Positions 1 through 64,000 of a DNA stretch of 64,000 bases are shown in pieces. The translations under genes were made by a program, and so were the position numbers. How positions within the stretch are numbered: the first letter of the stretch is position 1; each line of letters begins with the position of its first letter. The notes beneath the pieces were generated by a model, which saw nothing but the letters and a program-made list of their open reading frames with translations, did no database searches and was not told the DNA's origin. The stretch lies in the NCBI GenBank assembly GCA_913057515.1, contig CAJXOJ010000011.1, forward strand, positions 1-64,000, in the 5' to 3' direction. The DNA comes from an uncultured Cycloclasticus sp. (GTDB lineage Bacteria > Pseudomonadota > Gammaproteobacteria > Methylococcales > Cycloclasticaceae).

Positions 1-218
<218 letters not shown>

Positions 219-312
219 ATAACACCCAAAAGGGTTGTTATTTAAATAACTAACATTATGAATTGATGTACAACTTTCTAAATTATTGCAGAGAATATCT
301 CTGATGCCGATT

Positions 313-430
313 TGCCTGGTGGCAATAGCGAGCGTGTACCACCCGATCCCATCCCGACCTCGGAAGTGAAACCGCTTAGCGCCGATGATAGTGTGGCAAT
401 AGCCATGTGAAAGTAGGGAACTGCCAGGCT
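313..430 (+). rRNA. rrf: 5S ribosomal RNA
   Basis: This is a complete 5S rRNA of about 118 nt. It starts TGCCTGGTGGCAATAGCGAG, contains the conserved AGAAGTGAAACCGCTTAGCG-type loop region (here GGAAGTGAAACCGCTTAGCG) and ends GAACTGCCAGGCT, which pairs with the 5' end. It lies downstream of the 23S gene and just ahead of the rrn terminator. Confidence 0.96.
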
Positions 431-438
431 TTTACAAC

Positions 439-467
439 AAAACCCGCCTTCTGGCGGGTTTTTTTTG
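439..467 (+). terminator. Rho-independent terminator of the rrn operon
   Basis: A GC-rich hairpin (AACCCGCC, loop TTCT, GGCGGGTT) is followed directly by a run of T residues, just after the 5S gene. This is the expected end of the rRNA transcript. Confidence 0.93.
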
Positions 468-942
468 GTCTTATGAAACACAGACTAACGCTAAATTATT
501 TAGCTGAAATTTGATAGTTTTTACCCAATTAAGTATTAGCTTAGGCCGGTGCTAAACTATATTTTCCTGTAGAGATGTGACTTGTTAGCAACGCTTTTTT
601 CGGTAATTTTAAGCAATTAATATTGCTGAGGTAGGCCATTCGCTACCCTATGCTAGGTTTGCGGTATAGGAGTCGTTGTAGAAGGTTTTAGCCCGACTTT
701 CGTGGACTAAGGATGGGCATTTTTATTTAATTAAATGGCTTATAAGCTAAGCTAAAGCAAACTGGAGTAGTTAACTTCGTTATTAAATCAATATAAGAGC
801 AGTTATATTCAATAATAAATAAACGGACCTTCTATCATTAAGCCGATATAGGCTTAATAACTTAATTGTTCGAGTTGATTTTAGATCTAGAAATTTACGG
901 CGAACTAGCTTTATATAAGTAGGTGTATTGATTATATTGTTC
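468..942. other. AT-rich non-coding stretch between rrn and prpF
   Basis: About 475 bases hold no convincing reading frame, tRNA or repeat. The only structure noticed is a weak GCCC...GGGC stem near 690-718 followed by ATTTTTATTT, which could end a small transcript but is not convincing. Both flanking transcripts end here (rrn rightward, prp leftward), so no promoter is required. Confidence 0.5.
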
Positions 943-973
943 GCTAAAAAGCAGCTTAAAGCTGCTTTTTAGC
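943..973 (-). terminator. Terminator downstream of prpF
   Basis: A perfect 13-bp inverted repeat, GCTAAAAAGCAGC and its complement, is separated by 5 bases and lies 27 bases beyond the prpF stop. The A/T-rich outer stem gives a T-run on the minus strand. It is a good end for the leftward prp transcript and could also work on the other strand. Confidence 0.85.
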
Positions 974-999
974 CAGTAACCTATATGTGTTATACCTAC

Positions 1000-2178
1000 T
1001 TAAAAAGAATCACCCGGTATTCTAACGGAACCTTCCATTAAAACTCGAGCGCTTCTACTCATGATAGCTTTTGAAACAGTCCATTCGCCATTGGCTTGAT
1101 TTGCTTCTGCACCAACCCGCAACGTACCTGACGGGTGACCAAATACAATGGAGTTTCGATTCCCACCACCAGCAGCAAGGTTAACTAAAGTGCCAGGGAC
1201 AGCAGCAGCGGCCCCAATTGCTACGGCTGCGGTGCCCATCATTGCATGATGTAGCTTGCCCATAGATAAGGCGCGTACGTGTAAATCAATGTCGCTTGCG
1301 GGTACTTCTTTGTTACTTGATGTAGTGTAGGTTTGTGGACCAGAAACGAAGGCTATTTTAGGTGTGTGCAGACGGTTTGCGGCTTCTGCAATATCATCAA
1401 TTAGCCCCATTCTAAGCGCACCATAAGCACGAATCGTTTCAAGCATGGTGAGTGCTTTGTCGTCTGTATTAATCGACTCTTGCAGTTCAGTACCTCTGTA
1501 TCCAATATCGGCTGCATTAACAAAGATCGTAGGAATCCCTGCGGTAATCATTGTAGCTTTAAAAGTACCGATACCGGGTACTTCCAATTGATCGATGAGG
1601 TTTCCTGTTGGGAACATTGGCTCACCTTCAGCAGAGGGGTTTAAGAATTGCACTTCTACTTCTGCAGCTGGGAAGGTAACGCCATCTAATTCAAAATCTC
1701 CAGTTTCTTGGACTTCTCCATTGGTGATTGGCACTTGTGCAATGATGGTCTTTTTAATATTAGCTTGCCAGATGCGAATAGTGGCGATACCGTTATCAGG
1801 TACACGTGTAGGGTCAACTAATCCATTACTGATAGCAAATGAGCCTACTGCAGCTGTTAAATTCCCACAATTACCGCTCCAATCAACAAAAGGTCTATCA
1901 ATCGCTACTTGACCGAAGAGGTAATCAACATCATGCTCCGGTTGGGTGCTTTTTGATAGAATAACCGTCTTACTGGTACTTGATGTAGCGCCGCCCATGC
2001 CGTCTGTTTGCTTACCGTATGGGTCAGGGCTGCCAATTACACGTAGTAAAATATTATCACGTGCTTCACCAGCGACTTGTGCGACTTCAGGCAAGTCCGT
2101 TAAATTGAAAAAAACGCCTTTACTTGTTCCTCCACGCATATAGGTAGCAGGGATTTTAATTTGTGGTACATGTTTCAT
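1000..2178 (-). CDS. prpF: PrpF, AcnD-accessory protein (2-methylaconitate isomerase family)
   Basis: The protein has 392 residues with the family's N-terminal pattern around IPATYMRGGTSKGVFF and later glycine-rich segments such as DGMGGATSSTSK and GNCGNLTAAVG. PrpF belongs to the DapF-like isomerase fold. In organisms that use AcnD instead of PrpD it converts 2-methyl-trans-aconitate to the cis form, completing the dehydration branch of the methylcitrate cycle. It is the last gene of the cluster, 14 bases after acnD, and a strong terminator follows. Family assignment is confident from sequence and position. The biochemical role is carried over from the family. Confidence 0.95.
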   Translation of the reverse strand: MKHVPQIKIPATYMRGGTSKGVFFNLTDLPEVAQVAGEARDNILLRVIGSPDPYGKQTDGMGGATSSTSKTVILSKSTQPEHDVDYLFGQVAIDRPFVDWSGNCGNLTAAVGSFAISNGLVDPTRVPDNGIATIRIWQANIKKTIIAQVPITNGEVQETGDFELDGVTFPAAEVEVQFLNPSAEGEPMFPTGNLIDQLEVPGIGTFKATMITAGIPTIFVNAADIGYRGTELQESINTDDKALTMLETIRAYGALRMGLIDDIAEAANRLHTPKIAFVSGPQTYTTSSNKEVPASDIDLHVRALSMGKLHHAMMGTAAVAIGAAAAVPGTLVNLAAGGGNRNSIVFGHPSGTLRVGAEANQANGEWTVSKAIMSRSARVLMEGSVRIPGDSF

Positions 2179-2192
2179 TCTACTAAGCCTCT

Positions 2193-4784
2193 TTATGCGA
2201 CTGATGAATCTAAGAAGTCCTGTGCAAAGCGTTGTAGCACACCACCTGCTTGATAGACGAGTACTTCATCTGCGGTATCTAATCGACAGGTAACGGGTAC
2301 ATCGACGATTTCACCATTTTTGCGAGTAATAGTTAGTGTTAATGTTGCCCGTGGAGTTATTTCACCGGTCACGCTGTATGTTTCAGTGCCATCTATATGG
2401 TATGTATTACGGTTTTCGCCTGCTTTAAACTCAACAGGCAGCACGCCCATACCAACAAGGTTAGTACGGTGAATACGCTCAAAGCCTTCAGCAACAATGA
2501 CTTCTACCCCTGCTAAACGGACGCCTTTAGCAGCCCAGTCACGGGATGATCCTTGGCCGTAATCAGCTCCGGCAACAATAATAAGTGGTTGCTTGCGTTC
2601 CATGTAGGTTTCTATCGCTTCCCACATACGGCTAACGGTTCCTTCAGGTTCAATACGAGCTAGCGAACCCTGTTTGACTTCGCCATTTTCCTTAACCATT
2701 TCGTTCAACAATTTTGGGTTTGCAAAGGTTGCGCGTTGAGCCGTTAGATGGTCGCCACGGTGTGTTGCATACGAGTTGAAGTCCACTTCAGGTAGTCCCA
2801 TTTTGGCAAGGTAAGCACCGGCAGCACTATCTAGCATAATGGCATTTGACGGTGATAGATGATCAGTCGTGATGTTGTCACCTAGCACGGCAAGGGGGCG
2901 TAAATCTTTCAAGGTACGCTCACCGGCTAATGCACCTTCCCAATAAGGAGGGCGGCGAATATATGTCGTTTGTGGGCGCCAATCGTACAATGGGCTAACT
3001 TCTTCTTGTTGAACTGAAGCTTCAGGGAACATTGGAATATAAACTTGGCGAAATTGTTCTGGTTTAACACTTTTCGAAACAATGGCGTCAATTTCTTCAT
3101 CACTAGGCCAAATATCTTTTAGTGTTACAGGGTTACCACTTTGGTCATTACCGAGTACGTCTTTTTCTATATCAAAGCGAATGGTACCTGCTATTGCATA
3201 GGCAACTACTAAAGGTGGAGATGCCAAGAAGGCTTGTTTAGCATAAGGGTGAATACGGCCATCAAAGTTACGGTTGCCAGATAATACGGCCGTTGAATAT
3301 AGGTCGCGATCAATGATTTCTTTTTGAATGACTGGGTCTAAAGCTCCGCTCATACCGTTACAGGTTGTACAAGCAAAACCAACAATGCCGAAGCCCATTT
3401 GCTCTAATTCCGTTAATAAATTTGCGTCTTCTAAATACAATTGAGCAACTTTAGAGCCCGGTGCAAAAGATGATTTAACCCAAGGTTTACGTGTTAAGCC
3501 TAATTCATTTGCTTTTTTTGCAACAAGACCGGCGGCAATGACATTGCGCGGGTTACTGGTGTTGGTACAGCTGGTGATCGCAGCGATAATGACTGCACCA
3601 TCAGGCATTAAGCCCTCTTCGTTTTCAACCACGCCTGAGATGCCACGTTCCGCTAACTCAGAGGTAGGCACTCGACGGTGCGGATTTGATGGGCCAGCAA
3701 TATTGCGTACAACAGACGATAAATCAAATGTCAGAACGCGTTCATATTCGGCCGTTTTAAGGTCATCTGCCCATAGACCTGTTTCTTTTGCGTAGGTTTC
3801 AACCAATTTTACTTGTTCAGCATCGCGACCGGTTAGTTTAAGGTAGTCGATGGTTTGTTCATCAATGAAGAATAAACCGGCTGATGCACCAAATTCTGGT
3901 GTCATGTTAGAGATCGTTGCGCGGTCTCCAATGGTTAAGTCGGCAGCACCTTCTCCGTAAAACTCTAGGTAGGATGAAACAACTTTTTCGTTACGTAAAA
4001 ATTCAGTGATAGCCAGAACGATGTCCGTTGCCGTAATGCCGGGCTGACGCTTGCCAGTTAGCTCAACACCAATAATGTTAGGTAAGCGCATATAAGAAGG
4101 ACGACCTAACATCACCGTTTCAGCCTCTAAGCCACCAACGCCAATAGCTATAACGCCCAAGGCGTCAACATGGGGTGTATGGCTGTCTGTACCAACCAAG
4201 GTATCAGGGAAGGCGACGCCATCACGTGCATGTACGACGGGTGACATTTTTTCGAGGTTAATTTGATGCATGATGCCATTTCCAGGCTGAATTACATCAA
4301 CATTTTTGAAGGCTTTTTTGGTCCAATTAATGAAGTGAAAACGATCATCATTACGACGATCTTCAATTTCACGGTTCTTTTCAAAAGCATCTTTTTCGAA
4401 GCCTGCGTGTTCTACCGCAAGAGAATGGTCCACAATTAGCTGGGTGGGTACTACAGGATTAACTTTAGAGGGGTCACCGCCTTTTTCAGCAATGGCATCA
4501 CGTAAGCCTGCTAAATCAACCAAGGCGGTTTGTCCTAAGATATCGTGGCAGACAACACGTGCTGGGTACCAAGGGAAATCTAGGTCTTGCTTACGTTCAA
4601 TGATTTGTTTCAGTGAGTTGGTTAATGAAGCTGGATCGCAACGCCTTACCAGATTCTCCGCATGTACGCGTGAGGTGTAGGGTAGTTTTGCATAAGCGCC
4701 GGGTTGTATGGCTTCAATCGCTGCGCGTGTGTCAAAAAAATCTAAGTCGGAACCAGGTAGTTTTTTGCGGTATTCAGTGTTCAT
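2193..4784 (-). CDS. acnD: AcnD, Fe/S-dependent 2-methylcitrate dehydratase
   Basis: This 863-residue aconitase-superfamily enzyme has the 4Fe-4S cysteine motifs SCTNTSNP and ACTTCNGMSG. The C-terminal swivel domain contains GADYGQGSSRDWAAKG, which binds substrate carboxylates. The length and the neighbouring prpF point to AcnD rather than housekeeping AcnA. AcnD dehydrates 2-methylcitrate to 2-methyl-trans-aconitate and needs PrpF to finish the conversion. No prpD is present in the window, which fits the AcnD/PrpF version of the pathway. It sits between prpC and prpF, and the prpC-acnD gap contains a strong hairpin (see 4817-4840). Confidence 0.95.
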   Translation of the reverse strand: MNTEYRKKLPGSDLDFFDTRAAIEAIQPGAYAKLPYTSRVHAENLVRRCDPASLTNSLKQIIERKQDLDFPWYPARVVCHDILGQTALVDLAGLRDAIAEKGGDPSKVNPVVPTQLIVDHSLAVEHAGFEKDAFEKNREIEDRRNDDRFHFINWTKKAFKNVDVIQPGNGIMHQINLEKMSPVVHARDGVAFPDTLVGTDSHTPHVDALGVIAIGVGGLEAETVMLGRPSYMRLPNIIGVELTGKRQPGITATDIVLAITEFLRNEKVVSSYLEFYGEGAADLTIGDRATISNMTPEFGASAGLFFIDEQTIDYLKLTGRDAEQVKLVETYAKETGLWADDLKTAEYERVLTFDLSSVVRNIAGPSNPHRRVPTSELAERGISGVVENEEGLMPDGAVIIAAITSCTNTSNPRNVIAAGLVAKKANELGLTRKPWVKSSFAPGSKVAQLYLEDANLLTELEQMGFGIVGFACTTCNGMSGALDPVIQKEIIDRDLYSTAVLSGNRNFDGRIHPYAKQAFLASPPLVVAYAIAGTIRFDIEKDVLGNDQSGNPVTLKDIWPSDEEIDAIVSKSVKPEQFRQVYIPMFPEASVQQEEVSPLYDWRPQTTYIRRPPYWEGALAGERTLKDLRPLAVLGDNITTDHLSPSNAIMLDSAAGAYLAKMGLPEVDFNSYATHRGDHLTAQRATFANPKLLNEMVKENGEVKQGSLARIEPEGTVSRMWEAIETYMERKQPLIIVAGADYGQGSSRDWAAKGVRLAGVEVIVAEGFERIHRTNLVGMGVLPVEFKAGENRNTYHIDGTETYSVTGEITPRATLTLTITRKNGEIVDVPVTCRLDTADEVLVYQAGGVLQRFAQDFLDSSVA

Positions 4785-4816
4785 ATATTAACTCACTATA
4801 AATGTCAGATAAAAAA

Positions 4817-4840
4817 GCCAGCCTTAAATTTAAGGCTGGC
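4817..4840 (-). terminator. Intra-operon hairpin between prpC and acnD
   Basis: A perfect 24-bp palindrome with arms GCCAGCCTTAAA/TTTAAGGCTGGC is followed on the minus strand by six T residues. It sits between the prpC stop and the acnD start. It has the form of a Rho-independent terminator inside the operon, so it probably attenuates or processes the message. No separate acnD promoter was recognised. Confidence 0.75.
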
Positions 4841-4860
4841 TGTATTTGTTGCAGAGCCCG

Positions 4861-5988
4861 TTAGTCGCGATCTGCAATAGCTGTAACAGGGCGTGGGTCT
4901 GGGCCGGTGTAATCAGCATTAGGGCGAATGATTCGGTTATTTGAACGTTGTTCTATTACGTGTGCTGTCCAGCCGGTTACTCGAGACATGACGAAAATGG
5001 GTGTAAATAACTTTGTTGGAATGCCCATGAAATGGTAAGCCGATGCATGGAAGAAATCAGCATTACAGAATAGTTTCTTTTCACGCCACATAACTTCTTC
5101 ACAACGTACGGACACAGGATAAAGTGTTGTGTCACCAACATCTGCAGCCAATTTTTCAGACCATTTTTTAATCACTGCATTACGTGGGTCGCTTACCGTA
5201 TAAACCGCATGACCAAAGCCCATGATTTTTTCTTTACGTGCAAGCATGCCCATCATTTTTTCTTCAGCTTCTTCTGGCGACGTCCAGTTTTCAATCATGT
5301 CCATAGCCGCTTCGTTTGCGCCGCCATGTAGTGGGCCGCGTAATGTACCAATAGCGCCAGTTACACATGAATGGATATCAGATAATGTTGAGGCGCATAC
5401 GCGAGCGGTAAAGGTTGATGCGTTAAACTCATGTTCTGCGTATAAAATAAGGGACGCGCTCATGACGGTTGTGTGCAACTCGTTTGGTTTTTCACCGCGA
5501 AGCATATGTAAGAAGTGCCCGCCAACAGAATCATCATCGGTTTCAGTTTCAATGCGAATGCCTTCATGGCTAAACTTATACCAGTAGCAGATGATGGATG
5601 GAAAAACAGCAACCATGCGGTCTATTTTGTCTGTTTGTTCAGAAAAGTCTTTTTCTTCTTCTAAATTACCTAGCATTGAACAACCTGTGCGAATCACATC
5701 CATTGGGTGTGCCTCTGCTGGGATGTTTTCTAATACTGTTTTCAGTGCTTCAGGTAAACCACGTAATGATTTAAGCTTTGCAATATATGCATCCAACTCA
5801 GCCTGATTAGGTAGTTTGTCATAAGCCAATAAGTAGGCGACTTCTTCAAATTTAGCATTTTCTGCTAAATCGGTCATATCGTAACCGCGATAGGTTAAGC
5901 CAGTGCCAGACTTACCAACCGTACATAAAGCAGTTTCACCTGCCGATTGACCGCGAAGCCCCGCTCCGCCAACTTTCTTTTCAGCCAT
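4861..5988 (-). CDS. prpC: PrpC, 2-methylcitrate synthase
   Basis: The protein has 375 residues and the citrate synthase fold. It condenses propionyl-CoA with oxaloacetate to give 2-methylcitrate. Signature segments are GPLHGGANEAAMDMI and GFGHAVYTVSDPRN, carrying the catalytic histidines and the following residues. The short length and the lack of the N-terminal extension of hexameric citrate synthases agree with PrpC. Its start codon overlaps the prpB stop by one base (TAATG), which implies translational coupling, and the ribosome site GGAG lies inside the prpB 3' end. Citrate synthase activity as a side reaction is common in this family. Confidence 0.96.
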   Translation of the reverse strand: MAEKKVGGAGLRGQSAGETALCTVGKSGTGLTYRGYDMTDLAENAKFEEVAYLLAYDKLPNQAELDAYIAKLKSLRGLPEALKTVLENIPAEAHPMDVIRTGCSMLGNLEEEKDFSEQTDKIDRMVAVFPSIICYWYKFSHEGIRIETETDDDSVGGHFLHMLRGEKPNELHTTVMSASLILYAEHEFNASTFTARVCASTLSDIHSCVTGAIGTLRGPLHGGANEAAMDMIENWTSPEEAEEKMMGMLARKEKIMGFGHAVYTVSDPRNAVIKKWSEKLAADVGDTTLYPVSVRCEEVMWREKKLFCNADFFHASAYHFMGIPTKLFTPIFVMSRVTGWTAHVIEQRSNNRIIRPNADYTGPDPRPVTAIADRD

Positions 5989-6875
5989 TATTTTTTCTCC
6001 TTTGAAAATAGCGCATCTAATTTTTGTTCATATTCGTGATAACCCAATATATCGTAGAGTTCCATACGCGTTTGCATGGTATCCACCACGTTTACTTGGG
6101 TACCTTCCTTGCGAATGGTTTCATATACATTAAGTGCTGCGTTGCTCATAGCGCGGAACGCAGATAATGGATACAGAACCATGCTGGCGCCAGCTTCGCC
6201 TAGTTCAGTTGTTGTGAAGTAAGGCGTTTTACCAAACTCTGTAATATTTGCCAGAACAGGAACGTCTACTGCAGCGGTAAAGGCACGGTAGTCATCTAGC
6301 TCATAAACGGCTTCGGCAAAAATCATATCAGCACCCGCTTCGACGTAAGCACACGCGCGATCAATGGCGGCTTGTTGACCTTCGCTGTTGTAGGCATCAG
6401 TTCGCGCCATCAAAACAAAGTCAGGGTCTGTTTTTGCGTCAGCAGCTGCTTTTACACGGTCAACCATCTCTTCTTTTGTAACGAGCTCTTTGTTGGGGCG
6501 GTGCCCACAACGTTTGGCTGCTACTTGGTCCTCAATATGGACGGCAGCAACGCCAGCACGTTCAAATTCTTTAATGGTACGGGCAATGCTAAATGCGCTG
6601 CCCCAGCCGGTGTCGATATCAACCAATAAAGGCACGTTTGTTGCTGCTGTGATACGGCTCGCATCGGTGAGTACGTCGTTTAGTGTGGTTACACCTAAAT
6701 CCGGTAGGCCAAATGATGTGTTCGCGACGCCGCCACCTGATAAATAAATAGCTTTGTAGCCGGTTTTTTCAGCTAATAAAGCGGCATAGGCATTGATGGT
6801 GCCCATGATTTGCAGTGGTTTTTCTTCAGCCATTGCTTCACGGAAGCGTAGGCCTGCTGATTTGATTGTGCTCAT
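5988..6875 (-). CDS. prpB: PrpB, 2-methylisocitrate lyase
   Basis: The 295-residue protein belongs to the isocitrate lyase/PEP mutase family. The loop KRCGH is intact, as are the metal-site segment [10 protein letters not shown] and the phosphate-binding-like region MARTDAYN. It cleaves 2-methylisocitrate to pyruvate and succinate, the last step of the methylcitrate cycle. AAGGAG lies upstream of the chosen ATG. The 94-base gap to prpE is the largest gap within prpE-prpF and contains a short perfect palindrome that may be an operator. prpC follows with a one-base overlap. Confidence 0.96.
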
Positions 6876-6908
6876 CTAAATAAAACTCCTTAACTAAAAT
6901 TTTTGTTT

Positions 6909-6923
6909 ATACCCATCGGGTAT
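6909..6923 (-). promoter_or_regulatory. Candidate operator ahead of prpB
   Basis: ATACCCATCGGGTAT is a perfect 6-3-6 palindrome located 34-48 bases upstream of the prpB start, within the prpE-prpB gap. On the minus strand it overlaps a TATAAA sequence that could be a -10 element. No -35 match is convincing and no regulator gene lies nearby, so operator function is a suggestion only. Confidence 0.4.
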
Positions 6924-6969
6924 CAGTTTCATGGAAGTGGACGGGTAAAATGCACCACTTAACTCGGTT

Positions 6970-8868
6970 CTAAGCGCTTTTTGGGTACCCCAGCGCCTTA
7001 AGGTTGTTGGTGATTTCGCCTAATGTGGTTGGGTCGTCTATTGTTGCAGGAACTTTGTGTTCCACTCCATCAGCCATGCTACGCATGGTGCCGCGCAGTA
7101 TTTTACCAGATCTTGTCTTAGGAAGGCGCTTAACAACGGTGGCTACCTTGAAGGCAGCGACGGGGCCAATTTTTTCGCGTATTAATGCGATGAGTTCTTT
7201 GGCGACATCATCATCATTTCGATGAGCGCCAGACTGTAAGACGGCAAAGCCTATAGGCGACTGTCCTTTGAGATTGTCGGCAACGCCAATGACAGCACAC
7301 TCTGCCACATCCGGATGCGAGGCAATGACCTCTTCCATTGCACCTGTCGATAATCGGTGTCCGGCGACATTAATCACGTCATCTGTACGGCCCATGATGT
7401 AAACATAGCCATCTTCATCTTGGTAGCCCGCATCGCCTGTTTCGTAATAGCCTTCAAACGTCTCAAGATAAGAACTTCTGAATCGCTGTTCGTTCTGCCA
7501 TAGTGTTGGGAATGTACCTGGTGGCAAAGGCAGTTTGATAGCAATTGCGCCCATTTCTCCCGCTGCAACAGCTTCTCCAGCGTCACCTAAGAACCGAACA
7601 TCGTAACCTGGTACAGGCTTTGTTGGTGAGCCGGGTTTAACCGGGAATTCCTCAAGCCCTAAGCAGTTTGATGCAATCGCCCAGCCAGTTTCAGTTTGCC
7701 ACCAATGGTCGACAACAGGTATTTGCAGATTATCTTGTGCCCAAAAGAGGGTGTCGGGGTCACAGCGTTCACCTGCTAAAAATAAAGCGCGCATGCAAGA
7801 TATGTCATATTTTTTAAGATGAAGGCAGTCAGGGTCTTCCTTTCTAATGGCTCTAAGAGCGGTAGGGGCGGTAAATAAGGAAGCAACTTTATGCTCTGAA
7901 ATAACACGCCAGAAGGCGCCTGGATCAGGTGTTCCAACAGGTTTGCCTTCGAAAATAACGGTTGTGGAGCCATTTAGTAACGGGCCGTAACAAATGTAAG
8001 AATGTCCAACAACCCAGCCTATATCGGATGCGGCCCAAAAGACTTCGCCTGGCTCGATATTATAGAGGTACTTCATGGTCCACATCATGGCAACGGCGTG
8101 GCCACCATTGTCACGTACGACGCCTTTGGGCTGTCCGGTAGTGCCAGAGGTGTAAAGAATATAGAGAGGGTCAGTTGCATCGACTGATACGCAATCTACC
8201 GGTGTGCTGTTTGCTATAGCTGTTGCCCAATCAACATCGCGACCGTCCTGCATCTCGGCTTGTTCTTGTGGGCGTTGCAATATGACGGTATATGCTGGTT
8301 TATGGTCCGATAATTCAATCGCGCCATCTAATAAGGGTTTGTACTTAATAACCCGTGAACCCTCAATGCCGCATGAGGCAGAGAGAATAACGTCGGGTTT
8401 TGCATCGTTAATACGGGTAGCTAGTTCATTAGCGGCAAAACCACCAAAAACTACTGAGTGAATCGCACCAATTCTTGCGCAGGCCAACATAGCCATAACG
8501 CCTTCAGGAATCATAGGCATGTAAACTAATACTCGGTCACCTTTTGTAACACCGAGGCTAGATAAAACACCGGCGAGCTTGGAGACTTCGTTCAGGAGTT
8601 CTTGGTAGCTATATGTTTTTTTAGTCCCTGTTACTGGGCTGTCATAAATTAACGCAGCTTGATCTGCGCGGCCATTTGCAACATGGCGGTCAATGGCGTT
8701 ATAGCAAGTATTTAATTTTGCACCTGCAAACCAACGATATTGGGGTGCTTGGGAATCGTCTAAGACGTTAGACCATGTTTGATCCCAGTCAATCGCTTCA
8801 GCTGCTTTTGCCCAAAAGTTTTCCGGCTGATCAAGTGATTGCTTGTATTGCTCTAAATATTGCCCCAT
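6970..8868 (-). CDS. prpE: PrpE, propionate-CoA ligase
   Basis: This 632-residue AMP-forming acyl-CoA synthetase belongs to the acetyl/propionyl-CoA synthetase family. Visible motifs are the nucleotide-binding P-loop YTSGTTGQPKGV, the WWQTETGW segment, and the C-terminal KTRSGKILRGT with the catalytic lysine that can be acetylated. It activates propionate to propionyl-CoA for PrpC. The upstream AGAGGA supports the ATG used. Placement directly before prpBC-acnD-prpF favours propionate over acetate as substrate, although acetate is often accepted. It follows the MBL-fold gene by about 70 bases and is probably cotranscribed with it. Confidence 0.93.
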   Translation of the reverse strand: MGQYLEQYKQSLDQPENFWAKAAEAIDWDQTWSNVLDDSQAPQYRWFAGAKLNTCYNAIDRHVANGRADQAALIYDSPVTGTKKTYSYQELLNEVSKLAGVLSSLGVTKGDRVLVYMPMIPEGVMAMLACARIGAIHSVVFGGFAANELATRINDAKPDVILSASCGIEGSRVIKYKPLLDGAIELSDHKPAYTVILQRPQEQAEMQDGRDVDWATAIANSTPVDCVSVDATDPLYILYTSGTTGQPKGVVRDNGGHAVAMMWTMKYLYNIEPGEVFWAASDIGWVVGHSYICYGPLLNGSTTVIFEGKPVGTPDPGAFWRVISEHKVASLFTAPTALRAIRKEDPDCLHLKKYDISCMRALFLAGERCDPDTLFWAQDNLQIPVVDHWWQTETGWAIASNCLGLEEFPVKPGSPTKPVPGYDVRFLGDAGEAVAAGEMGAIAIKLPLPPGTFPTLWQNEQRFRSSYLETFEGYYETGDAGYQDEDGYVYIMGRTDDVINVAGHRLSTGAMEEVIASHPDVAECAVIGVADNLKGQSPIGFAVLQSGAHRNDDDVAKELIALIREKIGPVAAFKVATVVKRLPKTRSGKILRGTMRSMADGVEHKVPATIDDPTTLGEITNNLKALGYPKSA

Positions 8869-8941
8869 TGCTCATCCTCTGGATAACTTTTTTAGTCATC
8901 TTCGTTAGTGTTTTATTGCTCGATTGAAGCGGCCGATAATA

Positions 8942-9883
8942 CTATTTTTGAGGCGTTTTTTCAAGCCAAACCATTAGGCCTTGAACGATGAGATTTATAT
9001 CTAAGGCTAGAATTTTAAAGATGTTTTTGCTGCTCAGTTGGCAGCCAGTTGCGGAGACTTCATCCATAAAGTAGGTTTTGATTAGGTTGCTCAGTGCATC
9101 ATTGCTTGGTGCTTTTTTTGCGAATGCTGCAAATATTTTTATACGATTGCGTAGGGCATCCGCTAAGGGTTTTAGGTTCTCTACCATGCCAAAGTGAGTG
9201 AGGTAGGCGCGCTCACATTGGGTGTTTATTAGTTTGTCTATAGAATTTAGCCAGTCGTCGGGGTTAAAGTCAATCGGTGAGGTGGGCGGGAAAATAAAAG
9301 GTTGCTCGTCAACAGTCAATTCTGGGTAGGCCACACCAAAGGTGTCGCCTGTAAAAATGCCGTTGCTTGTTTTATCGACAATACAAAAATGATGTTTTGC
9401 ATGTCCTGGGGTATCGATAATACTCAAGGGCCGGTCTTGAAAATTCAGTTTGAAGCCATCAGGTGCTGCGGTTACACGCTGCTTATCAATCGGGATGAGA
9501 CTGCCATATTGTTTTTTGAACTCTGTTTCACCATATACGGCCGAAGCACCTGCTTGTAGTCGACTCGGATCGATCATATGCTGAGCGCCACGTGGGTGAA
9601 TAACGAGTTGAGCATTAGGGCATAGCTGCATGAGCCTGCCTGTGCCACCTGCGTGATCTAAATGCAAGTGTGAAGGGATAATGAAGTCAACGTTTTCGAC
9701 AGGTATTTTTTTGACCTTAAGTAGCTCTATCAGTATAGGTACTGTGTGATTGGTGCCTGCATCAATAAAGGCCGCGTGACCATTTTCTTCGATCAAGTAA
9801 CAGCTTGCTAATCCAGGTCGTACATATTGAGTATCTATGCAGCTAATGCCATAGCCTAAGTCGATATAGTTTGGTTTTTTCAT
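8942..9883 (-). CDS. MBL-fold metallo-hydrolase
   Basis: The 313-residue protein has the metallo-beta-lactamase fold. The first metal motif is HLHLDHAGG (about residues 72-80), followed by the later ligands HPRGAQH, DTPGHAKHH and GDTFG, and LTHFG near residue 230. The architecture resembles glyoxalase II or other thioesterase-like MBL enzymes. The substrate cannot be read from sequence. It is first in the leftward run leading into prpE, so a role in acyl-CoA or thioester handling during propionate use is possible but is only an inference from position. No signal peptide is evident, so the protein should be cytoplasmic. Confidence 0.8.
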   Translation of the reverse strand: MKKPNYIDLGYGISCIDTQYVRPGLASCYLIEENGHAAFIDAGTNHTVPILIELLKVKKIPVENVDFIIPSHLHLDHAGGTGRLMQLCPNAQLVIHPRGAQHMIDPSRLQAGASAVYGETEFKKQYGSLIPIDKQRVTAAPDGFKLNFQDRPLSIIDTPGHAKHHFCIVDKTSNGIFTGDTFGVAYPELTVDEQPFIFPPTSPIDFNPDDWLNSIDKLINTQCERAYLTHFGMVENLKPLADALRNRIKIFAAFAKKAPSNDALSNLIKTYFMDEVSATGCQLSSKNIFKILALDINLIVQGLMVWLEKTPQK

Positions 9884-10156
9884 GCAGTTTTATCAGTCTT
9901 TTGAGAAAGAGTCTTTATGTTAAACTCAAAGTCTGGTCATTCAAGTTAAAAATAATGATATACCTCTTCGGGGTGACGATGTTGCAAAGCCTATTAAACC
10001 TTGAATTAAGGTGGTTTATTATGGTTGTTTAAGCGTCATGAAAGTTAGCTGAGCCGTATAAAAAACGGCCCGACTGTCTAGCCTTTTTTTATGCCTTAAA
10101 ATAGGGCAAGAAAAATTTGATATAGTAGTGAAATAATTAAATAAAACGGAGTGAGT

Positions 10157-11926
10157 ATGGCAGTTTATAAATCCCCAGTGCGAGATATGCAGTTTGTTCT
10201 GAATGAAGTGATTAGTATGGGGTCTTTAACCGAGCTGGAGAAATTTGAAGACGCAACTGACGATATCGTTTTAGGCGTGCTTGATGAGGCGGCGAAACAA
10301 ATTGATAACACGATTGGGGTGTTGAATGAGTCTGGGGACTCCGAAGGAACTTCATTAAGTAATGGCGAGGTGACCACACCTACCGGGTTTAAAGAGGCTT
10401 ATGCAGCCTATGCAGAAAGTGGCTGGATCGGTTTAGATAAAGATATTGAGTTTGATGGGCAAGGCTTACCGTATGTTTTAGCAACAGCGGTTACGGACAT
10501 GTTATCGGGTGCAAACGCCGCTTTTTCTTTGTACCCAGGGTTAAGTAATGGTGCTTATGAAGCATTAAAAGCGCATGGAACATCTGAGCAAAAAGAAACT
10601 TATATGAGCCACTTAAGCTTAGGTGATTGGAGTGGCACGATGTGCCTAACCGAGCCGGGGGCAGGTAGTGATTTAGGGCAAGTAAGAACTAAGGCTGTTC
10701 CGCAAGAGGATGGTAGTTATTTGGTTGAAGGTAATAAAATTTTTATTACCGCTGGTGAGCATGACCTAACAGATAACATTATTCATTTAGTTTTGGCTAG
10801 AACGCCAGGTGCCCCTGAGGGTATTCGTGGTATTAGTATGTTTGTTGTGCCGAAATTCTTAATCAATGAAGATGGCTCATTGGGCGAGCGTAATGCGGTG
10901 GAATGCGCGAATATTGAAGAAAAAATGGGTATTCATGGCTCATGTACTTGTGTGTTGAATTTCTCAGGTGCAAAAGGCTATCTTGTGGGTGAGCTCAACA
11001 AAGGTATTCAGAACATGTTTGTTATGATGAATGCTGCGCGTTTAATGGTAGGTTTGCAAGGGTTGGGCGTTGCTGAGCGTGCAACACAAAATGCCATCAC
11101 GTATGCGAAAGACCGTAAGCAGGGCCGACCACTAACCCGTAAAGCAGAGTCCTCTTTTGATAGCGATACAATTATTGTTCATCCCGATGTTCGGCGGATG
11201 TTGTTAACAATGAAAGCGTTGACAGAAGGCTGCCGAATGATGGCTTATGACACAGCAAAACACGTTGATTTATCCGAAAACCATCCAGATAACACTGTAA
11301 GAGACGCCTCTAAAGCCAGAGTAGATTTGATGACCCCAGTGTGTAAAGCCTTTATCACCGATGTTGGTGTGGAAGTGTCGGGCTTGGGTGTGCAAGTGTA
11401 TGGTGGCCATGGTTATATTGCCGAGCACGGTATGGAACAGAACATGCGCGATAGTAAGATTTTCTGTATCTATGAAGGGACTAATGGTATTCAAGCAATG
11501 GACTTAATAGGCCGCAAGCTGTCTATGAATGGCGGGCAGTTACCTACAGATTTTTTTGTAGAGGTGAAAAATGAATTGGCAGCGGCTGAATCAACGTTAG
11601 ATTTCATTACGCAGCCATTAACGGCAGCGCTTAAAACGCTGGAGGAAGTAACAAGTTGGGTGATTAAATCAAAAGAGAATAACCCTAATGATTCAGCAGC
11701 AGCGGCGGTAGATTACTTACAAATCTTTGGTTTAGTCACGCTGGGTTATTACTGGTTAAGAGCAGCTAAGGTGGCGAGTAAAAACGATGGGGTGTTTTAT
11801 CAAGGGAAGCGGGCTACCGCTAAATTCTTTGCAACAAAACTTCTACCGCGGGTACATGGTCTAGCTCCAGTAGTTATGGCGGGCAGTGATTGTGTGATGG
11901 AGCCGTCTGAGGAATTGATTGTCTAG
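10157..11926 (+). CDS. Acyl-CoA dehydrogenase, DmdC/FadE1-like
   Basis: The protein has 589 residues. It begins MAVYKSPVRDMQFVLNEV, typical of the extra N-terminal domain of long bacterial acyl-CoA dehydrogenases. The FAD-binding middle region contains MCLTEPGAGSDLG and ITAGEHD, and the catalytic region contains YEGTNGIQAMDLIGRK. A C-terminal extension follows, as in DmdC and in long-chain FadE1-type enzymes. A GTG six bases upstream is in frame, but GGAG is spaced 5 bases from the ATG at 10157, so that start is preferred. It is followed by its own terminator and then an acyl-CoA ligase. The substrate could be a fatty acyl-CoA or methylthiopropionyl-CoA. Confidence 0.88.
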   Translation: MAVYKSPVRDMQFVLNEVISMGSLTELEKFEDATDDIVLGVLDEAAKQIDNTIGVLNESGDSEGTSLSNGEVTTPTGFKEAYAAYAESGWIGLDKDIEFDGQGLPYVLATAVTDMLSGANAAFSLYPGLSNGAYEALKAHGTSEQKETYMSHLSLGDWSGTMCLTEPGAGSDLGQVRTKAVPQEDGSYLVEGNKIFITAGEHDLTDNIIHLVLARTPGAPEGIRGISMFVVPKFLINEDGSLGERNAVECANIEEKMGIHGSCTCVLNFSGAKGYLVGELNKGIQNMFVMMNAARLMVGLQGLGVAERATQNAITYAKDRKQGRPLTRKAESSFDSDTIIVHPDVRRMLLTMKALTEGCRMMAYDTAKHVDLSENHPDNTVRDASKARVDLMTPVCKAFITDVGVEVSGLGVQVYGGHGYIAEHGMEQNMRDSKIFCIYEGTNGIQAMDLIGRKLSMNGGQLPTDFFVEVKNELAAAESTLDFITQPLTAALKTLEEVTSWVIKSKENNPNDSAAAAVDYLQIFGLVTLGYYWLRAAKVASKNDGVFYQGKRATAKFFATKLLPRVHGLAPVVMAGSDCVMEPSEELIV

Positions 11927-11952
11927 TTTTTTTGCAGGTCCCTAAAGAAATT

Positions 11953-11985
11953 AAGCCCCTGTTATTGAGCAGGGGTTTGTTTTTG
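11953..11985 (+). terminator. Terminator after the acyl-CoA dehydrogenase
   Basis: The stem AAGCCCCTG/CAGGGGTTT has a seven-base loop and is followed by TTTGTTTTT. It lies 26 bases past the stop codon and suggests that the following ligase gene has its own promoter. Confidence 0.85.
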
Positions 11986-12041
11986 TACAATAGATTGAGT
12001 GTTAATATTTAAAAATAACAAAAAATAATAGGTCGTCCTTT

Positions 12042-13661
12042 ATGAATCTTTTTGATATGTCGCTGGATAAAAATCCAGCTAATTATGTCTCCCTTTCCCC
12101 GCTAACTTTTTTAAAAAGAGCGGCCGATGTCTACCCTAATAAAATAGCTTGCATCCACGGAGAGCAGAGCATTACATGGGCGGAGACTTACTTGCGCTGC
12201 TTAAAGTTAGCTTCTGCTTTATCTAAAAGGGGTATTAAAAAAGGCGATACGGTATCGGCAATGATGCCAAATATCCCAGCAATGTTTGAGCTACACTTTG
12301 CAGTGCCGATGCTAGGCGCCGTACTCCATACTATTAACACACGCTTGGATATTAAATCTGTTGCTTTTCAATTAGATCATGCGGAAAGTAAAGCGATATT
12401 TATTGATGGCGAGTTTGCCTCTGTTATGGCTACGGCAGTGAAAGAGGCTGAGGTTTCTCCATTTGTTGTTGACGTTGATGATTTGACGTTTAACTCAGGT
12501 AGCTTCATTGGTGAAATTGAGTATGAAGCGCTTATTCATGAAGGGGAGGGTGACTTCACATGGAGCTTGCCTGACGATGAGTGGCAATCCATTACTCTGA
12601 ACTACACATCAGGAACGACTGGAAACCCAAAAGGTGTGGTCTATCATCATCGAGGAGCCTATCTCAATGCTCTCAGTAATATCGTTACTTGGGATATGGG
12701 TAGTCACCCTGTTTACCTATGGACGCTCCCTATGTTTCATTGCAACGGCTGGTGCTTTCCATGGAGTGTGGCGGCCTCAGTAGGAACGAATGTCTGTTTG
12801 CGTAACGTTTTACCTAAAACAGTTTTTAAACTGATTAAATCAGAAAAAGTGAATCATTTTTGCGCGGCTCCAACGGTGTTAACGATGTTGATTAATACGC
12901 CGGAAAAACATAAACAAGGTATTGAGCATGATGTGAAAGTCATGACAGCCGGTGCGGCGCCACCTGCAGCGGTTATTCAGGCTATGGAGGAAATGGGTTT
13001 TGGTGTGACGCATGTTTATGGTTTAACGGAAACTTATGGGCCATGCACGGTTTGTGCTTGGCATGAAGAATGGGATGATTTGAAGGCTGATGAGCAAGCG
13101 GTTCTTAGAGCAAGGCAGGGGGTGCGGAGCACGATGCTGGAAGACTTGATGGTGGCAGACCCTGAAACACTTGAGCCTATGCCTAAAGATGGGGTCAGTA
13201 TGGGGGAGGTTTTTATGCGGGGTAATAATGTAATGAAAGGTTACCTGAAAAACCCATCGGCTTCAGAAGAAGCCTTTAAAGGTGGTTGGTTTCATTCGGG
13301 AGACTTGGCCGTTTGGCATGAAGATGGCTATATCGACATAAAAGACCGATCAAAAGATATTATTATTTCTGGTGGAGAAAATATCTCAACCCTAGAGGTT
13401 GAGTCGACTTTATACCGTCATCCAGCGGTGTTAGAAGCAGCAGTAGTTGCTAAGCGTGATGAAGTTTGGGGTGAGAAACCCTGTGCCTTTGTGACGCTAA
13501 AAGATGATGGAGCCGTTGTAGAGAAAGATATTATCGCATTTTGCCGTGAAAACTTGGCGCACTATAAAGTGCCGAAGCATGTCGTGTTTGGTGAGCTACC
13601 AAAAACATCAACGGGAAAAATTCAAAAGTTTGTGCTAAGGGAACGGGCAGACGAAATTTAG
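12042..13661 (+). CDS. Acyl-CoA synthetase, DmdB-like AMP-forming ligase
   Basis: The 539-residue protein has the N-terminal pattern NPANYVSLSPLTFLKRAADV, typical of the acyl-CoA synthetase group that includes methylmercaptopropionate-CoA ligase DmdB. The P-loop is LNYTSGTTGNPKGVVYHHRG, the A5 motif is HVYGLTETYG, and the C-terminal catalytic lysine lies in LPKTSTGKIQKFVLRE. It forms acyl-CoA from a carboxylic acid, ATP and CoA. Pairing with the upstream dehydrogenase would give activation followed by alpha,beta-dehydrogenation of the same acid, either a fatty acid or the DMSP demethylation product. No dmdA or dmdD is in this window, so the substrate is open. Confidence 0.88.
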   Translation: MNLFDMSLDKNPANYVSLSPLTFLKRAADVYPNKIACIHGEQSITWAETYLRCLKLASALSKRGIKKGDTVSAMMPNIPAMFELHFAVPMLGAVLHTINTRLDIKSVAFQLDHAESKAIFIDGEFASVMATAVKEAEVSPFVVDVDDLTFNSGSFIGEIEYEALIHEGEGDFTWSLPDDEWQSITLNYTSGTTGNPKGVVYHHRGAYLNALSNIVTWDMGSHPVYLWTLPMFHCNGWCFPWSVAASVGTNVCLRNVLPKTVFKLIKSEKVNHFCAAPTVLTMLINTPEKHKQGIEHDVKVMTAGAAPPAAVIQAMEEMGFGVTHVYGLTETYGPCTVCAWHEEWDDLKADEQAVLRARQGVRSTMLEDLMVADPETLEPMPKDGVSMGEVFMRGNNVMKGYLKNPSASEEAFKGGWFHSGDLAVWHEDGYIDIKDRSKDIIISGGENISTLEVESTLYRHPAVLEAAVVAKRDEVWGEKPCAFVTLKDDGAVVEKDIIAFCRENLAHYKVPKHVVFGELPKTSTGKIQKFVLRERADEI

Positions 13662-13742
13662 CTAATGATATCGTAAGGCCGAATAGATGAAGTCTGCCAT
13701 GATGGTTTTTTTTAAATGAAAAAATGCCTGTTGAAATAAACG

Positions 13743-13928
13743 ATGGCAGACATACTACCGTTTAAAAAGAAAAAGCTTTCAGAAAAACTCAAAGGGAATA
13801 CCTTGTGTCGCAATGGGCATCATGAATGGAGAATTGATACGGAAAAAGTATTTGACGTGAAGAAAGGTAAATTAGTAACGCTGTATTTTTGTGTACGTTG
13901 TGGAAAGAAGAAGCGAAAATTGACTTAA
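13743..13928 (+). CDS. Small conserved zinc-ribbon-like protein
   Basis: This 61-residue basic protein has Cys22, His26 and His27 in LCRNGHHEW and a CVRCG pair (Cys50, Cys53) near the end, a plausible single zinc site. The first 18 residues are lysine-rich. Similar short proteins occur in other gammaproteobacteria, to my recollection without an assigned function. The ribosome site is weak. No operon partner is clear: the ligase gene ends about 80 bases upstream, and the OmpA-type lipoprotein gene starts about 110 bases downstream with its own leader. Confidence 0.7.
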   Translation: MADILPFKKKKLSEKLKGNTLCRNGHHEWRIDTEKVFDVKKGKLVTLYFCVRCGKKKRKLT

Positions 13929-14036
13929 AGCAGCTTAAAGCAGATATAAATGAAGCTTATCTTGGTGGTTGTGCTCTACGTACTGTAAAATGAGACGGTA
14001 AAGAAAGTTTAAAGTAATTACATAAACGGAGTAAAT

Positions 14037-14807
14037 ATGAATATATTAAAGAGATTATCGGCTGTTTTAGTCGCTACAGTATTAGTAACGGGTTGTGCTT
14101 CAATCAAAACTGATGACTGGAAAAGTTGTGCTATGGCTGGTGCTGCCATGGGTGGTGCAGCAGGTGGTTTTGGTGATGACCATGACCATGAAGACTTCTT
14201 ACTGAGTGCTGTTGGTGGTGCTGTTATTGGTGGTACAGTTTGTGCGTTGATGGCGAAAGAAGAAGTAGTTGCTCCTGCCGCTCCTGTTGATTCAGATGGT
14301 GATGGCGTCGTTGACGGTGTGGATGCGTGTCCAGAAACACCACAAGGTGTAGCAGTAGATAGTAAAGGTTGTGCATTAGATTCTGATAATGATGGTGTTG
14401 CTGATTATAAAGATCAGTGTCCAGATTCTGCAGCAGGTGCTGTTGTTAATGAACTGGGATGTGCGAAACCATTTGTGCTTGAAGGAGTGAACTTTCACAC
14501 TAACTCAGCTGAGCTAACAGATGAAGCTAAATCTATTTTACTTCCAATAGCGACGGCACATAACGCTCATCATGCGGATGTTGATTTGTTGATTAGTGGC
14601 CATACAGATTCAATGGGTGCAGAAGCATATAACTTATCTTTATCACAAAAACGTGCTGAAGCGGTGATGGCATTTATGGTCTCAAATGGTAGTGATGCGA
14701 ATAAGCTGACAGCTGTTGGTCACGGTGAGAGTCAACCGGTTGCTGATAACGGAACTAAAGAGGGACGTGCTAAGAACCGTCGTGTTGAGTTAACGGTTAA
14801 AAAATAA
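14037..14807 (+). CDS. OmpA-family lipoprotein with TSP3-type calcium repeats (copy 1)
   Basis: The 256-residue precursor has a lipobox VTGC at Cys20. A glycine-zipper stretch with many GG pairs follows (about 37-75), then two thrombospondin type 3-like repeats with DSDGDGVVDGVDACP and DSDNDGVADYKDQCP (about 88-135). The C-terminal OmpA-like peptidoglycan-binding domain contains HTDSMGAEAYNLSLSQKRA and ends with NRRVELTVKK. It should be lipid-anchored in the outer membrane and contact peptidoglycan. Acidic DxDxDG loops suggest calcium binding. A His/Asp-rich insert, GDDHDHEDF, is absent from copy 2. It has a good GGAG site and its own terminator. Confidence 0.88.
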   Translation: MNILKRLSAVLVATVLVTGCASIKTDDWKSCAMAGAAMGGAAGGFGDDHDHEDFLLSAVGGAVIGGTVCALMAKEEVVAPAAPVDSDGDGVVDGVDACPETPQGVAVDSKGCALDSDNDGVADYKDQCPDSAAGAVVNELGCAKPFVLEGVNFHTNSAELTDEAKSILLPIATAHNAHHADVDLLISGHTDSMGAEAYNLSLSQKRAEAVMAFMVSNGSDANKLTAVGHGESQPVADNGTKEGRAKNRRVELTVKK

Positions 14808-14825
14808 CGGTACATTAGGATGTTA

Positions 14826-14854
14826 AAAAACGGGGCTCAGCCCCGTTTTTTTTT
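14826..14854 (+). terminator. Terminator after OmpA-type lipoprotein copy 1
   Basis: The hairpin AAACGGGGCTCAGCCCCGTTT is immediately followed by a T run, within 20 bases of the stop codon. It separates the two paralogous genes into distinct transcripts. (The stem is CGGGGC/GCCCCG with a short loop.). Confidence 0.92.
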
Positions 14855-15026
14855 GCCGTATGATAATGATGCTTAACCTAGTCATTGCTTCGGTTAATTG
14901 TATCGATAGGTTTGCCCTGAACTAATTCAATGACCGAAGGAGGCGACTTAACTTATTGATCTTTATTTTGTTTAGGTTAGAATCTGCTCCATAGGATGAA
15001 ATAATTGAGAAGCTAGGCGGAGAAAT

Positions 15027-15782
15027 ATGAGAATTTACAAGCAATTGACTTCAATATTAGCGGCAACACTTTTGATAACAGGCTGTGCAACGGTTGAAAC
15101 AGAAAGTTGGCAAAATTGTGCGATTGGCGGTGCATTATTAGGTGGTGCAGCAGGTGCGTTTGTTGAAGGCGCGACAGAGGTAGCTGTTGGCGCGGCAGTA
15201 GGTGGCACGATTGGTGGCTTAATATGTGGGGATGAACCTGTAGTAGTACCAGGTGCAGAACCCGATACAGATAATGATGGCGTCGTAGATAGTCGTGATG
15301 AGTGTCCAGATACACCGGTAGGTGCGATAGTTGATAGCAAAGGCTGTACTTCAGATGCTGATGGTGATGGTGTTGCGGATTATAAAGACCAGTGCCCTGG
15401 TTCTGCCCCTGGAGCAAAGGTTAACGAATTGGGTTGTGCTAAAGCCTTGGTGTTAGAGGGAGTTAACTTCTATACAGCATCAGCTGAACTTACAGAATCG
15501 GCGAAAACAATTTTGCTTCCGATTGCTGTGGCCCACTCTAAATATCATGGTGATGTGAGCTTACTCATTACGGGGCATACTGACTCCCAAGGGAAGGATG
15601 CATACAATCAAGATTTATCTGAAAGACGCGCGTCTTCAGTGCGTGCTTTTATGATAACGCATGGTAGTGATGCGAACAGGCTAACAACAGATGGTTATGG
15701 TGAAAGCAAGCCTATCGCAGATAATGGAACCAAAGAGGGACGTGCTAAGAACCGCCGTGTTGAAATTACTGTAAAAAAATAA
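15027..15782 (+). CDS. OmpA-family lipoprotein with TSP3-type calcium repeats (copy 2)
   Basis: This 251-residue paralogue of the preceding gene has the same plan: lipobox ITGC (Cys20), a glycine-zipper segment GGALLGGAAGAF, two TSP3-like repeats with DTDNDGVVDSRDECP and DADGDGVADYKDQCP, and an OmpA-like C-terminal domain ending NRRVEITVKK. The two proteins are nearly superimposable from the TSP3 repeats onward and diverge most in the glycine-zipper region, which indicates tandem duplication. The GGCGGAG leader resembles that of copy 1. Role is as for copy 1: outer-membrane lipoprotein tethering peptidoglycan. Confidence 0.88.
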   Translation: MRIYKQLTSILAATLLITGCATVETESWQNCAIGGALLGGAAGAFVEGATEVAVGAAVGGTIGGLICGDEPVVVPGAEPDTDNDGVVDSRDECPDTPVGAIVDSKGCTSDADGDGVADYKDQCPGSAPGAKVNELGCAKALVLEGVNFYTASAELTESAKTILLPIAVAHSKYHGDVSLLITGHTDSQGKDAYNQDLSERRASSVRAFMITHGSDANRLTTDGYGESKPIADNGTKEGRAKNRRVEITVKK

Positions 15783-15799
15783 TGTAAACGCTTTGAGAG

Positions 15800-15825
15800 G
15801 CAGGGCTTTTGCCCTGCTTTTTTTT
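15800..15825 (+). terminator. Terminator after OmpA-type lipoprotein copy 2
   Basis: The stem GCAGGGC/GCCCTGC with a TTTT loop is followed by eight T residues, 17 bases past the stop codon. Confidence 0.92.
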
Positions 15826-16157
15826 GCCAAAACGAACCCCTGAAACCTATAGATACTAAAAGCAAACTGAGTATTAAGCTTGATTGGGGTTTGGTCGGCA
15901 CTCAGTTGACTAAGCGGCTTTTGTTATTAAAAATCGGTTAACTGTGCTGCCTGTTTAGTGAGGCTTATTATTAATTTGAGGGCCTTTGATTTAGATGGCT
16001 TTATGACCTAATTTATAAGGGCTTTTTTGCTTAGATCATTAGTTTTAAAATGGTTTTTAGTTGCTTATTAAGCTGATTATCGTGCTGCTTATGGGTTTTC
16101 TTAGTTGGCTCTGTAGCACGTTTTCATGGTCTTTTCATGATAACTTTTTGCGAGGAG
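15826..16157. other. Non-coding gap between two converging transcripts
   Basis: About 330 bases hold no supported gene. Neither strand shows a reading frame with a credible start, and no clear terminator was found for the leftward lipoprotein gene that ends at 16158. The gap is rich in T and has no repeats that I could recognise. Confidence 0.5.
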
Positions 16158-17129
16158 CTATTTGTTTTTCAAGCGCCACTTTTGAGCAAGGCCGCTAGAG
16201 GCTTCGCTGACGATATATTGGCCATCAGGTGTGAAAGCTAGGGCAATAATCGCGGCAGCCTCATTACCCCATATGACGTCTTTTTTCGGCATCCACGTGT
16301 TAATTAAGTCACCAGTTTTAATGTCCCATAAATCGATGCGTTGATTAGGTCGCCCAGTTAGTAGAGTTTTAGAGTCAGGAGAAAAGCGGCTTGCTGAGAC
16401 CGTCATATATCTCATTGGTAATTGACTTAGCATCAGCCCTGTTGCTGTGTCCCATAATCGGGTTTTACCTAAGGAGGCGTTGCTCATCGCGTAACGGCCA
16501 TCATCGGAAAGGGCAACATTAAATATTTTGAAATTCTGACGCCATTGTTGAGCAAGTTCCCCGGTTTTAAGGTTCCAGAGTTTTGCATATTGATCGTTAC
16601 TCCCCGTGATGGCATATTGGCCATTATTAGAGAGAGCGACCGTATTGATAAAACCATTGTGCGGAAAAGTGAAAACTATTTTTCCATAATAGAGGTCAAA
16701 ATAATAAGCTTTGTTGGATTCCATACCAATAATCGCATATTGGCCATTAGCAGAAATAGCAAGGTCAGTAATGCTTGGGAAGTCCCAATAGCCGATGATT
16801 TTGCCGCTTTGTACTTCCCATAAGGCAAGCGAATTACTTTCAGCAGTAATGGCAAGCTTGTTATTAGCAGCAATTGCCGAGGCGATAATACCGTGGTTAC
16901 TATCGGTATGCTGCCACTGGTGCAGTACTTCATTGTTAGCAACGTTGATTAATTGTGCGGAACCCTTGGTAATTGAAACAAGAGCGAGTGAACCGTCTTT
17001 AGACAAGCTTGCGTGTAGCAGACCTGCCTCGTCGTGCGACCAGCTTTGCTCTGGGTTGCTGTCATACTGGCAAGCACTGACTAAAATAAAGTAGCAGATA
17101 AGGTAGGCTGTTTTTAGAAAAGTACTCAT
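16158..17129 (-). CDS. WD40-repeat lipoprotein
   Basis: From the ATG at 17129 the precursor has 323 residues. A signal peptide ends in lipobox LVSAC (Cys20), then about seven WD40-like blades follow with recurring S-x-D/N-G-x-Y/L-A-x-x-G and LW-x-x-x-T/S-G-x pairs, for example LSNNGQYAITG and AKLWNLKTG. The result is a membrane-anchored beta-propeller in the periplasm, probably a protein-interaction scaffold. An in-frame TTG at 17147 lengthens the protein by six residues and lies one base from the upstream stop, but it is less likely. This is the last gene of the five-gene leftward operon. No function is known to me. Confidence 0.8.
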   Translation of the reverse strand: MSTFLKTAYLICYFILVSACQYDSNPEQSWSHDEAGLLHASLSKDGSLALVSITKGSAQLINVANNEVLHQWQHTDSNHGIIASAIAANNKLAITAESNSLALWEVQSGKIIGYWDFPSITDLAISANGQYAIIGMESNKAYYFDLYYGKIVFTFPHNGFINTVALSNNGQYAITGSNDQYAKLWNLKTGELAQQWRQNFKIFNVALSDDGRYAMSNASLGKTRLWDTATGLMLSQLPMRYMTVSASRFSPDSKTLLTGRPNQRIDLWDIKTGDLINTWMPKKDVIWGNEAAAIIALAFTPDGQYIVSEASSGLAQKWRLKNK

Positions 17130-17148
17130 TTTATTAACAGTAGCCAAG

Positions 17149-18048
17149 TTATTTGAAAATACGTTTTAATTTCAATTTTAACTGCTTAAATAGGTTTACC
17201 TGCTTTTTGAAGGGGCTCTCGGATAAAGGTTCTATTTCATTACCCTGTAAAAAAGCAGAGAGTAGTTTATTGAATGCCTTAGGGTGTTCTAATTGAGGAC
17301 TGTGACCAATATGCCGAAAAATGTGAAGCCTACAGTCCTTTATTTGTTGTTGCATGGTTTTTAATGCTTGTAATGGAACGACGCTGTCCAGCTCACCATA
17401 GATGATAAAAACGGGGAAATTAAAGTTTTTTAATAATTGAGTACCGTTCCAATGTTTCAGTGTTGCTAAAAAGCCGTCGAATGCTTTAATGTCCATTTTA
17501 AGGGCATCCTCAACAGCAATGTCTAGGTAGTGTGGGTAGTGGCTTAACCCCGGCATTGATTTTTTAATGGCTGCGGATAAAACTTTCCTTTTTAAGCCGA
17601 TAGTGGCTAAAAACTGAAAGGTATTTTTGGCTGAAAAAAAGCCACCAGATGTTGATGCGTTTTTTAACGATGGCATGCCTCCCGCAGGGGCTGGCGCTAC
17701 TAAGGTGAGAGAGATAACTCGATCAGGCGAAGTCCCAGCTAACTGTTGGGCCACTGCACCGCCTAGCGAATGGCCTACGAGGTGAAATTTATCTAACTTC
17801 AATTGGTTTGCAAAGGCTAAAACATCTTGGCTAAGCGTCTGTATATCATACCCAGCATCAGTCACATCACTATCGCCACAACCTCTAAAGTCTGGTGCGT
17901 ACCCAGAATACCCTTCAGGTAAATTTTGTAAAAAAGGCTGCCAGTAATGCCAGCTGCCAAAATTGCCATGCAGCAGGATAATCGGCACATCACCGTTTAA
18001 TTGTTGTTCGTAATGTAAGCTCAGTTGTTCTAGTTGTATAAAAGGCAT
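17149..18048 (-). CDS. Alpha/beta-fold hydrolase
   Basis: The 299-residue protein has the oxyanion-hole motif HGNFGS near residue 28, the nucleophile elbow GHSLGG (about residues 92-97) with Ser as nucleophile, an acid in YGELDSVVP, and the late catalytic histidine in HIGHSPQLEHP. A lysine-rich tail follows. The best match is the general alpha/beta hydrolase family of esterases and C-C hydrolases, and the substrate is not readable. It starts four bases after cysG ends, in an operon with tag and a HAD phosphatase, with the WD40 lipoprotein downstream. Confidence 0.85.
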   Translation of the reverse strand: MPFIQLEQLSLHYEQQLNGDVPIILLHGNFGSWHYWQPFLQNLPEGYSGYAPDFRGCGDSDVTDAGYDIQTLSQDVLAFANQLKLDKFHLVGHSLGGAVAQQLAGTSPDRVISLTLVAPAPAGGMPSLKNASTSGGFFSAKNTFQFLATIGLKRKVLSAAIKKSMPGLSHYPHYLDIAVEDALKMDIKAFDGFLATLKHWNGTQLLKNFNFPVFIIYGELDSVVPLQALKTMQQQIKDCRLHIFRHIGHSPQLEHPKAFNKLLSAFLQGNEIEPLSESPFKKQVNLFKQLKLKLKRIFK

Positions 18049-18052
18049 AAGG

Positions 18053-19432
18053 TTAATGTGTCCAATTTAACTTACTATGGAGGGAAACAACCGAGCCAAT
18101 AATGATTAAGGTGGGTGGCTTAGGTTTAAGCTCTTCTACTTTATTGGCAATGTGTAATAAATCAGAGATGATCACACGGTGCTCAGCTGTTGTGCCTTTT
18201 TGAATGAGAGCAACAGGCGTGTTGCCGGCTAAGTTGCGTTCAATAAGTTTCTCACTAATTTGGCGAAGCCCCATCAAGCCCATGTAGATAACGATGGTTT
18301 GATTAGGTTTCGCAAGCTGATCCCAGTCTAGATTGACGGTATTATCTTTTAGGTGGCCAGTGACAAACATGCAAGATTGAGCGTGCTCACGGTGAGTTAA
18401 TGGAATACCTGAATAGCTTGCGCACCCTGAGGCGGCAGTAATTCCAGGGACGACTTCAAAACTTATATTCTCATCAATTAAGGTTTCAATTTCTTCTCCG
18501 CCACGTCCAAACATAAACGGGTCGCCGCCTTTGAGCCGAACAACCCGCTTGCCTTCTTTGGCTAGTTTTATCAGTAAGGCATTTATGTCATCTTGCGGGA
18601 CGCTATGGTCAGAACGTTGCTTGCCAACATAAATTCGTTCAGCGTCCCGCCTAGCAAGGTTTAACACTTCAGCGGATACCAAGCGGTCGTAGATGATAAT
18701 ATCGGCGAGTTGAAGTAGCCGTAGAGCTTTTAATGTTAGTAATTCTGGATCGCCAGGGCCGCCGCCGACCAAATATACTTTACCAATGGTCGGTGAATCT
18801 TCAGTTTGATGCAGGTGTTGAAGAAGCTGCTTTTTAGCCTCGTCATGCTTACCAAGATAGCTGAGCTCAGCAACTGGGCCATTAAAAATAGTTTCCCAAA
18901 AGATGCGACGTTGTTTGCTATTAGAAAAATGGTCTTTAACTGTCTGGCGACATTCAGCAGCAAGACTCGCTAGCTGACCGAGTGCATGCGGGAGCAGTGT
19001 TTCAAGTTTTGCGCGAACGAGTCGAGATAAAACAGGTGCAACGCCTCCACTTGAAATAGCAATCGTTATGGGGGCGCGGTCCACAATTGCAGGGAAAATA
19101 AAGCTACACAGCTGAGGTTGGTCTACTACATTGACGGGAATGTTGTTTAACTGGGCTTCGGTCGATATTTCGCTATTCGCTTGTTTGTCATTCGTGGCGC
19201 AGATGACGAGACTAAAGTTGAGCGTATCATTGGCTTCAAAAACACGTTTAAGGTGTGTGATTTTACTAGCAGATGCTAGTTGAGTGAGCTCTTCAGATAA
19301 GGCAGGTGCGATAACGGTAATGCTTGCGTGAGCGTCTAAGAGTAATCGTGCCTTACGAGTTGCCACCGAGCCGCCTCCAATCAGTAGGCATTTTTTATGA
19401 TCTAGTTTGTGAAACAGCGGTAGGTAATTCAT
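18053..19432 (-). CDS. cysG: CysG, siroheme synthase (trifunctional)
   Basis: This 459-residue fusion protein has an N-terminal precorrin-2 dehydrogenase/ferrochelatase part with Rossmann motif LIGGGSVATRKARLLL (residues 16-31). The C-terminal uroporphyrinogen-III methyltransferase contains VGGGPGDPELLTLKALR and GGDPFMFGRGGEE. It turns uroporphyrinogen III into siroheme, the cofactor of sulfite and nitrite reductases. Length and domain order match E. coli CysG. It is embedded in an operon with tag (three-base gap) and the hydrolase (four-base gap), with no visible link to sulfur genes here. Confidence 0.95.
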   Translation of the reverse strand: MNYLPLFHKLDHKKCLLIGGGSVATRKARLLLDAHASITVIAPALSEELTQLASASKITHLKRVFEANDTLNFSLVICATNDKQANSEISTEAQLNNIPVNVVDQPQLCSFIFPAIVDRAPITIAISSGGVAPVLSRLVRAKLETLLPHALGQLASLAAECRQTVKDHFSNSKQRRIFWETIFNGPVAELSYLGKHDEAKKQLLQHLHQTEDSPTIGKVYLVGGGPGDPELLTLKALRLLQLADIIIYDRLVSAEVLNLARRDAERIYVGKQRSDHSVPQDDINALLIKLAKEGKRVVRLKGGDPFMFGRGGEEIETLIDENISFEVVPGITAASGCASYSGIPLTHREHAQSCMFVTGHLKDNTVNLDWDQLAKPNQTIVIYMGLMGLRQISEKLIERNLAGNTPVALIQKGTTAEHRVIISDLLHIANKVEELKPKPPTLIIIGSVVSLHSKLNWTH

Positions 19433-19435
19433 AAT

Positions 19436-20002
19436 TTATTTTAACTCTGAATGTCTAAAACAGGTAGTGAGGTGATCATTAATGAGCCCTGCAGCTTGCA
19501 TGAATGCGTAGCAAATAGTCGGCCCAACAAAACTAAAGCCTCTTTTTTTTAAATCCCGGCTGAGGCGAATTGATAATGTCGTTTCATTCGGTATTTGTCT
19601 CGGGTGCTGCCAATGGTTAACGATAGGCTTGTTATTGACGTAGTCCCATAGGTAGCTTGAAAAAGAGCCAAATTCTTTTTGTACTTGAATAAATGCTGCG
19701 GCATTCTTTATGCTGGCATTAATTTTTAAGCGATTGCGTATAAGTCTAGCGTCTTGTAATAAGCTGTCAATTTTTTGCAACGAGTAATGGGCAACAATAG
19801 CTGGATCAAACCCGTCATACAGCTCACGATAGGCGTCGCGCCGTTGCAAAATGGTGGACCAGCTAAGCCCTGCTTGCGCCCCTTCTAAAATGAGTAGTTC
19901 AAACAGTTTGTGTTCATCCTTTAAGGGCACGCCCCACTCGCTGTCGTGATACACGATATCAAGTGGTTTTTTTGCCCAAGTGCAACGTATTTTATCGCCC
20001 AT
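19436..20002 (-). CDS. tag: DNA-3-methyladenine glycosylase I
   Basis: The 188-residue protein of the Tag family begins MGDKIRCTWAKKPLDIVYHDSEWG, has ILEGAQAGLSWSTIL, and contains the Cys/His residues used for the zinc site. It removes 3-methyladenine from alkylated DNA in base excision repair. Length is close to E. coli Tag (187). It lies two bases after the HAD phosphatase gene and three bases before cysG. Confidence 0.95.
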   Translation of the reverse strand: MGDKIRCTWAKKPLDIVYHDSEWGVPLKDEHKLFELLILEGAQAGLSWSTILQRRDAYRELYDGFDPAIVAHYSLQKIDSLLQDARLIRNRLKINASIKNAAAFIQVQKEFGSFSSYLWDYVNNKPIVNHWQHPRQIPNETTLSIRLSRDLKKRGFSFVGPTICYAFMQAAGLINDHLTTCFRHSELK

Positions 20003-20004
20003 AT

Positions 20005-20658
20005 TTAACGTAATGAAACAATCGACCAGTTGTTATCTGTCGCGTAGCGCCTCAGTGTCTCATCAGGGTCAACAGCGACGGGGTAGGTGACTTGTTTCAG
20101 CAAGGGAATATCATTATGTGAGTCGCTATAAAAAGTACTGTCGTTAAGGCTAATATTACTGCCTTGCAGCCAACTCTGTAGGCGTGTCACTTTCCCTTCT
20201 TGATAACATGGCGTGCCAATATGTCGCCCAGTGTAGTGGCCATCAACTAGCTCGGGCTCTGTCGCTAACATGGTGTTAATGCCAAATATTTCAACAATGG
20301 GTTCAGTCACAAAGCGGTTTGTAGCAGTGATGACCATTAATGTATCACCTTTTGAGCGGTGCTCATCAACGAGCTCCTGAGCTGCAGGGAGTATGAGCGG
20401 GCGTATTTTTTCATCAATGAATTGTTGGCGCCACTGATGTAATTTTTCCAGTGGATGTTCAGCAAGAAATGATAATGCAAAGCTCAAGTATTCATTAATG
20501 TCGAGTTTGCCTTGGCAGTAATCATTATAAAAGCGAGTGTTTTCTCGCGCATAATCATCGCCATCAACAAGCTGTTGTTCAACAAGAAACTCTCCCCAAA
20601 GGTGGTCGCTATCATCGCTAATTAATGTGTTGTCTAAATCAAAAATAGTTAAGCTCAT
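20005..20658 (-). CDS. HAD-IB family phosphatase (SerB-like)
   Basis: The 217-residue HAD-superfamily enzyme has motif I FDLDNTLI at the N-terminus, motif II VITATN, a motif III lysine in GKVTRLQ, and motif IV YSDSHNDIPLL. The cap region lies between motifs I and II, as in subfamily IB. It is a phosphomonoesterase of small metabolites. In Pseudomonas a similar gene next to rppH has been linked to histidinol-phosphate dephosphorylation, to my recollection, and this gene too is divergent from rppH. It is the first gene of the leftward operon. Confidence 0.85.
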   Translation of the reverse strand: MSLTIFDLDNTLISDDSDHLWGEFLVEQQLVDGDDYARENTRFYNDYCQGKLDINEYLSFALSFLAEHPLEKLHQWRQQFIDEKIRPLILPAAQELVDEHRSKGDTLMVITATNRFVTEPIVEIFGINTMLATEPELVDGHYTGRHIGTPCYQEGKVTRLQSWLQGSNISLNDSTFYSDSHNDIPLLKQVTYPVAVDPDETLRRYATDNNWSIVSLR

Positions 20659-20861
20659 GGCTAAGGTATCGTTAGAAAGTGAATGAAAAGGATATTTTTT
20701 GATGCTATCGCTTTATATTGCTTGAGGCGAATAGCGTTGCCTATAAAAAGACAAGTCTGACATAAATAAGGATGATTCCCAATCATTTTGTTATGGAGGC
20801 TCGCACTGAGTTGAAACGTGGCTATAATAATCGTTAATAAATTTATTTTAATGAAAGAATT

Positions 20862-21362
20862 ATGATTGATGACGATGGTTACCGATGTAATGTTGGCATC
20901 ATTTTATGCAGCCAACAAAACAAGTTATTTTGGGCGAGAAGGGCGAATCAAACTGGCTGGCAGTTTCCTCAAGGGGGAATTGATGAGGGTGAAACTCATG
21001 AAGAAGCTATGTATCGTGAGCTGCACGAGGAAATTGGTTTAAAGCCTGAGCACGTTGAGGTTGTTGGTAAAACGAGGGAGTGGGTATATTACGACTTACC
21101 TAAGCGGTTTGTTCGTATGGATAGCTTCCCTATTTGTAAAGGTCAGAAACAAATATGGTTTATGCTGCGTTTAGTGGGTGATGAGCGAGATATTTCATTT
21201 GATGCCACCGACAAACCAGAGTTTGACCGTTGGCGCTGGGCCGACTACTGGGAGCCAGCTTTTGATGTGGTTCATTTTAAACGCAATGTTTACTTGAGCG
21301 CATTAACGGAAATGTGGTCTTTTCTATTTCCAGGAATCACGCCTAATATATTTAAAGGTTAG
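20862..21362 (+). CDS. rppH: RppH, RNA pyrophosphohydrolase
   Basis: The 166-residue Nudix hydrolase begins MIDDDGYRCNVGII, and the Nudix box runs from GGIDEGE to REL-x-EEIGL (about residues 37-59). The conserved WQFPQGG precedes it. It removes pyrophosphate from the 5' end of mRNA and so starts RNase E-dependent decay. Length and start match the RppH family. It is transcribed away from the HAD phosphatase operon and converges on cpdA with no gap between the stop codons. Confidence 0.95.
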   Translation: MIDDDGYRCNVGIILCSQQNKLFWARRANQTGWQFPQGGIDEGETHEEAMYRELHEEIGLKPEHVEVVGKTREWVYYDLPKRFVRMDSFPICKGQKQIWFMLRLVGDERDISFDATDKPEFDRWRWADYWEPAFDVVHFKRNVYLSALTEMWSFLFPGITPNIFKG

Positions 21363-22184
21363 TTAATATCCAGCAGAATGCCTTTCAAGATTAGCAGGCA
21401 TCGCATCAAGCCGAATAACACCGGTCTGTATTTCGCCTTCAGTGCTTAAACGTAACCAACGATAGCCCGGTGGCATATCATCTATAGCAAACTCTTTGCT
21501 CAATGGTTTAAATTGGAAGCAGGTGGAAGGTGCTCCATACAGAGGTGTATTAGCAATGTGGCCTTGGGAGTCTTGATGGACATGTCCATGGATAACACCT
21601 TTAACTTTAGAATGCTTGGTGATTATTTTAATTAATGAGTCTGGGTTAGCAACAACCATGGTATCTAGCCATTCACTATCAACGGGTATCAGTTGATGGT
21701 GTAAGCAAATGAGGACATGTTTATCTGGGTGTGCGAGTATTTCTTGTCGTAAGTTTTCAATGGCATTTTCGTCTAAAGTGCCGCCTTCTTCATTGGGTGT
21801 TTCGGAGTCGAGAAAGGCAAACAACCACTGTTTGTAGTGTAGAAAAGGCTGGTAGATGACTGGTGGCAGGGTAAAAACTTCCTCTAATCTATCGGGGGTA
21901 TCATGGTTGCCTGGCAGTACATAACAGGGGATGTGTAATTTTTTCAGGTGTTGAATAAGTCGAGAGTAGGACTCCGTTGAGCTGTCCTGGCTGAGGTCAC
22001 CTGTCAGGAAGATCAGGTCGGGAGGCCAGCTTTCATCTTGCGCTAGCGTTAAGATCGATAGAAAACTCTCTTCGGTGTTAACGCCCACTAATTGAGCATC
22101 AGTAGATGCAGATAAGTGCATGTCGGATATTTGAAGGATTTTTATATCCGACTCTTCGCCGCGATTAGCTGAAAAAACGTTCAT
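21363..22184 (-). CDS. cpdA: CpdA, 3',5'-cyclic-AMP phosphodiesterase
   Basis: The 273-residue class III phosphodiesterase has metallophosphatase motifs QISDMHL, FLTGDLSQD, VLPGNHDTP, CLHHQLIPV and GHVHQD. It hydrolyses cAMP with a dinuclear metal site and limits cAMP signalling. The stop codon abuts the rppH stop. The start lies about 85 bases downstream of argA, so it could be read with the arg transcript. No crp gene is in the window. Confidence 0.9.
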   Translation of the reverse strand: MNVFSANRGEESDIKILQISDMHLSASTDAQLVGVNTEESFLSILTLAQDESWPPDLIFLTGDLSQDSSTESYSRLIQHLKKLHIPCYVLPGNHDTPDRLEEVFTLPPVIYQPFLHYKQWLFAFLDSETPNEEGGTLDENAIENLRQEILAHPDKHVLICLHHQLIPVDSEWLDTMVVANPDSLIKIITKHSKVKGVIHGHVHQDSQGHIANTPLYGAPSTCFQFKPLSKEFAIDDMPPGYRWLRLSTEGEIQTGVIRLDAMPANLERHSAGY

Positions 22185-22268
22185 TTTGTTATTAAAGCCC
22201 TAAAGGGTTCCCTGTTTTCGTTAAGTATAGTCGTTGATTGAGAAAATGCGTTATAAATGCGCCAGTCC

Positions 22269-23822
22269 TCAATCGAGGGCTTTAATCATGATCATTGAAC
22301 GGCGGGTTTGATTGTAGTGCGTGCGCTTTTCGTGCGGTAATTCTTCAAGTGTTGCCGGTAAAAAGCCTCTTTCAGCAAACCAGTGGCTGCTTTTTGTTGT
22401 TAGAACAAAAAGTTGGTTCAGTCCGATGGCGCGCGCTTTATTTTCAATCATGGTTAATAAGTACTCGCCACGTTCGCCATTACGGTAATTAGGGTGTACA
22501 GCAACACAGGCAAGCTCACCGATTTTTTGGTCTGGGTAGGTGTACAATGCGGCGCAGGTTGTGACTAGTCCATCTTGTTCAATCACATGAAATTTATCTA
22601 TATCCATTTCGATGGTTTCAGCAGATCGATAGGTAAGTAAGCCGCGTGCTTCTAAAGGTCTAATAAGTTCAATGATACCGTGTATGTCACTTATAGTTGC
22701 AGGGCGTGCATCTTCAAACGGTTGAATGCTGATCAAGGTGCCGCAGCCTTGACGAGTAAACAATTCTAATTGCAGACCACCGTTAATCTTTCTGTTGATA
22801 AGGTGAATGCGTTTTACGCCTAATTTGCTCGCACGAATCGCTTCTTGTAGGTGTAGGTAAGTATCATCTTGCTGGTCGTTAGAGTTTTCTAAAAGGTGTT
22901 GGGCCTGTTTCGTTGTTAACTGACGGATAAGGGCGTTTTTTTCGCTCAGCAGCTCTGTCCGTTCAGTCATTAAAATTAATTTATCAGCCCTTATCGCTGT
23001 AGCGATAGCGGTGGCTACTTCTTCGCTACGCAGGTTGAAGGTGTCGCCAGTCGGTGAATAACCGAGCGGGGATACAAGAATGATATGGCCCGCATCTAGG
23101 CTCTTGATCAGTCGTTCATCATTAACGCGGCGAACTTCCCCAGTATATTGGTAATCAACCCCATCAATAACACCGATCGGTTTTGCAACAATAAAGTTTC
23201 CAGAGGTTACGCTAATGCCTGATCTAGCGCCGGGCATGTTGACTAGGCTCGCCGATAATTCAGCTTCTATGTTCGTGCGAACAGTGCCGGATGCCTCCTT
23301 TGCCATGTTAAGTGTTTGTTTATCTGTTACGCGAAGGTGTTGGAAAACTTGGCTGGGGTGCCCGTTATCAGCTAATTTTTTCTCTAACTGTGGACGTATG
23401 CCGTGAACTAAAATGAGGCGTATACCTAGGCTACTAAGCAGGGTAAGATCCTTAATTAAACTTGAAAACAAGACGTCATTGACAGCATCACCACTAAAGT
23501 TGATAACAAACGTTTTACCGCGATGTGCGTGTATATAGGGGGTCGTATCCCTAAACCAATTAATGAATTGCTGCGAGTAGGCAAAGCTTCTCTCTAAAGA
23601 GTCAGCCTCTCGATAATGATCACTCTGCTGAAGCTCGATGTTTAAACGCTTAGCAGCATCGATAACTTTATTTAAGGCAGACGAGGGTATCAAGCCGCCA
23701 GTACCATTTTTGCTTTTAGGGTATGTCCAGCGATAAATGGTTGCTGGGTCCTTGTTGATGGCGTTGGCAAGTTTTTTTACACCGCCAAATTGACGAATTA
23801 TAGAGTGTGCATCATTGAGCAT
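22269..23822 (-). CDS. argA: ArgA, N-acetylglutamate synthase with N-terminal HTH-like domain
   Basis: The 517-residue protein is about 75 residues longer than classical ArgA. Residues 5-65 read as a Cro/YdaS-like helix-turn-helix (GGVKKLANAINKDPATIYRW). The kinase-like AAK domain begins near 78 and contains FVINFSGDAVND and ILVSPLGYSP. A GNAT acetyltransferase domain occupies about 370-515 with LACVAVHPNYRNGERGEYLL. It acetylates glutamate, the first step of arginine synthesis. No Met, GTG or TTG codon lies between the HTH and AAK parts, so the fusion must be translated as one chain. Tandem TTGCA palindromes precede the gene. The HTH part is my reading by eye. Confidence 0.9.
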   Translation of the reverse strand: MLNDAHSIIRQFGGVKKLANAINKDPATIYRWTYPKSKNGTGGLIPSSALNKVIDAAKRLNIELQQSDHYREADSLERSFAYSQQFINWFRDTTPYIHAHRGKTFVINFSGDAVNDVLFSSLIKDLTLLSSLGIRLILVHGIRPQLEKKLADNGHPSQVFQHLRVTDKQTLNMAKEASGTVRTNIEAELSASLVNMPGARSGISVTSGNFIVAKPIGVIDGVDYQYTGEVRRVNDERLIKSLDAGHIILVSPLGYSPTGDTFNLRSEEVATAIATAIRADKLILMTERTELLSEKNALIRQLTTKQAQHLLENSNDQQDDTYLHLQEAIRASKLGVKRIHLINRKINGGLQLELFTRQGCGTLISIQPFEDARPATISDIHGIIELIRPLEARGLLTYRSAETIEMDIDKFHVIEQDGLVTTCAALYTYPDQKIGELACVAVHPNYRNGERGEYLLTMIENKARAIGLNQLFVLTTKSSHWFAERGFLPATLEELPHEKRTHYNQTRRSMIMIKALD

Positions 23823-23841
23823 GACTAAGCGTAGCTCGAAA

Positions 23842-23929
23842 TTGCATAAAATGCAAATTTACAATTTATTTGGGCAGTTTATTTTAGTTTATGCAAATAT
23901 TTTGCACTAATTTTTGCAAAATATTGCAA
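23842..23929 (-). promoter_or_regulatory. Cluster of TTGCA palindromes upstream of argA
   Basis: There are three inverted repeats: TTGCATAAAATGCAA at 23842-23856, TGCAAATATTTTGCA at 23892-23906, and TTGCAA-AATA-TTGCAA at 23914-23929. The first lies 20-34 bases upstream of the argA start, and the others fall in the last codons of argE. They differ from the E. coli ARG box (TGAAT/ATTCA arms). They could be operators for the HTH domain of ArgA itself or for an ArgR-type repressor. Confidence 0.5.
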
Positions 23930-25047
23930 TAAGGTGTTATTTGGTTGCTAGCAATGTATTCGTTAGCTTGGTGTGCTTGGTTAATATTGCCTGGGCCGAT
24001 AACAATTGTATCAAGCCCTAGGCTATTAAGGTAAGGCGCTTCGGTGCCGAAGGCGACAGATTCGGATGCTTTACCACTAATTGACTCAACTAGTCGAGTG
24101 AGCCTTGCCTCAGCGGCTGTTTCGAATGCCGGTACGCCACAAAAAACAGGCTTGTAGGTCAATTGAAGTTTGCTCTGTTCAGGCAAAACGTGGCTTAGTC
24201 GTGTTTCTAGATCAGCTCTTAATGAATCGAGGTTCATGCCGGGTAGCGGACGGATATCTATTTGTGTTTCGCAGTGTGAGCAAATTCTATTGGGATTGTC
24301 TCCACCGTGAATTGAGCCAATGTTCATGGTGGGGAAAGGGACGTCAAAGACTGGATTTCGGTGTTTCCGTTGTATCTCATCGCGCCAATGTAGTAGTTCA
24401 TTGATGACTTTATGCATGCCTTCTGTTGCGCTAGCGCCAAGGCTTGGATTACTGGAGTGCCCAGCAATACCCGTAACGGTGAGTGATTCCATCATCACGC
24501 CTTTGTGCATACGAATAGGCGTTAGGCTAGTAGGTTCGCCAATGATAGCGTATTTGGCATGTTGTAGTTGTTGTTTGCTGAGTGCTTGCGCGCCACTCAT
24601 TGCGCTTTCTTCATCGGCGGTGGCCAAGATTGTCAGCGGTCGCTTAAAATCGCTCGCCTTAAATTGTTTTGCAACATCAATGGCCAGCGCGAAAAAAGAT
24701 TTCATATCCGTACTGCCTAGGCCGTAAAAGTTATTGTCTTTTTCGGTGAGTTTGAAAGGGTTTTGTTGCCATTGGCTGTCGTCGTAAGGCACCGTGTCGG
24801 TATGGCCCGACAGAACAAGGCCATCTGCGCCTTTATGCTTAGGGCCAATGGTGGCAATAAGGTTGGCTTTACCTGGTTGTCCTTGCAGTGGGTCGACGGT
24901 CACATCAAAGCCGATGTTTTCTAGCCAATCGGCTAACAGGTGAATGACGGGCAGATTGCCCTGGTCGAGTGAGTGGTTTGTGCTGCTGACCGATGGCGTG
25001 CCAATTAAGGCACGCATCATGTCAACTGTGTTAAGGGGTTTGATCAA
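23884..25047 (-). CDS. argE: ArgE, acetylornithine deacetylase
   Basis: The 387-residue protein of the M20/DapE-ArgE metallopeptidase family has metal and catalytic segments LSGHTDTVPYD, STDMKSFFAL, TADEESAMSG and GEPTSL, and a C-terminal histidine in NQAHQANEYI. It removes the acetyl group from N-acetylornithine to give ornithine. It sits between ilvD and argA, and its 3' end carries part of the TTGCA palindrome cluster. The presence of ArgE with an N-acetylglutamate synthase indicates the linear arginine route. Confidence 0.95.
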   Translation of the reverse strand: MIKPLNTVDMMRALIGTPSVSSTNHSLDQGNLPVIHLLADWLENIGFDVTVDPLQGQPGKANLIATIGPKHKGADGLVLSGHTDTVPYDDSQWQQNPFKLTEKDNNFYGLGSTDMKSFFALAIDVAKQFKASDFKRPLTILATADEESAMSGAQALSKQQLQHAKYAIIGEPTSLTPIRMHKGVMMESLTVTGIAGHSSNPSLGASATEGMHKVINELLHWRDEIQRKHRNPVFDVPFPTMNIGSIHGGDNPNRICSHCETQIDIRPLPGMNLDSLRADLETRLSHVLPEQSKLQLTYKPVFCGVPAFETAAEARLTRLVESISGKASESVAFGTEAPYLNSLGLDTIVIGPGNINQAHQANEYIASNQITPYCNILQKLVQNICIN

Positions 25048-25103
25048 GGTTTATAAAATAACGCCAATCAAACCCGTTAGAGGGAAGCAGCAACTCATAT
25101 GCT

Positions 25104-26798
25104 TCACTCTATTTTGTCGGTAACAGCCCCTTCAGAAGCCGAGCTGACTAGTTTGGCGTATTTAGCAAGAACACCGCGGGTGTAACGAGGTTTTGGACGA
25201 GTCCACTTTGCAAGGCGTTGTTGAATAACCTCGTCATCTAAGTGCAGTTGTAATTCATTTTTAACGCTATCAATAGTAATGGTGTCGCCGTCTTCAACAA
25301 TAGCAATAGCCCCACCTTGATAGGCTTCAGGGGTGATATGGCCGACAACAAAACCATGAGTGCCGCCAGAGAATCGCCCGTCAGTAATGAAGGCGACTTT
25401 GTCACCGAGTCCGCGACCCATGATGGCAGATGTCGGCGCCAACATTTCTCTCATGCCTGGACCACCTTTTGGACCTTCATAGCGAATAACGAGCACATCC
25501 CCTTCTTTAATTGAGCCGTTAAGAATACTACTCATGGAGTCTTCTTCAGAGTCAAAAACGCGCGCAGTACCGGTAAAACCAAGGCCTTCTTTGCCAGTTA
25601 TTTTAGCAACAGCACCTTCAGTGGCTAAGTTGCCGTGAAGAACCACTAAGTGACTGTCTTTCTTAATAGCATCATCCAGTGAGCGAATAACATCTTGATT
25701 GCTTGGATAAGGCGCTACGTCAGCGAGGTTTTCAGCTAATGTTTTACCCGTTACTGTTAAGCAATCACCGTGAAGTAGGCCAGCATCTAGGAGAATTTTC
25801 ATCAGTGGCTGAATGCCGCCGATGTCAATCAGTTCGCCCATTGAATATTTGCCGCTTGGCTTTAAGTCAGCGACCATCGGTACGCGCTTACCAATTTCAG
25901 TGAAATCGTTAAGTTTTAATTCAACACCTGCGCTATGCGCCATGGCTAACAAATGAAGTACGGCATTGGTTGAGCCACCTAAGGCAATAACGACGGTAAT
26001 GGCGTTCTCAAAGGCTTTACGAGTCATGATGTCGCGTGGCTTGATATCAAGCTCAAGCAGATTTAGAACTGCTTTGCCGGCTTCTTCGCAGTCTTTTTTC
26101 TTATCCGCTGAGATAGCGGCTTGCGCCGAACTATTCGGCAAGCTCATACCCATCGCTTCAATCGCCGAGGCCATTGTGTTGGCTGTGTACATGCCGCCAC
26201 AAGAGCCGGGGCCTGGAATAGCCTTAGATTCAATGGCATGCAATTCTTCGTCATCTATCAAGTCATTTGCCCGTGCACCAACCGCTTCAAAGACAGAAAT
26301 AACATCTAATTTACGCTGTTTATGGCAGCCAGATAAAATGGTGCCACCATAAACAAAAATAGCGGGTCGATTGAGTCGAGCCAGGGCAATCATGCAACCC
26401 GGCATGTTTTTGTCACAGCCGCCTATGGCAACAACGCCATCAAACCCTTGGCAACCGACCACTGTTTCAATCGAATCGGCAATAACCTCGCGAGATGTTA
26501 ACGAGTATTTCATGCCTTCTGTGCCCATTGAAATACCATCGGAGATGGTAATGGTGTTGAAAATAACACCCTTGCCGCCCGCTGCATTAACACCTTCAGC
26601 AGCCTCATCAGCTAAGCCATTAATGTGCATATTGCAGGGTGTGACCATGGCCCATGTGGAGGCGATGCCGACTTGAGGTTTGTTGAAGTCATTATCATTA
26701 AAGCCAACGGCGTGAAGCATTGCACGACTGGGTGCCCGTTCCATACCATCGACTACTTGAGAGGAAAATTTTCTGCTATCGTTCTTTTTGTCTGACAT
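25104..26798 (-). CDS. ilvD: IlvD, dihydroxy-acid dehydratase
   Basis: The 564-residue Fe-S dehydratase has the cluster motifs [11 protein letters not shown] and [14 protein letters not shown]. It dehydrates 2,3-dihydroxy-isovalerate and related acids in valine, leucine and isoleucine synthesis. The C-terminal part contains [25 protein letters not shown] (positions about 468-492). Length is typical of the shorter IlvD class. It is inserted in the arginine gene run, with 56 bases to argE and 21 to the SH3 gene, so it may be cotranscribed. Confidence 0.96.
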
Positions 26799-26819
26799 AT
26801 TGTGCTCGTATAAATGAGG

Positions 26820-27518
26820 TTAGAATGAAGATTGCCAAGATGACTTTTTCCGCCAACTTATTTTAGGAAGTATAAAGCCAAGGATAATGCCAAGTAGCAA
26901 GACGCCAGAACCAATTAGAAACCAATCTAGGGCGTCACTATTTTGTAGCATATCATTTTCTCTTTTTAAACTCTCTAGTTCGCGCTCAATCGTCACCACA
27001 CGTTGCTGAAGCTGGTTGCGCTCGTCAAGAATTTGTACGGCGTTGCTAGAGGTTTCTTTTAACTGCGCTAATTCACGCGATAAGCTGGTATTCAGTTCTT
27101 TTAACTCAGCTGTTTGGGTGTCTAGGTTGCCTTTTTGTTCGCTCAATTGCGTTAGCTGTTGGTTTGAATCGGTGAATTTTGCTTTAAATGTTGCTAGTTC
27201 AGCTTCAGCCTTAGCTAAACGAGATTTTGCAGATGGGGTTTTATGCAGTAAGCGTGATAACACCCATCCTTCGCGCGCGCCACTGAGAGTTATTTTTGCG
27301 TAACCAGAGGCTTTGTCACGTTCCATTACGTTGATTCTTGTTCCGCTTTTTAGCGTCGCAATAATACGGTGACTTGGGCTCTTACCTGAGCGAACCATAA
27401 TTTCAAGTTCATCTGATACGTAAGCTGTTTCAGCCATTGCCACAGTACTGGTTAATAGGGTAAGTACTAAGAATATTATTTTCACAAAATGACCTTTAAA
27501 TATGATTGATTGATGCAT
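26820..27518 (-). CDS. SH3-domain envelope protein with coiled coil and C-terminal TM (TIGR04211/YgiM-like)
   Basis: The 232-residue protein has an N-terminal signal peptide ending near AMAETAY, a bacterial SH3 domain (about 33-98, with LKSGTRINVME and GWVLSRLL), a long coiled coil (about 98-195), and one transmembrane helix near 198-222 with a basic tail. It is probably anchored in the inner membrane facing the periplasm. The ATG overlaps the argF stop (TAATG), favouring this start. A GTG at 27485 with AAAGG seven bases upstream gives an equally good signal peptide and is a real alternative. Exact function is unknown. Confidence 0.82.
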   Translation of the reverse strand: MHQSIIFKGHFVKIIFLVLTLLTSTVAMAETAYVSDELEIMVRSGKSPSHRIIATLKSGTRINVMERDKASGYAKITLSGAREGWVLSRLLHKTPSAKSRLAKAEAELATFKAKFTDSNQQLTQLSEQKGNLDTQTAELKELNTSLSRELAQLKETSSNAVQILDERNQLQQRVVTIERELESLKRENDMLQNSDALDWFLIGSGVLLLGIILGFILPKISWRKKSSWQSSF

Positions 27519-28420
27519 TACTTCATTAGGAATTCTAAAAGCGCTTTTTGAGCGTGTAATCGGTTTTCAGCTTCATCCCAAACAACACTACTTTTGCCGT
27601 CTAAAACATCAGCGCTGACTTCTTCACCGCGATGGGCCGGCAAACAATGCATGAATAATGCGTCAGGTTTTGCGACCGACATGAGAGCGGCATCTACCTG
27701 GAAATTAACGAAAGCATCTTCGCGTATTTTTTGCTCTTCCTCTTGCCCCATGCTGGCCCAAACATCGGTAACGATGAGGTCGGCGTTGCTGGCCGCCTGT
27801 TTAGGTTCATAAAATAGTTTGACATGGCTTGCCGTCGCATCAAGCAATGACTGTTCCGGTTCGTAGCCCTTTGGGCAAGCGATGGTTAGCTCAAAATCAA
27901 GCAGCTTTGCAGCATTCATATACGATTGACACATATTGTTACCGTCACCAATCCAACAAACACGCTTGCCTTTTATATCCCCGCGTTGCTCAAACCAAGT
28001 TTGCAGGTCGGCCAGTAATTGGCAGGGGTGAAAGCGGTCGGTCAAACCGTTAATAACAGGCACCTTGGAGTGTTTGGCAAAGGTAGTGACTGTCTCATGA
28101 TCATTCGTGCGTAACATAATGCCATCGACCATGCGGGAGATAACACGAGCAGAATCCTCTATGGGTTCGCCACGGCCTAACTGAGTGTCTCTAGGTGATA
28201 AAAATAACGCACTACCGCCGAACTGGCTCATGCCAGATTCAAAAGAAATACGGGTACGAGTGGATGACTTTTCAAACACCATTGCGAGAACTTTGTTTTT
28301 TAATGGCTCATAAATAATGCCATCGGCGCGCATTCTTTTTAATTCGATGGCGCGCTGAATAAGTGAGCGTAACTCTTCCGCGGTAAGGTCATTAAGAGTA
28401 ATAAAGTGTCGTGGCTTCAT
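27518..28420 (-). CDS. argF: ArgF, ornithine carbamoyltransferase
   Basis: From the ATG at 28420 the protein has 300 residues. The carbamoyl-phosphate motif is [13 protein letters not shown], the ornithine-site motif is [12 protein letters not shown], and [10 protein letters not shown] is also present. It makes citrulline from ornithine and carbamoyl phosphate. A longer reading from a TTG at 28456 adds twelve residues that overlap the argD stop region and do not resemble the family, so the ATG before KPRHFITL is chosen. It follows argD and overlaps the SH3 gene by one base. Confidence 0.94.
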
Positions 28421-28445
28421 GTTAGTACTGTACAGAAATAATGGG

Positions 28446-29612
28446 TTAGTAGGCAATAATTAAGTCGCAAACTAGCTCGACTACTGTTGCTGCCTCATCG
28501 TCGCTCATGGTGAGCGGAGGGAGTAAACGAACAGTATTACCACCGGCAACATTAATGAGTAAGTTTTTCTCTAGTGCTTGGCTGACCAGTTCTGCGCAGG
28601 GGCTTGATAGCTCGATGCCAATCATCAAACCTTTCTGGCGGATATCTATAACGTGTTTGCAGTTGCTCAGTTTTTGTTTGAAAGCAGTGCCCATTTTTTC
28701 GCCTAATTGTTTGGCGCGAGTGGCTAGCTGGTCACGATCTACAATTTCGATGACCTTGAGGGCTGCAGCACAAGCCAGTGGATTTCCACCAAATGTTGAG
28801 CCGTGAGAGCCGGCAGTTAATAAGCCCGTTGCTTTTCCAGAACTTAGGCAGGCGCCAATGGGGACGCCATTGCCTAAGCCCTTAGCCATTGTGACAACAT
28901 CGGCAGTAATACCGTTTTGCTGGCTGGATAAAAAACTACCGGTGCGGCAAACGCCAGTTTGAATTTCATCTAACATGAGTAACCAGTCATGTTCGTCACA
29001 TAGGCTGCGTAATTCGTTTAGATAATGTTCGCTAGGGATATGAATGCCGCTTTCACCTTGAACCGGTTCCACAAGAATGGCAACAATGTTGGGCTGCTGG
29101 GTTGCAAGCTCTTTTAATGCATTGATGTCGTTGTATGGAATATGGCAAAAGCCTTCAGGCAGGGGCGAAAAACCTTCTTTAACTGCTGGGTTTCCTGTTG
29201 CAGTTAATGTCGCTAATGTTCGGCCATGAAAGCTGTTAGTCATCGTCACGATGACAGGGTTTTGTATCGACTTATTATGAGCAAACTTACGTGCAATTTT
29301 GATGGCGGCTTCATTCGCTTCAGCCCCAGAGTTGCTAAAAAATACGTCATTCATACCGGTTAGCTGGCAAAGCTTATCGGCTAATTTTTCTTGCTTATCA
29401 ATGTAATAAAGGTTTGATGTGTGCATCAAGGTGTTGGCCTGTTCGCCAATCGCTGCGGCCACCTCGGGGTTGGCGTGGCCTAGGCCACAAACAGCAATGC
29501 CTGATAAAGCGTCGAGGTACTTGTTGCCTTTTTCATCCCATAACCAACTGCCTTCACCTTTAACAAAGCGAACGGGCATGGATGCGTAAGTGGGCATAAT
29601 ATGATGGCGCAT
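28446..29612 (-). CDS. argD: ArgD, acetylornithine aminotransferase
   Basis: The 388-residue class III PLP aminotransferase has the dimer/PLP-site segments [12 protein letters not shown] and [12 protein letters not shown], the Schiff-base lysine in [14 protein letters not shown], and [13 protein letters not shown]. It transaminates N-acetylglutamate semialdehyde to N-acetylornithine and can often also act in lysine synthesis. It is the first gene of the leftward arg run and is divergent from the HyuB-like gene at 29705, with 92 bases between the starts. Confidence 0.94.
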
Positions 29613-29651
29613 AATGTGTCTTGTTTAACGTAAGTTAATGTGCAAAAGCAA

Positions 29652-29697
29652 AGGCAGCCTAATCTGGCTGCCTATTTTGTCAATTCGACATTATAAT
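29652..29697 (+). promoter_or_regulatory. Divergent intergenic hairpin and -10 element
   Basis: The hairpin AGGCAGCC/GGCTGCCT (29652-29673) sits between argD and the HyuB-like gene. A perfect TATAAT at 29692-29697 ends seven bases before the ATG at 29705, so transcription from it would begin at or next to the start codon and give a leaderless or very short leader. No good -35 match is seen, and start at the next ATG (29729) is possible. Confidence 0.45.
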
Positions 29698-29704
29698 TCT
29701 CTAT

Positions 29705-31264
29705 ATGAAAATCAGCAACTCATCAACTATGGATGCCATTGAGCTCAGTATTTTTTCTAGCCGAATCGAATCAGTGTGTGACGAAATGGGCGCTGTTTTA
29801 CAGCGAGCCGCTTTTTCGCCCAATATTAAAGATCGTTTAGACTTCTCTTGCGCGGTGTTTGATGCGCAGGGTCAACTATGTGCACAGGCTGCACATATCC
29901 CCGTACATTTAGGCAGTATGGCTTATGCAATGAAGGATATTGTCGATCAACTTGATTGGCAAGCAGGCGACATGTTGGCGCTCAATGATCCTTATCTAGG
30001 CGGTACTCATTTGCCAGACGTAACGCTTGTGTGCCCAGTATATCATTGTGAAATACTGGTTGGCTTTGTCGCCAATCGGGCTCATCATGCAGATATTGGT
30101 TCGCAGTCCCCAGGGTCTATGCCTTTAGCAAGGCATTTAGATGAGGAAGGCTTATTAATCTCGCCGGTTAAAATCATGCGCAATAACAAGCTAACTGAAG
30201 CATTCGAGCAAATAAAACAAGCCCTGCATCATTCGGTTGAGTCAACTGGTGACTTTAATGCGCAGATAAGTGCGAATAAACGTGGGGTGCAACGGTTGTT
30301 GGTGATGGTGAAGGAGATGGGCGTGAAGCAATATACTGCTGGACTCGCACATCTTAATGCGTATGGTGATCGGCTGATGCAGCAATTATTAAGCAGTATT
30401 CCTGAAGGAAGGTACCGTTTTGAAGATGTGATGGACGACGATGGCTTAGGTGCTGAAGATATTGCAATAAAACTGCGTTTAAGCATTATAAATAACGAAG
30501 TGTTGGCCGATTTCACGGGCACTTCGGGCCAAGTTAATGGCAATATAAATTGCCCTTTATCGGTAGTAGCGGCAGCTGTTTACTATGTTTTTCGATGCCT
30601 AATGCCGGCTAATGCGCCAGCGTGTTTTGGTGTGTACAGGAGGATTAAAATAAAAGCAGCAAAAGGTTCGTTGGTGAATGCAGTTAAACCCGCTGCTGTG
30701 GCGGCCGGTAATGTTGAAACCAGTACACGACTGGTTGATGTTGTTATGGGGGCGTTGGCAAGCGCTATTCCAGAAAGGATTCCAGCTGCTAGCCATGGCA
30801 GTATGAATAATGTGGCGATGGGTGCTAAAGCAGAAAAAGAGAGCTGGAATTACTATGAAACGATTGGTGGTGGTATGGGTGCAGGTGATTTGTATGCGGG
30901 GTTATCAGGTGTTCAAACGCATATGACGAACACCTTAAATACGCCAATTGAGTCACTGGAGATGCATTACCCGTTGAGAATTAAGCGTTATCAGCTTCGC
31001 AAAGGCTCGGGCGGTGCTGGGAGGCATCAAGGGGGCGATGGGCTAGTTAGAGAGATGGAATTTTTGCGACCGGCCGCTGTTACCTTATTAACTGAACGAA
31101 GGCGACATCAACCATGGGGCTTGCAAGGTGGAGAAGCCGGTAAATGTGGTGAAAACCGCCTGAATAATGTGTTGTTGGCAGCAAAAGTGAGTGTTGATAT
31201 TAAGGAAGGTGACTGCCTAACGATTAAAACGCCGAGTGGTGGTGGCTATGGATTTAAAATTTAG
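29705..31264 (+). CDS. Hydantoinase B/oxoprolinase (HyuB) family protein
   Basis: The 519-residue protein has typical HyuB family segments: MGAVLQRAAFSPNIKDRLDFSCAVFD (about 28-53), DPYLGGTHLPDV, ANRAHHADIGS, and glycine-rich GSGGAGRHQGGDG. The C-terminus PSGGGYG is also conserved. The family forms one subunit of ATP-dependent hydantoinases, acetone carboxylase-like enzymes or 5-oxoprolinases, normally with a HyuA partner. No hyuA lies beside it here. No SD is evident at either candidate ATG (29705 or 29729). Substrate is unknown. Confidence 0.85.
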   Translation: MKISNSSTMDAIELSIFSSRIESVCDEMGAVLQRAAFSPNIKDRLDFSCAVFDAQGQLCAQAAHIPVHLGSMAYAMKDIVDQLDWQAGDMLALNDPYLGGTHLPDVTLVCPVYHCEILVGFVANRAHHADIGSQSPGSMPLARHLDEEGLLISPVKIMRNNKLTEAFEQIKQALHHSVESTGDFNAQISANKRGVQRLLVMVKEMGVKQYTAGLAHLNAYGDRLMQQLLSSIPEGRYRFEDVMDDDGLGAEDIAIKLRLSIINNEVLADFTGTSGQVNGNINCPLSVVAAAVYYVFRCLMPANAPACFGVYRRIKIKAAKGSLVNAVKPAAVAAGNVETSTRLVDVVMGALASAIPERIPAASHGSMNNVAMGAKAEKESWNYYETIGGGMGAGDLYAGLSGVQTHMTNTLNTPIESLEMHYPLRIKRYQLRKGSGGAGRHQGGDGLVREMEFLRPAAVTLLTERRRHQPWGLQGGEAGKCGENRLNNVLLAAKVSVDIKEGDCLTIKTPSGGGYGFKI

Positions 31265-31315
31265 AACTAGATATTCAGGGTATAATTCAATTAATTTATT
31301 TTTAAAGGTATGGAA

Positions 31316-31636
31316 ATGAGCATCAACGAACGAATTGAAGAGCAGTTAAACAATCATGCTGTTTTGTTATATATGAAAGGTACACCATATTTTCCTCAGT
31401 GTGGTTTTTCGAGTAAGGCTGTGCAAATTTTACAGGCGTGTGAGACTGAGTTTGCGTATGTCAATATTTTTGATGATAGCGATATAAGAGAGGGGCTAAA
31501 GGAATACTCTAGTTGGCCTACTTTTCCACAATTATATGCTAATGGGGAGCTCGTGGGTGGAGCCGATATCATGATTGAAATGTTTGAAAGTGGCGAATTG
31601 AAAACGCTTTTAGATGATATTAAGCCTGCTGAGTAA
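31316..31636 (+). CDS. grxD: Monothiol glutaredoxin, Grx4 type
   Basis: The 106-residue protein has the CGFS active site ([10 protein letters not shown]) and later [19 protein letters not shown], both conserved in monothiol glutaredoxins that carry 2Fe-2S clusters with glutathione. It acts in Fe-S cluster transfer and iron sensing. AAAGG is seven bases before the ATG at 31316. The ATG at 31310 is too close to that site. The last 17 bases overlap the rnt gene on the other strand. Confidence 0.94.
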
Positions 31637-32243
31637 ACGCATCCCACTGATTAACGATTTTGCAAAATAAAATAGCGGTTTGCTCAGCGTCATACAGCGC
31701 TGAGTGAGCTTGCTCATTATCCCACGCTATATCGGCAGCTTTAGCTGCTTTGGCGAGTACGGTTTGTCCATAGGCTAAGCCGCCTAACGTTGCAGTATCG
31801 AAGGTACTAAAAGGGTGGAATGGGTTTCGCTTGAACTTGGTGCGTTCTACGGCAGCATTCATAAAGCCAATATCAAAAGCAGGGTTGTGGCCCACTAAAA
31901 TAGCGCGTGTGCACTGCTGTTCTTTTACAGCCTCTCTTACCGGCGCGAATAATTTTCTTAGCGCTTCTTTTTCATCAATAGCAAGCCGGAATGGGTGGTA
32001 TGGATCTATGCCGTTGAACTTCAAAGCAGCAGGATCTAAATTGGCGCCTTCAAATGGGATCACATGCTCACGGTGTGAAGACTGAATAACAAGCTGGCCA
32101 GACTCATCCATAGCTGGGATAACAACAGCCATTTCGAGTAATGCATCAGTATTGGCATTAAATCCAGCGGTTTCAATGTCAACTACAACGGGTAGGTAAC
32201 TACGAAAGCGAGTGGACATGGTTCTTTGGTTGGAATCTGACAT
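31620..32243 (-). CDS. rnt: Ribonuclease T
   Basis: The 207-residue DEDDh-family 3'-5' exonuclease has motif [19 protein letters not shown], motif [21 protein letters not shown], and motif [14 protein letters not shown]. It trims the 3' ends of tRNA and other stable RNAs. Length and N-terminus agree with E. coli RNase T. It converges with grxD and overlaps that gene by 17 bases at the 3' ends, a small antisense overlap. Confidence 0.95.
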
Positions 32244-32344
32244 TTGTACTAAGCTAACATTTTAAAAATAGTACGCTATAATAAATCATCAAAGATCAGG
32301 CAACTTAATAAACTTGCCTTTAAATTAATGTTGAGGACAGTTCA

Positions 32345-33073
32345 ATGCAGTTAGGAAGTTATTTAAAAAAGGGAGTTGTGTGCGCAGTTACGCTAACGAT
32401 GCTGGGTTGTGCCTCGTTAACATCGCAAAAAGAAAACGATCCGTTAGAAGTGATAAATAGAGGCGTGTATAACTTTAACCAAAAAGCGGATAAGTATGTT
32501 CTTGAGCCAGTAGCAAAAGGTTATCAGTACGTAACGCCTGAGATAGTTGATGAAGGCGTCACTAACTTCTTTAGTAATTTGGACGATGTCGTTGTATTTG
32601 TTAATAACGTGTTACAGCTTAAGTTTAATCAGGCCTTATCTGATAGTGGCCGTGTTATTGTTAATTCAACGGTGGGCTTACTAGGTTTTGTTGATATGGC
32701 AACAGGCATGGGGCTCCCAAAACATAATGAGGATTTTGGTCAAACGCTAGGTGCCTATGGTTTAGGTACAGGCCCTTATGTTGTGCTACCTATTTTAGGT
32801 TCAAGCACGTTACGTGACACGGTGGGCCTTTTTGCTGATACGTTTGTAGATCCTATTCAGCAAATTGATGACTCTGATGCAAGGTGGTCGACTATAGCTC
32901 TTAAAGGGGTTGATACTCGTGCTGACCTGATTACTGCTAAGAAAATAGCTGACCAAGCTTCGCTAGACCCTTACGAGTTTGAAAGAAGTGCTCATTTTCA
33001 GCGTCGAAATTATTTAGTATTCGACGGAAATCCTCCGATGGATGATGAGGATATTTTTGGCGAAGAAAACTAG
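32345..33073 (+). CDS. mlaA: MlaA (VacJ) outer-membrane lipoprotein
   Basis: The 242-residue lipoprotein has lipobox MLGC (Cys22). The body carries NDPLEVINRGVYNFNQKADKYVLEPVAKGY and DFGQTLGAYGLGTGPYVVLPILGSSTLRD, the hallmark of MlaA. It is the outer-membrane part of the Mla system that removes mislocalised phospholipids from the outer leaflet and hands them to MlaC. It is a single gene with a good terminator. The mlaBCDEF genes are not in the window. Confidence 0.94.
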   Translation: MQLGSYLKKGVVCAVTLTMLGCASLTSQKENDPLEVINRGVYNFNQKADKYVLEPVAKGYQYVTPEIVDEGVTNFFSNLDDVVVFVNNVLQLKFNQALSDSGRVIVNSTVGLLGFVDMATGMGLPKHNEDFGQTLGAYGLGTGPYVVLPILGSSTLRDTVGLFADTFVDPIQQIDDSDARWSTIALKGVDTRADLITAKKIADQASLDPYEFERSAHFQRRNYLVFDGNPPMDDEDIFGEEN

Positions 33074-33078
33074 TTCAC

Positions 33079-33115
33079 GCATAAAAAAGCCCCTTCAATA
33101 GGGGCTTTTTTATGC
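33079..33115 (+). terminator. Bidirectional terminator between mlaA and pyrC
   Basis: A perfect 15-bp stem, GCATAAAAAAGCCCC and its complement with loop TTCAATA, lies between the converging mlaA and pyrC genes. T runs occur on both strands, so it can end both transcripts. Confidence 0.92.
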
Positions 33116-33135
33116 ATCATTGAACATTCAGCTGT

Positions 33136-34167
33136 TTATTTTATCGACCACTGCAACGGTGTATCTTGCCTAAATGGGGTGAGTGTTTGTGAGCCAAATG
33201 AATAATTAACGGGTGCCTGCCAGCTTTCTTTGCTGAGCGTTAAGCTTTGCTTATTCCTTGGTAGCCGGTAAAAGTCGGGTCCATAAAAGCTACTAAAGCC
33301 TTCTAATTTATCGAGAGCGCTCGCTTTATCAAACACTTCAGCATAAAGTTCAATTGCAGCATGAGCGGTAAAGCAACCGGCACAGCCACAGCTATTTTCT
33401 TTAGCACCTGTTGCATGTGGCGCGCTATCTGTGCCTAAGAAAAACCTCGGGTTTCCAGAGGTGGCGGCCTTAACAAGGGCTAGGCGATGCGTTTCACGCT
33501 TTAAAATGGGTAGGCAATAATTATGCGGGCGAACGCCGCCAGCTAATAAATCATTTCGATTAAACAGCAGATGTTGCGGTGTGAGCGTAGCAGCAGTGTG
33601 ATGATTCTCTAAAACAAAATCAATGGCTTGTTTTGTGGTTGCGTGTTCTAAAACAATACGAAGCTGAGGAAAGTTTTGCCTAATGGATGTAAGGTACTTG
33701 TCAATAAATGCCTGCTCTCGGTCAAAGATGTCAACCTCTGGATCGGTCACTTCAGCGTGCACCAGTAAAGGCAGGTCGCACTTTTGCATTTCCTCTAGCA
33801 CAGGGTATAGTTTTGATACGTCCGTAACGCCGTTAGCTGAGTTAGTGGTTGCCCCCGCTGGGTATAATTTTGCTGCGAAAATATCTTTGTGTTGGCTGGC
33901 TTTCTTAATCTCTTCAACGCTTGTTTCGTTAGTAAGGTAGATGGTCATTAAAGGTTGAAAGCCACTTTCTGCGGGGAGTGCCTTTAAAATTCGTTGTCGA
34001 TAAGCAGCGGCTAATTCTGTGTTGACGATGGGCTGGGCCAAGTTCGGCATAACAATCGCTCGTTGAAATTGCTTAGCAGTAAAGGCAACAGTTGTATTGA
34101 GCGCTTGGCCATCACGTAAGTGTAAGTGCCAGTCATCGGGTTTGGTAATGGTCAGTTGCATCGTCAT
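33136..34167 (-). CDS. pyrC: PyrC, dihydroorotase
   Basis: The 343-residue class II dihydroorotase has metal ligands in DWHLHLRDG, the carboxylated lysine in FAAKLYPAG, LLVHAEVTD, LEHATTK, and the catalytic aspartate in LGTDSAPHA. It closes carbamoyl aspartate to dihydroorotate in pyrimidine synthesis. Length is close to E. coli PyrC (348). A second Met two residues in (MTM) could be the start. It ends on the shared terminator with mlaA. Confidence 0.95.
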   Translation of the reverse strand: MTMQLTITKPDDWHLHLRDGQALNTTVAFTAKQFQRAIVMPNLAQPIVNTELAAAYRQRILKALPAESGFQPLMTIYLTNETSVEEIKKASQHKDIFAAKLYPAGATTNSANGVTDVSKLYPVLEEMQKCDLPLLVHAEVTDPEVDIFDREQAFIDKYLTSIRQNFPQLRIVLEHATTKQAIDFVLENHHTAATLTPQHLLFNRNDLLAGGVRPHNYCLPILKRETHRLALVKAATSGNPRFFLGTDSAPHATGAKENSCGCAGCFTAHAAIELYAEVFDKASALDKLEGFSSFYGPDFYRLPRNKQSLTLSKESWQAPVNYSFGSQTLTPFRQDTPLQWSIK

Positions 34168-34313
34168 ATCGGTTTTATTTTGTACAATAATTTATAAAAT
34201 AGTGTTTATTTTACATACATTGCTTGCTATAGACCTCGTAAATCACCGAAAATACGCAGTTACGTTTAGTGTGTCCGTGTGAACGCATCAACAAGCTAGT
34301 ACTTGGAGCAAAT

Positions 34314-34550
34314 ATGCCTATATATGAATATGAATGCAGCGCCTGTAAGCATCGCTGTGAAGCATTACGAAAAATAAGTGACGCGCCGTTAACTAAGTGT
34401 CCAGAATGTGGAAAGGATACCTTGAGTAAGCTGATGTCTGCCTCAGGCTTTCGTTTGAAGGGAGAGGGTTGGTATGAAACGGACTTTAAAAGCGGTAAAA
34501 AGAAGAATTTAGCAGAAGGTTCGTCAAAGAAATCTGGTGAAAATAAGTAG
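34314..34550 (+). CDS. FmdB-family zinc-ribbon protein
   Basis: The 78-residue protein starts MPIYEYECSACKHRCEAL and has paired CxxC motifs (CSAC and CPEC), the putative regulatory zinc ribbon of the FmdB/CxxC family, followed by a Ser/Lys-rich tail. The TTGGAG site precedes the ATG at 34314. An upstream GTG at 34269 would add 15 unrelated residues and is rejected. This gene often sits before aspS in gammaproteobacteria, as here. Function is not established. Confidence 0.9.
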   Translation: MPIYEYECSACKHRCEALRKISDAPLTKCPECGKDTLSKLMSASGFRLKGEGWYETDFKSGKKKNLAEGSSKKSGENK

Positions 34551-34651
34551 CCAAATCAGCTTTTACCCCAGCAGTCTGTTGGGAAAAGCTGATAACGCGA
34601 TGGCTGATAAGGCCGTTCAAATAAACATAATACAAGTGTAAGGAAATAGAG

Positions 34652-36439
34652 ATGATGCGTAGTCATTATTGTGGTGATATTAATGAAAGCCACTTAGATC
34701 AAGAAGTTGAAATTTGTGGCTGGGTACATAGAAGGCGCGACCATGGCGGCGTTATTTTTATTGATTTGCGTGACCGCGAAGGAATTGTTCAGGTGGTTTT
34801 TGACCCCGACCGAGCAGAGTCGTTTGCGGTGGCAGAAAGTGTACGTGGTGAATACGTATTAAAACTGAAAGGACGTGTTCGCCCACGCCCTGAAGGGACC
34901 ATTAATGAAAAAATGAAGACGGGTAAAATTGAGTTACTCGGTCTAGATTTGGATATTTTGAATCGTTCAGAAACAACGCCTATTCAAGTAGATGGGGATA
35001 TTGAAGTGAACGAAGAAACGCGACTACGTTACCGTTATATTGATTTACGTCGTCCAGAGATGTTGGAAAAAATTCGTCTGCGCCGCGATGTTACATTGAA
35101 CCTTCGTCGCTTTTTAGAAGATGAGAAATTCTATGAAATAGAAACACCTTTTTTAACCAAAGCGACACCAGAAGGTGCACGTGATTATTTAGTGCCAAGC
35201 CGTACGCATGAAAATAGTTTTTTCGCGTTGCCTCAGTCACCACAATTGTTTAAGCAGTTACTCATGATCGCGGGCATGGACCGTTACTATCAAGTTGTTC
35301 GATGTTTCCGCGATGAAGATTTACGAGCAGATCGCCAGCCAGAATTCACTCAGCTAGATATTGAAACTTCGTTTATGGACGAAGGAGAAATTATGGGCTT
35401 GATGGAAGGCATGATTCGTCGTCTGTTTAATGAAGTGATTGATGTTCAATTACCCGATGCATTTCCGCAAATGACCTACGCAGAAGCGATGGATGTTTAC
35501 GGAACAGATCGCCCCGACTTGCGTAACCCCTTAGTGTTAACAGATGTCGGTGATTTAATGGCAGGCGTTGAATTTAAAGTATTCTCTGGCCCTGCCAATA
35601 GTGATGATGGACGTGTGGCTGCTTTGAGAGTGCCTGGTGCTAGCTCGTTAAGCCGTAAGGATATTGATGGTTACACCAAGTATGTCAGCATATATGGCGC
35701 AAAAGGCTTGGCATATATCAAAGTGAATGACCGAGCGGCAGGTATTGAAGGCTTGCAATCACCGATACTGAAATTCTTGCCAGACGATGTGGTGGAAAGC
35801 ATCATGCAGCGTACCGAGGCGGAAACGGGAGACATTGTTTTCTTTGGTGCCGACAAAACTAAAGTAGTGAACGAAGCACTGGGCGCCTTGCGCGATAAAA
35901 TTGGTAAAGACCAAGGCTTGCTAGAAGGTGACTGGAAACCTGTTTGGGTTGTTGACTTTCCAATGTTTGACTGGGATGAAAAATCTAGCCGTTGGAATGC
36001 TATTCATCACCCGTTTACGGCGCCGTCTTGTGATGCTGACGAGCTTAAAGCGAATACAGGTAAGGCCTTATCTAGAGCTTATGACTTAGTGCTTAATGGC
36101 ACCGAAGTAGGTGGTGGCTCTATTCGTATTCATAAAACTGATATGCAGCAAGTGGTATTTGACTTGCTAGGAATGGATGCAGAAGAATCACAAGAAAAAT
36201 TTGGCTTCTTATTAGATGCGTTGAAATACGGCTGTCCTCCACATGGTGGAATGGCGTTTGGCTTGGATCGCCTGGTTATGTTGATGTCAGGGGCTTCAAC
36301 CATCCGTGATGTGATGGCATTCCCGAAAACACAAACAGCTGCCTGCCCATTAACGTCAGCACCTGCAATGGTTAGTGATGCGCAGTTAAAAGAACTCGGC
36401 ATACGGTTAAGGAAACCACCCGTGCTTGAGGCAGAATAA
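34652..36439 (+). CDS. aspS: AspS, aspartyl-tRNA synthetase
   Basis: The 595-residue class II synthetase has an N-terminal OB-fold anticodon domain with [20 protein letters not shown] and the class II motif 2 region [21 protein letters not shown] (about 207-228). The bacterial insertion (GAD) domain is present, then motif 3 [13 protein letters not shown]. It charges tRNA-Asp, and the bacterial-type enzyme length fits. The start has two adjacent Met codons. nadA follows after nine bases and is likely in the same transcript. Confidence 0.96.
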
Positions 36440-36448
36440 GGAACGATT

Positions 36449-37537
36449 ATGGCATTTGCGATACAAGATTATTCACTATTAAGCGATGAAGAATGCGATC
36501 AGCGTATTCAAGCGGCAAAAGAAAAACTGGCTGAGCGTTGTGTCATTTTAGGTCACCATTATCAGCGTAATGAAGTATTTAAACATGCAGATGTCAGTGG
36601 CGATTCGTTAAAGCTTTCTAGCTATGCAGCTAATTCTGAAGCCGAATATATTGTCTTTTGTGGTGTTCACTTTATGGCAGAAGTGTCAGATATTTTGTCA
36701 CGTCCTGAACAAATAACCATTTTGCCGGATTTAGCAGCCGGTTGCTCAATGGCCGATATGGCTAACAGAGTTAATGTGGAGCGTAGTTGGAATGAACTTA
36801 ACAGCATTATAAATGCGGATGAGCAAGTAACGCCCGTTACCTATATTAATTCAGCAGCTGATTTAAAGGCATTTTGTGGACGCCATGATGGTATTGTTTG
36901 TACCTCATCGAATGCGAAACAAGTACTGGATTGGTGTTTTGAAAAACGTGAGAAGATCCTGTTTTTCCCTGATGAACACCTGGGTCGAAATACCGGTTAT
37001 CGTATGGGAATCCCACTTGAAGAAATGGTTGTTTGGGATTTTAACCAACCGATGGGCGGCTTAACTAAAGAACAAATCCTGAATGCAAAAATGATTCTGT
37101 GGAAAGGCTTTTGTTCGGTGCATCAGATGTTTCAATCAAAACAAATTGATGACTTTAAAAAGAAACACCCAGAAACGATTATTATCGCCCACCCAGAAGC
37201 TAACTTTGAAGTTTGTGAGCAAGCCGATTATGTAGGCTCAACCGAAATGATTTTAAAAACGGTAAGAGAAGCAAAACCGAATACGCGCTGGCTCGTTGCA
37301 ACAGAGCTTAATTTGGTCAATCGCTTAAAAGAAGAAGTAAAGGGTCAGGGTAAGCAGGTTCATTTTATGTCGCCGACGGTTGCGATGTGTTCAACCATGT
37401 TTAGAACCGATCCGCAGCACTTAGCTTGGGTGTTGGAGAACTTGGTTGAAGGCACAGTCGTTAATCAAATACAGGTAAATGATGACGATAAGCAGATGGC
37501 TAAAAAAGCATTAGAGAATATGCTGTCACTTTTTTAG
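36449..37537 (+). CDS. nadA: NadA, quinolinate synthase
   Basis: The 362-residue protein has the three cluster-region cysteines seen in the family: VFCGVHFMAE, the cysteine in WKGFCSVH/FEVCEQADYVGST, and SPTVAMCSTM. It makes quinolinate from iminoaspartate and dihydroxyacetone phosphate in NAD synthesis and needs a 4Fe-4S cluster. It follows aspS in the same direction. No terminator is obvious in the 177-base gap that follows, which is otherwise without features. Confidence 0.95.
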   Translation: MAFAIQDYSLLSDEECDQRIQAAKEKLAERCVILGHHYQRNEVFKHADVSGDSLKLSSYAANSEAEYIVFCGVHFMAEVSDILSRPEQITILPDLAAGCSMADMANRVNVERSWNELNSIINADEQVTPVTYINSAADLKAFCGRHDGIVCTSSNAKQVLDWCFEKREKILFFPDEHLGRNTGYRMGIPLEEMVVWDFNQPMGGLTKEQILNAKMILWKGFCSVHQMFQSKQIDDFKKKHPETIIIAHPEANFEVCEQADYVGSTEMILKTVREAKPNTRWLVATELNLVNRLKEEVKGQGKQVHFMSPTVAMCSTMFRTDPQHLAWVLENLVEGTVVNQIQVNDDDKQMAKKALENMLSLF

Positions 37538-37714
37538 AGCCGTTTGTTAGCCCAGACTGGCAAGTTAATAAGTTGAAAGAAGGTTAGCGCTGAGTTTACA
37601 AAGCGTTACAGCATTAAAACTCCATCATGCCTGTTTTCTGTTAATGAAGTTTATAAGAAAACTATCGCATAAAGCGCATGGGGTTTATTTGAGTGGGCTG
37701 AATAGCTAAAGGTA

Positions 37715-39646
37715 TTACTGACTCTTTTCAATTTTTTGAATGGCATCTTTCAGTTCTTGTATATGCAGGCTGTAATCGCGTTTTAGCCTTGGGTTTTTAT
37801 TCGCCTGTTCAATTTGATCTAATACAATGCTTGCCGCTACCGGTTGCTTAAGCGCTAAGAAAATATTCCCCATTTCAAATAATGGGTTTATAAACGTCTT
37901 ATTTAAATTAAATGCTTGTTGGTGTGCGTTGATGGCGCCCAATGTGTTGCCTGTTGTTAAATAGGCTTTGGCTAAAAAGTAGTGATAAGTGGATGCTTGT
38001 TGAGTCGGACCTAGTTTTTTTAAGATAACCGTTAGCCACTCAATGAAATAAGGTTGCAATGGTTTGAAGGCCTCATTAGTTAGGTGGGTGCTAATATGTG
38101 CTAAAGCAATTTGTGTTGAGGCGGAAAAAGGATTCTCCTTTAGCTTACTTTTAATTTCATTGATTAGCTCATCACTTAACGGTTTTTTTAATAAAGCTGC
38201 CAATACCAGACTGTTGATGGCATAAGAGCTTTCAGTAGGGGCTAGTTTTCGAGCGATATTAATGGCGTCTTCTGCCACTTTATAATGTTGGGTTTTATAG
38301 GCGGTGTTACTTAGTAGAGCTTGTGTGGCAGGTGATTTAGGGTGGTGGGAAGCTTCGTATTGGGCGAGGTGAAAATTATCCTTCCATTCATAACTACGAA
38401 GCGTTGTTGTTAGCGCGAATATAATAAAAAAGCCTCCACAGACTAGAGCATATCTTTTTTTATTAAACGGCTGGCTATGAATAAGTAGCCCTGTTAACGC
38501 AATAATAATCCCGATTGAGGCAAAATGGTTGCGGTGTTCATGAGCGATTTCAAGGCCAAAAATAGTGGATTCCATTAAGTGAGCGGTAAAAAAAAGTAAT
38601 ATACCAAAGGCAAATAAGGGTTTTTTCTCTCTTGCTTGGATGGCAACAATGATAAGGCTAACGATAAAAATAAGTGCGACGAGGGTTGTCCAAGGGTCAA
38701 TAATCGAGCTAGAAAGAACGATATCATCATGAAAAAGCCCAAGAGCATTAATGCGAGGCAAAACAATGAGCGAGATATAAAAGCACAGGACTCTAGCTTC
38801 TGTGAGTGCTCGTTCAGTTAAAGTAAAGGCTCTATTGTCATAGCCATTGTTGGCATAATTTAAAACATAAAGTCCTAGTGCAATGGTTATTAGGCTTAGG
38901 CTTAAGCCAATGGCCCGTTTGTTTCGTTGGGATAAGCTGCTAACCAAAGTCCAAGGTGATTTTTGGTAAAAAAATACCCATTCAATTAATAAGCAATAAA
39001 GCGGGATTAGCAGAGCGTTCTCTTTGCTGAAAATAGCGAGTAGAAAGCTGATAAAGCTTGCTGAATAAAACATGGTGTTTTTAAACGCGCCAGGTTGACT
39101 GTTGCACCGTGCTTTAAGATAAAAAATAAGTGTAGCTAAAGTGAATAAAGTGCTTAAAGACGTCATTCTTTGCACGATATACAGGACGCTGGTTAGGTTA
39201 ATGGGATGGACGGCCCACAACAAAGCGATTGAAAAAGCAATAAAAGCCAGCGCTTGGCTTCTAATGGCGGTGCTTTTTTGAACGCTCGGTAGTTGTATAA
39301 TTTGTAGGTAAAAAATAAAGAGTAGCCAGGCACATAAAACTTGGATGACAACGTTGGTTATTTTGAATGAAAAAGCGTGATAGCCTTCTGCGAAATAGTA
39401 GTTAAGCGCGAAGCTTAGCATAGCAATGGGCCTTTTTAGTGGTCCAGCCATGCCTGACATGGCAGCATCAATTAGGTTGGGTGTGTTTAGCTGGGTAAGT
39501 CTTAGCTGGGTGTTGTTTTGTATGTTTTCGTGGTCATCAAAAACAAAAGACCCGAACATGCCTTGTTGATAAATCAGAGTAGTTGCTAGGGCTATAGTAA
39601 AAAAGAAAAAAGCGAACAGATTTTTTGAAGAAGCGGGTGTGGTCAT
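37715..39646 (-). CDS. Multi-spanning GT-C-like membrane protein with C-terminal TPRs (candidate pilin glycosyltransferase)
   Basis: The 643-residue protein has an N-terminal membrane region of about ten or more helices (residues 10-410) and a soluble C-terminal region with helix pairs typical of TPRs (about 425-640). The first loop has FVFDDHENIQNN (DDH at 37-39), and later HPINLTSVLYIVQR (147-160). Both are features of TMTC-like GT-C glycosyltransferases. It lies directly downstream of the pilin gene with a terminator between them. A role in modifying the pilin is inferred from fold and position. It is not homologous by eye to TfpO or PglL ligases. Confidence 0.75.
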   Translation of the reverse strand: MTTPASSKNLFAFFFFTIALATTLIYQQGMFGSFVFDDHENIQNNTQLRLTQLNTPNLIDAAMSGMAGPLKRPIAMLSFALNYYFAEGYHAFSFKITNVVIQVLCAWLLFIFYLQIIQLPSVQKSTAIRSQALAFIAFSIALLWAVHPINLTSVLYIVQRMTSLSTLFTLATLIFYLKARCNSQPGAFKNTMFYSASFISFLLAIFSKENALLIPLYCLLIEWVFFYQKSPWTLVSSLSQRNKRAIGLSLSLITIALGLYVLNYANNGYDNRAFTLTERALTEARVLCFYISLIVLPRINALGLFHDDIVLSSSIIDPWTTLVALIFIVSLIIVAIQAREKKPLFAFGILLFFTAHLMESTIFGLEIAHEHRNHFASIGIIIALTGLLIHSQPFNKKRYALVCGGFFIIFALTTTLRSYEWKDNFHLAQYEASHHPKSPATQALLSNTAYKTQHYKVAEDAINIARKLAPTESSYAINSLVLAALLKKPLSDELINEIKSKLKENPFSASTQIALAHISTHLTNEAFKPLQPYFIEWLTVILKKLGPTQQASTYHYFLAKAYLTTGNTLGAINAHQQAFNLNKTFINPLFEMGNIFLALKQPVAASIVLDQIEQANKNPRLKRDYSLHIQELKDAIQKIEKSQ

Positions 39647-39671
39647 AACTATGAATATAGTTAACAGAAAT

Positions 39672-39702
39672 AAAAAAGGCGACCATTTGGCCGCCTTTTT
39701 TT
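39672..39702 (-). terminator. Terminator after pilA
   Basis: The stem AAAAAAGGCG/CGCCTTTTTT has an inner CC/GG pairing and a T-run on the minus strand. It lies between the pilin stop and the glycosyltransferase-like gene, so the latter is read by read-through or from its own promoter. Confidence 0.88.
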
Positions 39703-39707
39703 TATAC

Positions 39708-40163
39708 TTAAGATTTAGGTAAGAACTTAGCCGGCATGTCGACTGAGTCTATGCTCCACTCTAATGCTGAACGACCCTTTGACTCTGGAGTCATAGTGTA
39801 TGTCTTATCTGCAGCATCCCCTAACTCTGGTAGACCTCTAAGTTCTATAGTAATTACACCATTAGTGCCCACAGTGACACTTGAAGCATATTTTGCGCCA
39901 TATGAAACAGGTAATGAGATTCCCACTTCATCATTGCTGTCCGCGCCATTTAATGTGCCTTTTTCACTAAAATAAATATCAACCGCTGTTTTAGCTGGGC
40001 CTGACATAGAAGCGGCTTCACTGACCTTTGCCTTAATTGTATAGTCAGAATAAGCGGGAATCGCAATTGCCGCCAAAATGCCAATAATCGCCACTACGAT
40101 CATGAGTTCAATCAGGGTAAAACCTTTTTGAGCGGTATGTTTCATTGTTTGTAAGTTTTTCAT
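39708..40163 (-). CDS. pilA: Type IV major pilin, cysteine-free
   Basis: The 151-residue prepilin has a 14-residue leader ending KG, cut before FTLIELMIVVAIIGILAAIA. Glu5 of the mature protein is present, as in type IVa pilins. There is no cysteine at all, so the usual C-terminal disulfide loop is absent, and the chain ends FLPKS. AAGGA is eight bases before the ATG. A sigma-54-like promoter and pilSR lie upstream. It forms the pilus for twitching, attachment or DNA uptake. The symbol reflects context, since no alignment was run. Confidence 0.93.
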   Translation of the reverse strand: MKNLQTMKHTAQKGFTLIELMIVVAIIGILAAIAIPAYSDYTIKAKVSEAASMSGPAKTAVDIYFSEKGTLNGADSNDEVGISLPVSYGAKYASSVTVGTNGVITIELRGLPELGDAADKTYTMTPESKGRSALEWSIDSVDMPAKFLPKS

Positions 40164-40211
40164 TGTTTATTTCCTTATTAAAATATTGTTAGTTTTCTTG
40201 CATGGTATATA

Positions 40212-40229
40212 AAGCATTAAGTGTGCCGA
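40212..40229 (-). promoter_or_regulatory. Sigma-54-type promoter of pilA
   Basis: On the minus strand the sequence CGGCACACTTAATGCT has GG and GC separated by exactly ten bases, matching the -24/-12 sigma-54 consensus TGGCAC-N5-TTGC with two mismatches. It lies about 50 bases upstream of the pilA ATG. The NtrC-type activator PilR is encoded directly upstream. Confidence 0.75.
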
Positions 40230-40325
40230 GTAGCCTCTTAATACAGTATTTTTTTAACGAATTGATTTTTATAGATAAAATCAAATTCCATTTTGCTTCG
40301 TTAGTATGCTCAGGCAAAGAAAGGT

Positions 40326-40354
40326 CATAAAGTGACGCTATGGGTCACTTTATG
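40326..40354 (-). terminator. Hairpin immediately after pilR
   Basis: The perfect 11-bp inverted repeat CATAAAGTGAC/GTCACTTTATG with a 7-base loop starts at the pilR stop codon. It lacks a clear T-run, so it may be a weak terminator or a message-stabilising stem that separates pilSR from pilA. Confidence 0.55.
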
Positions 40355-41725
40355 TCAATCGTTCAGGCCTAATTTTTTTAAGCGATAACGCAACGCGCGA
40401 AAGGTGATGCCAAGTTCTTTGGCGGCGGCTGTTTTATTCCAGCGTGTTTTTTCTAGCGCATTGGTGATGGCTTCTTTCTCTAAGCTGTCAAGATAGTCTT
40501 CTAACGGTGCTTCTTGACTTGGGAGACTTGTTTTTTGTGCTGGGTTTTTAATACCGCTAGTCTGGGCGGCAGCGTCTTTAATATTATTGGGCAGTTGTAA
40601 GTCTGTTTGATGAATAATGCCGTTTTCACAAAGAGTGAAAGCGCGTTCGAGTATATTTTCTAATTCACGCACATTACCGGGAAAAGTGTATTGAGCGAGT
40701 GCTTTTAACGCAGTGTCGGTGAGCTTGGTCGGGCTATTATTCTCGGCGTTTAGTTTTTGTAAAATGTGTTTGGTCAGCTGTGTAATATCTTCTGCACGTT
40801 CGCGTAGAGGAGGTAACGGTAGCTCGATAACATTAATTCTATAATATAAATCTTGCCGAAAACTGCCTTGCTCAACTAACTGAGGAAGGTTTTTATGGGT
40901 GGCGCTTAATATCCTTACGTCAATGGGTTGTTCTGTATCGCTGCCAATGGGGCGAATGCTTTTTTCTTGAATTGCACGTAATAATTTAACTTGCATATGC
41001 AGAGGTAAATCGGCAACTTCATCTAAAAATAAGGTGCCGCCACTGGCTGTTTGAAAAAGACCTGGTTTGTCAGCAATGGCACCGGTGAAACTGCCTTTTT
41101 TATGACCAAAAAACTCACTCTCCATGAGTTCCTGTGGAATAGCGCCACAGTTTATTGGTACAAAGGCTTGATGCGATCGTGGACCTTTTTCATGAATCAG
41201 CTTGGCGACCAACTCTTTACCGGTTCCAGACTCACCGCTGATGTAGATCGGTGCTTGGCTACGAGCCAGCTTGGCAATTTTTGCACGTACGTTTGCCATC
41301 ACAACGGAGTCACCTAATAGTTGATCTCGGCTGCGCCTATCAACGGGTTCTGTTGGGTCGTTAATTTTAATAGCAGAGCTTACGAGACTTTTTAAGCTTT
41401 TGAGATCTACAGGCTTGGAAACAAAATCAAAAGCGCCAAGCTTTAATGCCTTGACTGCAATGTCCATACTGCCAAAGGCAGTAATAACGGCAGTGGGTAG
41501 ATTGGGGTTGTTTTTTTGGATGTGTTTAACGAGTTCTAGGCCATTCCCATCCGGCAATTGAAGGTCTGTTAGACAAATATCAAAGGCGTGTGTTTTTAGT
41601 AATCTTTTTGCTGCGGCTAAGTCTTGTGCTGGTTTGCTCGAAATATTCATGCGAGACAGAGTGATTTCTAATAACTCAAGAATATCGGGTTCGTCGTCAA
41701 CAATAAGAGCAAGCGCTTGGGTCAT
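40355..41725 (-). CDS. pilR: PilR, NtrC-family response regulator
   Basis: The 456-residue protein has a receiver domain with DD at 10-11 and phospho-acceptor Asp54 (CLTDLQLPDG), an AAA+ domain with Walker A GESGTGKE, the sigma-54-contact loop GSFTGA, Walker B TLFLDEVADL, and FPGNVRELEN. It ends with a Fis-type HTH (NKTAAAKELGITFRALRYRLKKLGL, about 430-454). It should activate the sigma-54 promoter of pilA when phosphorylated by PilS. It lies six bases after pilS. Confidence 0.95.
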   Translation of the reverse strand: MTQALALIVDDEPDILELLEITLSRMNISSKPAQDLAAAKRLLKTHAFDICLTDLQLPDGNGLELVKHIQKNNPNLPTAVITAFGSMDIAVKALKLGAFDFVSKPVDLKSLKSLVSSAIKINDPTEPVDRRSRDQLLGDSVVMANVRAKIAKLARSQAPIYISGESGTGKELVAKLIHEKGPRSHQAFVPINCGAIPQELMESEFFGHKKGSFTGAIADKPGLFQTASGGTLFLDEVADLPLHMQVKLLRAIQEKSIRPIGSDTEQPIDVRILSATHKNLPQLVEQGSFRQDLYYRINVIELPLPPLRERAEDITQLTKHILQKLNAENNSPTKLTDTALKALAQYTFPGNVRELENILERAFTLCENGIIHQTDLQLPNNIKDAAAQTSGIKNPAQKTSLPSQEAPLEDYLDSLEKEAITNALEKTRWNKTAAAKELGITFRALRYRLKKLGLND

Positions 41726-41731
41726 AATGTG

Positions 41732-43363
41732 TTAAGTGTTGTTAATTAATAAGGTGAACGTACTGCCACCAGCCGCGTTAACTGAATAGATTAATTTAGC
41801 ATGATTTAGTTCGGCGAGTTGACTGGAAATATATAAACCTAGCCCCGTTCCAGAGCTGGAGGTGGTAAAAAATGGCTCAAAAATTTGCAAAGCGATGGTT
41901 TCTTCGATGCCTGTCCCATTATCGGTGATGCAAATAAAGTTACGTTGAGTGGCTTTATTAATGCCGCAACGGATTTCAATAAATGGTTGGGAGGGATTGC
42001 GCTGTCCATACTTTAGTGCATTACTACAAAGGTTGTCGATAATCTGTTTTAAGTGATTTTTATCAAATTGAATGTGGTTTATCTTATGGCTGACTTTAAT
42101 CACTATAGGGGATTCAGTTAAGCCAAACTGTTCCTTGAACTGTTCGTCAAACTCGGTAAGCCAATTTGATAGACGGATGTTTTCAATATGGCTATCTTCT
42201 TGCTTTGAAAGTTGAAGAATGCTTTTCACGATACTGTTCACGCGGCCTGTATGGTTGTGAATAATGTCGAGTAATCGTCGGTCTTCTTTTTCAATGGAGG
42301 GAGATTCGGATAATAACTCACCCGCGTGACTTATTGCGCCGAGAGGGTTACGAATTTCATGTGCGATACTGGCGGTTAAGCGACCTAGTGAGGCCAGTTT
42401 TCCTTGTTGGATTTGTTGGTCTAACGAGGAAAGGTCGTCTAAAAAGATAATGTAGGCGCTGTAGGTAAACGTATCAAGCTGGTTGAAATGTAGTTTTATT
42501 CTGGGCGTGTTACTGCTAGCAGCGAGAATAGCCGAGTTTTCATTGGGTGACCGTAGCCATCGCTTAAATAGTTGAGAGCTTTCAGTAGAAATATCTGATA
42601 AAGAGGCACCAGTGGTGAGTTTTAGCCCCAGTAGGGTATTGGCGGCTTGGTTTGTAAGACGAATCGTTTGGTATTGATCGATAACAATAATGCCGGATTG
42701 AAGGTGTTTAATGATGTAATCATTCAGTTGAATAAGGTCATCAATTTCACGGCTTTGTTCTAGGGCTAGCTGTTCAGATGTTTCAACGCGTTTGGCTAGC
42801 ACCAAGGCAAGTATAGCAATGGTGAAAAAAGAGGCGCTGAGTACACCTGCGTACATATAGGCGGTCTTTGCAAAGACATCGCCTATATCGGCATACACTT
42901 GTTCGCCGAGGACTGCAAAGGTAGCGATAGCAGCGAAAACGAGTGCGCATTGCCCGCCTGCTAATAAACCACCTGCTGCAATGCTGACGGCAAGAAGTAT
43001 TCCAAGTCCGCTGGTGATGCCGCCACTAGCATGCATTAAGAGTGTTAGGAGAAGAATGTCGCTGATAATCTTGAGTTGGACTTGTCGAGCGTAAGGAATG
43101 TATGGTTTACGAATAAAGACCGTGCTAAAAAATATAAAAGCCAAATATGTTAGGCTGACGGACTGGAACAAAGTAGCATTGCTTTGGCCGAAAATAGAAG
43201 GGCCTGTGTGGCTGATAAAGAGCCCAAAAAAGGCTAACGAAAGAACCATCTGATAAGCATGGAAAACTTTAAGGGTTCGCCAAGCTTGTTCGGCCGGCAG
43301 GTAGAAACCGCTCCCAAATGGGCAGGTTTTTACAAATTCGCTTTGTTTCGGTGCAGAATGCAT
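41732..43363 (-). CDS. pilS: PilS, membrane sensor histidine kinase
   Basis: The 543-residue protein has about six transmembrane helices in the first 200 residues, a PAS-like region (about 215-310), a HisKA domain with the H-box ASIAHEIRNPLGAISH, and an ATPase domain with N-box DNLCSNALKYG and G-box DNGTGIEE and GTGLGLYIS. It is the partner of PilR in pilin gene control. In pseudomonads PilS senses pilin in the membrane, and that role is inferred here. It is divergent from sucC. Confidence 0.94.
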   Translation of the reverse strand: MHSAPKQSEFVKTCPFGSGFYLPAEQAWRTLKVFHAYQMVLSLAFFGLFISHTGPSIFGQSNATLFQSVSLTYLAFIFFSTVFIRKPYIPYARQVQLKIISDILLLTLLMHASGGITSGLGILLAVSIAAGGLLAGGQCALVFAAIATFAVLGEQVYADIGDVFAKTAYMYAGVLSASFFTIAILALVLAKRVETSEQLALEQSREIDDLIQLNDYIIKHLQSGIIVIDQYQTIRLTNQAANTLLGLKLTTGASLSDISTESSQLFKRWLRSPNENSAILAASSNTPRIKLHFNQLDTFTYSAYIIFLDDLSSLDQQIQQGKLASLGRLTASIAHEIRNPLGAISHAGELLSESPSIEKEDRRLLDIIHNHTGRVNSIVKSILQLSKQEDSHIENIRLSNWLTEFDEQFKEQFGLTESPIVIKVSHKINHIQFDKNHLKQIIDNLCSNALKYGQRNPSQPFIEIRCGINKATQRNFICITDNGTGIEETIALQIFEPFFTTSSSGTGLGLYISSQLAELNHAKLIYSVNAAGGSTFTLLINNT

Positions 43364-43457
43364 GGGCTTATTTATAGCTAGGCGGCTGATTTAAGCTTTA
43401 AAATCAATTAGAATAGCTGAGTTAAGTTAGTCATAGATTAATAATAGAGGAATTTGA

Positions 43458-44618
43458 ATGAATTTACATGAGTATCAAGCAAAACAAGTGTTTGCTGAGT
43501 TTGGCGTGCCAGTGCCGGTTGGGAAGCCAGCACGTTCAGTAACTGAAGCCGTTAATGTTGCAAAAGAATTGGGCGGTGATTGTTGGGTCGTTAAAGCCCA
43601 AGTTCACGCTGGTGGCCGCGGCAAAGCGGGTGGTGTCAAATTATGTAAAGGCATTGCTGAAGTTGAAGAGTACAGCAATAAGTTATTGGGCTCACGTTTA
43701 GTTACTCCGCAAACAGATGCTGAAGGTTTGCCGATTGAAATGTTGATTGTAGAAGAAGTGAAACCTATTGAGCGCGAGTTGTACTTAAGTGCCGTGGTTG
43801 ATCGTGCTACCAAACGTATTATGTTTATGGCGTCTGAAGCAGGCGGTATGGACATTGAAGAAGTCGCTGAAGAAACGCCAGAAAAGATTTTATTGGCGGC
43901 GGTTGATCCTTCTGCGGGTTTACAGCCTTATCAGAGCCGTGATATCGCATTTAAAATGGGTCTTGAAGGCAAGCAAGTTGGTCAATTGTTTAAAGTCATG
44001 TCTGGTCTGCTAAACATGTTCATAGCAAAAGACGCTAGCCAAGTTGAAATTAATCCACTCATCGTTAATGGTGATGGCGACTTAATTGCATTGGATGCGA
44101 AAGTTAACTTAGATGATAACGCGGCTTACCGTCACCCTGATATGGTGGCTATGCGTGATCCATCTCAAGAAGATGAAAAAGAATACTTGGCGCAACAGCA
44201 TGAGCTGAACTACATCACTTTAAACGGCAGTATTGGCTGCATGGTTAATGGTGCGGGTTTGGCAATGGCGACCATGGATCTCGTTAAACTTGAAGGTGGT
44301 TTCCCAGCAAACTTCCTTGACGTTGGTGGTGGTGCAACGGCTGAGCGTGTTGCTGAAGCCTTTAAATTGATTTTGTCTGACGACAAAGTGAAAGTGGTTT
44401 TGGTTAATATTTTTGGTGGCATCGTTCGTTGTAACTTAATCGCTGAAGGCATCATTGAGGCAGTTAAAGAAGTTGGCGTAAATGTCCCCGTTGTTGTTCG
44501 TTTAGAAGGCACGAATGCTGATCAAGGTCGCGAGCTGTTGAAAGAATCAGGTTTAGATATTATTGCTGCTGATGATTTAACGCTAGCTGCTCAAGCCGCC
44601 GTTAAAGCCGCATCTTAA
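43458..44618 (+). CDS. sucC: SucC, succinyl-CoA synthetase beta subunit
   Basis: The 386-residue ADP-forming subunit begins [20 protein letters not shown], with an ATP-grasp domain ([18 protein letters not shown]) and the C-terminal phospho-loop [18 protein letters not shown]. Together with SucD it converts succinyl-CoA to succinate with substrate-level phosphorylation. The AGAGGAA site is upstream. It is 13 bases before sucD, and both end at a strong terminator, so the pair forms a two-gene operon separate from sucAB. Confidence 0.97.
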
Positions 44619-44631
44619 TTTAGAGGTTCAT

Positions 44632-45504
44632 ATGAGTATTTTAATTAATAAAGACACAAAAGTAATTTGCCAAGGTTTTACTGGCAAGCAAGGAACATTC
44701 CATTCAGAGCAAGCAATTGCCTATGGTACAAAAATGGTTGGTGGTGTGACACCGGGCCGTGGCGGTGAAACGCATTTAAATCTACCTGTTTTCAATACAG
44801 TGGCAGATGCAGTTAAAGAAACTGGTGCAACGGCCACTATGATCTATGTGCCACCTCCGTTCGCTGCGGATGCTATTTTAGAAGCCGCCGCGGGTGGTAT
44901 TGAAGTGATTGTATGTATTACTGAAGGTATCCCCGTATTGGATATGATGAAAGTCAAGTCAGCACTTGAGCAGTATGAAAATACCGTATTAATTGGCCCT
45001 AACTGCCCAGGTGTTATCACACCGGGTGAATGTAAAATTGGCATTATGCCTGGCTTTATTCACCAAGCGGGTAGTATTGGTGTGGTCTCACGTTCAGGTA
45101 CATTAACGTATGAAGCCGTTCATCAAACAACCACAGCTGGCTTAGGCCAAAGTACTTGTGTGGGTATTGGTGGTGATCCGATTCACGGCATGAACTTTAT
45201 CGACGTTATTTCACGTTTTGAAGCGGATGAAAACACCAAAGGTATTATCATGGTGGGTGAAATTGGTGGAACAGCTGAAGAAGAAGCAGCTGAGTACATT
45301 AAAAATAATGTAACTAAGCCTGTTGTTGGTTATATTGCAGGCGTTACAGCGCCTCCAGGCAAGCGTATGGGCCATGCTGGTGCGATTGTTTCTGGTGGAC
45401 AAGGGACTGCCGAAGCTAAATTTGCAGCCTTAGAAGCTGCGGGTGTTCACATTGTGAAATCACCCACTGAAATGGGCGCAAAAATGAAAGAAATTTTAGG
45501 CTAA
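44632..45504 (+). CDS. sucD: SucD, succinyl-CoA synthetase alpha subunit
   Basis: The 290-residue subunit begins [24 protein letters not shown] with the CoA-binding Rossmann part, and has the phosphohistidine in [18 protein letters not shown]. It forms the active complex with SucC. Length is the same as or close to E. coli SucD (289). It ends 28 bases before a terminator. Confidence 0.97.
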
Positions 45505-45532
45505 ATTTAGCGTTAAAATTTAAAGTAGTACG

Positions 45533-45563
45533 AAAAGGGCTGTAAACTATACAGCCCTTTTTT
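45533..45563 (+). terminator. Terminator of sucCD
   Basis: The stem AAAAGGGCTGT/ACAGCCCTTTT has a seven-base loop and is followed by further T residues. Confidence 0.92.
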
Positions 45564-45594
45564 ATGCCTGTGACTAATAAGTAGACGCGCCATT

Positions 45595-47217
45595 ATGAAA
45601 ATAGCCTTAGTACAATTTAACCCCGTTGTGGGTGATTTAATCGGTAATGCTAACCGTATTATCGAATTTTGCCAGCAAGCTGTTAGCGAACAAGCAGTTG
45701 CGGCCGTGTTTCCCGAGTTAGCTATTACTGGCTACCCACCAGAAGACTTGTTGTTGCGTGAAGATTTTATAAATGCTGTTGAAAAACAGCTTGAGCGGAT
45801 ATCAACGGCTTGTCCTTTATTAACGATTATCATCGGTTATCCTGAAAAAGGTGAGGGCGTTTTATTTAATAGTGTTGCGGTTTTACAGGCTGGGGAATTA
45901 GTCGCAAATTACCGTAAACAGAACCTCCCTAATTATGGTGTGTTTGATGAGAAGCGTTACTTTCAACCTGGAACGCAGGCTCGCGTATTTAAACTCGGTT
46001 CTCAAAAAGTTGGATTAAGTATTTGTGAAGATATTTGGACGCCGCTGGTATGTGAGCAGCTAAAGCAAGCTGGTGCAAAGCTAATCATTAACTTGAATGC
46101 CTCGCCATTTGAGATCGGCAAAACAACTAAGCGAGAAAACACAGTGCTCAGCCGCGTACAAGAAACAGGGCTGCCCATTTTGTATGTTAACCAAGTGGGA
46201 GGGCAGGATGAATTGGTCTTTGATGGCAGTTCGTTTGTGATGAGTGCACAAGGAGTGGTTGTGCAACGCATGCCTTCATTTGTGGAAGAAATGCAGTATA
46301 TCGACACAGAGACGATGAATGAGCTAGCGGCTTGTAACGATGCAGTGCTTGCCTCGTCGCAACTAGAAGGTGTTTATCAAGCGCTGGTGTTAGGTGTTCG
46401 CGATTACGTAACAAAAAATGGCTTTAAAGGTGCGGTGCTTGGTTTGTCTGGCGGGATAGACTCAGCGTTGGTGTTGGCGATTGCCGCAGATGCCTTAGGT
46501 GCTGATAGTGTTGAAGTGGTATTAATGCCATCAAAATATACGGCAGATATGAGCAATGAAGATGCTATAAAGCAAGCAGAAAAGCTGGGTGTTAAACATC
46601 AAGTCATTCCGATTGAGCCGGCTATTACTGCCTTTTCTTCGATGTTAGAAAGTGCTTTTGAAGGGCTGGCTAATGATGTGACGGAAGAAAATATTCAGGC
46701 GCGAAGCCGCGGTATTTTATTGATGGCTATTTCGAATAAGAAAAGAAAAATATTACTAACGACGGGCAACAAAAGTGAAATGAGCGTAGGTTATGCGACG
46801 CTATATGGCGACATGGCAGGAGGCTTTGCACCAATTAAAGATGTACCTAAAATGCTAGTATATGCTCTCGCTAAATACCGTAATCAGTTGTCAGCGGTCA
46901 TTCCTGAGCGAGTGATTGAGCGCCCGCCTTCAGCAGAATTAGCACCCGATCAAAAAGATGAGGATAGCTTGCCTGCGTACCCAGTACTTGATGATATTCT
47001 TGAGCGCTATATTGAGCTAGATCAGTCAAGGCTGCAGATAGTAGAGGCAGGGTATGATCCGGAAGTGGTCAGTCGAGTGCTACGACTGGTAGAACAAAAC
47101 GAATATAAACGTCGCCAAGCTCCACCTGGGGTTAAAGTGACTTCTCGATCATTTGGACGTGAAAGAAGGTTCCCGATGACGTCAGGTTTTAGCCAAGTTC
47201 TTTTTTCTACAGAATAG
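45595..47217 (+). CDS. nadE: NadE, glutamine-dependent NAD+ synthetase
   Basis: The 540-residue two-domain enzyme has an N-terminal nitrilase-type amidase with FPELAITGYPPEDLL (Glu), KQNLPNYGVF (Lys) and LSICEDIWTP (Cys), and a C-terminal NH3-dependent NAD synthetase with the PP-loop LGLSGGIDSAL. It converts deamido-NAD to NAD using glutamine. It pairs functionally with NadA, found upstream in the window. Start and length match the family. Confidence 0.96.
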   Translation: MKIALVQFNPVVGDLIGNANRIIEFCQQAVSEQAVAAVFPELAITGYPPEDLLLREDFINAVEKQLERISTACPLLTIIIGYPEKGEGVLFNSVAVLQAGELVANYRKQNLPNYGVFDEKRYFQPGTQARVFKLGSQKVGLSICEDIWTPLVCEQLKQAGAKLIINLNASPFEIGKTTKRENTVLSRVQETGLPILYVNQVGGQDELVFDGSSFVMSAQGVVVQRMPSFVEEMQYIDTETMNELAACNDAVLASSQLEGVYQALVLGVRDYVTKNGFKGAVLGLSGGIDSALVLAIAADALGADSVEVVLMPSKYTADMSNEDAIKQAEKLGVKHQVIPIEPAITAFSSMLESAFEGLANDVTEENIQARSRGILLMAISNKKRKILLTTGNKSEMSVGYATLYGDMAGGFAPIKDVPKMLVYALAKYRNQLSAVIPERVIERPPSAELAPDQKDEDSLPAYPVLDDILERYIELDQSRLQIVEAGYDPEVVSRVLRLVEQNEYKRRQAPPGVKVTSRSFGRERRFPMTSGFSQVLFSTE

Positions 47218-47238
47218 CCTTCTATATACAGAGCTCGT

Positions 47239-48093
47239 TTACTTGTCGAGTTCGAGGAAGTCCCAAATTTTTTCTGAGGTTGTTTTCTCGTGAGCGTATT
47301 TAGGATTCTCCAGTGGTGGCATACCGGCTGGATAATTGTAATTATAAATACGCTGTGCATCTGCGGCTAAATCATTCATGCCGATTTGTTGGTAAGCATC
47401 AACCATTAGTAGCAAGGCGCGAGGAACAGCTGTGGTGTTTGGGTACTGCTCAATAATGTGTTTAGCGCGGTTAATCGACGCAATATAGGCTTTGCGTTTC
47501 ATATAGTAATGCGCAACATTTAGATCATATAAAGCAAGGTTTGATTTAAGTGCAACGATGCGTTGTTTAGAGTCTTCAGCATACTGGCTGGTAGGGAATC
47601 GTCTAATCAGTGTTGCAAAGTCATCGAGTGACTCAATAGCTGCACCGGGGTCACGTTGGGACTTATCAGTCGGTAAATAACGTTCTAAGAAGCCAATGCC
47701 TCGGTTAAAGTTAATTAAGCCTTTTAGGTAATAAATATAGTCAATATTTTTATGCCGTGGATGAATTCGGATAAAGCGATTAGCGGTCGCTAAGGCCGAC
47801 TCCGGTTCATCATTTTTGTAGTAGGCGAAGGCTAAATCAATTTGAGCCTGTTGGGCATATTGGCCAAAAGGGTAGCGTGACTCTAGTCCTTCATAAAGCT
47901 CGATGGCTTTAAGGTAATTCTCATCATCTAAAGAGGCTTTCGCTTCGTTGTAAAAATCACCGGCAGACCAGTTTTCTTTTTCATCAGGAGCTTCGTTAGG
48001 GGTAACGAGGTCCATTGTCGAGCAAGCGCTTAGCATGAAAAGTGTTAAGGCGAGCAAAATGAGTTTGATTGATGGGCTATTAATTAGAGTCAT
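47239..48093 (-). CDS. bamD: BamD, outer-membrane assembly lipoprotein
   Basis: The 284-residue lipoprotein has lipobox LSAC (Cys24). Five TPR-like helix pairs follow, with YNEAKASLDDENYLKAIELYEGLESRYPFG near the start and ALLLMVDAYQQIGMNDLAADAQRIY near the end (>20 residues in total, positions about 48-77 and 222-246). It belongs to the essential BAM complex that inserts beta-barrel proteins. It is divergent from rluD with 38 bases between them, the common gammaproteobacterial arrangement. Confidence 0.95.
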   Translation of the reverse strand: MTLINSPSIKLILLALTLFMLSACSTMDLVTPNEAPDEKENWSAGDFYNEAKASLDDENYLKAIELYEGLESRYPFGQYAQQAQIDLAFAYYKNDEPESALATANRFIRIHPRHKNIDYIYYLKGLINFNRGIGFLERYLPTDKSQRDPGAAIESLDDFATLIRRFPTSQYAEDSKQRIVALKSNLALYDLNVAHYYMKRKAYIASINRAKHIIEQYPNTTAVPRALLLMVDAYQQIGMNDLAADAQRIYNYNYPAGMPPLENPKYAHEKTTSEKIWDFLELDK

Positions 48094-48131
48094 GAGTTAA
48101 ATAACGGGTTATAAGATATTAAACGGTTATA

Positions 48132-49124
48132 ATGCCGCAGCACATCAATTATTACAATGTTATTGGCTTGAAAACTGAACAACAAATAGAATTAACCATC
48201 CCAGCTGAAATGGCCGGCCTTAGGCTCGACCAGGCGCTGGCAGAGCTATGCTCCGAGTATTCCCGTAACCGATTAAAGAGCTGGCTTAAAAGCGGTAATA
48301 TACTCATTAATAACGCGGTTCTTCGCCCACGTGATAAGGTGAATGGTGGTGAACAAGTGATTATTAACCCCATTGCGGATACCTCGTTAGAAGTAAAAGC
48401 CGAGCCGATTGACCTGAAGATTGTTTATGAGGATGAGTCGATGTTAGTGGTCAATAAACCTGCTGGCTTGGTGGTGCATCCTGCAGCGGGGAATTGGCAT
48501 GGTACGTTGCAAAACGCCTTGTTACATTATGATCCGAGTTTAGAGGGCTTGCCGCGCGCTGGCTTAGTTCATCGAATTGATAAAGAAACGAGCGGATTGC
48601 TAATGGTTGCGCGTACCCTAACAGCCCATAAAATATTGGTTGATCAGTTGCAAGCACGTGAATTTGAGCGAGAATATTTAACCGTGGTTCGTGGCTATAT
48701 GACGGCTGGCGGAACGGTGGATGCGCCCTTAGCGCGACATCCCACAGACCGTAAGAAATATGCTGTAAGAATAGGCGGTAAAGAAGCGGTTACACATTAT
48801 CGAGTGAAAAGACGTTTTGCGAAACACACGCTACTAAGAGTTAACCTTGAAACTGGCCGAACCCATCAGATTAGGGTTCATATGAGCCATATTAATCATC
48901 CGATTGTGGGTGATCAGGTATACGGGGGGCGTTTTAAACCGCTGGCTAATGCGAGTGAGTTATTAAGTGATACTTTACGTGGGTTTAAGCGCCAAGCGTT
49001 ACATGCAGCGAGATTGGGGGTTATTCACCCCGTGACAGGCGAAGCGATTTCTTGGGAATGTGATATGCCAACAGACATGGCCAACTTGGTTGATGTGTTG
49101 ACGCAAGAGACGCCTGTTAAATAG
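48132..49124 (+). CDS. rluD: RluD, 23S rRNA pseudouridine synthase
   Basis: The 330-residue protein has an S4 RNA-binding domain (RLDQALAELCSEYSRNRLK...) and the RluA-family catalytic motif GLVHRIDKETSGLLMVART with the catalytic Asp. RTHQIRVHM is also present. It makes pseudouridines in helix 69 of 23S rRNA. The N-terminus is slightly longer than in E. coli, so a later start cannot be excluded. pgeF starts seven bases after its stop. Confidence 0.94.
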   Translation: MPQHINYYNVIGLKTEQQIELTIPAEMAGLRLDQALAELCSEYSRNRLKSWLKSGNILINNAVLRPRDKVNGGEQVIINPIADTSLEVKAEPIDLKIVYEDESMLVVNKPAGLVVHPAAGNWHGTLQNALLHYDPSLEGLPRAGLVHRIDKETSGLLMVARTLTAHKILVDQLQAREFEREYLTVVRGYMTAGGTVDAPLARHPTDRKKYAVRIGGKEAVTHYRVKRRFAKHTLLRVNLETGRTHQIRVHMSHINHPIVGDQVYGGRFKPLANASELLSDTLRGFKRQALHAARLGVIHPVTGEAISWECDMPTDMANLVDVLTQETPVK

Positions 49125-49131
49125 TCGGTTT

Positions 49132-49866
49132 ATGGATTTTATTACTCCAGACTGGCCAGCTCCAGATCGGGTTAAGGCATTATCAACTTGTCGCTTAGGA
49201 GGCGTCAGTAAAGGCGACTATGCCAGTCTAAATTTAGCAAACCATGTGGGCGATAATGGGTCTGCTGTGATGCAAAATAGGTCAACGCTTGTAGATAGGT
49301 TTCAATTACCGGCTAAGCCAGTTTGGTTAGAGCAAGTCCATGGGCGCCGAGTGCTGGAGTTGGATGAATATGAAGCGCCTCAAGTGATTCAAGCCGATGC
49401 TTCAATATCAAGAAATAGTCATGCTGTTTGTGCTGTTATGACGGCGGATTGCTTGCCTGTATTATTGTGCAAAGAGGATGGAACGGCTGTTGCTGCCGTG
49501 CATGCTGGCTGGCGCGGTTTGCTCGCGGGCATTGTTGATCATACGGTGATGAAATTAGCCGAGCCAGAAAAAATAATCGCCTGGCTAGGTCCGGCAATAG
49601 GCCCCGGCCGTTTTGAAGTGGGTACAGAAGTAAAAGATGCCTACGTGAGTCAGCACGGAGTGATGGAGCAATGTTTTCAGCGTGTTGATCGTGAGCACTA
49701 CCTTGCGGATTTATATGCCTTGGCAAGAATAGTGCTACTAAAATGTGGTGTAAAAAGAATTTATGGCGGTGAATATTGTACGTATAATCAAGCGGATCAG
49801 TTTTTTTCCTACCGGCGAGAGCCGATAACGGGCCGAATGGCCTCGTTAATTTGGCTTCAACCCTAA
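49132..49866 (+). CDS. pgeF: PgeF/YfiH-type polyphenol oxidase-like protein
   Basis: The 244-residue protein of the Cu-oxidase_4 (DUF152) family has VMTADCLPVLLC, VAAVHAGWRGLLAGI and a late CTYNQADQFFSYRR, which contribute metal-binding Cys/His. Family members were called laccases and are linked to purine nucleoside or peptidoglycan editing roles. It sits in the conserved rluD-pgeF-clpB order. Reaction in this organism is uncertain. Confidence 0.9.
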   Translation: MDFITPDWPAPDRVKALSTCRLGGVSKGDYASLNLANHVGDNGSAVMQNRSTLVDRFQLPAKPVWLEQVHGRRVLELDEYEAPQVIQADASISRNSHAVCAVMTADCLPVLLCKEDGTAVAAVHAGWRGLLAGIVDHTVMKLAEPEKIIAWLGPAIGPGRFEVGTEVKDAYVSQHGVMEQCFQRVDREHYLADLYALARIVLLKCGVKRIYGGEYCTYNQADQFFSYRREPITGRMASLIWLQP

Positions 49867-49877
49867 ATTTATTGCCC

Positions 49878-50657
49878 ATGACTGTACTGACTTGGATTAT
49901 TTTATTTACCATACTAGGCGGCGCGCTAAGCGTGTTAGGCGCCTCATTGGTTTTATTTTTACCCAAAAAAATTATTAGTAAAGCCTTGCCGTTTAGTGTG
50001 AGTTTTGCAACGGGCGCTTTGTTAAGTGTTTCTTTCGTTGGTTTAATACCGCACGCTTTGGAAGATGTCGGGCATGAGAATTTTCACACCCTATCGATAA
50101 CTATCTTGGGTGGCTTGATGTTTTTTTTCGCGCTGGAAAAAATGGTTTTGTGGCGTCACTGCCATCATGATGATTGCGAAACACATGTGGATGTTCATGC
50201 GCATAGCCATAAATCAGCAGGTAGTTTGATTCTTATTGGTGATAGTGTGCATAATTTCGTCGATGGTGTGCTTATTGCCGCGGCATTTTTAACCGATATT
50301 CATTTAGGGGTGGTGACGGCATTAGCAGTCACTGCACATGAGATTCCGCAAGAAATAGGGGATTTTGCTATTTTATTGCAAAGTGGCTTTACCCGTAAAA
50401 AAGCTATTTTATACAATGTTATCTCTAGCCTCGCGACGTTGGTAGGTGGCTTGCTGGCCTACTTTTGGTTGGCAGAATTTGAACATATTTTGCCTTATGT
50501 TCTAGCATTTGCTGCGGCCAGTTTTATTTATATTGCCGTGGCTGACTTAATTCCAACCTTGCATAAGCGTATTAACCCAGCAGCAGCTATCGAACAGATT
50601 GTATTGATGCTATTCGGTATTGCTTTGATTGGCTGGTTGCACAGCTTTATTCACTAA
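49878..50657 (+). CDS. ZIP-family divalent metal transporter
   Basis: From the ATG at 49878 the protein has 259 residues and about eight transmembrane helices. ZIP signature segments are GDSVHNFVDGVLIAAAF and AVTAHEIPQEIGDFAIL, which carry the His/Glu metal-site residues. A His-rich loop with RHCHHDDCETHVDVHAHSH lies between helices 3 and 4. It likely imports zinc or another divalent cation. A TTG at 49851 overlapping pgeF is in frame but less likely as the start. It interrupts the usual pgeF-clpB neighbourhood. Confidence 0.88.
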   Translation: MTVLTWIILFTILGGALSVLGASLVLFLPKKIISKALPFSVSFATGALLSVSFVGLIPHALEDVGHENFHTLSITILGGLMFFFALEKMVLWRHCHHDDCETHVDVHAHSHKSAGSLILIGDSVHNFVDGVLIAAAFLTDIHLGVVTALAVTAHEIPQEIGDFAILLQSGFTRKKAILYNVISSLATLVGGLLAYFWLAEFEHILPYVLAFAAASFIYIAVADLIPTLHKRINPAAAIEQIVLMLFGIALIGWLHSFIH

Positions 50658-50683
50658 GAACGGCAGCACTCGTCCTCAACTGG

Positions 50684-50710
50684 CTTGAAAAAGAGACTTT
50701 TTGTCCCCAT
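50684..50710 (+). promoter_or_regulatory. Sigma-32 heat-shock promoter of clpB
   Basis: CTTGAAA (50684-50690) and CCCCAT (50705-50710) are separated by 14 bases. This is an exact match to the heat-shock consensus, 38 bases before the clpB start. Confidence 0.9.
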
Positions 50711-50747
50711 TAATCAGTCATCAAATTAAATTAATGAGGATTGAAAT

Positions 50748-53327
50748 ATGCGAATGGATAAACTCACCAGTCAGTTTCAAGTAGCACTTTCTGACGCGCA
50801 AAGCCTAGCGTTAGGTAAAGACCATCAATTTATAGAACCGGCACACCTACTGGTTGCAATGCTTGATCAACAGGGTGCTGGTGTGCGTCATCTGCTGCAA
50901 TTAGCAGGCGTGAACGTGAACAAGTTACGCTCATCGTTAGGCGATACAATTGATCGTATAGCAACTGTTGAGGGAGCTGCCGGTGATGTGCAAATGTCGA
51001 ATGATTTAGGTCGGCTTCTGAATGTGACCGATAAGCTTGCGCAGCAACGTAAAGATGCTTATATCTCCAGTGAATTATTTATCTTGGCTACACTTGATGA
51101 TAAAGGCTCAGCTGGTAAGGCATTACAAGAAGCTGGAGCCACTAAAAGTGTATTAGAAAAAGCGATAGATGATATACGTGGTGGCGAAGCGGTTAATGAC
51201 CAAAATGCGGAAGAAAACCGTCAGGCACTCGAGAAATACAGTGTCGACCTAACTGAACGTGCGGAACAAGGTAAGCTTGACCCAGTCATTGGTCGAGATG
51301 AAGAAATACGCCGTACTATTCAAGTGCTACAGCGTCGTACAAAAAACAACCCGGTATTGATTGGTGAGCCGGGTGTGGGTAAAACCGCTATTGTGGAAGG
51401 ACTTGCTCAACGCATCGTAAATGGTGAAGTGCCTGAAAACCTAAAGTCAAAGCGCCTGTTATCGTTAGATATGGCTGCGCTTATTGCTGGGGCTAAATTT
51501 CGTGGTGAATTTGAGGAACGTTTAAAAGCGGTACTAAACGATGTCTCAAAACAAGAAGGTCAGGTGATTTTGTTTATTGATGAATTGCACACCATGGTGG
51601 GCGCAGGTAAAGGTGACGGCGCAATGGATGCCGGTAATATGCTAAAGCCGGCGCTAGCACGGGGTGATTTGCATTGTGTAGGGGCAACAACTCTAGATGA
51701 ATACCGCCAATATATTGAAAAAGATGCCGCGTTAGAGCGACGTTTCCAAAAAGTATTGGTGGATGAACCGACGGTTGAAGACACCATTGCTATTTTGCGT
51801 GGTTTAAAAGAGCGATATGAAGTTCACCATAGTGTGGATATAACAGACCCTGCTATCGTTTCAGCGGCAGTGCTGTCTCACCGTTATATCACTGATCGCC
51901 AACTACCCGACAAAGCGATTGATTTAATCGACGAATCAGCCAGTCGTATTCGGATGGAAATGGATTCAAAGCCTGAGTCAATGGACAGGCTAGAGCGTCG
52001 TTTAATCCAATTAAAGATTGAACGCGAAGCGTTGAAAAAAGAAAGTGATGAGGCTTCAATTAAACGTTTAGAGTTGCTGGAGTCTGAAATTGCTGAGCTT
52101 GAAAAAGAATATGCTGATTTGGAAGAAGTTTGGAAGTCTGAAAAAGCAGCAATGCAAGGCAGTGCGCAGCATAAAGAAGAGTTGGAAAGAGTGAAACTCG
52201 ACATGGAAACTGCCCGCCGTGCGGGTGATTTAACACGCATGTCTGAGTTGCAATACGGTGAAATTCCTCGTTTAGAAAAAGCGATTCAAGAGGCTGAGGC
52301 TGGTGATGATGAGCAAAGCTTTACCTTGTTACGAAATAAAGTAACTGAGGAAGAAATAGCTGAAGTTGTGTCCAAGTGGACGGGTATTCCTGTATCGAAA
52401 ATGCTTGAAGGTGAGCGTGAAAAGCTCTTGCAAATGGAAGGCAATTTAGGCGACCGGGTTATTGGTCAAGAAGAAGCAGTAAAAGCGGTGAGTGATGCCA
52501 TTCGTCGTTCACGTGCGGGGTTATCAGATCCTAACCGCCCTAATGGTTCGTTCTTATTTTTAGGCCCAACAGGGGTTGGGAAAACAGAATTATGTAAGGC
52601 GTTAGCAGAGTTTTTGTTTGATACCGAAGAAGCGATCGTGCGAATTGATATGTCCGAATTTATGGAAAAGCACTCAGTCGCACGCTTAATTGGGGCGCCT
52701 CCAGGCTATGTTGGATATGAAGAAGGTGGCTATTTAACCGAAGCTATTCGACGTAGGCCGTATAGTGTTATTTTGATGGATGAAGTTGAAAAGGCACACC
52801 CCGATGTATTCAATATATTGCTACAAGTATTAGATGATGGCCGTTTAACAGATGGACAAGGCCGCACAGTTGATTTCCGAAATACAGTGATTGTGATGAC
52901 ATCGAACTTGGGGTCAGACCGGATACAAGAGCTTGCCGGTGAGGCAAATTACGATGAGATGAAGCGTGCGGTGATGGAGGTGGTGGGCAGTCACTTTCGC
53001 CCAGAGTTTATTAACCGTATTGATGAGTCAGTGGTCTTTCATCCTTTGGGCCGTTCACAAATCAGAGCTATCACAACGATTCAAGTAGAGGTTTTACGCC
53101 AGCGTTTGGCGGATCGGGAGATTGAATTAAATGTGTCGGAAGCTGCGCTTGATAAGTTAGGCGAGGCAGGTTTTGATCCTGTTTATGGCGCTAGGCCTTT
53201 GAAGCGGGCGATACAGCAGCGTTTGGAAAACGCCTTAGCTCAAGACTTATTAGCAGGGAAATTTGTGCCTGGCGATGTGATTAATATTGAGCTGAGCGAT
53301 GATGCTCTTGTGTTTAATAAAGGGTAG
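50748..53327 (+). CDS. clpB: ClpB, disaggregase chaperone
   Basis: The 859-residue AAA+ protein has an N-domain (two Clp repeats, 1-145), nucleotide-binding domain 1 with Walker [10 protein letters not shown], a long coiled-coil middle domain (about 400-525), and domain 2 with GPTGVGKTE and [12 protein letters not shown]. There is no ClpP-binding loop. It dissolves protein aggregates with DnaK. The start MRMDKLT resembles the family. It is preceded by an exact heat-shock promoter. Confidence 0.97.
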
Positions 53328-53497
53328 GCGTATTTAAGTGGTTATTTATCACTAAATCCAGTGCCAGTAAACCTAGTCTGAGTGGCGGCACCTGCTTGAT
53401 CGGTGTCCGCCATAATAGATGAAAAAGGTGGCAAGCGTGCACTTGCTAAAAAAGAAGGGCGTGATGGAATGGCCCGCTAAGGTGGCTATTTCACGGT

Positions 53498-55285
53498 TTA
53501 AGCCGGTATGTTGATCGTTTGTTTTGTGGGTTTTATTTGATAAAGGCTATTGCCAAGCATCTTTTTAGCTGCAGATTTCGCACTGCTGGCAATAGAAACG
53601 AGATCATTTTCCGATCTAATGGAGCCAAAATCATGGGGTCTTAGTGCTCCAATCGAGATAGATAAAAGTGGGTAAAAGACAGCCTTAGAGTTTCTATCTA
53701 GCGCAGAGATCCCTTCGTTAATAAGGTGCTCATGAGAGTAAAACTCTGAAACTAGGGCGCTAAAGTTATTTAAAATCGCGTCACACCGGTGTTGCCAGTT
53801 GCTGCTTTGAAAAATAATGATAAAGTCATCTCCACCAACATGGCCTACAAAGTCAATGTCGACATCCACGAAATCAGCCAGCAGCTTAGCGGTTTTTCGA
53901 AGCACTTTGTCGCCCTCACCAAACCCATAGGTGTCGTTATACGGCTTAAAATTATCTAAGTCAAAATAACAAATAACGATATCTTGTTGTGTCTCAATGG
54001 AGTGATTTATTCTTTGGCTGATTGGAACATTGCCCGGAAGGTTACTAAGTGGGTTCATGTGGCGTGCAAACGTGATTTGCATCTCGGTTATTTCCTTCAA
54101 TAAATGAAGCAGTTTGCCCATGCCTTTGTATCGATTAGATGATGTGATGAGAAAGTCATCTTGTTGAGGGTGGTTTTTTTGACTAGTGGCGTAGTGACTA
54201 ATTTTATTCATTGATAAAGTGATATCAACACTTAACGCTTTAATGTCTAAAAAGGATAAGGCGGTTTTCTTACTGTTTAATTCTTTACCGTAGCGGCTGG
54301 CGTAAATGGTTAGAAATTCAGTGCGCCATATAATCCCTGCAACGGTAGAGTCGTCATTAATAACCGGAAGGGCAGTTAGGTCGGGCGATGATTGGAAGCG
54401 TTCACCAATATCGTAAAATTTAGTATGGGTATAGATAGGTTTGACATAAAAAAGAAGTTTTGCTGCCGTATTGTCTGAACGTTCTATATTAAATTTAGGT
54501 TTTAAGTTATTTTTTCTTCTTGAAAATAACGAACAATCCAGCAACTCAGTTGGCTCAGCAGTGGGTCGAGCAAAGTAAAAGCCTTGTACATAATCTATAT
54601 TCATCGCATTAGCCTGAAGGTATTCACCACGAAGCTCAATACCTTCGCCGATAACTTTACAATCAACACCTTTTGCAATATCAACGATAGACTGTACAAA
54701 TTTTTGTTTGTTTGTATCATTATGAATGTCACTTAAAAAATGACGGTCAATTTTCACAAAGTCGGGTTTAATTTCAGACCAGGTTCTTAAGCCTGAGTAG
54801 CCGGCACCTAAATCATCGATGGCGATGGAAAATCCCATATCTTGATAATGTTTAGTTGCACATGCCATCAACTCATAATCCTCAATAGGGTATTGCTCGG
54901 TGAGCTCAATGACCACTTGGCTAGCATCCATATTAGCGTCTTTTATATACTTTAAGGTGTGGCCATGCTGGTAATCTTTTTGTAATAGAATCTCAGGGAT
55001 GGTATTAATAAATAACTTTGAATTTAAGTTAAGCTGACCAAACCGTTTAATACTAATTTTGCGGCATAGTAAATCTAACTCAGCTAGCCGCCCATGCTTA
55101 GCAGCCGCATTAAAAAGGTTAATAGGGGAGTGCAAAGGGCCGTCAGAGGGGCCACGTACTAAGCCTTCATAACCGTAAATTGTATTGTCTCTCAGTGAAA
55201 TGATCGGTTGAAAGAGGGGGGTTAATGAGTCTGTTGCTAAGATGTCTAAAAGCGATTGATAATGTAATTTTTCTTCATATGTCAT
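53498..55285 (-). CDS. EAL-GGDEF domain protein with a CBS-like linker
   Basis: The 595-residue protein has an N-terminal EAL phosphodiesterase domain (about 15-255) with YEGLVRG in place of EAL, the metal residues in ELTEQYP, DDLGAGYSG and KIDRHF, and the catalytic VIGEGIE. A middle region (about 275-405) resembles a CBS pair. The C-terminal GGDEF domain (about 425-580) has the motif GGDDF. No signal peptide or transmembrane segment is seen. It may make or break cyclic di-GMP. The order EAL then GGDEF is the reverse of most dual proteins. It is transcribed away from phoB. Confidence 0.88.
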   Translation of the reverse strand: MTYEEKLHYQSLLDILATDSLTPLFQPIISLRDNTIYGYEGLVRGPSDGPLHSPINLFNAAAKHGRLAELDLLCRKISIKRFGQLNLNSKLFINTIPEILLQKDYQHGHTLKYIKDANMDASQVVIELTEQYPIEDYELMACATKHYQDMGFSIAIDDLGAGYSGLRTWSEIKPDFVKIDRHFLSDIHNDTNKQKFVQSIVDIAKGVDCKVIGEGIELRGEYLQANAMNIDYVQGFYFARPTAEPTELLDCSLFSRRKNNLKPKFNIERSDNTAAKLLFYVKPIYTHTKFYDIGERFQSSPDLTALPVINDDSTVAGIIWRTEFLTIYASRYGKELNSKKTALSFLDIKALSVDITLSMNKISHYATSQKNHPQQDDFLITSSNRYKGMGKLLHLLKEITEMQITFARHMNPLSNLPGNVPISQRINHSIETQQDIVICYFDLDNFKPYNDTYGFGEGDKVLRKTAKLLADFVDVDIDFVGHVGGDDFIIIFQSSNWQHRCDAILNNFSALVSEFYSHEHLINEGISALDRNSKAVFYPLLSISIGALRPHDFGSIRSENDLVSIASSAKSAAKKMLGNSLYQIKPTKQTINIPA

Positions 55286-55455
55286 GGGTGGAAAGTATTG
55301 CTGAATAATATGACGGTTATATGACAGGGATGTAAAAAGGAGGAATTCTTGATAAATTGCTTGCTTCTTGGTGGCTTTAATATCGTGCTGCTATTCAAAT
55401 GAGTATAGAAGCTGTGTTGCACCTTGAACTCTTAAGCTAAATGGTAGTTTTCAGA

Positions 55456-55489
55456 CTGTCACTGTTTTGTCACAAATAGTAGGTATTCT
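55456..55489 (+). promoter_or_regulatory. Pho box and -10 element of phoB
   Basis: CTGTCACTGTTTTGTCAC (55456-55473) gives two CTGTCA-type half-sites at 11-base phase. A TATTCT -10 element follows after ten bases (55484-55489), the classic PhoB-activated layout. PhoB should therefore activate its own gene. Confidence 0.88.
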
Positions 55490-55505
55490 GACTAGCAATA
55501 ATTAA

Positions 55506-56213
55506 ATGGTTAATTTTATGGAAAAAATGAAGGTACTACTGGTAGAAGACGATGAGGATATCGGAGAAATGTTACAGCTTTCTCTACAGTCCAATGATAT
55601 TGAGGTGACATGGTGTATGGATGTGATGAGAGCGCAGGAATCTTTGCGAGACATGACCCCAGATATTATTTTGTTAGATTGGATGCTACCAGGAATAAGT
55701 GGGCCTGATTGGATTAAGTTTTTAAAAAACCAAGAAGAGAATAAACGTATTCCAATTATTCTGTTGACGGCAAGAAGTACCGAAGAAGATAAAGTCTCGG
55801 GTCTAGAAACGGGCGCAGATGATTATGTTACCAAGCCTTTTTCTGTTCAGGAATTGATAGCCAGAATGAAAGCGGTGTTGCGTAGAACCAGTACAGAAAG
55901 TAATGCCACTGTGATCTCAATAGGTCCCTTGTTTATTGACCCAGAGAGTCATCGAGTGACGATAAATAAAGTTGATGTAATGATGAGCCCGACAGAATAT
56001 AAGTTGCTGTACTTCTTTGCCTCACATCCCAATAAAGTTTTTTCGCGAAATCAGTTACTTGATAACGTGTGGGGTGACAATGTATACGTAGAAGATCGTA
56101 CAGTGGATGTGCATATTAGGCGTTTAAGGCGCATTTTGGATGCTCAAAACTGTGCCAACTTAGTTCAAACGGTACGTGGTTTTGGTTACAAGTTAGTGGG
56201 TTCTAGCACGTGA
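55506..56213 (+). CDS. phoB: PhoB, phosphate-regulon response regulator
   Basis: The 235-residue protein has a receiver domain with acidic pocket VEDDED and phospho-acceptor Asp58 (LLDWMLPG), then an OmpR-type winged helix with RTVDVHIRRLRRIL. It activates Pho genes through boxes like those in front of phoB, pstS and the porin. Alternative Met starts at residues 5 and 8 are possible, and no good SD is seen. Its stop overlaps the phoR GTG start by four bases. Confidence 0.95.
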   Translation: MVNFMEKMKVLLVEDDEDIGEMLQLSLQSNDIEVTWCMDVMRAQESLRDMTPDIILLDWMLPGISGPDWIKFLKNQEENKRIPIILLTARSTEEDKVSGLETGADDYVTKPFSVQELIARMKAVLRRTSTESNATVISIGPLFIDPESHRVTINKVDVMMSPTEYKLLYFFASHPNKVFSRNQLLDNVWGDNVYVEDRTVDVHIRRLRRILDAQNCANLVQTVRGFGYKLVGSST

Positions 56214-57514
56214 ATATAAACCCTAACCATGAACGTAACGTGTTATTGGCTTGGTTACTAGCAACCGGTGCGCTAGGTATGTTGCTTGGATACCCAGCTG
56301 AGGTGTTGGCGCTTTTTTTATTGGTTTACATCGTGTTTCAGTATCGGCGGTTGCAAGACTTGTATAAATGGTCAAAAAAAACGGGTGATCATGATGTGCC
56401 GTTTGAAGATGGGCTGTTTGGTCAAATTGCTGAGGGTATTTACCAATCTAAAAAGCAGCGTTTAGCGCAAAAGCATAGTGTTAAATATCAATTAGAACGG
56501 TTTAAAAAGCTGATCTCAGTTTTCCCTGACGGGGTGGTTATTCTATCGCTATCGAATGAAATTAGGTGGTTTAACGACCAAGCTGCTCGTTTACTTATTT
56601 TAAAAAAAGAAGATACGGGGCAGCCCATTAATCACTTAGTTCGACACCCTCGATTTACACATTTCCTTAAAAACCTAAAGAGCGATGCAGCTATTATTAT
56701 GGAGGCGCCGGTTGTTGAAACTAATTGGTCTGCAGAAAAAATTGAAATACGGCTTTTGCCTTACGGTGATAATGAGCGTTTATTGTTAATTCGCGATGTC
56801 ACTAAAGTTGAGCGTACCAATCAAGTGCGGAAAGACTTTGTATCAAATGCATCGCATGAATTAAGAACGCCATTAACGGTTATGAAAGGCTATGTGGAAA
56901 TGTTATTGGCCTCTACCGCTAATGAGAAAGCACAGGTGAGTGCTTCTTTACGTAAAGTTGATCAACAAGTCGTTAAGATGCAAACCATGATCGAAGAGCT
57001 TTTAACATTAAGTCGGCTTGAAGAAGGGAAGATAGAGAGCTTAAATAATGTTGTGAATATTCGTGGGGTTTGTGAGCAAGTTAAAGCGGAGCTGGAACCG
57101 GCGGCACAAAAGCGCCAACAATCATTTAACTTTGATATTCCCGCAAGCCTTAATTTAAAAGTGAATAAATCGTCGGTATTGACAATAATGCGAAATTTGC
57201 TCGGTAATGCGATTAATTATTCTGATAAGAAAGGTGACATTAATGTTGGCTGGTTAATAGATGAGCCGGGTAATGGCGTTTTATATGTTAAAGATAAAGG
57301 TAAAGGGATTGCTGCAAGGCACTTAGCTAGATTGACTGAGCGTTTTTACCGAGTGGCTGAAAATAATGTGATGAATAAAACAGGGACAGGGCTGGGTTTG
57401 GCGATTGTTAAGCATGAGCTTGAAAGGCATGAGGCGCAGTTAATCATTGATAGTACTGAAGGCGAGGGCAGCTGTTTTCAATGTGTGTTCCCGTCTGAAA
57501 GAATTGAGTCATAA
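56210..57514 (+). CDS. phoR: PhoR, phosphate-regulon sensor kinase
   Basis: The 434-residue kinase has two N-terminal transmembrane helices, a PAS-like region (about 100-205), the H-box SNASHELRTPLTVMKGYVEML, and ATPase boxes NLLGNAINYS, DKGKGIA and GTGLGLAIVKHE. It phosphorylates PhoB under phosphate starvation and is inhibited via PstSCAB-PhoU. The GTG start overlaps phoB by four bases, which implies coupling. A Pho box begins three bases after the stop. Confidence 0.95.
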   Translation: MNINPNHERNVLLAWLLATGALGMLLGYPAEVLALFLLVYIVFQYRRLQDLYKWSKKTGDHDVPFEDGLFGQIAEGIYQSKKQRLAQKHSVKYQLERFKKLISVFPDGVVILSLSNEIRWFNDQAARLLILKKEDTGQPINHLVRHPRFTHFLKNLKSDAAIIMEAPVVETNWSAEKIEIRLLPYGDNERLLLIRDVTKVERTNQVRKDFVSNASHELRTPLTVMKGYVEMLLASTANEKAQVSASLRKVDQQVVKMQTMIEELLTLSRLEEGKIESLNNVVNIRGVCEQVKAELEPAAQKRQQSFNFDIPASLNLKVNKSSVLTIMRNLLGNAINYSDKKGDINVGWLIDEPGNGVLYVKDKGKGIAARHLARLTERFYRVAENNVMNKTGTGLGLAIVKHELERHEAQLIIDSTEGEGSCFQCVFPSERIES

Positions 57515-57516
57515 GG

Positions 57517-57551
57517 CTGTCATTAAACTGTCATATTGCGTTCATTATAAT
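57517..57551 (+). promoter_or_regulatory. Pho box and -10 element of pstS
   Basis: CTGTCATTAAACTGTCAT (57517-57534) is an almost ideal Pho box. TATAAT follows at 57546-57551, leaving 11 bases, so the box takes the place of the -35 element. The leader to pstS is about 70 bases long. Confidence 0.93.
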
Positions 57552-57627
57552 GCCATATATCAACCCTAGAATGATTTACAGGCTGGAGCAGATGCTTTGC
57601 CGGTTATTCAACTAAATTGGAAAAAAC

Positions 57628-58626
57628 ATGAAAATTAAAAAGATATTGGCATTAGGGCTGCTTGGCCTAACAGTTGGGACAGCAGCTCATGCAGCTAAAA
57701 TTGAAGGTACGGGTTCAAGTTTTGCGTACCCTGCTTATACAACTTGGAGTAAAGTTTATTACGGCGAAACAAAGAACCAAGTCAATTACACGCCAACAGG
57801 CAGTGGCTCAGGCATTAAAGAAGTCACCGCCCGTCACGTTGATTTTGGTGGTTCAGATAAGCCTTTAAAATCGGGCTCTTTAGCAAAAGCAAACTTGATT
57901 CAATTTCCAACGGCTATTGGTGCCGTGACCTTTGCTTATAATGTTGAGGGTGTTAGTGGTATGAAGTTAAGTGAGGCAGCCATTTCAGGCATTATGCTAG
58001 GGAAAATCACAAAGTGGAATGACCCTGTTATCGCTGCTGATAATGAAGGAATTGCTCTACCTAGTGAAGATATTTTGTTTGTTCACCGTAGTGATAAATC
58101 AGGAACAACCTTTGCTTTTACTTACTACCTGAGCAAAATGAACCAAGAATGGCGCGAAACGATTGGTGCCAAGAAAGTAGTAGCATGGCCTTCTAAAAAC
58201 CGTATTGCAGGTAAAGGCAATTTTGGTGTGGCCACAGCGATTAAAAATAATGGTTTTTCAATTGGCTATGTAGATTACGCTGATGCAAAGAAGAACGGTT
58301 TGGATATGGCGATTATTGAAAACCGTGAAAACGTGTTTGTTAAGCCTGAGCCAGCGACATTTGAGGCAGCAGCTGTGTATGCAGATTTAGATCCTAAAAA
58401 AGACTTTTATGCCAATATTGCATACCCACCAAAAGGTTACCCAGTGGTAACAGCAACGTTTGCACTGGTTCCTAAAGACGGTGAAAATTCAAAAGAAGTT
58501 ATCAAGTTCTTTGATTATGCACTAACCAAAAAGAATACACTTATAGAATCGGTGGGTTATGTATCGCTTCCAGATGCTGTGATTAAAAAAATCCAAGGCT
58601 ACTGGGTAGAAAAAGGCTTAAAATAA
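57628..58626 (+). CDS. pstS: PstS, periplasmic phosphate-binding protein
   Basis: The 332-residue precursor has a signal peptide ending AAHA. The mature part begins AKIEGTGSSFAYPAYTTW and contains the phosphate-site segments PTGSGSGIKE, FGGSDKPL and HRSDKSGTTFAFTYY. It delivers phosphate to PstCAB. It has a strong PhoB promoter, and a hairpin follows before pstC, as expected if pstS is made in excess. Confidence 0.95.
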   Translation: MKIKKILALGLLGLTVGTAAHAAKIEGTGSSFAYPAYTTWSKVYYGETKNQVNYTPTGSGSGIKEVTARHVDFGGSDKPLKSGSLAKANLIQFPTAIGAVTFAYNVEGVSGMKLSEAAISGIMLGKITKWNDPVIAADNEGIALPSEDILFVHRSDKSGTTFAFTYYLSKMNQEWRETIGAKKVVAWPSKNRIAGKGNFGVATAIKNNGFSIGYVDYADAKKNGLDMAIIENRENVFVKPEPATFEAAAVYADLDPKKDFYANIAYPPKGYPVVTATFALVPKDGENSKEVIKFFDYALTKKNTLIESVGYVSLPDAVIKKIQGYWVEKGLK

Positions 58627-58652
58627 AAGATCGTTTAACGTAAAGTTAATTT

Positions 58653-58685
58653 AAGACCTTCTCAATAAGTTGTTGAGAAGGTCTT
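58653..58685 (+). terminator. Intra-operon hairpin between pstS and pstC
   Basis: The perfect 13-bp stem AAGACCTTCTCAA/TTGAGAAGGTCTT has loop TAAGTTG and lies between pstS and the pstC start at 58706. It may attenuate downstream transcription or protect the pstS message. Confidence 0.78.
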
Positions 58686-58705
58686 TGTTTATCCCAGAGG
58701 GAATA

Positions 58706-59704
58706 ATGGAATTATTTTTTAGAAAAATTGCTCAATTAAGCGCCAGCTTGGTTTTTGTTATTTTAGCAGCTACCACGATTGTTCTATATTTGTCAGCAAA
58801 ACCTGCGATAGAAGAATTTGGTGTTAAATTCTTGTTTGAATCTCGTTGGGGTGAAGAAGAAAAAGTTGAATTATCTCCTACTGAACTTAGCGATTTAGAG
58901 TCGTTGGAGGCTGATAAAGGCGCGCCTATTAATGATGATTTTATTGAAGATGATGACGACTTTATAATGGATGATGAGGACTTTATTACCGATGACGACA
59001 TGGAGTTCGGTGATAATAAATCTAGAGTGGTTTATGGTGCCTTAGTCCCTATTGTCGGTACGGTTTTTTCAACACTCATCGCAATGCTGTTTTCAGTACC
59101 AATAGCGATGGGCATAGCAGTTTTTTTATCTGAAATTGCCCCCGGAGCGCTCGCTAAACCGGTTGGTATTGCGATTGAATTATTGGCATCTATTCCAAGC
59201 ATTATTTATGGTATGTGGGGGTTGTTTTACTTTGGTCCATTTATAGCGGGCCTCTTTGGTGGAAATACGGTTTCATTGTTGGTAGCAGGGCTTGTGCTTG
59301 GCATTATGGTGATACCTTTTATGGCGGCCCTAAGTCGCGATGCAATAACGACGGTGCCTGATATGCTTAAAGAATCAGCGTATGCGATGGGCGCGACTAA
59401 ATTAGAGGTAATAAAAGACGTTGTCTTTCCTTATGCACGGTCAGGCATTATTGGCTCCATCATATTATCGTTTGGCCGGGCTTTGGGTGAAACGATGGCA
59501 GTTGCTTTTGTGATTGGCGGCGTTTACCAGTTTGCAGGCAAAGTAACCGATCCTACTAATTCAATCCCGGTGGTGCTGGCTAATAGCTTTGCTGAATCAA
59601 GTGGTTTGAGTTTATCTGTTCTATTCTACTTAGCGCTGATACTTTTTGTTTTAAGTTTCATCGTGATAGCGAGTGCTAAAGTTTACTTCTTGAGGAAAAA
59701 GTAA
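58706..59704 (+). CDS. pstC: PstC, phosphate ABC transporter permease, with acidic insertion
   Basis: From the ATG at 58706 (GAGGG upstream) the protein has 332 residues and six transmembrane helices. The EAA loop region contains ESAYAMGATKLEVIKDVVFPYA. Between helices 1 and 2, residues 50-102 form an Asp/Glu-rich insert with three seven-residue units DDFIEDD, DDFIMDD, EDFITDD. I do not recall such a repeat from PstC of model species. The permease pairs with PstA, with one-base overlap. A longer reading from 58670 lacks support. Confidence 0.94.
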   Translation: MELFFRKIAQLSASLVFVILAATTIVLYLSAKPAIEEFGVKFLFESRWGEEEKVELSPTELSDLESLEADKGAPINDDFIEDDDDFIMDDEDFITDDDMEFGDNKSRVVYGALVPIVGTVFSTLIAMLFSVPIAMGIAVFLSEIAPGALAKPVGIAIELLASIPSIIYGMWGLFYFGPFIAGLFGGNTVSLLVAGLVLGIMVIPFMAALSRDAITTVPDMLKESAYAMGATKLEVIKDVVFPYARSGIIGSIILSFGRALGETMAVAFVIGGVYQFAGKVTDPTNSIPVVLANSFAESSGLSLSVLFYLALILFVLSFIVIASAKVYFLRKK

Positions 59705-60516
59705 TGCGTTTAATCATGAACCGCGTGTTTATTGTTTTTTCTACCTTTGCTGCGTTAGTGGGCTTAATTTTTTTAGGCTGGATTTTATTTACATTATTTT
59801 CAAAAGGCCTGCAGGGGCTCAGCTTTGATGTGTTTACCAAAGACCTTATTGAAGGTGGTTTACGGAATGTAATTGTCGGTCAAATAATGATGTCTGGTAT
59901 TGCCACACTGATCGGGATACCAGTCGGTATTCTGGCGGGTATTTATTTACAAGAGTATGGGGCTAACTCTAGAAGCACGGAGTTTTTGCGTGACTTAAGT
60001 GATGTGATGATGTCGGCGCCCTCGATTGTTGTGGGGACGTTTGTTTATGCGATTATTGTGGTGCCAACGGGGCATACCAGTGGCTGGGCTGGTGTTTTAG
60101 CTCTGTTTATTCTAATGGTGCCAATTATTGTTAGGACAACCGATGATATGTTGAACCTAGTGCCCATTGAGCTGCGAGAAGCAGGTATCGCCATTGGCGC
60201 TTCTAAGTACCATGTGACGATGAACATCGTCGTGCGTTACGCTAAGGCAGGCATTTTAACGGGTATTTTGCTTGCTTTTGCACGAGTAGTCGGGGAAACA
60301 GCGCCGTTGATCTACACCAGTGGCTCGAGTGAATTTTGGTCAACAGATCTAACAGGTACATTCCCTTCCTTAACCGTATCGATCTATAACCTGGCGACAA
60401 TGCCAGACGACCAAATGGTTCAACTTGGCTGGACAGGAGCCTTTTTATTAACGACGATGGTGTTAATAATTAATTTGCTTGGCCGTTATGCGAGCAACAA
60501 AAAGAGATCAAAATAA
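59704..60516 (+). CDS. pstA: PstA, phosphate ABC transporter permease
   Basis: The 270-residue protein has six transmembrane helices and the ABC-permease contact region [25 protein letters not shown] (about 157-181). It pairs with PstC to form the phosphate channel. The start codon overlaps the pstC stop by one base (TAATG), and its own stop overlaps pstB in the same way, so the three are translationally coupled. Confidence 0.95.
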
Positions 60517-61301
60517 TGAAGAACATGATGGAAGTTAAGGATTTAACGTTTACTTATAGTGGTGCAAGTGAGCCATCACTAAAAGCTATTTCGTTACCGG
60601 TTGAAAAGAACAAAGTAACGGCATTGATTGGCCCGAGTGGGTGCGGTAAATCTACGCTGTTGCGCGGTATGAATCGTATTCACGACTTATACCCTGGTCA
60701 CCGGTATGAAGGCGCTATTAATCTATTGAACGCGGATGAAAAAGCGTACACAAATATTTTAGATATTAAGAAAGAAGCAGAGTTGATTCGGTTGCGCCAA
60801 CGTGTCGGCATGATTTTTCAAAAACCAACCCCATTTCCAATGACGATTTTTGAGAATATTGCCTATGGCTTAAGGCTTTCAGGTGTTAAAAAACGTACAG
60901 AGTTGCAAGAAGTCGTTGAGCAGTCATTGCGCGATGCGGCCTTATGGGAAGAGGCGAAAGACCGTTTGAGCCATGATGCTCGTGGTCTTAGTGGTGGTCA
61001 GCAACAGCGTTTGTGCATTGCTCGTGCGATTGCATTAAAACCCGAAGTTATTTTGTTTGACGAGCCAACCAGCGCGTTAGACCCTATTTCAACCTTAGCG
61101 ATTGAAGAAATGATTTCCGTTCTTCGCGAACAATACAGCATCTGCATCGTGACGCATAATATGCAACAAGCGGCACGTATTTCAGACTACACGGGTTTTA
61201 TGTATCTTGGTGAAATGATTGAATTTGATCAAACAGACACTATATTTATGAAACCATCACAAAAGCAAACCGAAGACTACATTAGTGGTCGATTTGGCTA
61301 A
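60516..61301 (+). CDS. pstB: PstB, phosphate ABC transporter ATPase
   Basis: The 261-residue ATPase has Walker [11 protein letters not shown]-loop [13 protein letters not shown], signature [15 protein letters not shown], Walker [14 protein letters not shown], and the switch histidine in VTHNM. It powers phosphate import through PstCA. The start overlaps pstA by one base, and phoU starts nine bases after its stop. Confidence 0.96.
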
Positions 61302-61310
61302 GGAGGGGAG

Positions 61311-62009
61311 ATGAGTACAGGGCAACATATTTCACACAAGTTCGATGAAGAAGTTGAAGAGGTGACCAGCAGTGTGTTGAACATGGGTGGTGTCGTGGTG
61401 CAGCAGATTGAAAATGCGGTAAAAGCATTGTTAGCGGGCGACAAGGAAATGGCTGAAGCGGTAATTGAGGGTGATTTAAAGGTCAACACGTTTGATGTAG
61501 ATATTGATGAAATGTGCAACCGTATCATCGTTATGCGTCAACCAACGGCAACAGATTTACGCTTAATCATGGCAATTATCAAAACAACCTCTGATTTGGA
61601 AAGAATGGGCGACGAGGCGAAACGTATTGCTAGACAAGCCATTGATATTTCTAAGCGAGGCGCATTGCCAGAACAATTTGATAGCATCGAGCAAATGTCG
61701 ACCCGTGTGACGGGGATGCTTAATAAGGCATTAGATGCGTTTGCGCGTAGAGACCTTGATGAGTCGTTTAATGTCATTCACCTAGACAGGAAGGTTGATA
61801 AGGATTATGAGAATTTAGTCCGCCAGCAAATTACCTATATGATGGAAGATCCGAGAAAAATCCCTGTGGCGATTGATCTATTATGGTCATCTAGAGCGTT
61901 GGAGCGTATTGGCGATCGTGCCTGTAATATTTGTGAGTACGTTATTTATCTCGTTAAAGGGAAGGATGTTCGACACATTGAAATTAAAGAGTTAGAAAAA
62001 CATTTGTAA
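61311..62009 (+). CDS. phoU: PhoU, phosphate signalling regulator
   Basis: The 232-residue all-helical protein has two PhoU repeats, with MADRLIMAII-type segments seen here as ATDLRLIMAIIKTTSDLERMGDEAKRIA (about 83-110) and LWSSRALERIGDRACNI. It links the Pst transporter to PhoR and holds the kinase in check when phosphate is plentiful. It is the last gene of the pst operon and a terminator follows. Confidence 0.95.
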   Translation: MSTGQHISHKFDEEVEEVTSSVLNMGGVVVQQIENAVKALLAGDKEMAEAVIEGDLKVNTFDVDIDEMCNRIIVMRQPTATDLRLIMAIIKTTSDLERMGDEAKRIARQAIDISKRGALPEQFDSIEQMSTRVTGMLNKALDAFARRDLDESFNVIHLDRKVDKDYENLVRQQITYMMEDPRKIPVAIDLLWSSRALERIGDRACNICEYVIYLVKGKDVRHIEIKELEKHL

Positions 62010-62030
62010 GCATTATCTCTTTCTACTTCA

Positions 62031-62057
62031 AAAGGCCCGCCTAGTTGCGGGCTTTTT
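62031..62057 (+). terminator. Terminator after phoU
   Basis: The stem GCCCGC/GCGGGC with loop CTAGTT is followed by TTTTT, ending the pst operon. Confidence 0.88.
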
Positions 62058-62082
62058 GTTGTAAACAGGCAAAAAACAACAA

Positions 62083-62127
62083 CTGTCACATCGCTGTCAC
62101 ACCGCTGTCATTTAAGCTATTTAAAAT
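62083..62127 (+). promoter_or_regulatory. Triple Pho box and -10 element of the porin gene
   Basis: Three CTGTCA(C/T) half-sites start at 62083, 62094 and 62105, exactly 11 bases apart. TAAAAT at 62122-62127 lies ten bases past the last half-site. This implies strong PhoB control of the porin. Confidence 0.9.
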
Positions 62128-62170
62128 CCTCCCGTGTTAAAGATATTTACTAAATAACAAGGGACAAAAA

Positions 62171-63370
62171 ATGAAACAAACAAAACTATCAGCCGCTATT
62201 AAAGCGACACTATTGGGTACGTCAATGGCACTTGCACCGGCTGCATTTGCGGTGGATAAAGAACTCTTAGACATCTTAAAAGCTAATGGCGCAATTACTG
62301 AAGATCAGTATACAGAGCTATCTATGTCAAACATGATGAACAAGCAAAGCAAACCATCTGACGCAATGTTAAAGAAAATGGCATGGGCTGGCAAAATCAA
62401 AGTTAAGGGTGATTTGCGCGTTCGAAATGAAAATAGAAGCTCATCAAATGGTGTAAGCACAAAAGGACGCCAACGTTACCGTGCACGTATTGGCGTTTAT
62501 GCAGATGTGACAGACAATGTTAAAGCCGGTATTCGTATCTCTTCGGGTAAAAATGATACGGCAACATCGACCAATGAAACGATGGATGATTATTTTGAGA
62601 AAGATGATGTAGGTATAGATTTAGCGTATATCAACTGGACAGCACTTAGTGGGCTTGAGTTGATGGGTGGTAAGTTCAAACAGCCTTGGCAACAAGTCAG
62701 TGGTGGCATGGTTTGGGATGGTGACTTGAACCCTGAAGGTGTCGCTGCACGCTATACGACCCAGTTAGGAGGAGCAAAGGTTATTACCAGTGCAGGTGTG
62801 TTTTCATTGGATGATAATGGTTCAAGTAGTTCGGAAGATGAAACCATTAACTTTGCTCAGCTGGCTACACAATTTAAAGTGGCAGGTGCTAAATCTAAAT
62901 TTGGTGTGAGTGTTTTTGATTTTTCAGAAGGTGACAATAACCCACTCGCTACTGCAAAGGGTAATGATGCGACTCAGTTCCAGCTAATTGAGTTGTTTGG
63001 CGAAACAAGTGTAGATTTAGGTCTGCCCGTTAAGCTTTATGGCCATTATGTGAAAAATAATGATGCGGATGGCGTTAACAGTGGCGAAGACACTGCTTGG
63101 TTACTCGGTGTTGGAACAAAAATGGGTAAATGGAAAGCCAGTTATGATTATAGAGAAGTTGAATTAAACTCTGTGTTTGCAGCCTTTAATGACTCAGATT
63201 TTGCTGATGGCTACACCGATTCAGAAGGCAGTCGTTGGAAGCTTTCATACGAAATCAATAAAAACTTCAGCGTAGGGACTACTTATTTAGACACAGAAAT
63301 GGGCACATTAACGTCTAAAGGAGAGGGTGACGTTGATACATGGCAAATTGATCTAAAAGCTAAGTTCTAA
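62171..63370 (+). CDS. Phosphate-regulated putative porin
   Basis: The 399-residue precursor has a signal peptide ending PAAFA. The mature part is rich in alternating polar and aromatic strands and ends in Phe (IDLKAKF), the mark of outer-membrane beta-barrels. After the signal peptide comes a short helical stretch, then KIKVKGDLRVRNENRSSSNG as the first strand. It resembles the large putative-porin family rather than OprP by eye. Promoter structure shows PhoB control, so it likely admits phosphate or phosphorylated compounds. Selectivity is inferred. Confidence 0.88.
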   Translation: MKQTKLSAAIKATLLGTSMALAPAAFAVDKELLDILKANGAITEDQYTELSMSNMMNKQSKPSDAMLKKMAWAGKIKVKGDLRVRNENRSSSNGVSTKGRQRYRARIGVYADVTDNVKAGIRISSGKNDTATSTNETMDDYFEKDDVGIDLAYINWTALSGLELMGGKFKQPWQQVSGGMVWDGDLNPEGVAARYTTQLGGAKVITSAGVFSLDDNGSSSSEDETINFAQLATQFKVAGAKSKFGVSVFDFSEGDNNPLATAKGNDATQFQLIELFGETSVDLGLPVKLYGHYVKNNDADGVNSGEDTAWLLGVGTKMGKWKASYDYREVELNSVFAAFNDSDFADGYTDSEGSRWKLSYEINKNFSVGTTYLDTEMGTLTSKGEGDVDTWQIDLKAKF

Positions 63371-63396
63371 AAATCTAAAACAGAACCTTGTTTTAG

Positions 63397-63425
63397 GCCC
63401 TGACAGGATGTTGGGGCTTTTTTTT
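63397..63425 (+). terminator. Terminator after the porin gene
   Basis: The stem GCCCTGACA/TGTTGGGGC (with two G-T pairs) has a three-base loop and is followed by eight T residues. Confidence 0.88.
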
Positions 63426-63494
63426 GCCTATTGCTAGCAGATTTTAGCATTTGCCTTTATATTGTCCGAAAATTAATAAGCAAGGTTAAATGTA

Positions 63495-64000
63495 ATGGCA
63501 TCAAAAAATTACTTATCGGGCATTTTTGGCCCATCACCTGTCGCTCCGCTTCAGTCGCATATGAAGCTAGTGGATGAATGTGTTTCAAAATTGGTTGATT
63601 TATTTGAGTGCATGTCTAAAGGCGATACCGACGGGGTAGAAGAGATTTATCAGCAGATAGCGACGCTTGAACAAAAAGCAGATGATCAGAAGCATTTATT
63701 GCGTGAACACCTGCCGAGCGGTCTTTTTATGCCGATTGATCGTCAAGATTTATTAGATTCGTTGCGTGTTCAAGACTTGCTGGCTAACCGTGCGCGCGAT
63801 ATTGCAGGCATTGTGGTGGGTCGTAAACTGCATTTTCCTGAGCACGCGAGCGCTCAAACTATTGAGTTGGTTCGAGCGACTGTTGAAACCTGTCATCAAG
63901 CACTGAAAGTGGTTAATGAACTGGATGAACTTGTTGAAACAGGGTTTAGAGGACATGCTGTTCGAGTGGTGGAAAGCATGTTGATAGAACTCGATAAACT
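63495..64000 (+). CDS. TIGR00153/DUF47 family protein (PhoU-like), partial
   Basis: The reading frame is open from ATG 63495 to the window end (168 complete codons) and begins MASKNYLSGIFGPSPVAPLQ, a typical start of this family. It is helical and distantly related to PhoU. It usually stands beside a Pit-type phosphate transporter, which may lie just outside the window. Its position after the Pho porin agrees with a phosphate role. Its 3' end is missing here. Confidence 0.87.
   Translation, partial: MASKNYLSGIFGPSPVAPLQSHMKLVDECVSKLVDLFECMSKGDTDGVEEIYQQIATLEQKADDQKHLLREHLPSGLFMPIDRQDLLDSLRVQDLLANRARDIAGIVVGRKLHFPEHASAQTIELVRATVETCHQALKVVNELDELVETGFRGHAVRVVESMLIELDK

Follow-up and report, generated by a model that had tools for sequence, protein, structure and literature searches.

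The window, the whole 64,000-nucleotide stretch of Cycloclasticus DNA analyzed here, encodes on its minus strand (22269..23822) a protein of 517 amino acids with an ATG start, in which a Cro-type helix-turn-helix (HTH) domain is fused to N-acetylglutamate synthase (NAGS, ArgA). Residues 1–66 (23625..23822, minus strand) form a Cro/carph-isopro-type HTH with the recognition-helix region KDPATIYRWTYPK, assigned by NF046037, AlphaFold, and Foldseek. A hypervariable flexible linker follows (residues 67–84; 23571..23624, minus strand), delimited by pLDDT, invariant columns, and dN/dS. The amino-acid-kinase-like (AAK) domain (residues 85–365; 22728..23570, minus strand) is placed by PF00696, the structural model, and the alignment with 2r8v, and opens with an N-terminal helix that spans residues 83–99 in the AlphaFold model. 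It contains the arginine-binding motif ELFTRQGCGT (residues 353–362; 22737..22766, minus strand), identified after a motif given in a passage of PMC4490483. The GNAT N-acetyltransferase (NAT) domain occupies residues 366–517 (22272..22727, minus strand; PF00583, PF13508, 2r8v alignment). Upstream of argA lies argE, encoding acetylornithine deacetylase (23884..25047, minus strand; PRK05111, 520.8 bits, cut-off 460).

Residues 83–516 score 597.6 bits with NCBIfam PRK05279 (amino-acid N-acetyltransferase; cut-off 344), as expected of an equivalog, and the alignment with NAGS of Neisseria gonorrhoeae (2r8v, 314.7 bits) begins at the AAK part. AAK and NAT domains are both present (PF00696; PF00583/PF13508; 2r8v), which bears out the complete kinase-like and GNAT synthase that a preliminary description had read behind the HTH. 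The same description called the fusion obligatory for want of a start codon between the two parts. In the window, the only start-type codon between the initial ATG and the core motif near residue 100 is a TTG at codon 44, inside the HTH; among the other 15 sequences, GTG, TTG, and ATG codons are scattered in some, with a GTG between residues 66 and 90 in three, and none is conserved. Since there is no conserved internal start, the fusion is obligatory as far as can be read from the DNA, and the earlier claim holds with the codon-44 TTG added to it. The open reading frame is confirmed at the sequence level as a complete NAGS (residues 83–517) behind a phage Cro-type HTH (residues 1–65) and a variable linker.

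Fold, selection, and distribution of the HTH domain

The preliminary description had likened the first ~65 residues to a Cro-type HTH, and profile, model, and structure searches agree with it. NF046037 (carph-isopro) matches residues 6–65 with 41.9 bits when residues 1–81 are searched alone and with 36.0 bits in the whole protein (cut-off 38). In the genome search, seven of 12 fusions of the genus exceed this cut-off, five of these only if neighboring stretches are counted. P22_Cro (PF14549) reaches 22.9 bits on the HTH fragment, below its gathering cut-off of 30.2, and we therefore speak of a Cro-like fold and not of a PF14549 member. In the phage collection, nine records match residues 1–81, several of them annotated as Cro or Cro-like; the best is the Cro-like protein of Paracoccus phage vB_PbeS_Pben1 (E 4e-6).

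AlphaFold, run on the aligned first 100 residues, places helices at residues 5–12, 15–21, 26–31, and 47–59, with block-mean pLDDT of 86–94 over residues 1–60. The full-length model has nearly the same HTH helices (pLDDT 77–87) and predicts the linker to be disordered (pLDDT below 50 at residues 67–87). Foldseek ranks 1–7 are all Cro proteins, namely Xfaso 1 Cro, N15 Cro with and without DNA, and one Xfaso 1/Pfl 6 hybrid, at probabilities of 0.80–0.99; Xfaso 1 Cro leads (0.99), N15 Cro on operator DNA reaches 0.96, and P22 Cro stands at rank 14 (probability 0.77, TM 0.69 by target length). No match attains E 0.001, the best being E 0.19. As these E-values are not significant by themselves, the call rests on model, probability, and sequence together, and the domain is predicted to adopt a Cro-like fold. 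A prediction without an HTH fold had been set beforehand as the result that would count against the fusion; AlphaFold yields the fold and Cro proteins head the Foldseek ranking.

The HTH is under purifying selection. In the alignment of 16 sequences, HTH residues 1–65 contain 26 invariant columns and linker residues 66–84 none. Among eight chosen pairs, dN/dS is 0.04–0.15 for the HTH (six pairs; dS is saturated in the other two) and 0.27–1.40 for the linker (seven pairs). The recognition helix is nearly invariant and belongs to the best conserved parts of the fusion protein.

A search for the fusion across relatives, suggested at the outset, finds it in 16 of 16 complete argA genes of Cycloclasticus, at 61–86% identity to the window protein. 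A seventeenth gene of the genus (G002) is cut off by a contig end after residue 51 but still shows the operator, and a further genus genome (G010, 83% complete) yielded no argA. Its presence in all complete genus genes means that the fusion is not an artefact of one assembly. Among 61 relatives searched, 16 genomes (window included) align from about residue 1, and in 42 of 42 unfused genomes of other families the ArgA match starts at window residue 47–85. In the order sample (311 genomes), the HTH region occurs only in 17 genomes of the genus and ten others match the shared ArgA part only; in the class sample (369 genomes), it occurs in two, both of the genus, and seven match the shared ArgA part only. 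The HTH on ArgA is thus a genus-wide trait, seen nowhere else in the order and class samples. In the genome collection, thirteen named loci contain the HTH region; they are labeled Cycloclasticus (10, mussel and sponge symbionts among them), Piscirickettsiaceae (two), and Methylococcaceae (one).

A search of 22 genomes, 17 from the genus, gave no ArgR (PF01316) match; its control was positive in nine of 14. A separate stand-alone HTH paralogue as the true operator binder was considered and rejected: in 12 of 13 genus genomes, the NF046037 match is the ArgA match. G007 alone has a weak second match (E 0.0027) beside its ArgA match, and G010, the genome without argA, has no NF046037 match.

The palindrome at the argA promoter

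Reading the 16 argA upstream regions revealed a palindrome, TTGCRW5YGCAA (pattern TTGCRWWWWWYGCAA). In the window, this predicted operator, TTGCATTTTATGCAA as read on the minus strand, occupies 23842..23856 (no strand assigned), 19 bp upstream of the ATG and within the fragment 23830–23935 that had been proposed as the target. An exact copy of the palindrome lies no more than ~35 bp from the ATG in 14 of 17 argA-bearing genus genomes; two of the remaining three genes have one mismatch and one has a 16-bp version. Within one mismatch, it is found in the 100 bp upstream of 15 of 16 loci (0.375 expected from dinucleotide shuffles), a partly circular comparison since the 15-mer was defined on ArgA upstream regions. 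None of 14 unfused argA upstream regions, taken from 42 unfused genomes, carries it (0.005 expected), and the lower A+T content of these regions makes chance matches rarer there too. The HTH-PyrB genes and the stand-alone cro relatives described below provide tests that are independent of the ArgA loci.

Across 18 genus genomes, the pattern has 37 sites (one strand) versus 23 for the reversed-pattern control. Fourteen of these sites immediately precede argA, which leaves 23, the same number as in the control; the window's own genome has no site besides the one before argA. Five genomes of other families have none. As the genome-wide surplus over the control corresponds to the 14 argA sites, the distribution argues for autoregulation rather than a regulon, and judging from these sites HTH-ArgA probably controls its own gene. 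A regulon governed by HTH-ArgA was rejected because the non-argA sites do not rise above background (23 versus 23).

The first six bases of the palindrome (TTGCRT) coincide with the predicted −35 box, which it contains in 13 of 16 Cycloclasticus loci. At 13 of 16 loci, a −10-like box follows the −35 box by 15–18 bp and stops 5–8 bp short of the ATG; L012 and L013 do not fit this promoter layout. The −10 boxes, picked by script as the best of five spacer lengths, share 3–6 of 6 bases with the consensus. The window's box, TACGCT (23828..23833, minus strand), which ends 5 bp before the ATG, is a weak one (3/6), and most relatives have 4–6 of 6. The argA mRNA is predicted from this arrangement to be near-leaderless. 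Given that the palindrome lies over the −35 box, a bound dimer would cover the promoter.

Eleven of 16 argA upstream regions contain additional dyads with N7 or N8 spacers, located in the 3′ end of argE in 10 cases. In the window, such a TTGC-N8-GCAA dyad, TTGCAATATTTTGCAA (23914..23929, no strand assigned), with a spacer one base longer than that of the main palindrome, lies 73 bp upstream of the latter. The DNA of the argE-end dyads also codes for PYCNFLQ-like residues, so that the dyads are inseparable from coding constraint. Among 14 loci scanned, exact operator-like sites upstream of argE are present in L049 and L050 (1.30–1.34 kb upstream of the argA ATG) and a one-mismatch site in L058, suggesting that argE may be co-controlled in some species.

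These data also bear on a second objection raised beforehand, namely that ordinary ArgA orthologues of the lineage might carry the same stretch in a role other than DNA binding. Its first half applies, as all orthologues of the genus carry the stretch. Its second half is disfavored: the Cro-like fold, the nearly invariant recognition helix, and the promoter palindrome together favor a DNA-binding role.

The same domain at other enzymes and in phages

We searched the HTH alignment against 385 genomes of another class, 20 of which have a match at E 1e-5. Its size, together with relatives of the domain from Paracoccus and Rhizobium, makes Alphaproteobacteria the probable identity of this class. 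The search returned five open frames of 386–396 amino acids, four joining the HTH to acetylglutamate kinase (argB, 248–257 bits, cut-off 151) and one joining it to aspartate carbamoyltransferase (408.5 bits, cut-off 263). HTH-ArgB is present in all four genomes of its order sample (L095–L098; L111 duplicates L097 and is left out of the count), and HTH-PyrB in three of 11 of a second order (L094, L112, L113), the two further proteins scoring 398.7 and 404.3 bits. Against the NF046037 cut-off of 38, the HTH-PyrB proteins score 38.9, 40.9, and 34.3 bits, and the HTH-ArgB proteins 30.4–34.9 bits.

With the pattern fixed beforehand, the exact 15-mer is found at −57 to −59 in all three HTH-PyrB genes (0.014 expected from shuffles), ahead of a TTGAAG in two of them. 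These three genomes contain two, one, and two exact sites in total. Six of the eight sibling genomes without HTH-PyrB were scanned and have one site between them, five of the six having none. At HTH-ArgB, the motif occurs within one mismatch in one of four genes. In the other three, the TTGCR half-site gives way to TTACT-type dyads, which share the 15-bp geometry and the two positions; the recognition helices of these three proteins closely resemble that of the fourth. No exact site is found at argB in the four HTH-ArgB genomes, whose one exact site lies elsewhere; the pattern TTRCN7GYAA, which fits the HTH-ArgB dyads, was chosen after seeing those sites.

Paracoccus phage Pben1 and the Rhizobium plasmid pPR6 encode Cro-like proteins whose recognition helix is followed by the same extended loop (RW..PK..GG..G.IP). 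GCRW5YGC occurs five times in the 39.9 kb of Pben1; two of these sites immediately precede cro and fall within the 5′ end annotated for the divergent cI-like gene. The 18.5 kb of pPR6 contain three, one of which is 22 bp before the cro-like gene. Among seven stand-alone cro relatives, four have GCRWWNWWYGC within 160 bp upstream (0.34 expected) and three have no core site in that range. This count excludes the short-loop relatives L075, L077, L078, L079, and L083, the Pben1 prophage copy L082, the weak or partial matches L089 and L101, and the phage matches H3 and H7–H9. In the short-loop relatives, no GCRW5YGC was seen beside cro; L077 and L083 have differently spaced GCGC dyads, as judged by eye. 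Viral contigs gave 41 pattern matches, none of which was confirmed.

In all four HTH-ArgB genes, a TTGA-type −35 box at −34 is flanked by dyads that start at −58 and −24. At Pben1 cro, TTGACA lies between two sites 34 bp apart, and in the cro relative of G1344 TTGACC is enclosed by dyads at −58 and −25. The site at −57 to −59 is retained at HTH-PyrB; G753 has the proximal site only, as does pPR6 by the layout criterion used. The Cycloclasticus layout differs in having a single palindrome over the −35 box, to which some loci add the coding-overlapped second dyad or a site upstream of argE. We read the shared cro-like layout of dyads and −35 box as capture of a whole cro promoter-operator-HTH unit before an enzyme gene. 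The HTH tree groups the ArgB and PyrB domains by enzyme, with weak support (12 of 20 inner branches open), and resolves no order of captures.

Some further observations were made among these records. Pben1 (L080) has a second pair of sites at 6946–6994, about 1 kb from cro and with the same 34-bp distance; it falls in the gap between two small genes and suggests a further controlled promoter. The 39-kb phage record PQ492659.1 (L078), which contains a cro-like gene, is labeled Inoviridae, seemingly misplaced for its size. A shorter-loop form of the domain (STVQGWK type) heads frames of 430–741 amino acids with a low-complexity or coiled-coil look (L088, L102, L103), which may be mitofilin-like (COG4223); similar matches occur in further long frames (L104–L110, L114–L116).

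Mechanistic readings and relation to known systems

HTH-ArgA combines an enzyme domain and a predicted DNA-binding domain in one chain, as a trigger enzyme with a fused DNA-binding domain should, and the conserved palindrome at its promoter is indirect evidence that it binds at its own gene. We consider it probable that HTH-ArgA is such an enzyme, a NAGS with its own Cro-derived repressor domain coupled to arginine. According to passages of PMC4490483, the K1–K4 interface of the NAGS hexamer is built from interlacing N-terminal helices with two-fold symmetry, arginine sits by the N-terminal helix at E-(L/I)-(F/M)-(T/S)-x-x-G-x-G-T, and its binding shifts this helix and expands the ring by ~10 Å. 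HTH-ArgA is assumed, by analogy with these relatives, to form a hexamer as well. In the model, the HTH of the window protein is tethered to N-terminal helix 83–99. The two-fold interface of adjoining N-terminal helices would hold the HTHs in pairs, and the paired HTHs would bind TTGCRW5YGCAA over the −35 box, so that bound HTH-ArgA would block transcription of argA. Arginine would probably alter the fit of the HTH pair on the operator and in this way link the feedback inhibition of HTH-ArgA with repression of argA. This effect is proposed because the AAK ring keeps the arginine motif, which is intact in 16 of 16 complete HTH-ArgA and four of four HTH-ArgB proteins, and because arginine moves, in N. 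gonorrhoeae NAGS, the helix to which the HTH is tethered here. The direction of the effect, with arginine as a co-repressor, is a guess, and the long linker may weaken the coupling. Operator binding, repression, arginine as the ligand, and the near-leaderless transcript are what we infer from genes, sites, and models.

ArgA, ArgB, and PyrB are early, feedback-controlled enzymes of their pathways. Taken together, the data are best read as a domesticated Cro promoter-operator-HTH cassette that would make feedback-regulated enzymes self-repressing. We lean slightly toward the broader proposal that the cro cassette of promoter, operators, and HTH was captured at least three times, before ArgA, ArgB, and PyrB, each time turning the enzyme into a self-repressor that senses its end product without a separate regulator.

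The role of arginine is what separates the trigger-enzyme reading from a possible, if rather unlikely, alternative, in which the HTH would autoregulate by enzyme abundance alone, as phage Cro does, and act as a homeostat that keeps argA low and steady. The stand-alone relatives are indeed small proteins without a ligand domain, the HTH-ArgB layout is that of phage cro, and a long, unconserved linker with predicted disorder argues against tight coupling to the ring; however, the recipients of the domain are three early, feedback-controlled enzymes, and the arginine motif has stayed intact throughout HTH-ArgA and HTH-ArgB. Some Cro/CI-type proteins act as activators, and the palindrome of HTH-PyrB, which at −57 to −59 precedes a −35-like box in two of the three genes, would suit a domain that recruits RNA polymerase to the argA promoter. 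Such activation is nevertheless improbable, as a protein bound to a palindrome with the −35 box inside it, the situation at 13 of 16 Cycloclasticus loci, should exclude the polymerase, and at HTH-ArgB another dyad follows the −35 box.

We give a similarly low probability to the idea that the palindrome serves another regulator and that the fused HTH is a relic or a module for oligomerization or targeting. Binding by the HTH is predicted from sequence, and 23 further sites exist elsewhere in the genus genomes, but this number is the control count. Moreover, the same palindrome accompanies the same HTH before PyrB in another class and its core is found at phage cro, whereas the 14 unfused argA upstream regions and five of the six scanned siblings without HTH-PyrB lack it; the recognition helix is among the best conserved parts. 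Ordinary descent of a harmless, functionless N-terminal extension would fit the confinement of the HTH, on ArgA, to one genus. It is highly improbable in view of dN/dS values well below 1 in the HTH and much higher ones in the adjacent linker, and of the separate HTH fusions on two other enzymes. We thus retain the self-repressing trigger enzyme as the preferred reading of HTH-ArgA.

If this reading is true, a single protein links allosteric feedback to repression of its gene in bacteria without a detected ArgR, and a phage switch domain can move together with its operator onto unrelated enzymes under feedback control, which would be an instance of phage gene domestication. The 15-bp TTGCRW5YGCAA at its stated place is an operator prediction ready for testing, and the protein a possible one-component switch responsive to arginine or, for PyrB, pyrimidines. 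The reading also offers a function for the carph-isopro domain; NF046037, matched by the HTH of ArgA, is an entry for the bare domain in which we saw no operator or function, and no paper under the carph-isopro name was found in the open-licence literature. In the same literature, with broad queries covering the top-ranked matches, we found no report of NAGS, NAGK, or ATCase carrying a fused DNA-binding domain, in keeping with the earlier remark that no described case was known.

Among the known systems, ArgR/AhrC would share with HTH-ArgA the job of arginine-linked control of arg genes; it is an unrelated protein, and the 17 genus genomes have no PF01316 match. ArgA of N. gonorrhoeae has the AAK and NAT domains and the arginine motif in common with HTH-ArgA but no HTH domain. 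With the Cro proteins of Xfaso 1, N15, P22, and Pben1, the HTH shares predicted fold and sequence relatedness, and the core GCRW5YGC adjoins the Pben1 Cro-like gene as the palindrome does at argA; phage Cros, however, are small stand-alone proteins of the lysogeny switch, whereas the Cycloclasticus domain is attached to an enzyme. Passages of PMC8249747 and PMC6245113 name BirA, NadR, PepA, PutA, and PyrH as trigger enzymes of Escherichia coli that bind DNA. Like the predicted HTH-ArgA, PutA, BirA, and NadR are metabolic enzymes that double as DNA-binding regulators, and PutA is described as binding only the putA-putP spacer, that is, its own promoter region (passages of PMC8249747). Unlike PutA, HTH-ArgA opens a biosynthetic pathway and has a Cro-like domain, and the same domain and palindrome are found at another enzyme. 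PutA itself is catabolic and has another DNA-binding fold. Trigger enzymes as such are thus already known, and the unusual feature here is the portable unit of palindrome and domain.
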